Shown here: one piece after another, positions 1-37,697 of the stretch
How the letters are laid out: each line of letters starts with the position of its first letter
Numbering within the stretch: position 1 is the first letter of the stretch
NCBI GenBank assembly: GCA_020027535.1
Contig: JAHRAK010000125.1
Coordinates: forward strand, 1-37,697
Length of the DNA stretch: 37,697 nt
Source: Nitrospirales bacterium
Lineage (GTDB): Bacteria > Nitrospirota > Nitrospiria > Nitrospirales > UBA8639
Reading direction: 5' to 3'
Made by a program: the position numbers and the translations under genes
The notes under the pieces: generated by a model
The model's input: only the letters and a program-made list of their open reading frames with translations
Database searches by the model: none
What the model was told of the DNA's origin: nothing

Positions 1-6
1 GTAAGA

Positions 7-83
7 CAACCCCCTCAATCCCCCTTATCAGGGGGACGTTATAAGAGAGCCTCTACCCCCCTGATAAGGGGGGCAGGGGGGTT
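7..83. repeat. Dispersed C-run/G-run inverted repeat (copy 1)
   Basis: Two back-to-back hairpins of the form CCCCC-TTATCA-GGGGG and CCCCCC-TGATAA-GGGGGG are seen, flanked by CCCCTCAAT and CAGGGGGG. Related copies lie at 4109-4140 and 37579-37653, always outside genes. This resembles a small intergenic palindromic repeat family (REP/MITE-like). No coding potential is apparent. The 39-323 minus-strand ORF that crosses it is composed of repeat and spacer and looks spurious. Confidence 0.75.
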
Positions 84-217
84 CAGCTCTGACGCCAACC
101 ACCCGCCGCACGACCGCTTCGCCAGCGACGACGCCACGAGAAGAAGAGGCTCAGGTCGGCAGCAGAAACAGGCTGGCCCTTCTTTCCGAGTTCCTTGCTT
201 GTGGTTGTTCCTCCATT

Positions 218-243
218 CTGTCAACGAATGACTGAATCTTGAC
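218..243. repeat. Repeat containing the shared 18-mer TGTCAACGAATGACTGAA (copy 1)
   Basis: The 18-mer at 219-236 is identical to 4184-4201, and its first 11 bases recur at the window edge (37687-37697). In this copy the ends are inverted: CTGTCA at 218-223 and TGACAG at 238-243. A looser relative, TGTCGGCGAATGAATGAAC, lies at 32745-32763. The function is unknown. Its repeated presence near the G-run repeats suggests part of a composite dispersed element. Confidence 0.6.
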
Positions 244-255
244 AGGAATCCTCCA

Positions 256-387
256 TGCAGGCGTACTGCCTGCACACCAAGAGATGAAAATGAGATGAAT
301 CTGTCATCCCCGACATCTTTCATCGGGGATCCAGGGTTTTCCTCTTCTCATCGGGGCCTTGGACTGGATTCCGGGTCAAGCCCGGAA
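256..387. repeat. Cluster of three short perfect inverted repeats upstream of glyQ
   Basis: Three hairpins are visible: TGCAGGC/GCCTGCA at 256-274, ATCCCCGA/TCGGGGAT at 306-330 and TTCCGGG/CCCGGAA at 369-387. The second and third have the style of common dispersed palindromes (CATCCCCGA...TCGGGGATCCAG and GGGTCAAGCCCGGAATGACG). None is followed by a clear T-run, so I do not call them terminators. The rest of 1-608 shows no supported gene. Confidence 0.65.
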
Positions 388-608
388 TGACGGATTCGGG
401 AGGTCATTGGTTATTTTCATACCAATGACACTGTGGTGTGGGCAGGAAGGTAGGCCACCATCCCAGTCTAGCTTGGAATCTATCGGGGAGTCGCGACCAG
501 AGCCCTGTGCTTGACACTCACGGGGTTTGTTGCTACTTTCCAACATTTATACCATTCTATTTGCCGGTCAGGTCGAACGGCTATCTGGTCCTGGCGGCAA
601 CTATTGCC

Positions 609-1532
609 GTGACCGTTCAAAATCTTATCCTCTCGCTTCATCAGTTCTGGGCAAAGCAACACTGTCTCATTTGCCAGCCGTATGATTTGGAAAAAGGTGC
701 CGGCACCTTCAATCCGGCCACCTTTCTGCGTGCCTTGGGGCCGGAGCCCTGGCGCGCGGCCTACGTCGAACCCTGCCGTCGTCCCACCGACGGCCGGTAC
801 GGAGAAAACCCCAACCGGTTGCAGCATTATTATCAGTACCAGGTGGTCATCAAGCCTTGCGTGGATACGATCCAGTCGTTGTACCTGGAGAGTCTCTCGA
901 CGCTGGGGATCGATCCTCGAAAACATGATATCCAGTTCATCCAGGATGATTGGGAATCTCCGACGTTGGGCGCGTGGGGGCTGGGGTGGGAAGTCCGGCT
1001 CGACGGCATGGAGATTACTCAATTTACCTATTTCCAGGAAGCCGGCGGGCATACGCTCGATCCGGTGACCGTGCAACTCACCTATGGGACGGAGCGGATT
1101 GCCATGTATTTGCAGGGAGTAGACAGCGTGTACGATCTCCGGTGGTCCGAAGACGTCAGCTACGGCGATCTCTTCCACGATTCGGAAGTCCAGTTTTCCC
1201 GGTATCATTTCGAGGTCGCGGATATTGACATGATCCGGACGATGTTTGCGTCCTGTGAGAAAGAATGTCGCACGTTGTTACAACAAGGGCTCGTTCTCCC
1301 GGCCTACGATTATTGTATGAAAACTTCTCACTTGTTCAACGTCCTGGATGCGCGGGGCGCGCTGAGCGTGGCTGAACGAACGGGATTTATCGGGCGCGTG
1401 CGCGGGCTCGCACGGGGCTGTGCGGATGCCTACGTCGAAAGAAGAAAAAGCCTGGGGTTCCCGTTACTGGCCGGGTCGGAGGCGACGCCTGCCGCGTCTT
1501 CCAAAGGAAAGCCGAAGCGTCTTCCATCATAA
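609..1532 (+). CDS. glyQ: Glycyl-tRNA synthetase alpha subunit
   Basis: This is the catalytic alpha chain of the bacterial alpha2-beta2 glycyl-tRNA synthetase, which charges tRNA-Gly in the cytoplasm. Family blocks are clear: [66 protein letters not shown] and [20 protein letters not shown]. The ORF track begins at 438, but the first 57 residues have no family resemblance. The GTG at 609 gives [14 protein letters not shown], matching the usual N-terminus and a length of 307 residues, close to the roughly 300 typical of the family. Only a weak GGCGG precedes it. The C-terminal 25 residues are a low-complexity tail. glyS follows after 18 bases, so the two are probably cotranscribed. Confidence 0.93.
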
Positions 1533-1550
1533 TTTTTCATAGCCTGCCTT

Positions 1551-3785
1551 ATGCCATCCCGACGGTCCACTTCAAACCAAGTGTCCACGAAAGACCCTAA
1601 ACGAAACCGTCTTCCCACCACGTCCTTCCTGTTGGAAATCGGGTCCGAGGAGTTGCCGTGGCAGATGATTCAACCGGCCATGACGCAACTCGCTCAATTG
1701 CTGGAAGGCTTTTTGGCGAATCATCGTCTCTCCCATGACTCTCTCCGGACGTTCGGGACCCCGCGTCGTCTCGCGGTCCTCGTCCAAGGATTGGCTGCGA
1801 AGCAAACACCGGTCCTGCAGGAAACGCTGGGTCCGTCCAAAGCCGTGGCGTTCGACGCCGAAGGACATCCGACCAAAGCCGCGGAAGGTTTCGCGAAATC
1901 TCAAGGAGTGGACGTCGGCACATTGGAGACTCGGGAAACGCCCAAAGGGGTCTACCTCTGTGCGGTTAAACGGGAAAAGGGGGTGCCCGCGGCCAAGGTC
2001 TTCACCGAGCATCTTCCCGGTCTTCTTCGACAACTCACCTTTTCGAAAACCATGAGATGGAATGCGTCGGGGGTCCGGTATCCACGGCCTATCCGGTGGT
2101 TGGTCGCAGTCGCAGGCAGTCAGGCCTTGTGCTTCGACTTCGCCGGAGTCCGGTCAGGCGGCCATTCTTGGGGCCATCGATTCTTGTCGCGTGAGAAACC
2201 CGGCGTGACGAGCCAGGGTATCAGGATCCGACGGCCGGAACTGTATGAAGCGGCATTGGCCCGCGGGGGCGTGACGGTTGATCCGGCCAGAAGGCGCGAG
2301 GTGCTTGCCGGACAACTCAAACAGCTTGCCCGTTTGGTCAACGGACGGGTGTACCAGGCGAATCATGAAGAACTCCTCGACCAAGCGGTGTTTTCATTGG
2401 AATGTCCCAACGTTCTTAGCGGGACGTTTGACCAAACCTATCTGGCCTTGCCTCCGGAAGTGCTGATTACTTCCATGAAAGAGCATCAGGGATTTTTCTC
2501 AGTCGTCAACCGGAAAGGGGAACTCCTGCCCCGGTTTTTCGCGCCGACCAACATGAACGTGAGAAATATGGACCTGATTACCGTCGGCAACGAGCGGGTC
2601 CTGGCCGCTCGTCTGGCGGACGCCCGGTATTTTTTTGACGAGGATCGCAAGACGAAACTGGCCGATCGCGTGCCTCAACTGCATGGTGTCGTGTTTCATA
2701 AGCAACTGGGTTCCCTGTATCAGAAAACCGAACGGATGATTTCACTGGCGGGAGCCCTGGCTGATGCTGCCGGTGTCCCGGAGGTGAAGGAGTCGTGCCA
2801 GCGGGCGGCGCTCTTGAGCAAGGCCGATCTGGTGACGGGGATGGTCGGGGAATTTCCGACGCTCCAGGGCGTGATGGGGGAAAAATATGCGGCGCATGAT
2901 GGAGAATCCATCGAGGTTTGCAAAGCCATAGGGGAATACTATCAACCCCGAATACCGGATGATGCCGTCCCCCAGACCACGGTAGGCCGTCTGCTGGCGC
3001 TGGCCGACCGGTTGGATGCCCTGGCGGCGTTTTTCTATGCCGGGATTGTCCCGTCCGGCTCGGAAGATCCTTATAGCCTTCGTCGAAGCGCGTTTGGCGT
3101 GATTCGAATCGTGGTCGAAGCCGGGTTGACCATCAACCTGGGAACCATTCTGCAGCAGGCACAACACCTGCTTGATAAGCAAGGCGTCAAAGCGGGCGGA
3201 CACCCATTCGCTTCGCTCAGGGCAGGCTCCGGTTCGCCTCCTTCGACTTCGCTCAGGACAAGCTTACATCAATTCTTGGAGGAGCGGCTGCGTTATTATG
3301 GCCGGACCGTGCCGGGCTATCGTGAAGACGTGATGGACAGTGTGCTGGCCCGTGACGATGATGCCGAATGCGATCTCCGTGATTTGTTTTTGCGCATGGA
3401 TGCGTTGCAGGCCATTACGAGTCAACAGGACTTCGAGTCGTTGATTGTCGGATTCAAGCGGGCGCACAGGATCGTGAAAAAAGAAGCCTGGACGGCCAGG
3501 ACCGTTGAAGTCGCGCTGTTGACCCACCCGACGGAGCAGGCGTTACATCAGGCCGTGCAAACGGCCAAACGTGCGGTTGGGCAATCGCTTGAAGCTCATG
3601 ATTATCACGGGGCCCTGCAGCAACTCATCGGGTTGAAAAGCCCCATCGACCAGTTTTTCGATGGTGTGCTGGTGAACGCCCCGGAATCCGAGGTGCGGGC
3701 GAACCGGTTGTCGTTATTGTGCCAGGTCGATGACCTGTTCTCGGTATTCGGGGATTTGTCTCAAATCCAGGTGCAAGGCCAGTAG
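1551..3785 (+). CDS. glyS: Glycyl-tRNA synthetase beta subunit with an in-frame repeat insertion
   Basis: This beta chain partners GlyQ and carries the tRNA-recognition and HD-like domains. Landmarks include LLEIGSEELPWQMI near residue 27, TFGTPRRLAVLV, MRWNASGVRYPRPIRWLVA, FFDEDRKTKLADRV and LVTGMVGEFPTLQGVMG. At 744 residues it is longer than the roughly 690 of E. coli. Part of the excess is a stretch of about 20 residues, PFASLRAGSGSPPSTSLRTS, encoded by a palindromic repeat (see 3205-3264). The other part is about 23 N-terminal residues before the conserved start. No good ribosome-binding site precedes the ATG at 1551, so an in-frame GTG at 1581 remains possible. No frameshift is seen. 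Confidence 0.95.
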   Translation: MPSRRSTSNQVSTKDPKRNRLPTTSFLLEIGSEELPWQMIQPAMTQLAQLLEGFLANHRLSHDSLRTFGTPRRLAVLVQGLAAKQTPVLQETLGPSKAVAFDAEGHPTKAAEGFAKSQGVDVGTLETRETPKGVYLCAVKREKGVPAAKVFTEHLPGLLRQLTFSKTMRWNASGVRYPRPIRWLVAVAGSQALCFDFAGVRSGGHSWGHRFLSREKPGVTSQGIRIRRPELYEAALARGGVTVDPARRREVLAGQLKQLARLVNGRVYQANHEELLDQAVFSLECPNVLSGTFDQTYLALPPEVLITSMKEHQGFFSVVNRKGELLPRFFAPTNMNVRNMDLITVGNERVLAARLADARYFFDEDRKTKLADRVPQLHGVVFHKQLGSLYQKTERMISLAGALADAAGVPEVKESCQRAALLSKADLVTGMVGEFPTLQGVMGEKYAAHDGESIEVCKAIGEYYQPRIPDDAVPQTTVGRLLALADRLDALAAFFYAGIVPSGSEDPYSLRRSAFGVIRIVVEAGLTINLGTILQQAQHLLDKQGVKAGGHPFASLRAGSGSPPSTSLRTSLHQFLEERLRYYGRTVPGYREDVMDSVLARDDDAECDLRDLFLRMDALQAITSQQDFESLIVGFKRAHRIVKKEAWTARTVEVALLTHPTEQALHQAVQTAKRAVGQSLEAHDYHGALQQLIGLKSPIDQFFDGVLVNAPESEVRANRLSLLCQVDDLFSVFGDLSQIQVQGQ
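3205..3264. repeat. REP-like repeat inserted within glyS
   Basis: Two imperfect direct units, TTCGCTTCGCTCAGGGCAGG and TTCGACTTCGCTCAGGACAA, lie about 36 bases apart inside glyS. Both have the TTCGACTTCGCTCAGGACAAGC style of widely dispersed intergenic repeats. The insertion keeps the reading frame and encodes a low-complexity Ser/Gly/Pro-rich loop between two helical parts of GlyS. Confidence 0.7.
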
Positions 3786-3811
3786 GGGGTAGTATGTGGT
3801 TTGTTGACATT

Positions 3812-3860
3812 CCCCCTCACCCCAGCCCTCTCCCTTGATGGGAAAGGATGAAGGTGAGGG
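3812..3860. repeat. CCCTCACCC...GGTGAGGG inverted repeat (copy 1)
   Basis: CCCCCTCACCCCAGCCCTCTCCC pairs imperfectly with GGGAAAGG...AAGGTGAGGG, giving a two-step hairpin just after glyS. Similar elements occur at 35925-35971 and 36027-36060. It could affect 3' ends of glyS transcripts, but no T-run follows, so it is not called an intrinsic terminator. Confidence 0.65.
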
Positions 3861-3886
3861 TGGTAAAAGCCTTTGACTTTGCTGTC

Positions 3887-3976
3887 ATCCCCGGCTCGAT
3901 CGGGGATCTAGGCCTTTGTCTTCGTGGCGGAGGAAAAAGAAAAGACACTGGATGCCCGATTAAAAATGTCGGGCAT
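3887..3976. repeat. Two short palindromes (ATCCCCG...CGGGGAT; ATGCCCGA...TCGGGCAT)
   Basis: The first stem is 3887-3893 with 3901-3907. The second is 3952-3959 with 3969-3976. Both lie in the non-coding glyS to 4356 spacer and share the TGTCAT/ATGACA edges of the hairpins at 306-330 and 369-387, suggesting one dispersed family. Confidence 0.6.
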
Positions 3977-4000
3977 GACAGAAGGAGGCAGTACCCTACA

Positions 4001-4092
4001 GTAGGTCGGGTTAGCCGAAGGCGTAACCCGACATTCGACCCGCTCAACGGTCGATGCGCTATGTCGGATTACGCTACGCTAATCCGACCTAC
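4001..4092. repeat. 92-bp terminal-inverted repeat (GTAGGTCGG...CCGACCTAC)
   Basis: The element begins GTAGGTCGGGTTAG and ends CTAATCCGACCTAC, with inner arms GTAACCCGACAT and ATGTCGGATTACG. It can therefore fold into a long cruciform of two nested arms. It has the look of a widespread small intergenic element found in many bacteria. No transposase gene is nearby. The 3848-4129 ORF crossing it is spurious. Confidence 0.75.
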
Positions 4093-4108
4093 AAGAACTC
4101 CAGGCAGT

Positions 4109-4201
4109 CCCCCTGATAAGGGGGATTGAGGGGGTTGTTTTACAAAGGAGAGGAACTGGGGCACAAAAGGAACCCGTAAAAATTGTCAACGAATGACTGA
4201 A
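4109..4201. repeat. G-run repeat plus shared 18-mer (copy 2)
   Basis: CCCCCTGATAAGGGGG is followed by ATTGAGGGGGTTGTTTTACA and, 75 bases from the start of the hairpin, by TGTCAACGAATGACTGAA at 4184-4201. The same order (hairpin, ATTGAGGGGGTTGT, CAAAGG.GAGG, then TGTCAACGAAT) occurs at 37622-37697, which supports a composite repeat of roughly 75-95 bp. Confidence 0.65.
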
Positions 4202-4249
4202 CACATACAAGGATGACACGCTGGAGGAATAACAGGCCAAATAGAGCAG

Positions 4250-4328
4250 AAAAGCATCTAAAAGGAGCTAAAAAGTACCCAAAAAGGTGCAAAATAGTAT
4301 CTAAAATGATGCAAATATACGCGAAAAA
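4250..4328. promoter_or_regulatory. Phased A-tract block (predicted curved DNA)
   Basis: Runs of three to five A start at 4250, 4260, 4270, 4281, 4291, 4303, 4313 and 4324, spaced 10-12 bases, close to the helical repeat. Phased A-tracts are established causes of intrinsic DNA bending. The block is strikingly AT- and purine-rich compared with its surroundings. It ends 27 bases before the 4356 start codon, so it could act as an upstream promoter or protein-binding element. The regulatory role is inference. Confidence 0.55.
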
Positions 4329-4355
4329 GCACCTTAACGTATCAGGTTTGTCGCC

Positions 4356-4805
4356 ATGACTTTTTCCGAGTCCGGATTCCGATGGTTTCGCCGTGGGATT
4401 ACGTTCAGTTTGATCGTCGTCTGTAACGTGGTGCTGTTGGCGGCGTTGTGGATCTCCGGTCTGGATTTGGATTTCGTTCTGACCAATTCGGAACTCTACG
4501 ATCCGGAATCGGGGCATTGCGTGGGGGTGGCCTGGACCGAGGTGTCGGGGGTCGAGGGGCCGGTCCGGGTGTGTTCGGAATGGTTGGATACGACCGACCC
4601 CACCGGGCGCGTCCATACATTACGGGCGGGAGAGCCGTTGGCCATGAGTACCGAAGGGAATCTGTATTATGAAAACCTCAGAAGTGCCGACCATTGGGTG
4701 TTGGGGCTGTTGTTGTTTACCGTTGCGGTCATCTATCTGGGCATGCGGACCAAACGCGTGCTGTTGACCTGGTACGAGACGCGTCTTCGACAAAATGAGC
4801 GTTGA
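4356..4805 (+). CDS. Hypothetical membrane protein, two predicted TM helices
   Basis: I do not recognise this 149-residue protein. It has a hydrophobic helix at about residues 15-35 (ITFSLIVVCNVVLLAALWI). A polar domain of about 75 residues with two cysteines (GHCVGVAW and VRVCSEW) follows, and then a second helix at about 115-132 (VLGLLLFTVAVIYLGM). A basic tail ends the protein. The arrangement suggests an inner-membrane protein with a periplasmic loop, where the cysteines could form a disulfide. It lies between the repeat cluster and ppdK, on the same strand as ppdK, with an 80-base gap. Codon use looks native. Confidence 0.7.
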   Translation: MTFSESGFRWFRRGITFSLIVVCNVVLLAALWISGLDLDFVLTNSELYDPESGHCVGVAWTEVSGVEGPVRVCSEWLDTTDPTGRVHTLRAGEPLAMSTEGNLYYENLRSADHWVLGLLLFTVAVIYLGMRTKRVLLTWYETRLRQNER

Positions 4806-4885
4806 ATAAATTTTTGAGGGGAATCCGATCGTTGTGCTAAATTTTCATTTCGGAGGTTCACCGGCAGGAACGAAGGAGTTGTCTT

Positions 4886-7750
4886 GTGCCGGTCAAGGGG
4901 GAGAACTCATGCATGCGTAACAAGAAGTACGTCTATTCTTTTGGGGACGGCAAAGCCGAAGGCACCGGTACCATGAAGGCGCTGCTCGGGGGGAAGGGTG
5001 CCGGCCTCGCGGAAATGACCAATCTGAAGATTTGCGTCCCTGCGGGATTCACCATCACGACAGACGCCTGCCTCGAATATTTCAGTGCCCGAAAACGCTA
5101 CCCGGCCGGCATGTGGGATCAGACCCTGAAAGGGCTGAAGCGGGTGGAGCGGTTGATGAACGCGGGGTTCGGGGACCCTCGAAACCCGTTGTTGGTGTCC
5201 GTACGGTCCGACGCGCGCGCGTCCATGCCCGGGATGATGGATACGGTGTTGAACCTCGGCTTGAACTCGGAGACCGTCAAGGGGTTGGCCGACAAGACCG
5301 ACAATGCCCGCTTTGCCATGGATTCGTACCGCCGGTTTATCACGATGTTCAGTTCCGTGGTGATGGACGTGCCCCGTGAAAAATTTGAAGAGGTCTTGGA
5401 AAGCAAGAAACAGGAGATCGGGGCTGCGAACGATACCGACCTGTCCGCGCGAGCCCTCGGCGAGTTGGTCGCCACGTATAAACGCATCGTGCATCAGGAA
5501 ACCGGCCGGGCGTTTCCCGAGGACCCGCTCGAACAACTCGACATGGCGGTCCGGGCAGTGTTTGCATCCTGGTTCGGCGACCGGGCGGTGACCTATCGGA
5601 AGATCTACGGCATCCCGGATAAGTGGGGCACCGCGGTCAACGTCGTGGCCATGGTCTTCGGCAACATGGGCGAGACCAGTGGGACCGGCGTCATGTTTTC
5701 CCGAAACCCTTCCACGGGCGAGCGGGCGATTTTCGGGGAATGTCTCTTGAATGCCCAAGGCGAAGACGTGGTGGCGGGTTTACGCACGCCTCTTCCCGTA
5801 TCCGCCCTGAAAGACGCGCTGTCCGTTGCCTATCGGTCTCTTATGACCACCCAAAAGATTCTGGAGAAACATTATCGTGACATGCAGGACATGGAGTTTA
5901 CGATTCAGGAAAGTAAGCTCTATATGCTGCAAACGCGGGCCGGCAAGCGAACTGGGATCGCCGCGGTGCGGGTCGCCGTGGATATGGTCAAAGAACGGCT
6001 GATCGATAAAAAAGAAGCCGTGCGCCGGGTCGAACCGGAACAGTTGGCGCAGTACCTGTATCCTATTTTTGAACAGGCCGAAGAAAAGAAGTTTCAACCG
6101 ATCGGCAAAGGGCTGCCGGCCGGGCCGGGCGCCGCCTGTGGAAAAATTGCCCTCACTCCGGATCATGCCGTGGCCCTGAAGGCTCGTGGAGAAAAAGCCG
6201 TGTTGGTCCGGAAAGAAACCAGCCCGGACGATATTCACGGCATGCACGCCGCGGAAGGCTTCCTGACCGCCACGGGAGGGATGACCTCCCATGCCGCGGT
6301 GGTCGCCCGGCAAATGGGCAAGGTGTGCGTCGCCGGGTGTGAAGACGTGGAAGTCTTCGAGGAGGAAGCCAAGGTTCGCATCGGCCCCTCGGTCTTTAAA
6401 GAAGGGGATTATATTTCCATCAACGGCTTTTCGGGTTTTGTCTACGGCGGGATGTTGTCCGTGGTGGATTCGGAAGTGATCCAGGTGCTCCAAGGCAAAC
6501 GTTCGGCCTCGCAATCGGACAAGATCCGCTATTTCTTCACCATCCTGAAATGGGCGGATGAGATCCGGCATCTCAACGTTCGGGCGAATGCCGATGACCC
6601 GGATCAGGCCAGAATTGCGCGCGGGTTCGGTGCGGAAGGGATCGGCCTTTGTCGAACGGAACATATGTTCTTTTCGGAAGATCGTGCGCCGATCATGCAA
6701 GCGATGATCCTGGCCTCGAACCGAAAAGAGCGCGAGCAGTATCTTGAGCAACTGCTTCCCCTCCAGAAACAGGATTTCATCGGGCTCTATCGGGAAATGA
6801 AAGGGTACCCGGTCACCATCCGGCTGTTGGATCCGCCCTTGCACGAGTTTTTGCCGAAACGCGAACAACTTATGGTCGAGATCGCGCGAGCCGAGGCCGC
6901 GAACGTGAATTCACCGGAAATCGAGGAAAAACGAAAAATGTTGTCGCGGGTTGAAGAGTTACATGAATTCAATCCCATGCTCGGACTTCGGGGCTGCCGC
7001 CTGGGCATTACCATGCCTGAAATCACGCGCATGCAGGTACGAGCGATCATGGAAGCGGCCTGCGAGGTGGCCAAGGAAGGGAAAAAGATCGTGCCGGAAA
7101 TCATGATCCCCCTGGTGGGCATGTCATCGGAAATGAAGGCGCAAAAAGCCCTGATCAAAGAGGTTGCCGACGAAACCATGAAACGCTGCGGGAAGACCTT
7201 GACCTATTTGGTCGGAACCATGATTGAGTTGCCGCGGGCCGCGGTCACGGCCGGACAGATCGCCGAAGATGCCGAGTTCTTCTCTTTCGGCACGAATGAC
7301 CTGACCCAAACCACGTATGGATTTTCCAGGGACGATGCCGCTAAATTTACGAGCTTTTATCGCGACAACGATCTGTTGGCGTTCGATCCTTTTGTCGTGC
7401 TCGACCGGGAGGGGGTGGGCGCGGTCATGCGGTTGGCCATGCGCGAAGGGCGAGCGACTCGTCCTGATATCAAACTCGGGATTTGCGGGGAACACGGCGG
7501 GGAACCCAGTTCCGTTGAATTTTGCCATCACCTTGGTCTCGACTACGTGAGCTGTTCTCCCTATCGGGTTGCCATCGCCCGGTTGGCCGCGGCCCAGGCC
7601 GCGTTGGATGACGAAGATGAACGCCCGGAGTCGAAGAACAAAACGGCGAAGGCTTCGGCCAAGCCCCGCGCACGTCGGGTGACTGCCGCGACGTCTTCGT
7701 CCAAGTCGAAAGCCCGAGGGCAGTCACGCAAAACCCGATCCCGCCGGTGA
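4886..7750 (+). CDS. ppdK: Pyruvate, phosphate dikinase
   Basis: PPDK interconverts pyruvate, ATP and phosphate with phosphoenolpyruvate, AMP and pyrophosphate, linking glycolysis, gluconeogenesis and reductive carbon metabolism. The nucleotide-binding domain (LGGKGAGLAEM, VRSDARASMPGMMDTVLNLG) comes first. The phosphohistidine domain has GGMTSHAAVVARQMG, with the carrier histidine near residue 469. The PEP-binding barrel ends in CGEHGGEPSSVEFCHHLGLDYVSCSPYRV, which contains the catalytic cysteine. A GTG at 4886 with AAGGAG seven bases upstream is plausible; ATG 4913 with GGGGAG is an alternative. The last 45 or so residues are an unusual Lys/Arg/Ser/Ala-rich tail beyond the normal PPDK end. 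ribD overlaps the stop codon. Confidence 0.95.
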   Translation: MPVKGENSCMRNKKYVYSFGDGKAEGTGTMKALLGGKGAGLAEMTNLKICVPAGFTITTDACLEYFSARKRYPAGMWDQTLKGLKRVERLMNAGFGDPRNPLLVSVRSDARASMPGMMDTVLNLGLNSETVKGLADKTDNARFAMDSYRRFITMFSSVVMDVPREKFEEVLESKKQEIGAANDTDLSARALGELVATYKRIVHQETGRAFPEDPLEQLDMAVRAVFASWFGDRAVTYRKIYGIPDKWGTAVNVVAMVFGNMGETSGTGVMFSRNPSTGERAIFGECLLNAQGEDVVAGLRTPLPVSALKDALSVAYRSLMTTQKILEKHYRDMQDMEFTIQESKLYMLQTRAGKRTGIAAVRVAVDMVKERLIDKKEAVRRVEPEQLAQYLYPIFEQAEEKKFQPIGKGLPAGPGAACGKIALTPDHAVALKARGEKAVLVRKETSPDDIHGMHAAEGFLTATGGMTSHAAVVARQMGKVCVAGCEDVEVFEEEAKVRIGPSVFKEGDYISINGFSGFVYGGMLSVVDSEVIQVLQGKRSASQSDKIRYFFTILKWADEIRHLNVRANADDPDQARIARGFGAEGIGLCRTEHMFFSEDRAPIMQAMILASNRKEREQYLEQLLPLQKQDFIGLYREMKGYPVTIRLLDPPLHEFLPKREQLMVEIARAEAANVNSPEIEEKRKMLSRVEELHEFNPMLGLRGCRLGITMPEITRMQVRAIMEAACEVAKEGKKIVPEIMIPLVGMSSEMKAQKALIKEVADETMKRCGKTLTYLVGTMIELPRAAVTAGQIAEDAEFFSFGTNDLTQTTYGFSRDDAAKFTSFYRDNDLLAFDPFVVLDREGVGAVMRLAMREGRATRPDIKLGICGEHGGEPSSVEFCHHLGLDYVSCSPYRVAIARLAAAQAALDDEDERPESKNKTAKASAKPRARRVTAATSSSKSKARGQSRKTRSRR

Positions 7751-8868
7751 ACGACGTCGAGCAAGACGTCCTTTTCATGAGACAGGCCCTCAGGCTTGCG
7801 GCTCGAGGCCGGGGGACGGTTCGCCCGAACCCCATGGTCGGCGCCCTGGTCGTGGCGAACGGGACGGTCGTGGGATCAGGTTATCACAAACGGGCCGGTG
7901 GCCCCCACGCGGAAATCGTCGCATTACGACAAGCCCGGGCCCGGGCGCGTGACGCGACCCTCTATACCACGCTCGAACCCTGTTGCCATACGGAGAAACG
8001 TACCCCGCCCTGCGTGCCGGAGATTTTGCAAGCGGGGATTCGTCGCGTCGTCGTCTCGATGCGCGATCCCAATCCCCACGTGGCGGGTCGCGGCATCCGG
8101 CAACTCCGGCGGGCGGGGATTTCCGTGGACGTTGGTTGTCTCGGCAACGAAGCGGCCACGCTCAATGAGGGCTATCTGCATTGGATTCAAACCGGCCGGC
8201 CCTTTGTCGTACTCAAGGCGGCGATGACGCTGGACGGCAAGATTGCCACGGCGACCGGTGAATCGCAATGGATCACGGGAACCAAGGCACGAGCACACGT
8301 CCATCAACTGAGAAGCCGGTTCGACGTGATTGCCGTGGGCGCGGAGACGGTTCTCAAAGACGATCCGCAATTGACGGTCAGGGTCGCCGTGGGTAAAAGG
8401 TCCTCGACCGGCATCCGTCAACCGGTTCGGCTGATCTTTGACAGCCGTCTGCGGATTCCCTTCGGCGCACGCGTGCTTCAGGGGATCGAAGAAGCCCCGA
8501 CGGTCATTGCCACGACGAACATGGCCGGCCCTCGAAAAGTCGAACGATTACGAAAGATGGGTGTGCAAGTCCTGGTGCTGCCTCGAAAAGGAACCCGCGT
8601 CTCTCTTGGCAAGTGTCTTCACGCCCTTGGGAAAAAAGGGATCACCAGTATGCTGGTGGAAGGAGGGAGTGAGCTGAACGCCGCTTTTTTACGTGCAGGC
8701 TTGGTGAACCGGGTCTGTCTGTACGTGGCGCCGGCCTTGTTGGGCGGACAACAGACCAAAGGCCTGTTGGGCGGCCGCTCGCCTCGACGTTTGACCGAAG
8801 TCGTCCCGGTGTCCAATCTTCATATTCAATCTCTGGGCGAGGACGTGCTCATCACGGGAGATGTGTAA
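7747..8868 (+). CDS. ribD: Bifunctional riboflavin deaminase-reductase
   Basis: RibD carries out the second and third steps of riboflavin synthesis: deamination of the pyrimidine intermediate, then NADPH-dependent side-chain reduction. The N-terminal deaminase has the zinc site: His54 in HAEIVAL, plus Cys80 and Cys89 of PCCHTEKRTPPC. The reductase half starts around residue 150, with LKAAMTLDGKIAT and a ribD_C region ending in VEGGSELNAAFL. Length (373) is normal. The GTG start overlaps the ppdK stop (GTGA), implying translational coupling. No other rib gene is adjacent, which is a little unusual but not rare. Confidence 0.93.
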   Translation: MNDVEQDVLFMRQALRLAARGRGTVRPNPMVGALVVANGTVVGSGYHKRAGGPHAEIVALRQARARARDATLYTTLEPCCHTEKRTPPCVPEILQAGIRRVVVSMRDPNPHVAGRGIRQLRRAGISVDVGCLGNEAATLNEGYLHWIQTGRPFVVLKAAMTLDGKIATATGESQWITGTKARAHVHQLRSRFDVIAVGAETVLKDDPQLTVRVAVGKRSSTGIRQPVRLIFDSRLRIPFGARVLQGIEEAPTVIATTNMAGPRKVERLRKMGVQVLVLPRKGTRVSLGKCLHALGKKGITSMLVEGGSELNAAFLRAGLVNRVCLYVAPALLGGQQTKGLLGGRSPRRLTEVVPVSNLHIQSLGEDVLITGDV

Positions 8869-8931
8869 GAGAGAATCAGCCTGTTATATTAAGGCATACA
8901 ATCGACCGTTCAGCACTCAAGGGAGGGTGTC

Positions 8932-9585
8932 ATGAAAAAAGTCGCTGTCGTTTTATCGGGCTGTGGGTTCTTGGATGGAGCGGAGATCACCGAAGCGATC
9001 AGTACGTTGGTGGCTATCGGGCAACACGGTGCGGAGTATACGTGTTTCGCGCCGGATAAGGACGCGGCCGAGACGAATCACCTGACTCAACAGGCCACCG
9101 GCCAAACGAGAAACGTGTTGCAGGAAGCGGCCAGGATTGCACGAGGAGACATTCACCCCCTCGAGGGACTCAAGGCGCAGGACTTCGATGCCTTGGCGTT
9201 TCCCGGCGGGTTTGGGGCGGCGCTGCATCTGTGTGATTTTGCACAAAAGGGGAGCGGGGGACAGATCGATCCGCAAGTCCTGCGTATCGTGAAAGAATTT
9301 CACGAGGGCCGGAAACCCATTGCCGCGATTTGTATTGCCCCGGCTATCATGGCCTTGGCATTCGGCGAGAAAGGCGTGAACGTCACGATCGGCGAGGATC
9401 AGGGAACGGCTTCGGAAGTCGAAAAGACCGGGGCCAAGCATACCAATTGCGCGGTCGAGAAGTTCGTGGTGGATTCCGCCAATAAAGTCATCACCACGCC
9501 GGCCTATATGTACGGAACGGCCAAGCCGCACCAGATTTTCGAAGGGGTCAGCGGCGCCATCGCCGAATTGATGAAGATGGCGTAG
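8932..9585 (+). CDS. elbB: ElbB-type DJ-1/PfpI superfamily protein (isoprenoid biosynthesis glyoxalase ElbB)
   Basis: The protein starts MKKVAVVLSGCGFLDGAEI and contains FPGGFGAALHLCDFA, followed by AICIAPAIMALAFG. This is the ElbB branch of the class I glutamine amidotransferase-like/DJ-1 fold. The cysteine of AICIAP is the usual nucleophile-elbow residue. The physiological role in the family is poorly defined; glyoxalase III-like activity has been reported for the E. coli homologue. A strong AAGGGAGGG precedes the ATG. Length 217 is typical. A 63-base gap separates it from ribD and a 39-base gap from recQ. Confidence 0.9.
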   Translation: MKKVAVVLSGCGFLDGAEITEAISTLVAIGQHGAEYTCFAPDKDAAETNHLTQQATGQTRNVLQEAARIARGDIHPLEGLKAQDFDALAFPGGFGAALHLCDFAQKGSGGQIDPQVLRIVKEFHEGRKPIAAICIAPAIMALAFGEKGVNVTIGEDQGTASEVEKTGAKHTNCAVEKFVVDSANKVITTPAYMYGTAKPHQIFEGVSGAIAELMKMA

Positions 9586-9624
9586 GGACGTCAGCGCAGA
9601 CTTTCAATAGGTCGCCCACCGTAA

Positions 9625-11490
9625 ATGGAACTGCTCCGATCTACTGACGAGCCTCTTCGTCTTCTCCGGACCGTCTTCGGGCATTCTTCTTTTCGTTTGC
9701 GCCAGGAGGAAGTGATTGATGATCTGCTGGCCGGCAGGGACGCCATGGTCCTGATGCCGACGGGCGGGGGCAAATCGTTGTGTTACCAGGTGCCGGCCAT
9801 GATGCGTGACGGGGTAGGCGTCGTGGTGTCGCCCCTGATCGCGTTGATGAAGGATCAGGTGGACGCGCTCCGCCAGTGCGGGGTACGGGCGGCCTGCCTG
9901 AACTCCACCCTGGACTTTGAGGAGGTACGGGCGGTGGAAGCGGCGGTGAACGGCGGGAAGCTGGATTTGCTCTACGTCGCGCCGGAGCGCCTGCTGCAGG
10001 AGCGTACCCTGGAATGGCTGGATGCGCAAACCATCGCCTTGTTCGCCATTGACGAAGCTCACTGCGTGTCGCGCTGGGGGCACGACTTCCGCGAAGAGTA
10101 TTTGCAGTTGTCGGTGCTGCACGAACGGTATCCCTCGGTCCCGCGCATCGCCTTGACGGCCACCGCCGACCATGCAACCCGTCGAGAAATCATCACCCAA
10201 CTGCAACTGGAAGAGGCCAATGCCTACGTCCACAGTTGTGACCGTCCCAACATCCGCTACGCCATCTCCGACGACGATAACGGGCGCGAGCGCCTGTGGC
10301 GTTTTCTGCAAAGCGAGCATCCTGCTGACGCCGGCATCGTCTATTGCCTGACGCGCAAAAAAGTGGAGGAGACCGCCGAGTGGCTGCGCGCCCGTGGGCG
10401 TGACGCGCTGCCTTACCACGCGGGTCTTTCGGATCACACGCGCCGCCGGCATCAGGAGCGTTTCCTGCGCGAAGATGGTGTGGTGATTGTCGCCACGGTT
10501 GCGTTTGGTATGGGCATCGACAAACCGGACGTGCGTTTTGTCGCCCACCTCAGCCTGCCGAAGAGCATTGAGGCTTATTACCAGGAAACGGGGCGTGCCG
10601 GCCGCGACGGCCTGCCGGCCAGCGCGTGGATGAATTACGGCTTGAGGGAAATCATCATCTTTCGCCAGTGGCTGTCCGAGTCCGAAGCCGACGCGGCGCA
10701 TAAGCGGGTAGAGCATCAGAAACTGGAAGCCATGGTGGGCCTGTGCGAACTCACCACCTGCCGCCGTCGTGCCATCCGCGCCTACTTCGGCGAAGAGCCG
10801 GGAAAAGCCTGCGGCAATTGCGACAACTGCGTGGACCCGCCGCAGACCTGGGACGGCACCGAGGCCGCGCGGAAGGCCATGACCTGCGTCTCCCGCACCG
10901 GCGAACGCTTCGGCGTGAATTACCTGGTCGACGTGCTCATCGGTAAGGACCATGCACGTATCCGCGACTGGCGCCACGACCGATTGGAAGTGTTCGGCAC
11001 CGGCGCGGAGCACACCGCCACCGAGTGGCGCTCCATTTTTCGCCAGCTCATTGCCCAGGGCTGTCTCCGGGTGGACGCCGAGCGTTTCGATGCCCTGCGC
11101 CTGACGGAAGAATCGTTCCCGGTGTTGCGCGGTGAGCGTGGGTTGACCCTGCGTCGATTGCGGCGTGCCGTGGCGGTGAAAAAAGGAAAGGTTGCCGTGA
11201 CCCATGCGCCGCTTGCGCCAACCGACGAAGCTCTGTGGCAGGCTTTGCGGAAGGCGCGTACGGCCCTGGCCCGGGAGCAGGGGGTGCCGCCTTATGTCGT
11301 GTTTCACGACACGACCCTGCGTGAGTTGGTGCGGCTCAAGCCCCTGAAACGGGAAGACATGGAGCGAATCCAAGGTGTTGGTGAGCATAAACTGAGGAAA
11401 TATGGCGAAGCTTTTTTACGGGTCGTGCGGGAACATGTGCCGGCGGAGTGTGAGGATCAACCGAAGGATCTTGGCTTGCCGAGTTCGTGA
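9625..11490 (+). CDS. recQ: ATP-dependent DNA helicase RecQ
   Basis: RecQ is a 3'-5' helicase in recombination and fork repair. Visible parts are the Q-motif region (FGHSSFRLRQEEVI), Walker A MPTGGGKSLCYQ (about 44-55), DEAH box FAIDEAHCVSRWGHDFR, motif VI QETGRAGRDG and zinc cysteines in CELTTCRRR...CGNCDNC. A winged-helix RQC region and an HRDC domain near 530-600 (PYVVFHDTTLREL...IQGVGEHKLRKYGE) follow. The 621-residue length is normal. In the middle of the gene, arginine is mostly CGC/CGT, unlike the more mixed CGG/CGA use of neighbours, hinting at foreign origin. The 594-residue antisense ORF is a shadow. Confidence 0.94.
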   Translation: MELLRSTDEPLRLLRTVFGHSSFRLRQEEVIDDLLAGRDAMVLMPTGGGKSLCYQVPAMMRDGVGVVVSPLIALMKDQVDALRQCGVRAACLNSTLDFEEVRAVEAAVNGGKLDLLYVAPERLLQERTLEWLDAQTIALFAIDEAHCVSRWGHDFREEYLQLSVLHERYPSVPRIALTATADHATRREIITQLQLEEANAYVHSCDRPNIRYAISDDDNGRERLWRFLQSEHPADAGIVYCLTRKKVEETAEWLRARGRDALPYHAGLSDHTRRRHQERFLREDGVVIVATVAFGMGIDKPDVRFVAHLSLPKSIEAYYQETGRAGRDGLPASAWMNYGLREIIIFRQWLSESEADAAHKRVEHQKLEAMVGLCELTTCRRRAIRAYFGEEPGKACGNCDNCVDPPQTWDGTEAARKAMTCVSRTGERFGVNYLVDVLIGKDHARIRDWRHDRLEVFGTGAEHTATEWRSIFRQLIAQGCLRVDAERFDALRLTEESFPVLRGERGLTLRRLRRAVAVKKGKVAVTHAPLAPTDEALWQALRKARTALAREQGVPPYVVFHDTTLRELVRLKPLKREDMERIQGVGEHKLRKYGEAFLRVVREHVPAECEDQPKDLGLPSS

Positions 11491-11556
11491 TCCTGCGGTC
11501 GCCGTGCCCTTGGTGGTGTGCTTGTATGGGGTGAAGTTTACGGGCGATTCTTGTTT
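11489..11556 (+). pseudogene. Duplicated fragment of the downstream esterase gene
   Basis: Bases 11489-11556 align without gaps to 12523-12590 inside the esterase gene at roughly 70-75 percent identity by eye. Translated, DPAVAVPLVVCLYGVKFTGDS matches DPDVAFPLVVCLHGAGFTGDS. The nucleophile-bearing and other parts of the esterase are absent. The His of the oxyanion-like LHG motif has become Tyr, so this is decayed. It begins at the recQ stop codon and ends at the hicA stop codon. It is probably the remains of a tandem duplicate replaced by other DNA. Confidence 0.7.
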
Positions 11557-11762
11557 CAGACCAACTTCACAAACTCTTCGATGCCGAGATCGACTTGTCT
11601 GATGATGGCTCGCAACGTGCCCCTGTCCAGTTCTTTGTGGTCGGGAACAACGACTTGAGCGAAGGGATGGTCGCGACGCAGAATCATGTGGCTGCTGTGT
11701 TGCCGTTTCAGGCGGAATCCAATTTTGCCTAATGCTCTAACGCAGTCACGTCCCGAAATCAT
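11556..11762 (-). CDS. hicA: HicA family mRNA interferase toxin
   Basis: HicA toxins are small double-stranded-RNA-binding-fold RNases that cut mRNA and are neutralised by HicB. The protein shows SGRDCVRALGKIGFRLKRQ followed by HSSHMILRR, in which the second His (about residue 25) is the family's catalytic position, and VVVPDHKELDRGTLRAIIRQ. The ORF track starts 13 residues earlier at 11801, overlapping hicB. I chose ATG 11762 because MISGRDCV is the usual beginning and gives 68 residues. It follows hicB on the minus strand, and the toxin appears intact. Confidence 0.85.
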   Translation of the reverse strand: MISGRDCVRALGKIGFRLKRQHSSHMILRRDHPFAQVVVPDHKELDRGTLRAIIRQVDLGIEEFVKLV

Positions 11763-11775
11763 CGGGAGAGACCAC

Positions 11776-11982
11776 TCATACGGCAACGACCATTGCCTCA
11801 AAGCGTTCTGTTGGCACCGGCAGCCCGTCTTCTTCTAGAGAAGCGACGTAGCCTTCAATGGCCTCTTTGACGTTGGTAATGGCTTCTTCCTTCGTTTTTC
11901 CCTGGCTGATGCAACCGGACAAGCTGGGACATTCAGCGACCCAATATCCATCTTCACCGGGATAAACAACGACTTGTCTCAT
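11776..11982 (-). CDS. hicB: HicB family antitoxin
   Basis: The 68-residue protein MRQVVVYPGEDGYWVAECP...SLSGCISQGKTKEEAITNVKEAIEGY has the partially degraded RNase H-like fold of HicB antitoxins (formerly UPF0150). It blocks HicA. No C-terminal DNA-binding domain is present, so this is the short class and autoregulation by HicB alone is unlikely. hicB lies upstream of hicA, the reverse of the more common order, and the two are 13 bases apart if hicA starts at 11762. Confidence 0.87.
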   Translation of the reverse strand: MRQVVVYPGEDGYWVAECPSLSGCISQGKTKEEAITNVKEAIEGYVASLEEDGLPVPTERFEAMVVAV

Positions 11983-12135
11983 CCTTTCGCCTTTCTTTCG
12001 AGTGAGTTGTCCTCATGCGGTTTCAGCGGCGGGTATTTTAGATCATTGGTCTTTACGCTCAGGCCCGAGGACGTGAAAACCGCTGCTCTGTCACCTGATG
12101 CCGAGATGAGAAAATTAGACGCTATTGACGGTGTG

Positions 12136-13482
12136 ATGGTCAAGCACTTATATGTACTTATGGGTTTTCTTCGTGTTCCCTCCTGGATTTTAGTCGGAAT
12201 CCTGACCGTTGGCGGGCTGTCCGTTGATGCCGGTGCGTCGGGGCAGGCCGCACGGGCCGGTGCGGTGGCCGTACCGCCCCAGGTCTCAAGCCAATCCCTG
12301 GCGACGCTCATTCCGCAGTATCTGACGAACGAAGATCGTGAACAGGCCGAGTCCTTGTTGCAGGCGATTCTGGTTCATCCTCAAGCGAGTCTTGAACGGG
12401 TGCGCAAGGTCCTTCGAGAACGACGAATCTATGAGTCGGCTCCGGTGGGCATGCTTCCGAGTCAGCCGGTTCGTGTTCGCGGCAAGACTTTGTCTTATGG
12501 GTTGTTCGTGCCTCCTGCTTATGATCCGGATGTCGCCTTTCCCCTGGTGGTGTGTCTGCACGGGGCGGGCTTTACGGGAGACTCTTACCTGGAGCGATGG
12601 GCAACGCGGTTGGGCGAGTCGCATATTCTCGCTTGTCCGACGTCCATGGCGGGGACGTGGTGGACCAAGCTGAGCGAAGAGTTGGTCCTCGCGACCATCA
12701 AGACTGTCCGCGCGCGTTATCGCATCGATCCCGATCGCATTTACTTGACGGGCATGTCGAACGGCGGCATCGGCGCGTGGATTATCGGGATGCATCACGC
12801 GCCGCGGTTTGCGGCGGTGGCGCCGATGGCCGGTGGCATTGATGATGTCTTGTATCCCTTTCTGGAAAATCTTCGACAGACGTCGTTGTACGTGATCCAT
12901 GGGGCCAGGGATCAGATCATGCCGGTCTGGCTGAGCCGAAACGTGACGAACGAGTTGGCCCGGCTCGGTATCGCGTTCACGTATCGAGAACATGAATGGT
13001 CGCATCCGCATGCCGGGGGCCATTTTTTCCCTCGACAGGAGTTGCCGGCCCTGGTGGAGTGGTTTGATCATCAACGCCGTGATCCGTATCCGCGGAGAGT
13101 GGCCGTGGTTCGTGACGCGAGTCACTTGACGGATTTCGGGTGGGTGCGCATCGATGCCACCGACCGTATCGCCATGTTTTCAGAGCAGTTGATCGATCAG
13201 CACGGTGACCTGATCAAAAACAAGGTCTATGCGAGACTGGCGGTTGAAGTGAGAGGCGAGAATCATCTTGAGGTCAGAACCGACCGGGTCCGGCGATACA
13301 CCCTCTTTTTGAACGACGCATTGACCGATTTCTCCAAACCCGTGACCGTGGTGACCAACGGCCGAACCAGTTTTCAGGGCATGGTGACGCCCCGAGTTGA
13401 GACTCTGCTCCGCGACGTGCGACGGCGACAGGACGTTGACGGCCTCTTTCCCGCCCACTTGACGATCGATGTGTTACCGTGA
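12136..13482 (+). CDS. Secreted-type alpha/beta-hydrolase esterase (PHB depolymerase/feruloyl esterase-like)
   Basis: The core reads LSYGLFVPPAYDPDVAFPLVVCLHGAG, then a nucleophile elbow LTGMSNGGIGAW (Ser near residue 208). An Asp follows in IHGARDQIMP, and a His in HAGGHFFPRQELPALVEWF. These are the signatures of LpqC/poly(hydroxyalkanoate) depolymerase-like esterases. A roughly 120-residue C-terminal beta-rich domain follows. ATG 12136 gives a hydrophobic signal-like segment (VPSWILVGILTVGGLSVDAGA). The track start at 11974 adds 54 unlikely residues and runs into hicB. ATG 12160 is also possible. The substrate cannot be told from sequence. Confidence 0.82.
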   Translation: MVKHLYVLMGFLRVPSWILVGILTVGGLSVDAGASGQAARAGAVAVPPQVSSQSLATLIPQYLTNEDREQAESLLQAILVHPQASLERVRKVLRERRIYESAPVGMLPSQPVRVRGKTLSYGLFVPPAYDPDVAFPLVVCLHGAGFTGDSYLERWATRLGESHILACPTSMAGTWWTKLSEELVLATIKTVRARYRIDPDRIYLTGMSNGGIGAWIIGMHHAPRFAAVAPMAGGIDDVLYPFLENLRQTSLYVIHGARDQIMPVWLSRNVTNELARLGIAFTYREHEWSHPHAGGHFFPRQELPALVEWFDHQRRDPYPRRVAVVRDASHLTDFGWVRIDATDRIAMFSEQLIDQHGDLIKNKVYARLAVEVRGENHLEVRTDRVRRYTLFLNDALTDFSKPVTVVTNGRTSFQGMVTPRVETLLRDVRRRQDVDGLFPAHLTIDVLP

Positions 13483-13517
13483 ACGTTCGGAACGCGTGTC
13501 CTATTCCTTAGTTGCCC

Positions 13518-15029
13518 ATGGCTAAAGCTCTTGCCATTCTTGGAACGGGCTCCGACGTCGGAAAGAGTCTTGTCACGGCGGGACTGGGACGGATCTTCCA
13601 TCGTGCCGGCATTCGCGTGGCTCCGTTCAAATCTCAAAACATGGCTCTCAATTCGTTCGTGACCGTGGAGGGCGGGGAGATGGGCCGCGCTCAAGTCCTT
13701 CAAGCGCAGGGATGTGGACTTTCTCCGCACGTGGACATGAATCCCATCCTCCTTAAACCGGAAGCGGACCAGCGCTCGCAGGTGGTCGTGCAGGGGAAAG
13801 TGTGGCGAAGTCAGGATGCCGGAAGCTATTTCGACTCCAAAACGGAGCTGTTTCACTATGTACGGGAGAGTTACGAACGGTTGGCTGCGCAATACGAGTT
13901 GATCATCATCGAGGGTGCGGGCAGCGCGGCTGAGGTGAATTTATGTGATCGGGATATCGTCAATTGGCCGGTGGTTCAGATGGCCGATGCCAGGGTCATC
14001 CTCGTGGCGGATATCGACCGGGGTGGGGTCTTCGCCCAGGTGATCGGCACCCTGGACTTGCTGAAGCCTCACGAACGGGAACGGGTGCTCGGCGTGGTGA
14101 TCAACAAGTTTCGCGGGGATCGGCGTCTCTTCGATGACGGCGTGGCCATTATCGAGAAGCGAACGGGAATTTCCGTTCTTGGCGTACTTCCGTTTTTACG
14201 CGACCTTGTGCTCGATCAAGAAGATAGCGTGACAATCGAATCGGGTTCGACCGTGACCCCCTTTTCATCGGAGACGGTCAACGTTGCGGTCATCCTGTTG
14301 CCTCGTATGAGCAACTTTACGGATTTTAACGCGTTGGCCGCGGAATCCGACATCACGTTGCGGTATGCCAAAGTTCCCCAGGACGTTGTTGACGCGGACG
14401 TCATTATCCTTCCGGGTAGTAAACAGACGATTCAGGATCTTCACGACGTCAAAGAAAAAGGGTTTGTCCCGATGATGGCCTCACACGTTCGGGCCGGGCG
14501 GGAGGTCGTTGGCCTATGCGGAGGATTTCAAATGCTGGGAGGACGGATTGACGACCCTCATAAAGCGGAAGGTGGTGGGCAAACGGAAGGTCTTCGACTT
14601 TTGCCGATCGACACCGAACTGCATTGTGAAAAACAGACCGTACAGGTGCAGGCGAATCCCTTGATGCCCGGAGTGTCCGGCGCGGAAATGGTTCGGGGCT
14701 ATGAAATTCACGTGGGGATCACCTCTCGTCGTCAGGGCGCCCCGTGTTTTCGAATTCTTGACGAGAGAGGAGACAGAGAAGACGGTGCCGTTTCCCCGGA
14801 TGGGTTGGTGTGGGGCACCTATATTCACGGCGTGTTCGATGATCCATCCTTTCGTCGCGCCTGGATCAATCGTGTTCGGATCAGAAAAGGGTTGACTCCG
14901 AATGATATTGCGGACTCCAGGAACGTGACCCGACGACTGACGGCGGCCCTTGATGATTGGGCCGATCACGTTGAACGCCACCTCGATAAGAAGCTCGTCT
15001 TTCAGGCGTTACGTCTTCCTATCGCTTGA
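13518..15029 (+). CDS. cobQ: Cobyric acid synthase
   Basis: This glutamine-dependent enzyme amidates four side chains of adenosylcobyrinic diamide to give cobyric acid. The N-terminal dethiobiotin-synthetase-like ATPase domain has LGTGSDVGKS, FKSQNMALNS and IIEGAGSAAEVNL. The C-terminal glutaminase domain has the triad cysteine in GLCGGFQMLGG and the His in YIHGVFDDP. The length of 503 is typical. ATG 13518 is preferred over the TTG at 13512 used in the track. Only 35 bases separate it from the esterase, so it may lack its own promoter. The riboswitch lies downstream, not upstream. Confidence 0.94.
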   Translation: MAKALAILGTGSDVGKSLVTAGLGRIFHRAGIRVAPFKSQNMALNSFVTVEGGEMGRAQVLQAQGCGLSPHVDMNPILLKPEADQRSQVVVQGKVWRSQDAGSYFDSKTELFHYVRESYERLAAQYELIIIEGAGSAAEVNLCDRDIVNWPVVQMADARVILVADIDRGGVFAQVIGTLDLLKPHERERVLGVVINKFRGDRRLFDDGVAIIEKRTGISVLGVLPFLRDLVLDQEDSVTIESGSTVTPFSSETVNVAVILLPRMSNFTDFNALAAESDITLRYAKVPQDVVDADVIILPGSKQTIQDLHDVKEKGFVPMMASHVRAGREVVGLCGGFQMLGGRIDDPHKAEGGGQTEGLRLLPIDTELHCEKQTVQVQANPLMPGVSGAEMVRGYEIHVGITSRRQGAPCFRILDERGDREDGAVSPDGLVWGTYIHGVFDDPSFRRAWINRVRIRKGLTPNDIADSRNVTRRLTAALDDWADHVERHLDKKLVFQALRLPIA

Positions 15030-15073
15030 CAAACGAATCCCGGGTTCCCTATAAGTCTTTGCAACATCAGATA

Positions 15074-15230
15074 TGGTACGCACGGGTGCAGGGAAGAAGG
15101 TGCAACTCCTTCGCGGTCCCGCCGCTGTAACCGGAAACGAACCCCGCGGATGCCACTGTCAACGATTGATTTTGACGGGAAGGTGCGGGAAGTAGGTTAG
15201 GATCCGGAAGCCAGAAGACCTACCCGGGCT
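15074..15230 (+). promoter_or_regulatory. Cobalamin riboswitch upstream of btuF
   Basis: Conserved aptamer pieces appear in order: GGTGCAACTCC, CGCGGTCCCGCCGCTGTAAC, GCCACTG, GGGAAGGTGCGGG and the B12 box GCCAGAAGACCTACC (about 15210-15224). It lies between cobQ and the BtuFCD import operon, the expected setting for repression by adenosylcobalamin. The boundaries are approximate. Confidence 0.93.
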
Positions 15231-15232
15231 GA

Positions 15233-15277
15233 GAATCCTGTTTTCGTCGTTCTGAATCGGACTGACGAGCAGGATTC
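15233..15277 (+). promoter_or_regulatory. Expression-platform hairpin of the first B12 riboswitch
   Basis: GAATCCTG (15233-15240) is complementary to CAGGATTC (15270-15277), with inner pairs CGTC/GACG and GTTC/GGAC around a TGAATC loop. It sits between the B12 box and the btuF ribosome-binding site. No long T-run follows, so control by translation or a longer-range alternative pairing is more likely than simple intrinsic termination. The mechanism is inference. Confidence 0.6.
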
Positions 15278-15316
15278 ACGACTTTCGATCCCTCGTGGGC
15301 TGGGGAGCGGGTGAGG

Positions 15317-16411
15317 ATGAAGACGCGGGAACAATCCTCAGGGTCGTTTAGGCCTTGGGGATTTTTTATTTTGTCAGGCGTTCGGCTTGTCCGGGATTGT
15401 CGGCAGACGCAAGGGAGGAAATGGTCCCTTCGTGTTGTCTGTATCCTGACGATGACCGTTCTGGTTGTCCCCGTCTGTGAACCGCTATTTGGTTTTTCCG
15501 ATCACTCCACGACCATGAAACGTCGCCAACAGGGAATTCTCACCGGCATGCCGTTCATGGCCAACGTGGCACCTCGCACCTTCGTCGATGATCTTGGCCG
15601 TAAGCTCTATCTTGCTCAACCACCGAAGCGCATCGTGTCGCTGGCTCCGAGTATCACGGAAATGTTGTTTGCTCTTGGCCTGGATCAGGAAATCGTCGGC
15701 GTGACGGAATTTTGCAACTATCCTCCTGCTGCATTGGAAAAACCGAAAGTCGGGTATGCCCAACCAAATTTGGAATCCATTGTTGCGCTCAGGCCGGAAC
15801 TCATTGTCGCGCCGAAATCTTTTTTGAGAGTCGACTTGCTCAATCGGTTGGAACAATTGAAGATCCCGACGCTGCTTCTCGATCCCCAAACCGTTGAAGA
15901 TATTTTGCGCCACATTCAACTGTTGGGCCGCATGGTGGGGCGAGTCCCCGAATCCATCAAGGTGACGGAAAACATTCGCAAGCAAATGACCGTGCTGACC
16001 GCTCAATTGGTCGGGCGTCCACGCCCTACGCTGTTATTCGTGATCAATACCGATCCCCTCATTACGGTCGGTCCGGGAAGCTATATTCATCAATTGATCG
16101 AACTGGCCGGGGCAAGAAATGCCGCCGAACACGCGGGGACCGCTTATCCGCGTCTGAGCATCGAGGAAGTGCTCCGGCAAAACCCCGAGTTTTTGCTGTT
16201 CCCGATGGGTCGTTTCGAGGGAATTCCGCAAGCCGAGCAGGATCAATGGCGGCGGTGGACGTCTCTTGAAGCGGTCAAACGGAATCAATTCGTGCACATC
16301 GACAGTGACATCCTCAATAGACCGGGGCCGCGAGTGATCGAAGCCCTGGAAGTGCTCATTACCATACTCCACCCTGACGCGGTTCCCTCCGCGGCGGGGC
16401 AGGAGGAATGA
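15317..16411 (+). CDS. btuF: Cobalamin ABC transporter, periplasmic binding protein
   Basis: This is a class III substrate-binding protein (BtuF/TroA-like). It starts its mature core at PPKRIVSLAPSITEMLFALGL and continues with VVGVTEFCNYPP-type, PNLESIVALRPELIV and GPGSYIHQLIELAGARNAA blocks. ATG 15317 has GGGGAG nine bases upstream; the GTG at 15311 is too close to it. The N-terminus is long and basic before a hydrophobic export segment (LRVVCILTMTVLVVPVC). No canonical lipobox is clear. It binds corrinoids in the periplasm and delivers them to BtuCD. btuC follows after 10 bases. A ferric-siderophore role is possible by family, but the riboswitch argues for B12. Confidence 0.9.
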   Translation: MKTREQSSGSFRPWGFFILSGVRLVRDCRQTQGRKWSLRVVCILTMTVLVVPVCEPLFGFSDHSTTMKRRQQGILTGMPFMANVAPRTFVDDLGRKLYLAQPPKRIVSLAPSITEMLFALGLDQEIVGVTEFCNYPPAALEKPKVGYAQPNLESIVALRPELIVAPKSFLRVDLLNRLEQLKIPTLLLDPQTVEDILRHIQLLGRMVGRVPESIKVTENIRKQMTVLTAQLVGRPRPTLLFVINTDPLITVGPGSYIHQLIELAGARNAAEHAGTAYPRLSIEEVLRQNPEFLLFPMGRFEGIPQAEQDQWRRWTSLEAVKRNQFVHIDSDILNRPGPRVIEALEVLITILHPDAVPSAAGQEE

Positions 16412-16421
16412 GCACACGGCC

Positions 16422-17588
16422 ATGGCTTCCGTCACCTCTCATTCAGGAAAACCCCATGCCGGCGTTACGTCAGCCGTGCCGGCGCCGGCTTTTCTCTCCC
16501 GGGCCGAACCTGCCGCTTCTGCAGAAGGGTTTCGGCCTGCGCAAGCGGTTGCCACACTTTCACCCATAAAATGGATCGGCGTGTCCGGCGGGTTGGGGGC
16601 GTTGGCCCTCGTGGCCTTCGTGGCTTGTCTGGGATTCGGGACCGAGACCATTTCGTTTGCGAACGTTGCGGTGCTCTTGGCTCAGGGGCCGTTTGCCGAA
16701 GGAGCGACGCGAAACGTGCCTCACCACATTATTCTCTGGCAGGTCAGAGTCCCCAGGGTCTTGCTTGCCTTTATGGTCGGCGGAAGCCTGGCTGCCGTGG
16801 GGGCGTCGCTTCAGGCGTTGCTTCGGAACCCCTTGGCCGATCCCTACGTCATCGGTATTTCGAGCGGGGCCGCACTCGGCGCGGCCATGGCCGTCCTGTT
16901 TGGCGTCGGTTTTTCCATTCTGAGTTTGTCTGTTTTGCCGTTTTCCGCCTTTCTTGGTGCGTTGCTTGCTCTCCTCATTGTCTATCGCATTGCCGTGTCC
17001 TATGGGAGTTTTTCGATTCATACGCTCTTGTTGGGCGGAGTGGTCCTGAATGCGATTTTTTCGGCGCTCATCCTGTTTCTGACGAGTTTGGCCGACCCGT
17101 ATAAGGCCTCGGGGATGTATGCGTGGCTTATGGGCTCGTTAACGGGCCCGGATTTCCAAACCGTATTGGTTCTGGCCGTGTATCTGCTCTTCGGGGTGGC
17201 TGTCCTGGTTTCCCAAGCGTCTGCCTTGAACCTGCTCACGCTTGGAGAAGAGGCGGCTCGTTCGCTGGGGGTCGAGGTTGAACGCGTGAAGCGCGTCCTC
17301 TTTGCCGCGGCCGCGCTATTGACGGGATCGGTCGTGGCCTTTAGCGGCTTGATCGGATTTGTCGGACTCATCGTGCCCCATGCGGTTCGCCTGGTGTTCG
17401 GCGCCGACCATCGGCTGTTGTTGATTGCGTCGGGGATTGTCGGGGGCATCTTCCTCATGCTGGCGGATACCTTGGCCAGGACGCTGTTGAGCCCGGCGGA
17501 AATTCCCGTGGGCGTCGTGACGGCCCTGGTCGGAGGACCGCTCTTTTTATATTTGCTGATTCAGCAACGCAGGAGAATCGTCTCGTGA
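16422..17588 (+). CDS. btuC: Cobalamin ABC transporter permease (FecCD family)
   Basis: The protein is a polytopic FecCD/BtuC permease of about ten helices, with the characteristic VRVPRVLLAFMVGGSLAAVGASLQALLRNPLADPYVIG block and the C-terminal GFVGLIVPHAVRLVFGADHR block that contacts the ATPase. It moves corrinoid across the inner membrane. Before the first helix is an unusual Ala/Pro-rich stretch of about 48 residues. No later in-frame Met offers a shorter start, though a GTG start is possible. The stop overlaps the btuD start. Confidence 0.92.
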   Translation: MASVTSHSGKPHAGVTSAVPAPAFLSRAEPAASAEGFRPAQAVATLSPIKWIGVSGGLGALALVAFVACLGFGTETISFANVAVLLAQGPFAEGATRNVPHHIILWQVRVPRVLLAFMVGGSLAAVGASLQALLRNPLADPYVIGISSGAALGAAMAVLFGVGFSILSLSVLPFSAFLGALLALLIVYRIAVSYGSFSIHTLLLGGVVLNAIFSALILFLTSLADPYKASGMYAWLMGSLTGPDFQTVLVLAVYLLFGVAVLVSQASALNLLTLGEEAARSLGVEVERVKRVLFAAAALLTGSVVAFSGLIGFVGLIVPHAVRLVFGADHRLLLIASGIVGGIFLMLADTLARTLLSPAEIPVGVVTALVGGPLFLYLLIQQRRRIVS

Positions 17589-18415
17589 GCGAACGTCCGG
17601 AAACGCCGGCTCTTTCGCCTCTGAGGCTCACCGATGTGACGTTCGGGTTCGGACGAAAGGAAACGGCCGCTCAGTCTCCGGTTTTGAAAAACCTCTCGCT
17701 CACGATTGCGTCCGGGGAAGTGCTGGGCATCCTGGGTCCCAATGGCTCCGGGAAAAGTACCCTGCTGAAAATACTCATGAGAGTCCTGGTTCCTCAACAG
17801 GGGAAGGTTGAAATGTTTGGGCAACCCCATGCTGCGTTTTCCCAGGCCGAGATTTCCCGTCACGTGGCCTTCGTTCCTCAAGAAACCCAGCAGGCCTTTC
17901 CCTTTACGATCAATGAAATGGTGTTGATGGGTCGATATCCCCACCACAATCGAGCGTGGGCTCTGGGATGGGAAGGAGCACAGGATCGTGCCGTCGCGAT
18001 GCAGGCGATGAGAGATCTGGACGTATCCCACCTGGGGACCCGGCTGATTACCAACGTCTCAGGCGGGGAGCGACAACGAGCCGTGATTGCCCGGGCTTTG
18101 GCCCAGGAGCCGGAGATCCTGCTGTTGGATGAACCGACGGCCTTTCTGGACCTCCATCACCAATTGGATATTGCGAGAATCATTCGCCGTTTGAATCGAG
18201 AACGTGGGTTGACCGTCGTGCTTGTATCCCATGATCTGAATTTAGCCAGTCAATACTGCGATCGATTGGTGCTGTTACGGGAAGGGGAGATTGTGACCAT
18301 GGGTTCACCGGAAGAAGTCGTTGCCGGGGAATCTCTGGAACGGGTCTATGGCTGTCCTGTTCTCCTTGATCAACACCCGCAAACCGGCAAGCCAAGAGTC
18401 ACCTTGCCGGTTTGA
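17585..18415 (+). CDS. btuD: Cobalamin ABC transporter ATP-binding protein
   Basis: The ABC ATPase has Walker A GPNGSGKST (about 51-59), Q-loop FVPQETQQAFPF, signature VSGGERQRAVIARAL, Walker B EILLLDEPTAFLDL and the switch His in VLVSHDLN. It powers BtuC. The GTG start lies inside the btuC stop (GTGA overlap), implying coupled translation. The last codons and stop fall inside a perfect 12-bp inverted repeat. Length 276 is normal. Confidence 0.93.
   Translation: MSERPETPALSPLRLTDVTFGFGRKETAAQSPVLKNLSLTIASGEVLGILGPNGSGKSTLLKILMRVLVPQQGKVEMFGQPHAAFSQAEISRHVAFVPQETQQAFPFTINEMVLMGRYPHHNRAWALGWEGAQDRAVAMQAMRDLDVSHLGTRLITNVSGGERQRAVIARALAQEPEILLLDEPTAFLDLHHQLDIARIIRRLNRERGLTVVLVSHDLNLASQYCDRLVLLREGEIVTMGSPEEVVAGESLERVYGCPVLLDQHPQTGKPRVTLPV
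18380..18414 (+). repeat. Perfect 12-bp hairpin spanning the end of btuD
   Basis: CAAACCGGCAAG (18380-18391) and CTTGCCGGTTTG (18403-18414) form an uninterrupted stem with an 11-base loop. Because it is followed by A7 rather than T on the coding strand, it is not a standard terminator for btuD. It may stabilise the btuFCD mRNA 3' end. Confidence 0.7.
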
Positions 18416-18502
18416 AAAAAACGTAACGGCAATATATCCAAGTGGCCGATGTGGTGACGGCCTTGAAACGTTCACCGCACGTATTACACATTCAACAATT
18501 CA

Positions 18503-18668
18503 GGAGGCGTTCCTAAGGACAAAACAACGACAGCGACGGGGAAGATGGTGCAAATCCATCACGGTGCCGCCACTGTAAGCGGGGAATGATCTGCAAGAGA
18601 CCACTGTGAACGGAACGTTCATGGGAAGGTGCAGGGTAGTGATGATCCGCGAGTCAGGAGACCCAACT
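18503..18668 (+). promoter_or_regulatory. Cobalamin riboswitch upstream of btuB
   Basis: The order GATGGTGCAAATCCATCACGG, TGCCGCCACTGTAAGCGGGG, GACCACTG, GGGAAGGTGCAGGG and the B12 box GAGTCAGGAGACCC (about 18651-18664) matches the cobalamin aptamer. The btuB start codon is about 50 bases beyond the B12 box, with GGGAGG six bases before ATG. Boundaries are approximate. The region 18416-18502 between btuD and the aptamer shows no gene and likely holds the promoter. Confidence 0.93.
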
Positions 18669-18714
18669 GCCGTTGACCTCTGGACCCACCCTTCGAGTCA
18701 AAGGGAGGTAGCGT

Positions 18715-20703
18715 ATGTTTCATCGGTTCGTTTTTACGTATCTTCTTCTCCACGTATTTTTGATTCCCGCATTCTCTTTCGGTGAATCGCCCCCGGCTTC
18801 TCCGGACGTCCAGACCCTGGACACCGTAGTCGTGAGCGCCACAAAAACGCCGATTCTCCTTCGTCAGGTGACGAGTGCGGTCGAGGTCCTGACCGAAAAA
18901 GATCTCAAACGCCGCCAGGTCAAGACGTTGGTGGAGGCTCTTCGTCTTTCACCGGGCCTGGCGGTTTTGCAAAACGGCGGCCCGGGCGGCACGGCAAACG
19001 TACGGATTCGAGGAGGAAGTTCCAGACAAACTCTGGTTCTCATCGATGGAGCGATCGTGAATAGCGCGACGTCGGGAGATTTTAATTTTGCCCACTTGAC
19101 GACCGACAATATTGAAAAAATCGAAATCGTGCGGGGCGCCCAGAGCACACTGTGGGGGGCGGATGCCATGGGTGGAGTGATCAACATCACGACGAAACGG
19201 GGACGTGGGCCCTTGAAGGCCGGTGCCTTCTTCGAATACGGATCGTTCAATACGTTGCGGGAAGGCGGGCACGTTTCCGGTAGCAAGGGGTCGGTTGACT
19301 TTTCCGTAGCTCTCTCCCGGTGGGATACGACGGGCATCTCGCAGATCAACGCTCGAAGAGGGGCTACCGAACGCGATGCCTATCGGAATTGGCAGGTTTC
19401 TTCCCGCATCGGCATGACCCTGCCTTCCGAGGGCCGGCTCGACTTCAATTTTCGATGGTGGAACGGCTCGATCAATGTCGACAGCAGTTCCGGTCCCTCG
19501 GACGTCATCAACTACAGAAATGAGAGCGAGCGATTCATCTTCAGCGGAACCTATCGGCAACCGCTGACCGATTGGTGGACTCACGCGTTGACGCTTTCCC
19601 GGTCCCAAAATTCTCTTCTGGATGATCCGGGAACGTTACAGCGCAATCTGGTGACCGGAATGACGAGAACGCCCTTTGGTTCCGGGAATCCCAATGAAAT
19701 ACGCGTCGTGGCGAATCGAATCGAAAGCCAACACGACTTTCGCCTCAATCAATACGTCACGTTGACCGCGGGCTATCAATTTCGTGAGCAGACGGGAGAG
19801 AACGAGGGAGGGTTCAGTCCGTTCCCGGCGAAGATTATCTCGTCTCATGCCGGTTTCGGCCAAATGCAATTCAGTCTGTTTGATCGGGTTCTTGCTACTG
19901 CCGGGGTTCGGCACGACCGTTTTAACACATTTGGCGATGCCACGACGTATCGCGTCACCGGAGGATATCTGGTCAAGGAAACGAACACGAAAATACGCAG
20001 CAGCTATGCCACGGGATTCCGGGCTCCAACGGTCAATGAATTGTTCTGGCCGGACTTCGGCAATCCCGATGTGAAGCCGGAACAAAGTCAAAGTTTCGAC
20101 GTGGGTGTGGATCAGACTTTGTTTGCCGATAGGGTGACCATCAGCGGCGGCTATTTCTGGAATCGGTATCGCGATCTCATCCAAACCATTCAGAGTGCAG
20201 CGGTGTGTGGGACAGGCCCTTTTGGAGCCAATTATTGTCCCATCAACGTGGCTTCGGCTAAATCGCAAGGGTGGGAGGGTATGGTGAACGTTGTCCTGGT
20301 TCAAGAACAACCGTGGATGAAACGATTGGAACTGAAAGGACAATACACCATGACCCTGACCCGTGATCTTATGACCGGTACCAGATTGCGTCGTTGGCCG
20401 GTCGATCAAGCGAGTCTGAGTCTGTATTATCAACCAGTGGCTCCCCTCACCATGATCCTTGATGTTCGTTTTGTGGGGTCACAATTCAATGACAGGGAAA
20501 ATACCCAGCGTGTCGACTCGTTTGAAGTAGTCAATTTGGCCGTGAACTATGATCTCTCCGATCAATTCCAAGCCTACGTCCGGGTGGATAATGTTTTTGA
20601 CAAAGAGTATGAAGAAATATTGTTTTTCGGCACACCGGGACGCTCGGTTTTCGGCGGAATTCGAGCGAATTTTGATCTGCCGTTTGGGTCAAGTATGCAG
20701 TAG
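18715..20703 (+). CDS. btuB: TonB-dependent outer-membrane cobalamin receptor
   Basis: This 662-residue protein has a signal peptide (MFHRFVFTYLLLHVFLIPAFSFG) and a TonB box-like LDTVVVSATK (about 35-44). Next is a plug domain with TLVEALRLSPGLAVLQNGG, VRIRGGSSRQTLVLIDG and IEIVRGAQSTLWGADAMGGVINI. A 22-strand-type barrel completes it, ending with VRVDNVFDKEYEEILFFGTPGRSVFGGI. It takes corrinoids across the outer membrane using TonB energy. The extreme C-terminus is GSSMQ rather than an aromatic residue, a minor oddity. The upstream riboswitch supports the B12 substrate. Confidence 0.93.
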   Translation: MFHRFVFTYLLLHVFLIPAFSFGESPPASPDVQTLDTVVVSATKTPILLRQVTSAVEVLTEKDLKRRQVKTLVEALRLSPGLAVLQNGGPGGTANVRIRGGSSRQTLVLIDGAIVNSATSGDFNFAHLTTDNIEKIEIVRGAQSTLWGADAMGGVINITTKRGRGPLKAGAFFEYGSFNTLREGGHVSGSKGSVDFSVALSRWDTTGISQINARRGATERDAYRNWQVSSRIGMTLPSEGRLDFNFRWWNGSINVDSSSGPSDVINYRNESERFIFSGTYRQPLTDWWTHALTLSRSQNSLLDDPGTLQRNLVTGMTRTPFGSGNPNEIRVVANRIESQHDFRLNQYVTLTAGYQFREQTGENEGGFSPFPAKIISSHAGFGQMQFSLFDRVLATAGVRHDRFNTFGDATTYRVTGGYLVKETNTKIRSSYATGFRAPTVNELFWPDFGNPDVKPEQSQSFDVGVDQTLFADRVTISGGYFWNRYRDLIQTIQSAAVCGTGPFGANYCPINVASAKSQGWEGMVNVVLVQEQPWMKRLELKGQYTMTLTRDLMTGTRLRRWPVDQASLSLYYQPVAPLTMILDVRFVGSQFNDRENTQRVDSFEVVNLAVNYDLSDQFQAYVRVDNVFDKEYEEILFFGTPGRSVFGGIRANFDLPFGSSMQ

Positions 20704-20779
20704 TATGTTATTCTCCACGACAGGGACGATACCAATGGACGTTTCAACCCGCACGTCCAAGAGATGAAAACGGTGTTCC

Positions 20780-21361
20780 ATGCGGATCAGTAAAGTCTAT
20801 ACCAGGTCGGGCGATGCCGGGAAAACCCGCTTGGCCGGCGGGCAGGAAGTGTGGAAGGATTCCTTGCGCGTGGAAGCCTATGGCACGGTCGATGAGTTGA
20901 ATTCGGTTATCGGCATTGCCAGGGCGTTGAATGCGGATCAAGCGGATGGCGTGAAGACCAAGTCAACTCTTGAAGAGCACCTGCGGTGGATTCAAAACAA
21001 GTTGTTCGATCTGGGAGGGATCCTTGCCACGGCTCCGGGAGAGACCTTCAAGAACATGCCGGTGGTGACGGCCGATCACGTGGTCCGGTTGGAACGTCTG
21101 ATTGATGCCTGTCAGGAAGACCTGGAGCCGTTAAAAGAGTTTATCCTGCCGGGAGGCGGAACGGTGTCCGGGTTTTTGCACCAGGCCCGAACCATTTGCC
21201 GGCGTGCCGAGCGCCTCTGTGTGAGCTTGTCTCGCGAAGAAGATGTTCCCGCCGAGCTTGTGCGGTTCTTGAACCGGTTGAGTGACGTCCTGTTCGTGTT
21301 GGCGCGCTGGGTTGCGAAAACGCAAGGGGAACCCGAGTATTTATGGGAACGGGAAACCTGA
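20780..21361 (+). CDS. pduO: Cob(I)alamin adenosyltransferase, PduO type
   Basis: The protein transfers the adenosyl group of ATP to reduced corrinoid. The PduO/MMAB family marker VYTRSGDAGKTRLAGG is at residues 6-21, followed by VEAYGTVDELNSVIGIA. The C-terminal helices have ARTICRRAERLCVSLS and FLNRLSDVLFVLARW. Its 193 residues form the usual helical trimer unit. It lies 76 bases after btuB and probably shares its transcript. The symbol reflects family type only; a role in propanediol use is not implied, and it more likely serves corrinoid assimilation. Confidence 0.92.
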   Translation: MRISKVYTRSGDAGKTRLAGGQEVWKDSLRVEAYGTVDELNSVIGIARALNADQADGVKTKSTLEEHLRWIQNKLFDLGGILATAPGETFKNMPVVTADHVVRLERLIDACQEDLEPLKEFILPGGGTVSGFLHQARTICRRAERLCVSLSREEDVPAELVRFLNRLSDVLFVLARWVAKTQGEPEYLWERET

Positions 21362-21428
21362 GATGCGTTGTCAACGTTTCGCGTTCGACTCCCGTTTGTC
21401 CTCCGTCCTGAGTCCTGAGTCGTTTTCC

Positions 21429-21962
21429 ATGAATGCCGGTGACGGTTCTTCTCATCTGTGTTTCGTTCTTGGAGGTGCGCGTTCCGGGAAAAGCCGTCTG
21501 GCCTTCACGTTGGCGGGACAGGCTTTGCCCAGGGCCTTTGTCGCGACGGGAGAGGCGGGTGATGAGGAGATGGCCGCGCGCATTCGAAAGCATCGACAGG
21601 ATCGTGACCCATCCTGGGAAACACAGGAAATTCCCATTGACGTGAGCGGATGGCTTAAAGCCCATGGGGCGGCGTATAAGACGGTGGTGATCGATTGCCT
21701 GACCTTGTGGTTATCGAATCTTCTGGGTAGCGGGGTTCAGTCGTCACAAATCCCTACCTGTACGGATGAGTTGATGCAATCGGCTCGAATGGTTCCCAGC
21801 ACGGTGGTGTTGGTGAGTAATGAAGTGGGCCTGGGCATTGTGCCCGGTGACGCCGTGACACGGCAATTTCGAGACCTTGCGGGAGCCATGAATCAACGCG
21901 TTGCCGCGGCGGCCGATGCCGTCTATTTTTCCGTGAGCGGTCTTCCCATGAAATTAAAATAG
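21429..21962 (+). CDS. cobU: Adenosylcobinamide kinase / adenosylcobinamide-phosphate guanylyltransferase
   Basis: CobU phosphorylates adenosylcobinamide and converts it to the GDP-derivative. The P-loop is GGARSGKS (15-22), followed by AFVATGEAGDEEMAARI, the VIDCLTLWLSNLL block and VSNEVGLGIVP. ATG 21429 gives 177 residues, the family length. The track start at 21282 runs through the adenosyltransferase gene; an ATG at 21363 just after that gene's stop would add 22 poorly conserved residues. No strong ribosome-binding site settles the choice. cobT begins 15 bases after its stop. Confidence 0.92.
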   Translation: MNAGDGSSHLCFVLGGARSGKSRLAFTLAGQALPRAFVATGEAGDEEMAARIRKHRQDRDPSWETQEIPIDVSGWLKAHGAAYKTVVIDCLTLWLSNLLGSGVQSSQIPTCTDELMQSARMVPSTVVLVSNEVGLGIVPGDAVTRQFRDLAGAMNQRVAAAADAVYFSVSGLPMKLK

Positions 21963-21977
21963 CGGTCTTGTCATAAC

Positions 21978-23048
21978 ATGAGCGAAGATGACATTGATCT
22001 GATCCTTCCGGCTTTGAGGCTTCCCAACGAGGACGTTCGGTTGCAGGCGCAAGCCCGGCTCGATTCGCTCACCAAACCGGTGGGGAGTTTGGGACGACTC
22101 GAGGACGTGGCCGCACAGTACCTTGCGATTACCGGAAATGTTTCGGCTCTACAACTCGACCCCGTCGTGTTTGTGTTGGCGGCTGACCACGGCGTGGCGG
22201 CTGAAGATGTGAGCGCGTATCCGCAATCCGTGACCGCGCAAATGGTGAAGAATTTCGTCCACGGCGGGGCCGCTGTGAACGTACTGGCTCGCCATGCCGG
22301 AGCATCCCTGTGTTTGGTGGACATGGGAGTGGCTGAAGATCTCGGGGCATATGCCGGTCTTCTGGATCGTAAGATTGCCTTTGGAACCAATAATTTCCTT
22401 CGTGAACCGGCGATGTCCCCTGAGCAGGCGTTGCAGTCGATTCAGGTTGGGATGGATTTGGCAAAAGCCGCATGCGCGGACGGGAAAAATCTCATTGCCG
22501 TCGGGGAAATGGGTATCGGCAATACGACGGCGAGTGCCGCCATCGTTTCGGTGCTGACCGGACAAAGCGTGGAAGCGGTAACGGGCCGGGGAACCGGCGT
22601 CGATGATCAAACGTTGAAGCGTAAAATTGCCGTTATTGAGCGGGCTCTTGCGTTGCATCACCCGTCTCCTTCCGATGCCATTGAAGTCTTGACGAAAATT
22701 GGGGGATTCGAAATCGGCGGGATGGCCGGTCTGATGCTCGGGGCTGCGATCTGTCACGTGCCGGTCGTGCTGGACGGCTTTATTACGGGAGCGAGTGCGC
22801 TGCTCGCCGTGGCGCTGGAACCCCGGTGCCGGGAGTATCTCATCGCGTCACACCTGTCACGGGAGCCCGGACACCGGATTGTACTCGATCACCTGGAGTT
22901 TGATCCGTTGTTGGATTTGCGGATGCGGCTTGGGGAGGGGACCGGCGCCTGTTTGGCTGTCACGCTCATTCACGCTGCCTTGAAAATCTATCGTGAAATG
23001 GCCACGTTTGAGGAAGCACGGGTTTCCGGTTCGCTGCCCCAATCATGA
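21978..23048 (+). CDS. cobT: Nicotinate-nucleotide-dimethylbenzimidazole phosphoribosyltransferase
   Basis: CobT activates the lower ligand base to alpha-ribazole phosphate. Diagnostic blocks are LDSLTKPVGSLGRLEDVA, VLAADHGVAAEDVSAYP, QMVKNFVHGGAAVNVLAR and GEMGIGNTTASAAI. The catalytic glutamate region is RLGEGTGACLA near the C-terminus. The 356-residue length is typical. It sits between cobU and cobS in the nucleotide-loop assembly operon. Which base it uses cannot be read from sequence. Confidence 0.95.
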   Translation: MSEDDIDLILPALRLPNEDVRLQAQARLDSLTKPVGSLGRLEDVAAQYLAITGNVSALQLDPVVFVLAADHGVAAEDVSAYPQSVTAQMVKNFVHGGAAVNVLARHAGASLCLVDMGVAEDLGAYAGLLDRKIAFGTNNFLREPAMSPEQALQSIQVGMDLAKAACADGKNLIAVGEMGIGNTTASAAIVSVLTGQSVEAVTGRGTGVDDQTLKRKIAVIERALALHHPSPSDAIEVLTKIGGFEIGGMAGLMLGAAICHVPVVLDGFITGASALLAVALEPRCREYLIASHLSREPGHRIVLDHLEFDPLLDLRMRLGEGTGACLAVTLIHAALKIYREMATFEEARVSGSLPQS

Positions 23049-23067
23049 GTCCGGAGCCTGGACGTCC

Positions 23068-23832
23068 ATGATCAGATCCTCCCTGTTGGCGTGGCATTTT
23101 CTCACGATCATCCCTCTTTGCAAAGCTTCGCACGTTCAGCCCATCCCGCGTGAACTGGCGTCCTCCATGCAATGGTACCCTGTGGTCGGTCTGATCATTG
23201 GAGGAATACTTGGCGCGGGCGATGTCTTATTCAACATGGTCTTGACGCCGGATATGACGGCGCTGCTGGTCCTGTGCGTCCTGGTTGTCCTGACCGGAGG
23301 TCTGCACCAGGACGGATTAGCCGATACCATTGACGGGTTAGGCAAGCGAGGAAGTCTGTCAGAGCGGTTAGCCGTCATGAAGGATGGGAGCATTGGCGCC
23401 TTGGGTGCGACCGGCTTGATCTTGGCGCTTGGGTTACGCTTTGAAGGCATCCTTCACCTGCCTGCTCCTGATCGCATCCTTCTGTTGTTATGCATGCCGG
23501 TGATCGGGAAATGGACCATGGTGGTGAGTACGTTCGGCAGTTCGCATGGTCGGCCGGGTGGTGGCCTTGCTTCAGACTTTTTTAATGAAATCCGGCTGAG
23601 AGACGTGCTGTGGGCCACCGTCTGGGCCGGAGTGTTTCTTTGTGCAACCCTCGGATGGCAGGCGGGCGGGTTGCTCCTGGGGCTCGGCGTCGTCGTGGCA
23701 CGCGGCATGGTTTTCATGTGTTCTCGTGTTTTCGGCGGGATCACGGGAGACGTGCTTGGCGCGATCAATGAAGTGACGGAGATCCTGTTTCTGATTACCG
23801 CCCCGATGATCCTGATGCTGGTGGCATTCTGA
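23068..23832 (+). CDS. cobS: Adenosylcobinamide-GDP ribazoletransferase (cobalamin synthase)
   Basis: CobS is the integral membrane enzyme that joins adenosylcobinamide-GDP with alpha-ribazole or its phosphate. It has LTIIPL near the N-terminus and the hallmark GGLHQDGLADTIDGLG with acidic catalytic residues, then MKDGSIGALGATGLIL. Several hydrophobic helices follow. ATG 23068 with a GGAG 11 bases upstream gives 254 residues, as expected. The track start at 22993 overlaps cobT and adds 25 unrelated residues. Confidence 0.93.
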   Translation: MIRSSLLAWHFLTIIPLCKASHVQPIPRELASSMQWYPVVGLIIGGILGAGDVLFNMVLTPDMTALLVLCVLVVLTGGLHQDGLADTIDGLGKRGSLSERLAVMKDGSIGALGATGLILALGLRFEGILHLPAPDRILLLLCMPVIGKWTMVVSTFGSSHGRPGGGLASDFFNEIRLRDVLWATVWAGVFLCATLGWQAGGLLLGLGVVVARGMVFMCSRVFGGITGDVLGAINEVTEILFLITAPMILMLVAF

Positions 23833-23835
23833 TTC

Positions 23836-24033
23836 GTGAAACGTAATCTCAAGAAAACGTGCGGGCGATGCGGCTGTGCGTTCACGTGCGGGCTGTATGG
23901 GTGCTGGTGTGCCGGCGTGCAGGTTTCCGATGCCCAATACGCGATCATTGCCGAACGGTTCGCGGATTGTCTGTGCCCGTCATGCTTGAAGGCCCTATGT
24001 GCGGGGGGCTTGCTCTCAATGTCGGCTGATTGA
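23836..24033 (+). CDS. Small cysteine-rich CWC-type protein
   Basis: This 65-residue protein contains ten cysteines. The pattern is CGRCGCAFTCG...GCWCAGV...CLCPSCLKALC, which matches the small bacterial Cys-rich CWC family (named for its Cys-Trp-Cys motif). The cysteine spacing suggests a metal site, most likely zinc, or redox chemistry; function is not established to my knowledge. It uses a GTG start three bases after cobS, and its stop overlaps a possible TTG start of cbiB, so it is embedded in the B12 operon. Because of its size, it could easily be missed by gene callers. Confidence 0.82.
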   Translation: MKRNLKKTCGRCGCAFTCGLYGCWCAGVQVSDAQYAIIAERFADCLCPSCLKALCAGGLLSMSAD

Positions 24034-24047
24034 ACGGTTTTGAGCGT

Positions 24048-24905
24048 ATGATCGCCGTCAATCTTTTGGCAGCGTGTGTCCTTGACGGGTTACTTGGAGA
24101 TCCCCGGTGGATGCCGCATCCGGTCAGGTTGATAGGTGCATTCATCAACTGGTGTGAGCCGATGATCAGAAACCGGTTCACCTCCGGTCAAAGCCGGCGC
24201 ATTGCGGGACTCCTCCTTGTCATGTTCGTCCCGGGGTTCAGCTTCTTGGCGGCATGGGGTTCGTTGCACGTGGCCTTTCTGGTGCATCCCTGGCTTGGCA
24301 ACCTTCTGTGGATTGTGTTGGGATACACGACGTTGGCGGCGAAGGATTTAGCGAAGCACGCGTGGGAGGTCTATGACCGTCTTCACCCCGGATCGTTAGG
24401 GGAGGCTCGTCAAGCCGTTTCGCTCATGGTCGGACGAGAGACCGACCGGTTGACGGAAACCGAGATCGCCGGAGCCACCATCGAGAGCGTGGCCGAAAAT
24501 ACGTCAGATGGTGTGATTGCGCCATTGTTCTATCTTGTCGTTGGTGGTCCGCCATTGGCATTAGCTTATAAAGCCATCAATACCTTGGATTCAATGATCG
24601 GGTATCAGGACGCATTGTACCGCGATATCGGATGGGCATCGGCCAAACTCGATGATCTGGCGAATGCCATTCCGGCTCGACTCAGCGCGGGGTTGCTGGT
24701 ACTGGCGTCTTCCTTTCGCCATGCCGCCGTTGCCAACGTTTGGAGCATCTATCGACGAGATTGCGCCAAGCATGCCAGTCCCAACAGCGGTCATCCCGAG
24801 GCGGCCATGGCCGGTGCGTTGGGAGTTCTGTTGGGCGGGCCGGGTGTCTACGGCGGCATTCGAGTCGAACGCCCCCAATTCGGTGATCCGACGAATGTGC
24901 CGTAA
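24048..24905 (+). CDS. cbiB: Adenosylcobinamide-phosphate synthase CbiB, stopped before its last helix
   Basis: CbiB (also called CobD in the Pseudomonas naming) attaches aminopropanol phosphate to adenosylcobyric acid at the inner membrane. Visible blocks are LLGDPRWMPHPVRLIG, VSLMVGRETDRLTETEIAGATIESVAENTSDGVIAPLFY and the ALGVLLGGPGVYGGIRVERPQFGD region. ATG 24048 gives the normal MIAVNLLAACVLDGLLGD start; the track uses TTG 24030. A TAA at 24903 ends the ORF, yet the same frame continues for 32 more sense codons as a typical last CbiB helix. The gene is either truncated, read through, or contains a sequence error. Confidence 0.85.
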   Translation: MIAVNLLAACVLDGLLGDPRWMPHPVRLIGAFINWCEPMIRNRFTSGQSRRIAGLLLVMFVPGFSFLAAWGSLHVAFLVHPWLGNLLWIVLGYTTLAAKDLAKHAWEVYDRLHPGSLGEARQAVSLMVGRETDRLTETEIAGATIESVAENTSDGVIAPLFYLVVGGPPLALAYKAINTLDSMIGYQDALYRDIGWASAKLDDLANAIPARLSAGLLVLASSFRHAAVANVWSIYRRDCAKHASPNSGHPEAAMAGALGVLLGGPGVYGGIRVERPQFGDPTNVP

Positions 24906-25004
24906 TCCCGACATATTCCCATGGCGATTGAATTGATGTGGATTTCATTCGGACTGGCCACCGTGCTTGGTGTGGGCTTCACGACGTTGTGGAACGCTCT
25001 TTAA
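24906..25004 (+). pseudogene. In-frame continuation of CbiB after the TAA stop
   Basis: After the stop, the same frame encodes SRHIPMAIELMWISFGLAT followed by VLGVGFTTLWNAL and a second TAA at 25002. The I-x-x-A-I-x-L-M-W pattern plus a hydrophobic helix is how CbiB proteins usually end. A single change of the TAA at 24903-24905 (for example from GAA or CAA) would restore a protein of the ordinary length. The cobD start would then overlap this end. Confidence 0.65.
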
Positions 25005-26107
25005 GCCATGGCGGGAACGTGTATCACGCAGCCCGAGCGTCATCTCGGGACGCATTGGAGTTTTGTGATTTCAGCGCCAGTATCAACCCTCTCGGCGTTC
25101 CTCTTGCTGCACGTCGTGTCTTGCAAACCGCCATTCGTAAGATTCAACATTACCCGGACCCCGAGGGCCGGGCCCTTCTTGAAGCCATTGCCAAACGCCA
25201 CGGTATTTCCCCGGATAACGTGTTGCTGGGGAATGGAACGGTCGAGCTGATTTATGCCATTCCTCCCGCCTTGAACATCAGACACGGGTTGATCATTGGT
25301 CCGACCTTTTCCGAATATGAACGGGTATTGACGTTGGCACATGCTCGCGTGACATGTGTCCTGGCACGCTTGGAAGACCATTGTCGCCCCCCCATTCCGG
25401 AGGCGCTGGCAACAGTACAACAACCGCCCGCTACCGGGGCCGGGAAGCGCCCTCTGCCGATTGATGCCGTGTTCCTGTGTAATCCGAACAGTCCGACCGG
25501 TCAGAGCGTCTCGCGAAATAGCGTTTATCGCATCTTGGAGGAGGTCAAACGACACGGCGGATGCCTGATTGTGGATGAGACGTTCGTGGAATTCTGCGAG
25601 GAAAAGTCCGTTATCCGCCGGGCTGTTTCCGATGATTCGCTGCTGGTGCTCAGAAGTTTTACCAAGTTCTACGGGATTCCAGGCCTTCGGATCGGATATG
25701 CCGTCGGGACGGAAAAGAGGGTTCAAGCTATCAGGAATCGGCTTCCACCCTGGTCCGTGAATACGTTGGCCCAGGAAGCAGCCTGGGCCTGTTTGCAGGA
25801 CCATCGTTACAGAAAAAGGACTTTGCTGTTTTTCCAAAAAGAGCGTCCGGTCTTCAGACGGGCGCTTGAGCGGATTCCAGGGTTTCGGGTATATCCTTCA
25901 TCTGCAAATTTTTTTCTGGTAGAGTTGCCCAGGCCGCTGACAAGTCATAAGGTACAGGCTGCGTTAATGGAGCACGGCTTTCTTGTCAGAGATTGCTCGA
26001 CTTATCCCGGGCTTGATGAACGAATGCTTCGTTTCGCCGTGAGAACGTCAAACGAAAATGCTCGGTTGGTGAAACACTTGCAGCACGTGGTGAATGCGCA
26101 ACAATGA
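24989..26107 (+). CDS. cobD: Threonine-phosphate decarboxylase-like PLP enzyme
   Basis: The protein opens with SHGGNVYHAA and EFCDFSASINPLGVP, the signature of CobD/CobC, which makes (R)-1-amino-2-propanol phosphate for CbiB. The fold is a class I/II aminotransferase related to histidinol-phosphate aminotransferase. VFLCNPNSPTGQ, LIVDETFVEFCE and the PLP lysine in LRSFTKFYGIPGLRIGY are clear. GTG 24989 starts four residues before SHGG; GTG 24938 is the track start. No ribosome-binding site is obvious for either, and the start overlaps the extended cbiB frame. HisC activity is a less likely alternative because of the operon. Confidence 0.88.
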   Translation: MERSLSHGGNVYHAARASSRDALEFCDFSASINPLGVPLAARRVLQTAIRKIQHYPDPEGRALLEAIAKRHGISPDNVLLGNGTVELIYAIPPALNIRHGLIIGPTFSEYERVLTLAHARVTCVLARLEDHCRPPIPEALATVQQPPATGAGKRPLPIDAVFLCNPNSPTGQSVSRNSVYRILEEVKRHGGCLIVDETFVEFCEEKSVIRRAVSDDSLLVLRSFTKFYGIPGLRIGYAVGTEKRVQAIRNRLPPWSVNTLAQEAAWACLQDHRYRKRTLLFFQKERPVFRRALERIPGFRVYPSSANFFLVELPRPLTSHKVQAALMEHGFLVRDCSTYPGLDERMLRFAVRTSNENARLVKHLQHVVNAQQ

Positions 26108-26580
26108 AAATTCGGAACGTGATCGGGTTTGGGATTCTTGGTGTTCTTCTCGTCGTGGGTTTCGTGTTTTCCCGTCCCCAAGGGGGAACGCCCGATGTGC
26201 CGGATGATCCCGAGGCGCACGAAGCGCTGGAATTGGTGCGTTCCCATCCTGCTCGAAATGCCCCGACGTTGGAGGATGCGATCAATCAGTACGTCGAAGA
26301 GTTGAACGCGCAGGGAACGTCCCTGCATCAAGGTGAGTGGCAGGTGGGAAAAGAACGCCCCGGCGTCTATGCGGTCAGGATGCTGGTTCGTGAGAAAGGG
26401 TTTAATGAATGGATTGAACGGGAGTTTGCCTGGCGGGTCACGTTAAAGGATAAGACCATCAGGGTGATTTCTCTGCCCGCCATTCACTTTATGCCGTTTC
26501 ATGAGTTGCCGCCGTTGCCGCACCAGGATCAGATATCAGGGACACTCATGGAGCCTCCGGTGGAAAAGCGACTTGGATGA
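26104..26580 (+). CDS. Hypothetical membrane-anchored protein at the end of the B12 operon
   Basis: I do not recognise this 158-residue protein. An N-terminal hydrophobic helix (VIGFGILGVLLVVGFVF, about 6-22) is followed by a polar linker (DVPDDPEAHEA) and a soluble domain of about 120 residues that ends Pro-rich. It probably faces the periplasm. The ATG overlaps the cobD stop (ATGA), so it is translationally coupled to B12 genes. Its 3' end overlaps the convergent Rieske gene by 35 bases. Confidence 0.7.
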   Translation: MKIRNVIGFGILGVLLVVGFVFSRPQGGTPDVPDDPEAHEALELVRSHPARNAPTLEDAINQYVEELNAQGTSLHQGEWQVGKERPGVYAVRMLVREKGFNEWIEREFAWRVTLKDKTIRVISLPAIHFMPFHELPPLPHQDQISGTLMEPPVEKRLG

Positions 26581-26875
26581 CGCCGTTTTCCACGCGTGTT
26601 CGGAAACAGGGCACAGCCCACTCCGGTGTGGGATTCTCAATGCATTGTCCCGTGCGCACGTTGAATTCCCATCCGTGCCACGGGCATTCGACGACGTCTC
26701 CTTCCAGCGTCCCTTCCCCGAGCGGGCCTCCCGCGTGAGGGCACGTATTATCCAGCGCCAGAATTTCCCCATCGACGTTAAATAATGCCACGCCGGGAGC
26801 GTCGTCGAGTTCAACCGACGGGCACGTTCCCGGTTCGAGGTCTTCCAGTTTGGCAACGTCGTGATATTGCGTCAT
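26546..26875 (-). CDS. Rieske [2Fe-2S] ferredoxin
   Basis: This 109-residue soluble protein has the two Rieske cluster motifs CPHAGGPL (Cys45, His47) and CPWHGWEF (Cys64, His67). It resembles the NirD/biphenyl-dioxygenase ferredoxin class, which shuttles electrons or serves as a small subunit of an oxygenase or nitrite reductase. No partner gene is adjacent, so the pathway is unknown. ATG 26875 has a GGAGA eight bases upstream; the track start at 26989 adds 38 unlikely residues. Confidence 0.88.
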   Translation of the reverse strand: MTQYHDVAKLEDLEPGTCPSVELDDAPGVALFNVDGEILALDNTCPHAGGPLGEGTLEGDVVECPWHGWEFNVRTGQCIENPTPEWAVPCFRTRVENGVIQVAFPPEAP

Positions 26876-27004
26876 GGTAAATTTCTCCGAAAGAGTGCGA
26901 ACCTTATCAAGGCCATTCGTCCGGGTGCAAGCCGTGAAGCGTGACCGTTGTTGCTTCGGCATCGTTCCTGATGCTATACAAGCGTTCAAACTCCGGGGCA
27001 GTCG

Positions 27005-27535
27005 ATGACGCTCTTATTAAATGCCACATATGAACCCTTGCGGGTCGTGCAATGGCAGAAAGCCATTACCCTTCTTTGCCAGGGGAAGGTCGAGGTCCTC
27101 GAATTCTATGATCGGGACATTCGAGGGGTGTCGATCAGTTTCAAACTGCCCTCGGTGATGCGGCTTCTGAAAATCGTCAAATTGAAGTCCAATCATCGGG
27201 CCGTCAAGTTTTCGCGGATCAACATTTTTACTCGCGATAAATATACGTGCCAGTACTGTTGCAAACGGTACCGCACGGAAGAACTCACGTTTGACCACGT
27301 GGTGCCGATTGCCAAAGGCGGGACAAAGACCTGGGAAAATATCGTGACGGCGTGTTGGCGCTGTAATAACAAGAAGAGCGGACGAACCCCGGAAGAAGCC
27401 ACGATGCGCTTGAAGAAGAAACCACAAAAGCCGAGATGGAATCCGACCCTCACCATCATGATCGGCATTCGGAATGCTCCGGAAAGTTGGCGGGATTATC
27501 TCTATTGGCACATGGAGTTGGACTCTGATGAATAA
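27005..27535 (+). CDS. HNH endonuclease family protein
   Basis: The protein contains an HNH core: zinc cysteines CQYC (82-85) and CWRC (117-120), TFDHVVPIAKGG (Asp97-His98), and ENIVTACWRCNNKKSG with the conserved Asn. The N-terminal half, LLLNATYEPLRVVQWQKAI, belongs to a conserved bacterial HNH subfamily found outside mobile elements. DNA cleavage is presumed; the physiological target is unknown. The next gene starts inside its stop region (ATGAATAA), suggesting cotranscription with the precorrin-2 dehydrogenase-like gene. Confidence 0.87.
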   Translation: MTLLLNATYEPLRVVQWQKAITLLCQGKVEVLEFYDRDIRGVSISFKLPSVMRLLKIVKLKSNHRAVKFSRINIFTRDKYTCQYCCKRYRTEELTFDHVVPIAKGGTKTWENIVTACWRCNNKKSGRTPEEATMRLKKKPQKPRWNPTLTIMIGIRNAPESWRDYLYWHMELDSDE

Positions 27536-28160
27536 TGCCGGTTTTCAAATTTCGTTGGACCTGTATGGCCGCTTATGCGTGGTGATCGGTGGTGAAGACG
27601 AAGCGGCACACAAAACCGCCCTGTTGTTGGACGTTGGGGCCAAAGTGACCGTGGTGAATCCCACCTTGAACGGGCCGCTGCGGAAGCTCACGGCTGCCGG
27701 AAAAGTCCTGCATCGGGGACGACGTTTTCGATCGATGGATACCCAGGGAGCCTTTGTCGTCCTCAATACGCTGCCGGATGATACGGATCTTGCAAAAACG
27801 TTACGTGCCTTATCGGAAGATGAACGGTTTCTGGTGTGGTCGATTGATCAGCCGGAGTTGTCGAATTTCATGATGCCCGCCTTGGTCCAACGCGGGGCTC
27901 TTCGCGTGGCGATCAGTACGGGTGGGGCGTCTCCCGCGCTTGCCGGTACCTTGCGGCGGAACGGCGAAGAGATTTTTGATGAGGAATTTGAAAAGTTTTT
28001 GGATTGGCTGGGAGCGTTACGTCAAGACGTCCGGGCCAATGAGCCGAGCATGGAAAAAAGGCGAGAGCGATTGAAAGCGGCGGTCGAAGGGTTCCGGTTG
28101 ACCGGAAACGTGGAGTATCCCGCTGCCTGGATCGCGCAGAAAGCCTCTTCCGATTCATAA
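27528..28160 (+). CDS. Precorrin-2 dehydrogenase / siroheme synthase N-terminal domain protein
   Basis: The 210-residue protein matches the NAD-binding half of siroheme synthases (CysG N-terminus, Met8, SirC). ISLDLYGRLCVVIGG is followed by EDEAAHKTALLLDVGAKVTVVNP, then VVLNTLPDD and RVAISTGGASPALAGTLRR, and a helical C-terminal part. It would oxidise precorrin-2 to sirohydrochlorin, and may insert iron. ATG 27528 is chosen over the track start at 27474. The glycine pattern (IGGEDEAAHKT) is slightly relaxed from GGGxVAxRK. The context is the tetrapyrrole branch point near the B12 locus. Confidence 0.85.
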   Translation: MNNAGFQISLDLYGRLCVVIGGEDEAAHKTALLLDVGAKVTVVNPTLNGPLRKLTAAGKVLHRGRRFRSMDTQGAFVVLNTLPDDTDLAKTLRALSEDERFLVWSIDQPELSNFMMPALVQRGALRVAISTGGASPALAGTLRRNGEEIFDEEFEKFLDWLGALRQDVRANEPSMEKRRERLKAAVEGFRLTGNVEYPAAWIAQKASSDS

Positions 28161-28175
28161 CGAGGATGGTGCGGT

Positions 28176-28484
28176 ATGATCTTATTGGAATTCAGCATGT
28201 CTCCCCTGGGAAAAGGCGAAAGCGTGGGGAAATATGTCTCCCGATCTTTAAAGATTATCGACAAAAGCGGAGTCGATTACCGGCTGAATCCCATGGGGAC
28301 GGTGCTCGAAGGAGAATGGGACGAGGTGCTTGACGTGGTTCGTCAATGTTATGAGCGGATGAAGAAGGATTGCGACCGCGTCTCCTGTACGATGAAAGTT
28401 GATTATCGGAAAGGACACACGGGGCGCCTGAGCGGGAAAGTGGCCAGTGTGGAAAAACGGCTTAAGAAGAAATTGAAGACGTGA
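28176..28484 (+). CDS. MTH1187/YqgV-family (UPF0045) thiamine-binding protein
   Basis: This 102-residue ferredoxin-fold protein contains MSPLGKGESVGKYVSRSL and the YRLNPMGTVLEGEWDEVLDVV motif of the family, in which some members bind thiamine. The exact role here is unknown. It follows the dehydrogenase-like gene by 15 bases and its 3' end overlaps the convergent alr gene by 23 bases. Confidence 0.87.
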   Translation: MILLEFSMSPLGKGESVGKYVSRSLKIIDKSGVDYRLNPMGTVLEGEWDEVLDVVRQCYERMKKDCDRVSCTMKVDYRKGHTGRLSGKVASVEKRLKKKLKT

Positions 28485-29649
28485 AGTCCGTCAGGGGTTC
28501 ATACACGCGAGTCACTTTTGCCCCGAGATTGCAGAGAACCTCATAGGGAATCGAGTCCTGCCAGTTCGCCAGATCGTAGGCCGTGATCTCCTGATTTTCC
28601 GATTTGCCCATCAAAATCACGTCGTCACCCGGTTTGATCGTGGGGCCGTCGGTGACGTCGACGACGGTCATATCCATACAGATTCGCCCGACGATCGGGA
28701 AGCGTCGGTCGTGAATGATGACTTCTCCCGTATTGGAGAGCCGGCGGTTATACCCGTGGGCATAGCCGATGGGAAGAATCGCCAACCGGGAGTCCCGCCG
28801 CGTGCGATAGAGGTCACCGTAACCCACGGGTTCTCCTTTCCCGGCCGTTTTCATGTGCACGACTTTGGTCGTCAGGGACATGACCGGCTGAAGGGAAACA
28901 AGAGTGTTCCTGTCCGGCACCGGCGTGTACCCGTATAACAACAGTCCGGGGCGAACCATATCCAATTGAGCCTGAGGGTGCCAGAGTATCCCCGCGGTGT
29001 TGGCGGCATGCCGGCAGGGACGAGGCCCATTGACGGCATGCCGGCTCGAAACGGATTCGTGAAATTGATCGAGTTGGTGAAGGGTAAACGTCGGGTCGGG
29101 GTTATCGGCATCGGCCAGATGAGTCATGAGCCCCTGACACACGAGGGTGTGGGAAAACATGGGAGATTGCAAGAGGGGGCGCACCTCTTGGGAGGCGAAT
29201 CCCAAGCGTCTCATGCCGGTGTCCACCTCGACGTGAACGGGGTAGGGGCGAAGGTCTTGTGAAACTTCTCGGCTCAGGGCATGCACGGTGTCGGCATCGG
29301 AGAGCGTGGGAATCAGGTTGGCCTGCACGAGATCCTTGACTTGCCCGGGTAAGATCCCACCCATCACGATAATGTCTTCGAGTATTCCGGCTTTTCGCAG
29401 GAACACTCCTTCTTGTACCGTGGCCACGCCGAATCGTCGGACGTCGAGTTGCGACAGGGCTTCGGCGATGGCGATGCACCCATGGCCATAGCCATCGGCT
29501 TTGATCACCGCCAAAATTTCAACGTGCGGTGCGAGAACGCGACGAAGTTCACGGAGATTATGCGCAACGGCGTGAAGATGAATGGTAGCCAGAGTCGGTG
29601 ACAGCGAGGAAGAAGCGGTCACGGAGGCTGGGGACGCGGGAGAGGACAT
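28462..29649 (-). CDS. alr: Alanine racemase
   Basis: Alr converts L- to D-alanine for peptidoglycan. The PLP lysine is in LAVIKADGYGHG (Lys50). Other blocks are VHVEVDTGMRRLGF, ILWHPQAQLDMVRPGLLLYGY and GRICMDMTVVDVTD. The catalytic tyrosine region is LPIGYAHGYNRRLSNTG. The first 18 or so residues are Ser/Ala/Pro-rich and not conserved. Its ATG shares one base with the frr stop, making it the last gene of the rpsB operon. Confidence 0.94.
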   Translation of the reverse strand: MSSPASPASVTASSSLSPTLATIHLHAVAHNLRELRRVLAPHVEILAVIKADGYGHGCIAIAEALSQLDVRRFGVATVQEGVFLRKAGILEDIIVMGGILPGQVKDLVQANLIPTLSDADTVHALSREVSQDLRPYPVHVEVDTGMRRLGFASQEVRPLLQSPMFSHTLVCQGLMTHLADADNPDPTFTLHQLDQFHESVSSRHAVNGPRPCRHAANTAGILWHPQAQLDMVRPGLLLYGYTPVPDRNTLVSLQPVMSLTTKVVHMKTAGKGEPVGYGDLYRTRRDSRLAILPIGYAHGYNRRLSNTGEVIIHDRRFPIVGRICMDMTVVDVTDGPTIKPGDDVILMGKSENQEITAYDLANWQDSIPYEVLCNLGAKVTRVYEPLTDFTSSISS

Positions 29650-30209
29650 TAAATCTCTAAGATTTCTTCCTCTTTTTTCTTGAGAAGTTCATCGACCAGC
29701 TTGATCTTGTCGTCCACGATTTTTTGAATATTCGCCTCGCCGCGGCGCAAGTCGTCTTCGGTAATCGTTGAGTCTTTTTGGAGGCGCTTGAGTTCATCAT
29801 TCCCCTCTCGACGAATGCCCCGAATGTGGATTTTCGTCTCTTCCCCGTATTTTCGACACACTTTCACGAATTCCTTTCGACGTTCCTCGCTTAAGGCGGA
29901 AATCGGAATACGAATCACCTTTCCGTCGTTGGACGGATTCAAGCCGAGATCAGAGGAAAGAATGGCCTTTTCAATGTCTTTCATGCTGGTGGGGTCCCAC
30001 GGCTGGACCATGATTAACCGGCTGTCAGGCATCGAGAGGTTCCCGACCTGTTGCAAGGGGGTCGGCGTCCCATAGTAATCAACTTTAATATGATCGAGGA
30101 GCGACAAGGAAGCCCGACTGCCTCTGATCGAGGCGAGTTCTTTTTTAAGGTGCTCGAGGGCGCCATCCATTTTTTGTGCGAGTTTGTCAATCGTTGTCTG
30201 GGACGACAT
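29649..30209 (-). CDS. frr: Ribosome recycling factor
   Basis: RRF splits post-termination ribosomes with EF-G. The 186 residues match the family: MDGALEHLKKELASIRGSRAS, DYYGTPTPLQQVGNLSMPDSR, and the long helical C-terminus with ISEERRKE-like and RREGNDELKRLQKD blocks. It follows pyrH by 12 bases in the rpsB-tsf-pyrH-frr order seen across bacteria. Confidence 0.96.
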   Translation of the reverse strand: MSSQTTIDKLAQKMDGALEHLKKELASIRGSRASLSLLDHIKVDYYGTPTPLQQVGNLSMPDSRLIMVQPWDPTSMKDIEKAILSSDLGLNPSNDGKVIRIPISALSEERRKEFVKVCRKYGEETKIHIRGIRREGNDELKRLQKDSTITEDDLRRGEANIQKIVDDKIKLVDELLKKKEEEILEI

Positions 30210-30221
30210 GATGAACCCCGG

Positions 30222-30950
30222 TTACGTGAGGACCGCGTCTTGTTTCACGAGGGTCCCGATTTTCTCTCCCAGGACCACGCGTTTCAAATTGCCCGGTTCG
30301 GTGAGATTGAACACGATCAAGGGAAGATTGTTATCCATGCACAGCGTAATGGCCGTGGCATCCATGACCTTCAAGCTTTTGTTGAGTATGGAAAGGAATG
30401 GCAGTTCATCAAACATTTTTGCCGACGGGTTATTCAGCGGATCGGAATCATAAATTCCGTTGACCTTGGTTCCCTTCAAGATCACGTCGGCCTTAATTTC
30501 CATCGCTCGCAGGGCCGCGGCCGTGTCCGTCGTAAAATACGGGTTCCCGGTGCCGGAGGCAAAAATCACGACCCGTTTTTTTTCAAGGTGCCGGATGGCC
30601 CGTCGCCGGATGTAGCTCTCGGCTAACTGCCTCATTTCGATGGCCGATAACACGCGCGTGGAGACCCCGGCTTTCTCAAGCGCGTTTTGTAACGCAAGGG
30701 CATTCAGCATGGTTGCAAGCATGCCCATGTAGTCGGCAGCCGCGCGTTCCATCCCGTCTGCGCTGGCGGCGATGCCTCGAAAAATATTCCCGCCGCCGAT
30801 AACCAACGCGACCTCGACTTCCATATTCACGACCTCGTGAATCTCATCGGCGAGCGTCGTGAGGATATCGGGGGCAATGCCGTAGGTTTGTTCCCCTGCA
30901 AGCATTTCCCCACTGATTTTGAGGAGAATGCGGTGGTACTGAATAGGCAT
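30222..30950 (-). CDS. pyrH: Uridylate (UMP) kinase
   Basis: PyrH phosphorylates UMP to UDP. It has the amino-acid-kinase fold motifs [55 protein letters not shown] and [10 protein letters not shown]. Length 242 is typical. Its ATG overlaps the tsf stop by one base (TGATG). Confidence 0.96.
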
Positions 30951-31546
30951 CAGTCCTGGCCTAGTTGGTATCGCGTAAAACGGGCAATGCTGATGTTTTC
31001 ACCAAGTTTGGCAATTTTTTGTGTGAGGATTTCGGTGATCGTGACGTTGGGATCTTTGATGAAACTTTGCTCAAGGAGGCACTGTTCCTGGTAGAACTTC
31101 TCTAATTTACCTTGAACGATTTTTTCAATGGCGGCGGCAGGTTTCCCGAGTTCTTTCGCCTGTGCCAGGTAAATGGCCTTTTCCCGTTCGACTTGCTCGG
31201 GGGCGACTTGGTCGCGTTTGACGTAGGCAGGACTGGCGGCAGCAATTTGCAGGGCGACGTCTTTGACCAATTCCTGAAATTCGTCATTGCGAGCGACAAA
31301 GTCCGTTTCACAATTGACTTCGACAAGGACGCCGATTTTGCTCCCGGCGTGGATATAGGATGAGACGACGCCTTCCTTGGTTTCCCGCCCGGCTTTCTTT
31401 TGAGCCGCGGCCAGACCGCGTTGACGAAGGAGGTCAATGGCTTTTTCAATATCCGAATCGGTTTCTTTCAGCGCGTTTTGACAATCAAGGATTCCGGCTC
31501 CTGTCTTGCCGCGTAGTTCTTTCACCAAGGTACCCATGCTGGACAT
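30950..31546 (-). CDS. tsf: Elongation factor Ts, short form
   Basis: EF-Ts is the nucleotide exchange factor of EF-Tu. [17 protein letters not shown] is the N-terminal UBA-like domain and [15 protein letters not shown] is the core signature. At 198 residues it is the short type, like those of Thermus and several other phyla, compared with about 280 in E. coli. AAGGA sits seven bases before the ATG. Confidence 0.96.
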
Positions 31547-31599
31547 CGCGTATCCTTCTCCCTTATTTGGCTAAAGATGAAAATATTGCCGACGGCGTT

Positions 31600-32409
31600 C
31601 TATGAGGAAGGCGCTTGAACGCTTTCCACCTGACTCTCGGTTGAACGGGCGGAGATCAAGTCGGTCATAATGGTGTCTTCTTCTCCTCCACTCGAATCCT
31701 CCTGCTTGTTTCGAAGGGCCTGGCCCTCCAGACAGGCGTCTGCAATCTGAGCGGTAAAGAGTTTCAATGAGCGGATGGCATCATCGTTTCCGGGGATTGG
31801 AAAATCAATCCGGGTGGGATCACAATTGGTATCCACGATGGCCACAACGGGAATGCCCAAACGATTGGCTTCCTTGACGGTAATGTGTTGAATGCGCGTG
31901 TCGAGGACGTAGATACATCCGGGCAAATTCTCCATTGTCTTGATGCCGCCCAAATATTTCTCCAGTTTGCCCCGCTCTTTTTCCATCAGCAACACTTCTT
32001 TTTTCTTCAGCCGTTCATGGGTTCCATCGGTTTGAGCGGCTTCGAGTTTCTTGAGTTGGCGGATACTTTTCCTGATCGTTTCGAAATTGGTGAGCATACC
32101 CCCCAGCCAGCGTTGGGTGACGTAATACATTCCACATCGCGTGGCTTCTTCTTCAACGATGTCGATGGCTTGACGTTTGGTGCCCACGAAGAGGACCGAT
32201 TCCCCGGCCGCAACGGTATCCCGGACAAAAGTATAGGCGTCGAGAAAGAATTTAGCGGTTTGTTGTAAATCAATGAGATAGATGCCGTTTCTTTCTCCGA
32301 AGAGATAAGACTTCATTTTGGGATTCCAACGATTGGTTTGATGTCCAAAATGTACGCCTGCTTCTAACATGTCTTTGATGGATACCATATTGGGGTTTTT
32401 CGCCTCCAT
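31600..32409 (-). CDS. rpsB: 30S ribosomal protein S2
   Basis: S2 has the opening [18 protein letters not shown], the [14 protein letters not shown] and [17 protein letters not shown] blocks, and [31 protein letters not shown] 32409 lacks an upstream Shine-Dalgarno sequence; ATG 32388 ([11 protein letters not shown]) has GGAGG 14 bases upstream, and is closer to the conserved N-terminus, so the start is uncertain by seven residues. The last 40 residues are an acidic/Ser-rich tail. It heads the minus-strand operon. Confidence 0.95.
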
Positions 32410-32441
32410 TCAAGTAGGGATATTAGGAAACTTCGCCATCG

Positions 32442-32468
32442 TTTCAAAAAGGGACTCTGATGAGAGTC
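32442..32468 (-). promoter_or_regulatory. Attenuator-like hairpin in the rpsB leader
   Basis: Read on the minus strand, GACTCT-CATC-AGAGTC is followed by CCTTTTTG, a short stem plus T-run typical of a weak intrinsic terminator. It is 33 bases or more upstream of the rpsB start and downstream of the putative promoter. A GGGCGgactCGCCC hairpin lies further upstream in the same leader. It may be part of an S2-dependent control leader; this is inference. Confidence 0.45.
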
Positions 32469-32519
32469 GTACCACACGGCCAAGGGCGAGTCCGCCCAAT
32501 TAATAAACCAAAAAGATTT

Positions 32520-32550
32520 AACATACCCCTTGTTTTTAATGCAAGGTCAA
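32520..32550 (-). promoter_or_regulatory. Putative sigma-70 promoter for the rpsB operon
   Basis: On the minus strand TTGACC (32545-32550) and TATGTT (32520-32525) are separated by 19 bases of AT-rich sequence. The spacing is a little long. It would give a leader of about 100 bases before rpsB. The remaining 32551-32866 spacer shows no supported gene; it includes a degenerate 18-mer repeat relative at 32745-32763 and the proA-like gene's upstream region. Confidence 0.4.
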
Positions 32551-32866
32551 TTGCCATGCTTTCCTGTAAAAGAGCAAAACGACGTAGGAACCGACGCCCT
32601 CGCCGACGGAGCCTGGTGAGAAATGCGGGTTAGGGGAGCTTGAAGCTTTGACGGGGATTCCTGAATGCCGGTAGAGTGATTTTTTGTTTGATGGATGACC
32701 TCTGTGTGCCGGATGAGGGGTTCACACTCATCCCTCGCGGCCATTGTCGGCGAATGAATGAACGTATACCGGAATGGCAACAAAGGGTGGGGCTTCCGGT
32801 GTGAAAACCTTTGAATAGTCAACACAATCATACGTTATTCACGATTTTTGAAATGAGGGTTTAAGA

Positions 32867-34222
32867 ATGGTTGAAGTTCCTATCAAATTGTATATTCAGG
32901 GTCTTGCCAAACAAGCCAATGCCGCGACTCGTGCCCTGTCGTTGATGACGGGGCATGACCGTGCCTTGGCCCTCAGAGCCATGGCGGAACAGTTGGAAGC
33001 GAGCATGGAAGACGTATTGGCGGCCAATCAACAGGATCTCGATGCCATTCCTAAGGAACGGGGGATGGAGGAGTATCGGAAAGCGAGAAAACAGATATCC
33101 GTGACGGAAGAAAATCTTCTCGATCTCGTCGCCTTTATTCGTGGGATTGCGGAGGAACCTGATCCCACGGGCGAAGTGTCGCAGGGCTGGGTGACGCAGG
33201 AAGGTTTGCAGATTCATCGGGTTCGTGTCCCTATCGGGGTGATCGCCGTCATTTCCGAATATGGTCCGTCCGTGGTCGCCGAATCGTTTGCGATGTGTCT
33301 CCGGTCGGGAAACGTGTGTGTGGTGCGGGGCGGCAAGGAATGGTTTGCGACCAATGCTGCAGTGGCCAAAGTCTTGCGTGATACGGCGGAACAACACGGC
33401 GTCCCTCAGGGGGCTCTCACGTTTGTGGATCGCCCCGACCGTGAGGGCGTGCTTGAATTGACCCGATTGCGAAACATGGTTCACGGCGTCGTTCCCAAAG
33501 GAAAAGCGAGCTTGCGCAAAGCCGTGATGGAGCAGTCCCGGGTCCCGGTCTTGGGGTATGACGGCGGAGTGTGTCACGTCTACGTCGATAAAGAGGCGGA
33601 CGTGCCGTTGGCTCAAGGGATCGTGGTGAATTCCAAGATTCAGGATCCGTTTGCCACCAATGCCGCCGATACGGTGTTAGTCCATCAGGCCATCGCACGG
33701 CAGTTGCTGCCGGGCCTGCTCCGGCGATTGCTCAGTGAATTTACGGTGGATCTTATCGGCTGTCCGAAAACCATCTCCATGATGGGAATCATGGCCATGA
33801 CCGGGCATAAGGGGATTCGAGCAGCCACGGACGAGGATTGGGAACAAAAGAGGCAGTCCCTGACCCTGGGAATTAAAGTCGTCAAGGATCTCGACGAAGG
33901 CATTGCACACATTGCGGCCTTTGGGCCGGGGCATACCGATACCATCGTGACCCGTCAATATGAAACCGCGATGCGATTCGTCCGGGAAGTGGATTCCGGC
34001 TCGGTGTTGGTGAATGCTTCGACCCGCTTGCATTCAGGGCCGCAAATGGATTTGGGCGAGGAACTGGGAGTGAATACAGCTCATTTCCACGTGAGAGGGC
34101 CGTTGACGCTCCGATCCCTGACGACTGAAAAATACGTCGGGTTTGGATCCGGCCAATTACGACAGCCTCATCCCGTTCCTCAGGCCTACGAAGATGCGAT
34201 GATGTTATCGGCGAAATTCTAG
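32867..34222 (+). CDS. ProA-like aldehyde dehydrogenase superfamily protein lacking the catalytic Cys
   Basis: The protein is full length (451 aa) and clearly related to gamma-glutamyl phosphate reductase. IGVIAVISEYGPSVVAESF, VVRGGKEWFATNAA and KGKASLRKAVMEQSRVPVLG are recognisable, as are CHVYVDKEADVP, VNASTRLHSGPQ and RGPLTLRSLTTEKYVG. In ProA the nucleophile lies in a block like PSTCNTVETLLV. Here the block is PFATNAADTVLV, with Thr264 (ACC at 33656) in place of Cys. It therefore may not be a normal reductase. GAGGG sits seven bases before ATG. It is divergent from rpsB, with a methyltransferase gene following. Whether a standard proA exists elsewhere cannot be seen. Confidence 0.8.
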   Translation: MVEVPIKLYIQGLAKQANAATRALSLMTGHDRALALRAMAEQLEASMEDVLAANQQDLDAIPKERGMEEYRKARKQISVTEENLLDLVAFIRGIAEEPDPTGEVSQGWVTQEGLQIHRVRVPIGVIAVISEYGPSVVAESFAMCLRSGNVCVVRGGKEWFATNAAVAKVLRDTAEQHGVPQGALTFVDRPDREGVLELTRLRNMVHGVVPKGKASLRKAVMEQSRVPVLGYDGGVCHVYVDKEADVPLAQGIVVNSKIQDPFATNAADTVLVHQAIARQLLPGLLRRLLSEFTVDLIGCPKTISMMGIMAMTGHKGIRAATDEDWEQKRQSLTLGIKVVKDLDEGIAHIAAFGPGHTDTIVTRQYETAMRFVREVDSGSVLVNASTRLHSGPQMDLGEELGVNTAHFHVRGPLTLRSLTTEKYVGFGSGQLRQPHPVPQAYEDAMMLSAKF

Positions 34223-34275
34223 GAATTTCGTCGAATTCTCTCTTCCAACGGGGCCCACGGCCCGGTTTCGCGCTC

Positions 34276-35718
34276 ATGGCCAAATTGGACATTGCCCGGC
34301 ATCTTGCCGCATGGGGACTTCGCGGGTTTTCCGATGAAGATTCCTATTATGCCTGGCAACGACAATCCTTATCCGGAGAGCAACTTCGGCTTCTTCAGCA
34401 AGCGGTTCAAACCCGTCACGAAGGAGGGGACGCGGATCAGGAATTTTATGATCTGGCGGCATCCCCAGACGTTCTTCCTGTTTTATACAGCCAGCGATAC
34501 GGCTACTATCACGTGCTCGGCCCCGCGATCGCGGACGTGCTGGAAGCCGGGCAGCAGGTTTTGGACGTCGGGTGCGGGGTCGGGATTCTCACGACCTGGT
34601 ACGCGACCTGTTTCCCTGACGTGACGTTTCTGGGTATTGATCGGTCTCTGAAATCGATTGAAGTGGCGCGGCGGTTTGCTCAATCGGTTCATCTCGAGAA
34701 CGTGAGCTTTCGCCATTGCGAAATGCCTCAAGACGAGATCCCCTGGACATTTGATACCATCGTGTCCACTCAGGCTCTTTTTCAATCGGAATCCGATCCG
34801 GGGCTTCCGAGTCGGAGTTGGACGACCTTTGAACGTGATCGGGATACACGGCAACAACGGAGTCTGGAAGAGAGGACGGGCATCGGTCTTCGTTTGGACC
34901 GGCTGTTGCAAGTGCTGGCTCCCTCGGGCCGGTTCGTGTGCTTTGAAAAGGCCGTTCACCTGGGAAGACGCGTGTTGTTCCAGCGGGCCTTGGAATCGAG
35001 AGGGTGTGTTCCGGTTGCGGATCCGCGGTTGCTGACGTATTCAGAACTCGGGGAGCCGGTTGAGGAGGGGCCTTTGTACGTGATGAAACGAGGTGCCGTT
35101 TTTCCTGCCGTGGCGTTACGGGAGGACGTGCGACCTGATCCGCAACAGGGGGTGTATCGTTGCCAAGGCACCCATGCGGATTTCGTGTATGCCAAGTTGA
35201 CGAAAAATGACACGCATTCGGAAAAGGTGGTTGAGAAGTTCGGAGACAAGAATGGCTGGCACGAAACGGGACGAACGGGTGGGGGGTTGGGCTATGTCCG
35301 TCTCATGATTCATGCGACGTTTTCGGGTCTTTTGGTTGGAGCGATGGAATTGCAGCCCCTGATGGTTGATCTTGTCAGGCATGAACTGAAACAAGGCCGA
35401 GAGCCTATCGAGACTCGCCTGATACGTATCTGGCCGGAACAGGAGAGCGGTCCACTCGAAGAGACTCCTCTTTATGAAAACCATTTTCCTGTGGCCGAGC
35501 AGGTGTGGCAACAGCTTCCGGATCGGGTGGTCCTGCGAGAGCAGACCGACGAGGAAGCGGATGGGCGACAACGGCACATCGAATACGGGCGCTGTGCCGG
35601 AAATCTCCATTACCTGTATTGGGCGAATACCTTTGATCAACGGCAAATCGTGATCATGGAGCAGGAGCGAAGCGCCCTCTTGGAGACCTATTATTCCGAA
35701 GCAACCGGTGAGCGATAG
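34276..35718 (+). CDS. SAM-dependent methyltransferase with an unrecognised C-terminal domain
   Basis: Residues about 60-290 form a class I methyltransferase: motif I VLDVGCGVGILT (95-106), LGIDRSLKSIEVARRFA, and a late motif LAPSGRFVCFEKAVH. A helical N-terminal part precedes it. The last 170 or so residues (from DFVYAKLTKND onward) include GGGLGYVRLMIHATFSGLLVGAMEL and a repeated FVYAKL.../LHYLYWAN... theme; I do not recognise this domain. The substrate is unknown. It is 53 bases after the ProA-like gene on the same strand, so the two may form an operon. Confidence 0.8.
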   Translation: MAKLDIARHLAAWGLRGFSDEDSYYAWQRQSLSGEQLRLLQQAVQTRHEGGDADQEFYDLAASPDVLPVLYSQRYGYYHVLGPAIADVLEAGQQVLDVGCGVGILTTWYATCFPDVTFLGIDRSLKSIEVARRFAQSVHLENVSFRHCEMPQDEIPWTFDTIVSTQALFQSESDPGLPSRSWTTFERDRDTRQQRSLEERTGIGLRLDRLLQVLAPSGRFVCFEKAVHLGRRVLFQRALESRGCVPVADPRLLTYSELGEPVEEGPLYVMKRGAVFPAVALREDVRPDPQQGVYRCQGTHADFVYAKLTKNDTHSEKVVEKFGDKNGWHETGRTGGGLGYVRLMIHATFSGLLVGAMELQPLMVDLVRHELKQGREPIETRLIRIWPEQESGPLEETPLYENHFPVAEQVWQQLPDRVVLREQTDEEADGRQRHIEYGRCAGNLHYLYWANTFDQRQIVIMEQERSALLETYYSEATGER

Positions 35719-35767
35719 AGAATGGTTCAGGAGGGAAGGCGGCTTTTTCAGGATTCTGCCGGAAGAA

Positions 35768-35843
35768 TGGTGGCGGTGGAGGGTTTCGAACCCCCGGCCC
35801 GCGGCTTATGAGTCCGCTGCTCTACCACCTGAGCTACACCGCC
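35768..35843 (-). tRNA. tRNA-Met (anticodon CAT), CCA encoded
   Basis: The 76-base minus-strand sequence folds as a tRNA. The acceptor is GGCGGTG/CACCGCC, the D arm GCTCAGGTGGTAGAGC and the anticodon loop CTCATAA. The T arm is GGGGG-TTCGAAA-CCCTC, and discriminator A is followed by encoded CCA. The acceptor pairs fully at position 1, so this is not an initiator tRNA. Elongator Met is likeliest; tRNA-Ile2 (lysidine-modified CAT) is the alternative. The pair closing the anticodon loop is A31-G39, a mismatch. Confidence 0.92.
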
Positions 35844-35924
35844 ACGTGTCGTTCCATGATGGATATACCACATGGCATGATTTGCCGACAATGTGTATTC
35901 ATTTAGGAGATGTGTCTTCAAGTT

Positions 35925-35971
35925 CTCTCTCCTCGTTTCCTCTCCCTTGATGGGAGAGGATTAAGGTGAGG
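35925..35971. repeat. CCTCTCCC-TTGA-TGGGAGAGG repeat (copy 2)
   Basis: CTCTCTCCTCGTTTCCTCTCCC pairs with GGGAGAGG (stem 35939-35959) and is followed by ATTAAGGTGAGGGTGAG. It is a close match to 3812-3860, and lies between the tRNA and the 36063 gene. No T-run follows on either strand. Confidence 0.65.
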
Positions 35972-36026
35972 GTGAGTGGAAGCTCAAGCAGCCTGAGGCA
36001 TGGCCCTGGCATCGCACCGTGTAGAC

Positions 36027-36060
36027 CCCCTCACCCTGCCCTCTCCCTCTAGGGGAGAGG
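36027..36060. repeat. CCCTCTCCC-TCTA-GGGGAGAGG repeat (copy 3)
   Basis: CCCCCTCACCCTGCCCTCTCCC is the same left arm as in copy 1, with stem CCTCTCCC/GGGGAGAGG at 36040-36060. It ends three bases before the stop codon of the minus-strand 36063 gene, so it would form a hairpin just after that gene and may protect or terminate its transcript. Confidence 0.65.
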
Positions 36061-36062
36061 AT

Positions 36063-37262
36063 TTAAGTGGTGCGTTTGTCGTCGATTTCCCCGGCCAGCG
36101 CATTCAAAACCCCGAGTGCCTGTTCACTGAGTTCGGCCGTTTGTTCATCGGGTTGGTGGGCGGGGAGTGCATCGTCTTTGGATTTTGGTCTTGTGGTTTT
36201 GAGGAGTTCTTCTTCGAGCTCATCCAGCGTAGGTTCGGAGTCGGATTGGATGGCAAACAACCGCTGCAGGGCAAAGATGGCCCGGGCATGGCTGTGCCAG
36301 GGCCCACTATGTTCACTGTCATGAACGCGAGTGATCAGTTGCCAAAAGCCCGATTCGGCTGTTTCAGGTATGGTGCCGTCCGCCAAGGTCTTGAGTTTTT
36401 CAATCAGCGCCTCTTCCGTTCGCTCAATGCCGGGGATGAAGGTGACAATCGAACGCTGAGTGGGCCGTCTGGAAAGAACGCGTAGCGTCTCTCTCCAGAG
36501 ATCCGGGTACGCTTGCTGAGAGCCTGATGACGCCGATTCTTCATCGAGTTTTGCCTGGAGAGCCGTGATGTATTGGGTTAACGCCTTGACCTTTCTTGCG
36601 GAAAGGCTTCCCAGCGGAATTCCCCAAATATGAGCGACTTCGTGATCCTGCAGGGAGGAGATCCCCGAGAGTTCATACTCCTGCTCGGCATTTTTCAGTC
36701 GCCGTCGTTGCCGTTCACGTCGTCGGAGCAGGGTCTGATATTCAACAAGCAGCCGTTCGCGGTGAAAGTCGTCTTCGGAGATTTCTTCTTGTTCCAAGGT
36801 GCGGTCCAACCGTCGGATTTCCGGTTTCGGGAGTGCGGATACGGCCGTTTTTTTGCGTTCCTTCAACTCCGTCCGGTCAACCTGAAATTTCGAAGTGAGC
36901 AATCCTTCAGCCGCCAGAATGGTTAAATCGGCCAGAGCTATTTGCTTTTTTAGGTATTCGACCTGGAGCCAGGGACGTTCGCGTTTTTGACGAAGAAACC
37001 CGCTGTATTGTCCGATTCGCCCGGTGACCTCATGGATAGCAGCCACAAGCGAGGTTCTTTTCTTGGGTTGATCCCCGGCCATAAAACGAGAGTCCGGCTG
37101 ATCCTCCACGATAAATTGAATATCCTCTTCAGACGGTTCCAGGTACTGAAGGAGGAGCAGGCGGACCATGATCCGGCTTTGTACGGGAAGCGTCTCAATG
37201 ACGGTTTCGATGAGTTCAAACGTGAGCGGCGAATGAGTGATGGCTGTGGTCATGTTCGTCAC
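36063..37262 (-). CDS. Hypothetical protein with a central basic coiled coil
   Basis: I do not recognise this 399-residue protein. It lacks a signal peptide or membrane helix. Residues about 145-200 are strongly helical and charged (LEQEEISEDDFHRERLLVEYQ, LLRRRERQRRRLKNAEQEYE), suggesting a coiled coil. The N-terminal 60 residues look helical with an acidic patch, and the C-terminal part ends in an acidic region. GTG 37262 overlaps the stop of the upstream small gene; ATG 37253 is the alternative start. The two genes are probably cotranscribed. Confidence 0.7.
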   Translation of the reverse strand: MTNMTTAITHSPLTFELIETVIETLPVQSRIMVRLLLLQYLEPSEEDIQFIVEDQPDSRFMAGDQPKKRTSLVAAIHEVTGRIGQYSGFLRQKRERPWLQVEYLKKQIALADLTILAAEGLLTSKFQVDRTELKERKKTAVSALPKPEIRRLDRTLEQEEISEDDFHRERLLVEYQTLLRRRERQRRRLKNAEQEYELSGISSLQDHEVAHIWGIPLGSLSARKVKALTQYITALQAKLDEESASSGSQQAYPDLWRETLRVLSRRPTQRSIVTFIPGIERTEEALIEKLKTLADGTIPETAESGFWQLITRVHDSEHSGPWHSHARAIFALQRLFAIQSDSEPTLDELEEELLKTTRPKSKDDALPAHQPDEQTAELSEQALGVLNALAGEIDDKRTT

Positions 37263-37480
37263 GCTTCGTCTTTCGTTTCCAAATATTGTGCAACGTATTC
37301 ACGGACGTCTTGAATCATTCCTTCGGCGTACAACTTTCGAGGAATTTTTACGACGTGCAGGTCTTCCAGTTTCATGCCTCGCTCGAGAGCCCATTCTTCA
37401 TCGGAATACAGCGTGACGGCGCCGTCCGGATGACGGTACACGAACAGGATGTCATTTTCTTGATCACGAGTCTCTTCCAT
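37259..37480 (-). CDS. Small hypothetical protein
   Basis: This 73-residue soluble, acidic protein (from MEETRDQENDILFVYRHPDG) has no motif I recognise. ATG 37480 is chosen because the 14 residues before it in the track look non-coding. Its stop overlaps the start of the coiled-coil protein (GTGA), so they are likely a pair. The function is unknown. Confidence 0.6.
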   Translation of the reverse strand: MEETRDQENDILFVYRHPDGAVTLYSDEEWALERGMKLEDLHVVKIPRKLYAEGMIQDVREYVAQYLETKDEA

Positions 37481-37578
37481 AGGCCTAACGAAGCGCGATG
37501 CTTTCGGGATAGCACACCACAATAAACTCTGTCAAAAGAATCCCTCATGCAGGGCGGATACGCAGGTCCGCCCCTACT

Positions 37579-37697
37579 GAACCCCCCTTCCCCCCTTATC
37601 AGGGGGGAGAGGAGTTCTGCCGTCCCCCTGAGAAGGGGGATTGAGGGGGTTGTCTTTCAAAGGCGAGGGAAAGAAAAAACGGAAAGTGTCAACGAAT
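37579..37697. repeat. G-run inverted repeat plus partial 18-mer (copy 3, cut by window end)
   Basis: GAACCCCCCTTCCCCCCTTATC with AGGGGGGAG, then CCCCCTGAGAAGGGGG and ATTGAGGGGGTTGT, repeat the elements at 7-83 and 4109-4201. TGTCAACGAAT begins at 37687 and runs off the window. A further palindrome, GGGCGGAtacgcaggTCCGCCC, occurs at about 37553-37573. No gene is supported in 37481-37697. Confidence 0.65.

Follow-up and report, generated by a model that had tools for sequence, protein, structure and literature searches.

A premature stop before the last transmembrane helix of CbiB in a Nitrospirales genome with a B12 gene set apparently limited to salvage

In the 37,697-nt stretch of Nitrospirales DNA analysed here (the window), which corresponds to contig C121 in the 2.2 Mb draft genome (G000) of an uncultured, Nitrospira-like bacterium, cbiB is interrupted by an in-frame TAA that ends its product just short of the final membrane helix. 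The stop probably represents a real and recent single-base nonsense mutation (CAA to TAA, codon 286) that has cut the gene in one genome and whose consequences may be tolerated.

The cbiB frame opens at ATG 24048 and, beyond the premature stop, continues through 32 sense codons encoding SRHIPMAIELMWISFGLATVLGVGFTTLWNAL to a second in-frame TAA at 25002-25004, exactly as counted in the original prediction, whose coordinates and statements for an in-frame stop just before the final CbiB helix were correct (Table 1). The truncated product passes both curated cut-offs (338.8 versus 34.4 bits for PF03186; TIGR00380 as tabulated) and matches positions 1-267 of the 282 in the PF03186 profile, while reading through the stop extends the match to 282 of 282. 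The tail also lines up residue by residue with the CbiB C-terminus in all ten congeners that carry the gene. Because the profile reaches its last position through the stop and the tail aligns with these ten sequences, the continuation is not a chance open frame, and its description as the usual CbiB ending holds. The position of cbiB between cobS and cobD is the same as in relatives. In its scores and operon place the gene therefore resembles other members of the CbiB/CobD adenosylcobinamide-phosphate synthases (PF03186, TIGR00380), from which it differs in missing the last helix.

Table 1. Positions of B12-related features in the window and the evidence for each.
Feature	Position	Strand	Evidence
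cobQ/cbiP (cobyric acid synthase), intact	13512..15029	+	comparison with relatives; profile match
cobalamin riboswitch before btuF	15025..15241	+	RF00174, 97 bits
btuF-btuC-btuD corrinoid importer, intact	15311..18415	+	comparison with relatives; names from predicted proteins and upstream riboswitch
cobalamin riboswitch before btuB	18491..18684	+	RF00174, 94 bits
btuB-like TonB-dependent receptor, intact	18715..20703	+	comparison with relatives; name inferred from sequence and place after cobalamin riboswitch
corrinoid adenosyltransferase (PduO type), cobU, cobT, cobS, intact; salvage route bypassing CbiB	20780..23832	+	comparison with relatives; profile match
cbiB (adenosylcobinamide-phosphate synthase), cut to 285 aa by in-frame TAA	24048..24905	+	PF03186, E=3e-101; TIGR00380, 236 bits versus cut-off 165.9
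premature TAA stop	24903..24905	+	aligned codon CAA, CAG or CAT in 10 of 10 congeners with CbiB
32 further codons in the cbiB frame, encoding the last transmembrane helix, and ancestral stop TAA	24906..25004	+	frame; AlphaFold2 helix 289-317
possible restart ORF, same frame as cbiB, ATG, 27 aa	24921..25004	+	sequence; putative
cobD (L-threonine-phosphate decarboxylase), GTG start, overlaps old cbiB end	24989..26107	+	TIGR01140, 320.8 bits, over cut-off; start position

An AlphaFold2 model computed from the read-through protein and 13 relatives (mean pLDDT 79.3, pTM 0.81) indicates what the truncation removes. The final helix (residues 289-317) belongs to the most confidently modelled regions, with a pLDDT of about 92 for most of its length, and in the predicted structure it is removed entirely by the stop. 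All CbiB C-termini that were read carry such a tail, and the truncated protein lacks the full length, with a terminal membrane helix, found in all relatives examined. Of the 318 residues, 285 remain, and the invariant columns of the 14-sequence alignment all lie before the stop except M297, so that the catalytic residues are probably kept while the membrane bundle would be incomplete. CbiB enzymes join aminopropanol phosphate to adenosylcobyric acid; the truncated product is probably inactive or unstable, and the retained sequence makes some residual activity possible. Searches of the PDB by sequence and by fold found no CbiB structure.

The stop is not shared with relatives. CbiB was found in 36 of the 49 family genomes searched and in 11 of the 14 genomes of the genus; the internal stop is unique to G000 among the 36, with no internal stop in the CbiB of the other 35. 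The nearest CbiB is that of 'Nitrospira sp. bin75', whose best-matching segment agrees at 85% of its residues, and the other close matches come from Nitrospira or Nitrospirales MAGs; bin75 and related MAGs are presumably sponge-associated, and we take the host lineage to be probable sponge symbionts. Among the ten CbiB-bearing congeners, the stop aligns with CAA (seven), CAG (one) or CAT (two), and all ten keep the last helix and terminate at the corresponding end. In a FastTree tree G000 lies next to G012 and G001, each of which has CAT, and the sequences with CAA or CAG fall outside this group, making a change from CAA to TAA by one transition the simplest history; on this history a single C-to-T change would suffice to explain the stop. 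Intact orthologues in relatives and a stop accounted for by one change are features expected of a pseudogene formed by nonsense mutation. We also considered a naturally short CbiB as the normal form, and rejected it: among the C-termini of 39 other distinct CbiB proteins, a few of which came from other phyla, none is short and none ends naturally at GDPTNVP.

Sequence comparison also bears on the age of the change. Before the stop, cbiB of G000 has a dN/dS of 0.15-0.24 relative to congeners, and the intact gene of G001 has 0.18-0.25. Of the 32 tail residues 4 are private to G000, compared with 13 of the 285 before the stop (Fisher p=0.08), and G010, whose gene is intact, likewise has four private tail residues; long-standing decay is thus not clearly indicated by either measure. 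Neither a frameshift nor a further stop was found in G000 cbiB or its tail, and the 31 other listed genes of the window are intact when compared with relatives. Given that the remainder of cbiB, the tail and the other compared genes are all intact, the stop is either recent or an error, and a tail that looks recently coding fits both equally.

An error is the second most likely of four readings and in our judgement an unlikely one. It holds that the consensus carries a mistake from sequencing or assembly, or a variant from a minority strain, and that CbiB is intact in the population, as could be suspected of a single draft genome in 140 contigs in which constraint is normal across the remaining gene and the tail and none of the other window genes compared is broken. 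In one assembled genome, a wrong base or a mixture of strains would leave the same picture. Consensus substitutions are, however, rare in assembled contigs, and loss of cbiB has precedents in the genus. The original prediction had offered a recent nonsense mutation, a sequencing error or readthrough; we favour the first, regard the second as less likely and, with the stop unique to this genome, consider the third unlikely.

The third-ranked reading, which we regard as improbable, is that truncated CbiB remains functional as a short or split membrane enzyme, either on its own or paired with a peptide of 27 residues whose translation restarts at ATG 24921. This in-frame ATG lies 15 nt past the stop, and all invariant columns but one precede the stop, but inspection of the sequence reveals no obvious ribosome-binding site ahead of the ATG, naturally short forms are lacking among the 39 other distinct CbiBs, and the methionine in this column is common to several congeners and so is no new adaptation. 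Natural splitting of CbiB in this species, with the restarted peptide giving the last helix, is barely credible. Least likely of the four readings is that the TAA is read through, by programming or by suppression, to yield full-length CbiB. This is highly improbable even with the tail intact and in frame, as the stop occurs in no relative, TAA serves as the ordinary stop of several other window genes, no UAA-reading tRNA (anticodon TTA) is present among the 36 tRNAs found (an incomplete set from which several isotypes are missing), and the site context is TAA-T. In E. coli, TAA is read through less than the other stops, and termination improves when a T follows (PMC11126739).

If the stop is a real nonsense mutation, its effects may extend to the next gene. 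In relatives cobD overlaps the final 13 coding bases of cbiB, and in G000 it starts within the continuation, as had been proposed, at GTG 24989, where the sibling G012 has ATG. The new stop lies 83 nt before this start, and no clear ribosome-binding site is seen in the sequence ahead of 24989. With ribosomes halting 83 nt short and no clear site for a fresh start, the coupling of cobD to cbiB is probably weakened, and the upstream stop may lower translation of cobD through a polar effect. After cobD, at 26104-26580 (+), lies a gene for a 158-residue protein with 84-89% identity in congeners and no Pfam or NCBIfam match.

The pathway context suggests how a truncated CbiB could be tolerated. CbiC/CobH, which is required in both ring-making routes, was found in none of the 49 family genomes, and CobJ/CbiH was over its cut-off in none of the 14 genomes of the genus. 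The pair by which a de novo cobamide producer is recognised (CbiC/CobH and CbiH/CobJ) is therefore missing, and the Nitrospira relatives of this family appear unable to build the corrin ring de novo, even though their late B12 cluster looks full. The view that all other B12 genes are intact stands for those of the window when compared with relatives, but they have no matching pathway for the corrin ring in this organism; what the original prediction missed is that the genus appears to make no corrin ring and that CbiB most likely serves salvage only, being losable as congeners show. Remodelling by CbiZ or CbiR was considered as a reason to keep CbiB and discarded, both being absent from the genus, with CbiZ found in other genera of the family. 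Because the corrin ring is not made and CbiZ and CbiR are absent, CbiB most likely serves here only the assimilation of cobyric-acid-type corrinoids. B12 itself is probably needed, since MetH is present in all 14 genomes of the genus.

From this gene content a course of events can be proposed for the favoured nonsense mutation. A C-to-T change at codon 286 would end the cbiB product just before the last transmembrane helix, and ribosomes stopping early would leave cobD, formerly overlapped by the end of cbiB, less translated. CbiB and CobD would be needed only for cobyric-acid-type corrinoids; cobalamin and cobinamide would still enter via BtuBFCD, and imported corrinoids would be finished by the adenosyltransferase (ATR), CobU, CobT and CobS. 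CbiB can thus be bypassed by imported cobalamin, or by cobinamide finished by CobU, CobT and CobS, and its loss would be nutritionally tolerable because the corrin ring is not made in this family and this salvage bypass is available.

The pattern of gene loss in the genus provides the precedents. CbiB occurs in 11 of the 14 genomes and CobS and CobQ in 12 each. In the closed genome of the congener G013, the locus (G013:C1:1972001-1992000) keeps btuB, cobU, cobT and cobS, while CbiB and CobQ are absent from the genome and no cobD follows cobS, so that this species is apparently a cobinamide-only salvager. G007 has lost CobQ, CbiB and CobS, and G002 has CobQ without CbiB and CobS, although at 90% completeness its losses are less certain. 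The stop in G000 is most likely an early step of gene loss along the same course as in these congeners. Taken alone, it would be a routine case of an ordinary broken gene; in context, it would be one step in the erosion of B12 salvage across a lineage whose members are probably sponge symbionts, ranging from a full late pathway in most species through a cobinamide-only set in one to importer dependence in another. Because corrin-ring genes are absent, annotation of a 'complete B12 operon' in this family does not mean B12 synthesis.

Related patterns have been described elsewhere. A Nitrospira culture (NS4) with a similarly partial cobamide gene set was proposed to be partner-dependent in the manner of the Black Queen hypothesis (PMC12542776), and the partial set, the retained corrinoid importer and a presumed producer partner are common to both cases; here, however, the affected salvage-branch gene is still in place and carries a single stop. 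The cobinamide salvagers defined in PMC6461909 likewise have nucleotide-loop genes without corrin-ring genes, whereas the present lineage has in addition retained cobQ, cbiB and cobD and could, before the stop, have salvaged cobyric-acid-type precursors. Finally, between cobS and cbiB in the window, at 23833-24030 (+), lies a gene for a small cysteine-rich protein of the CWC family (PF14375), which is also found after cobS in G013, the closed genome that lost cbiB.
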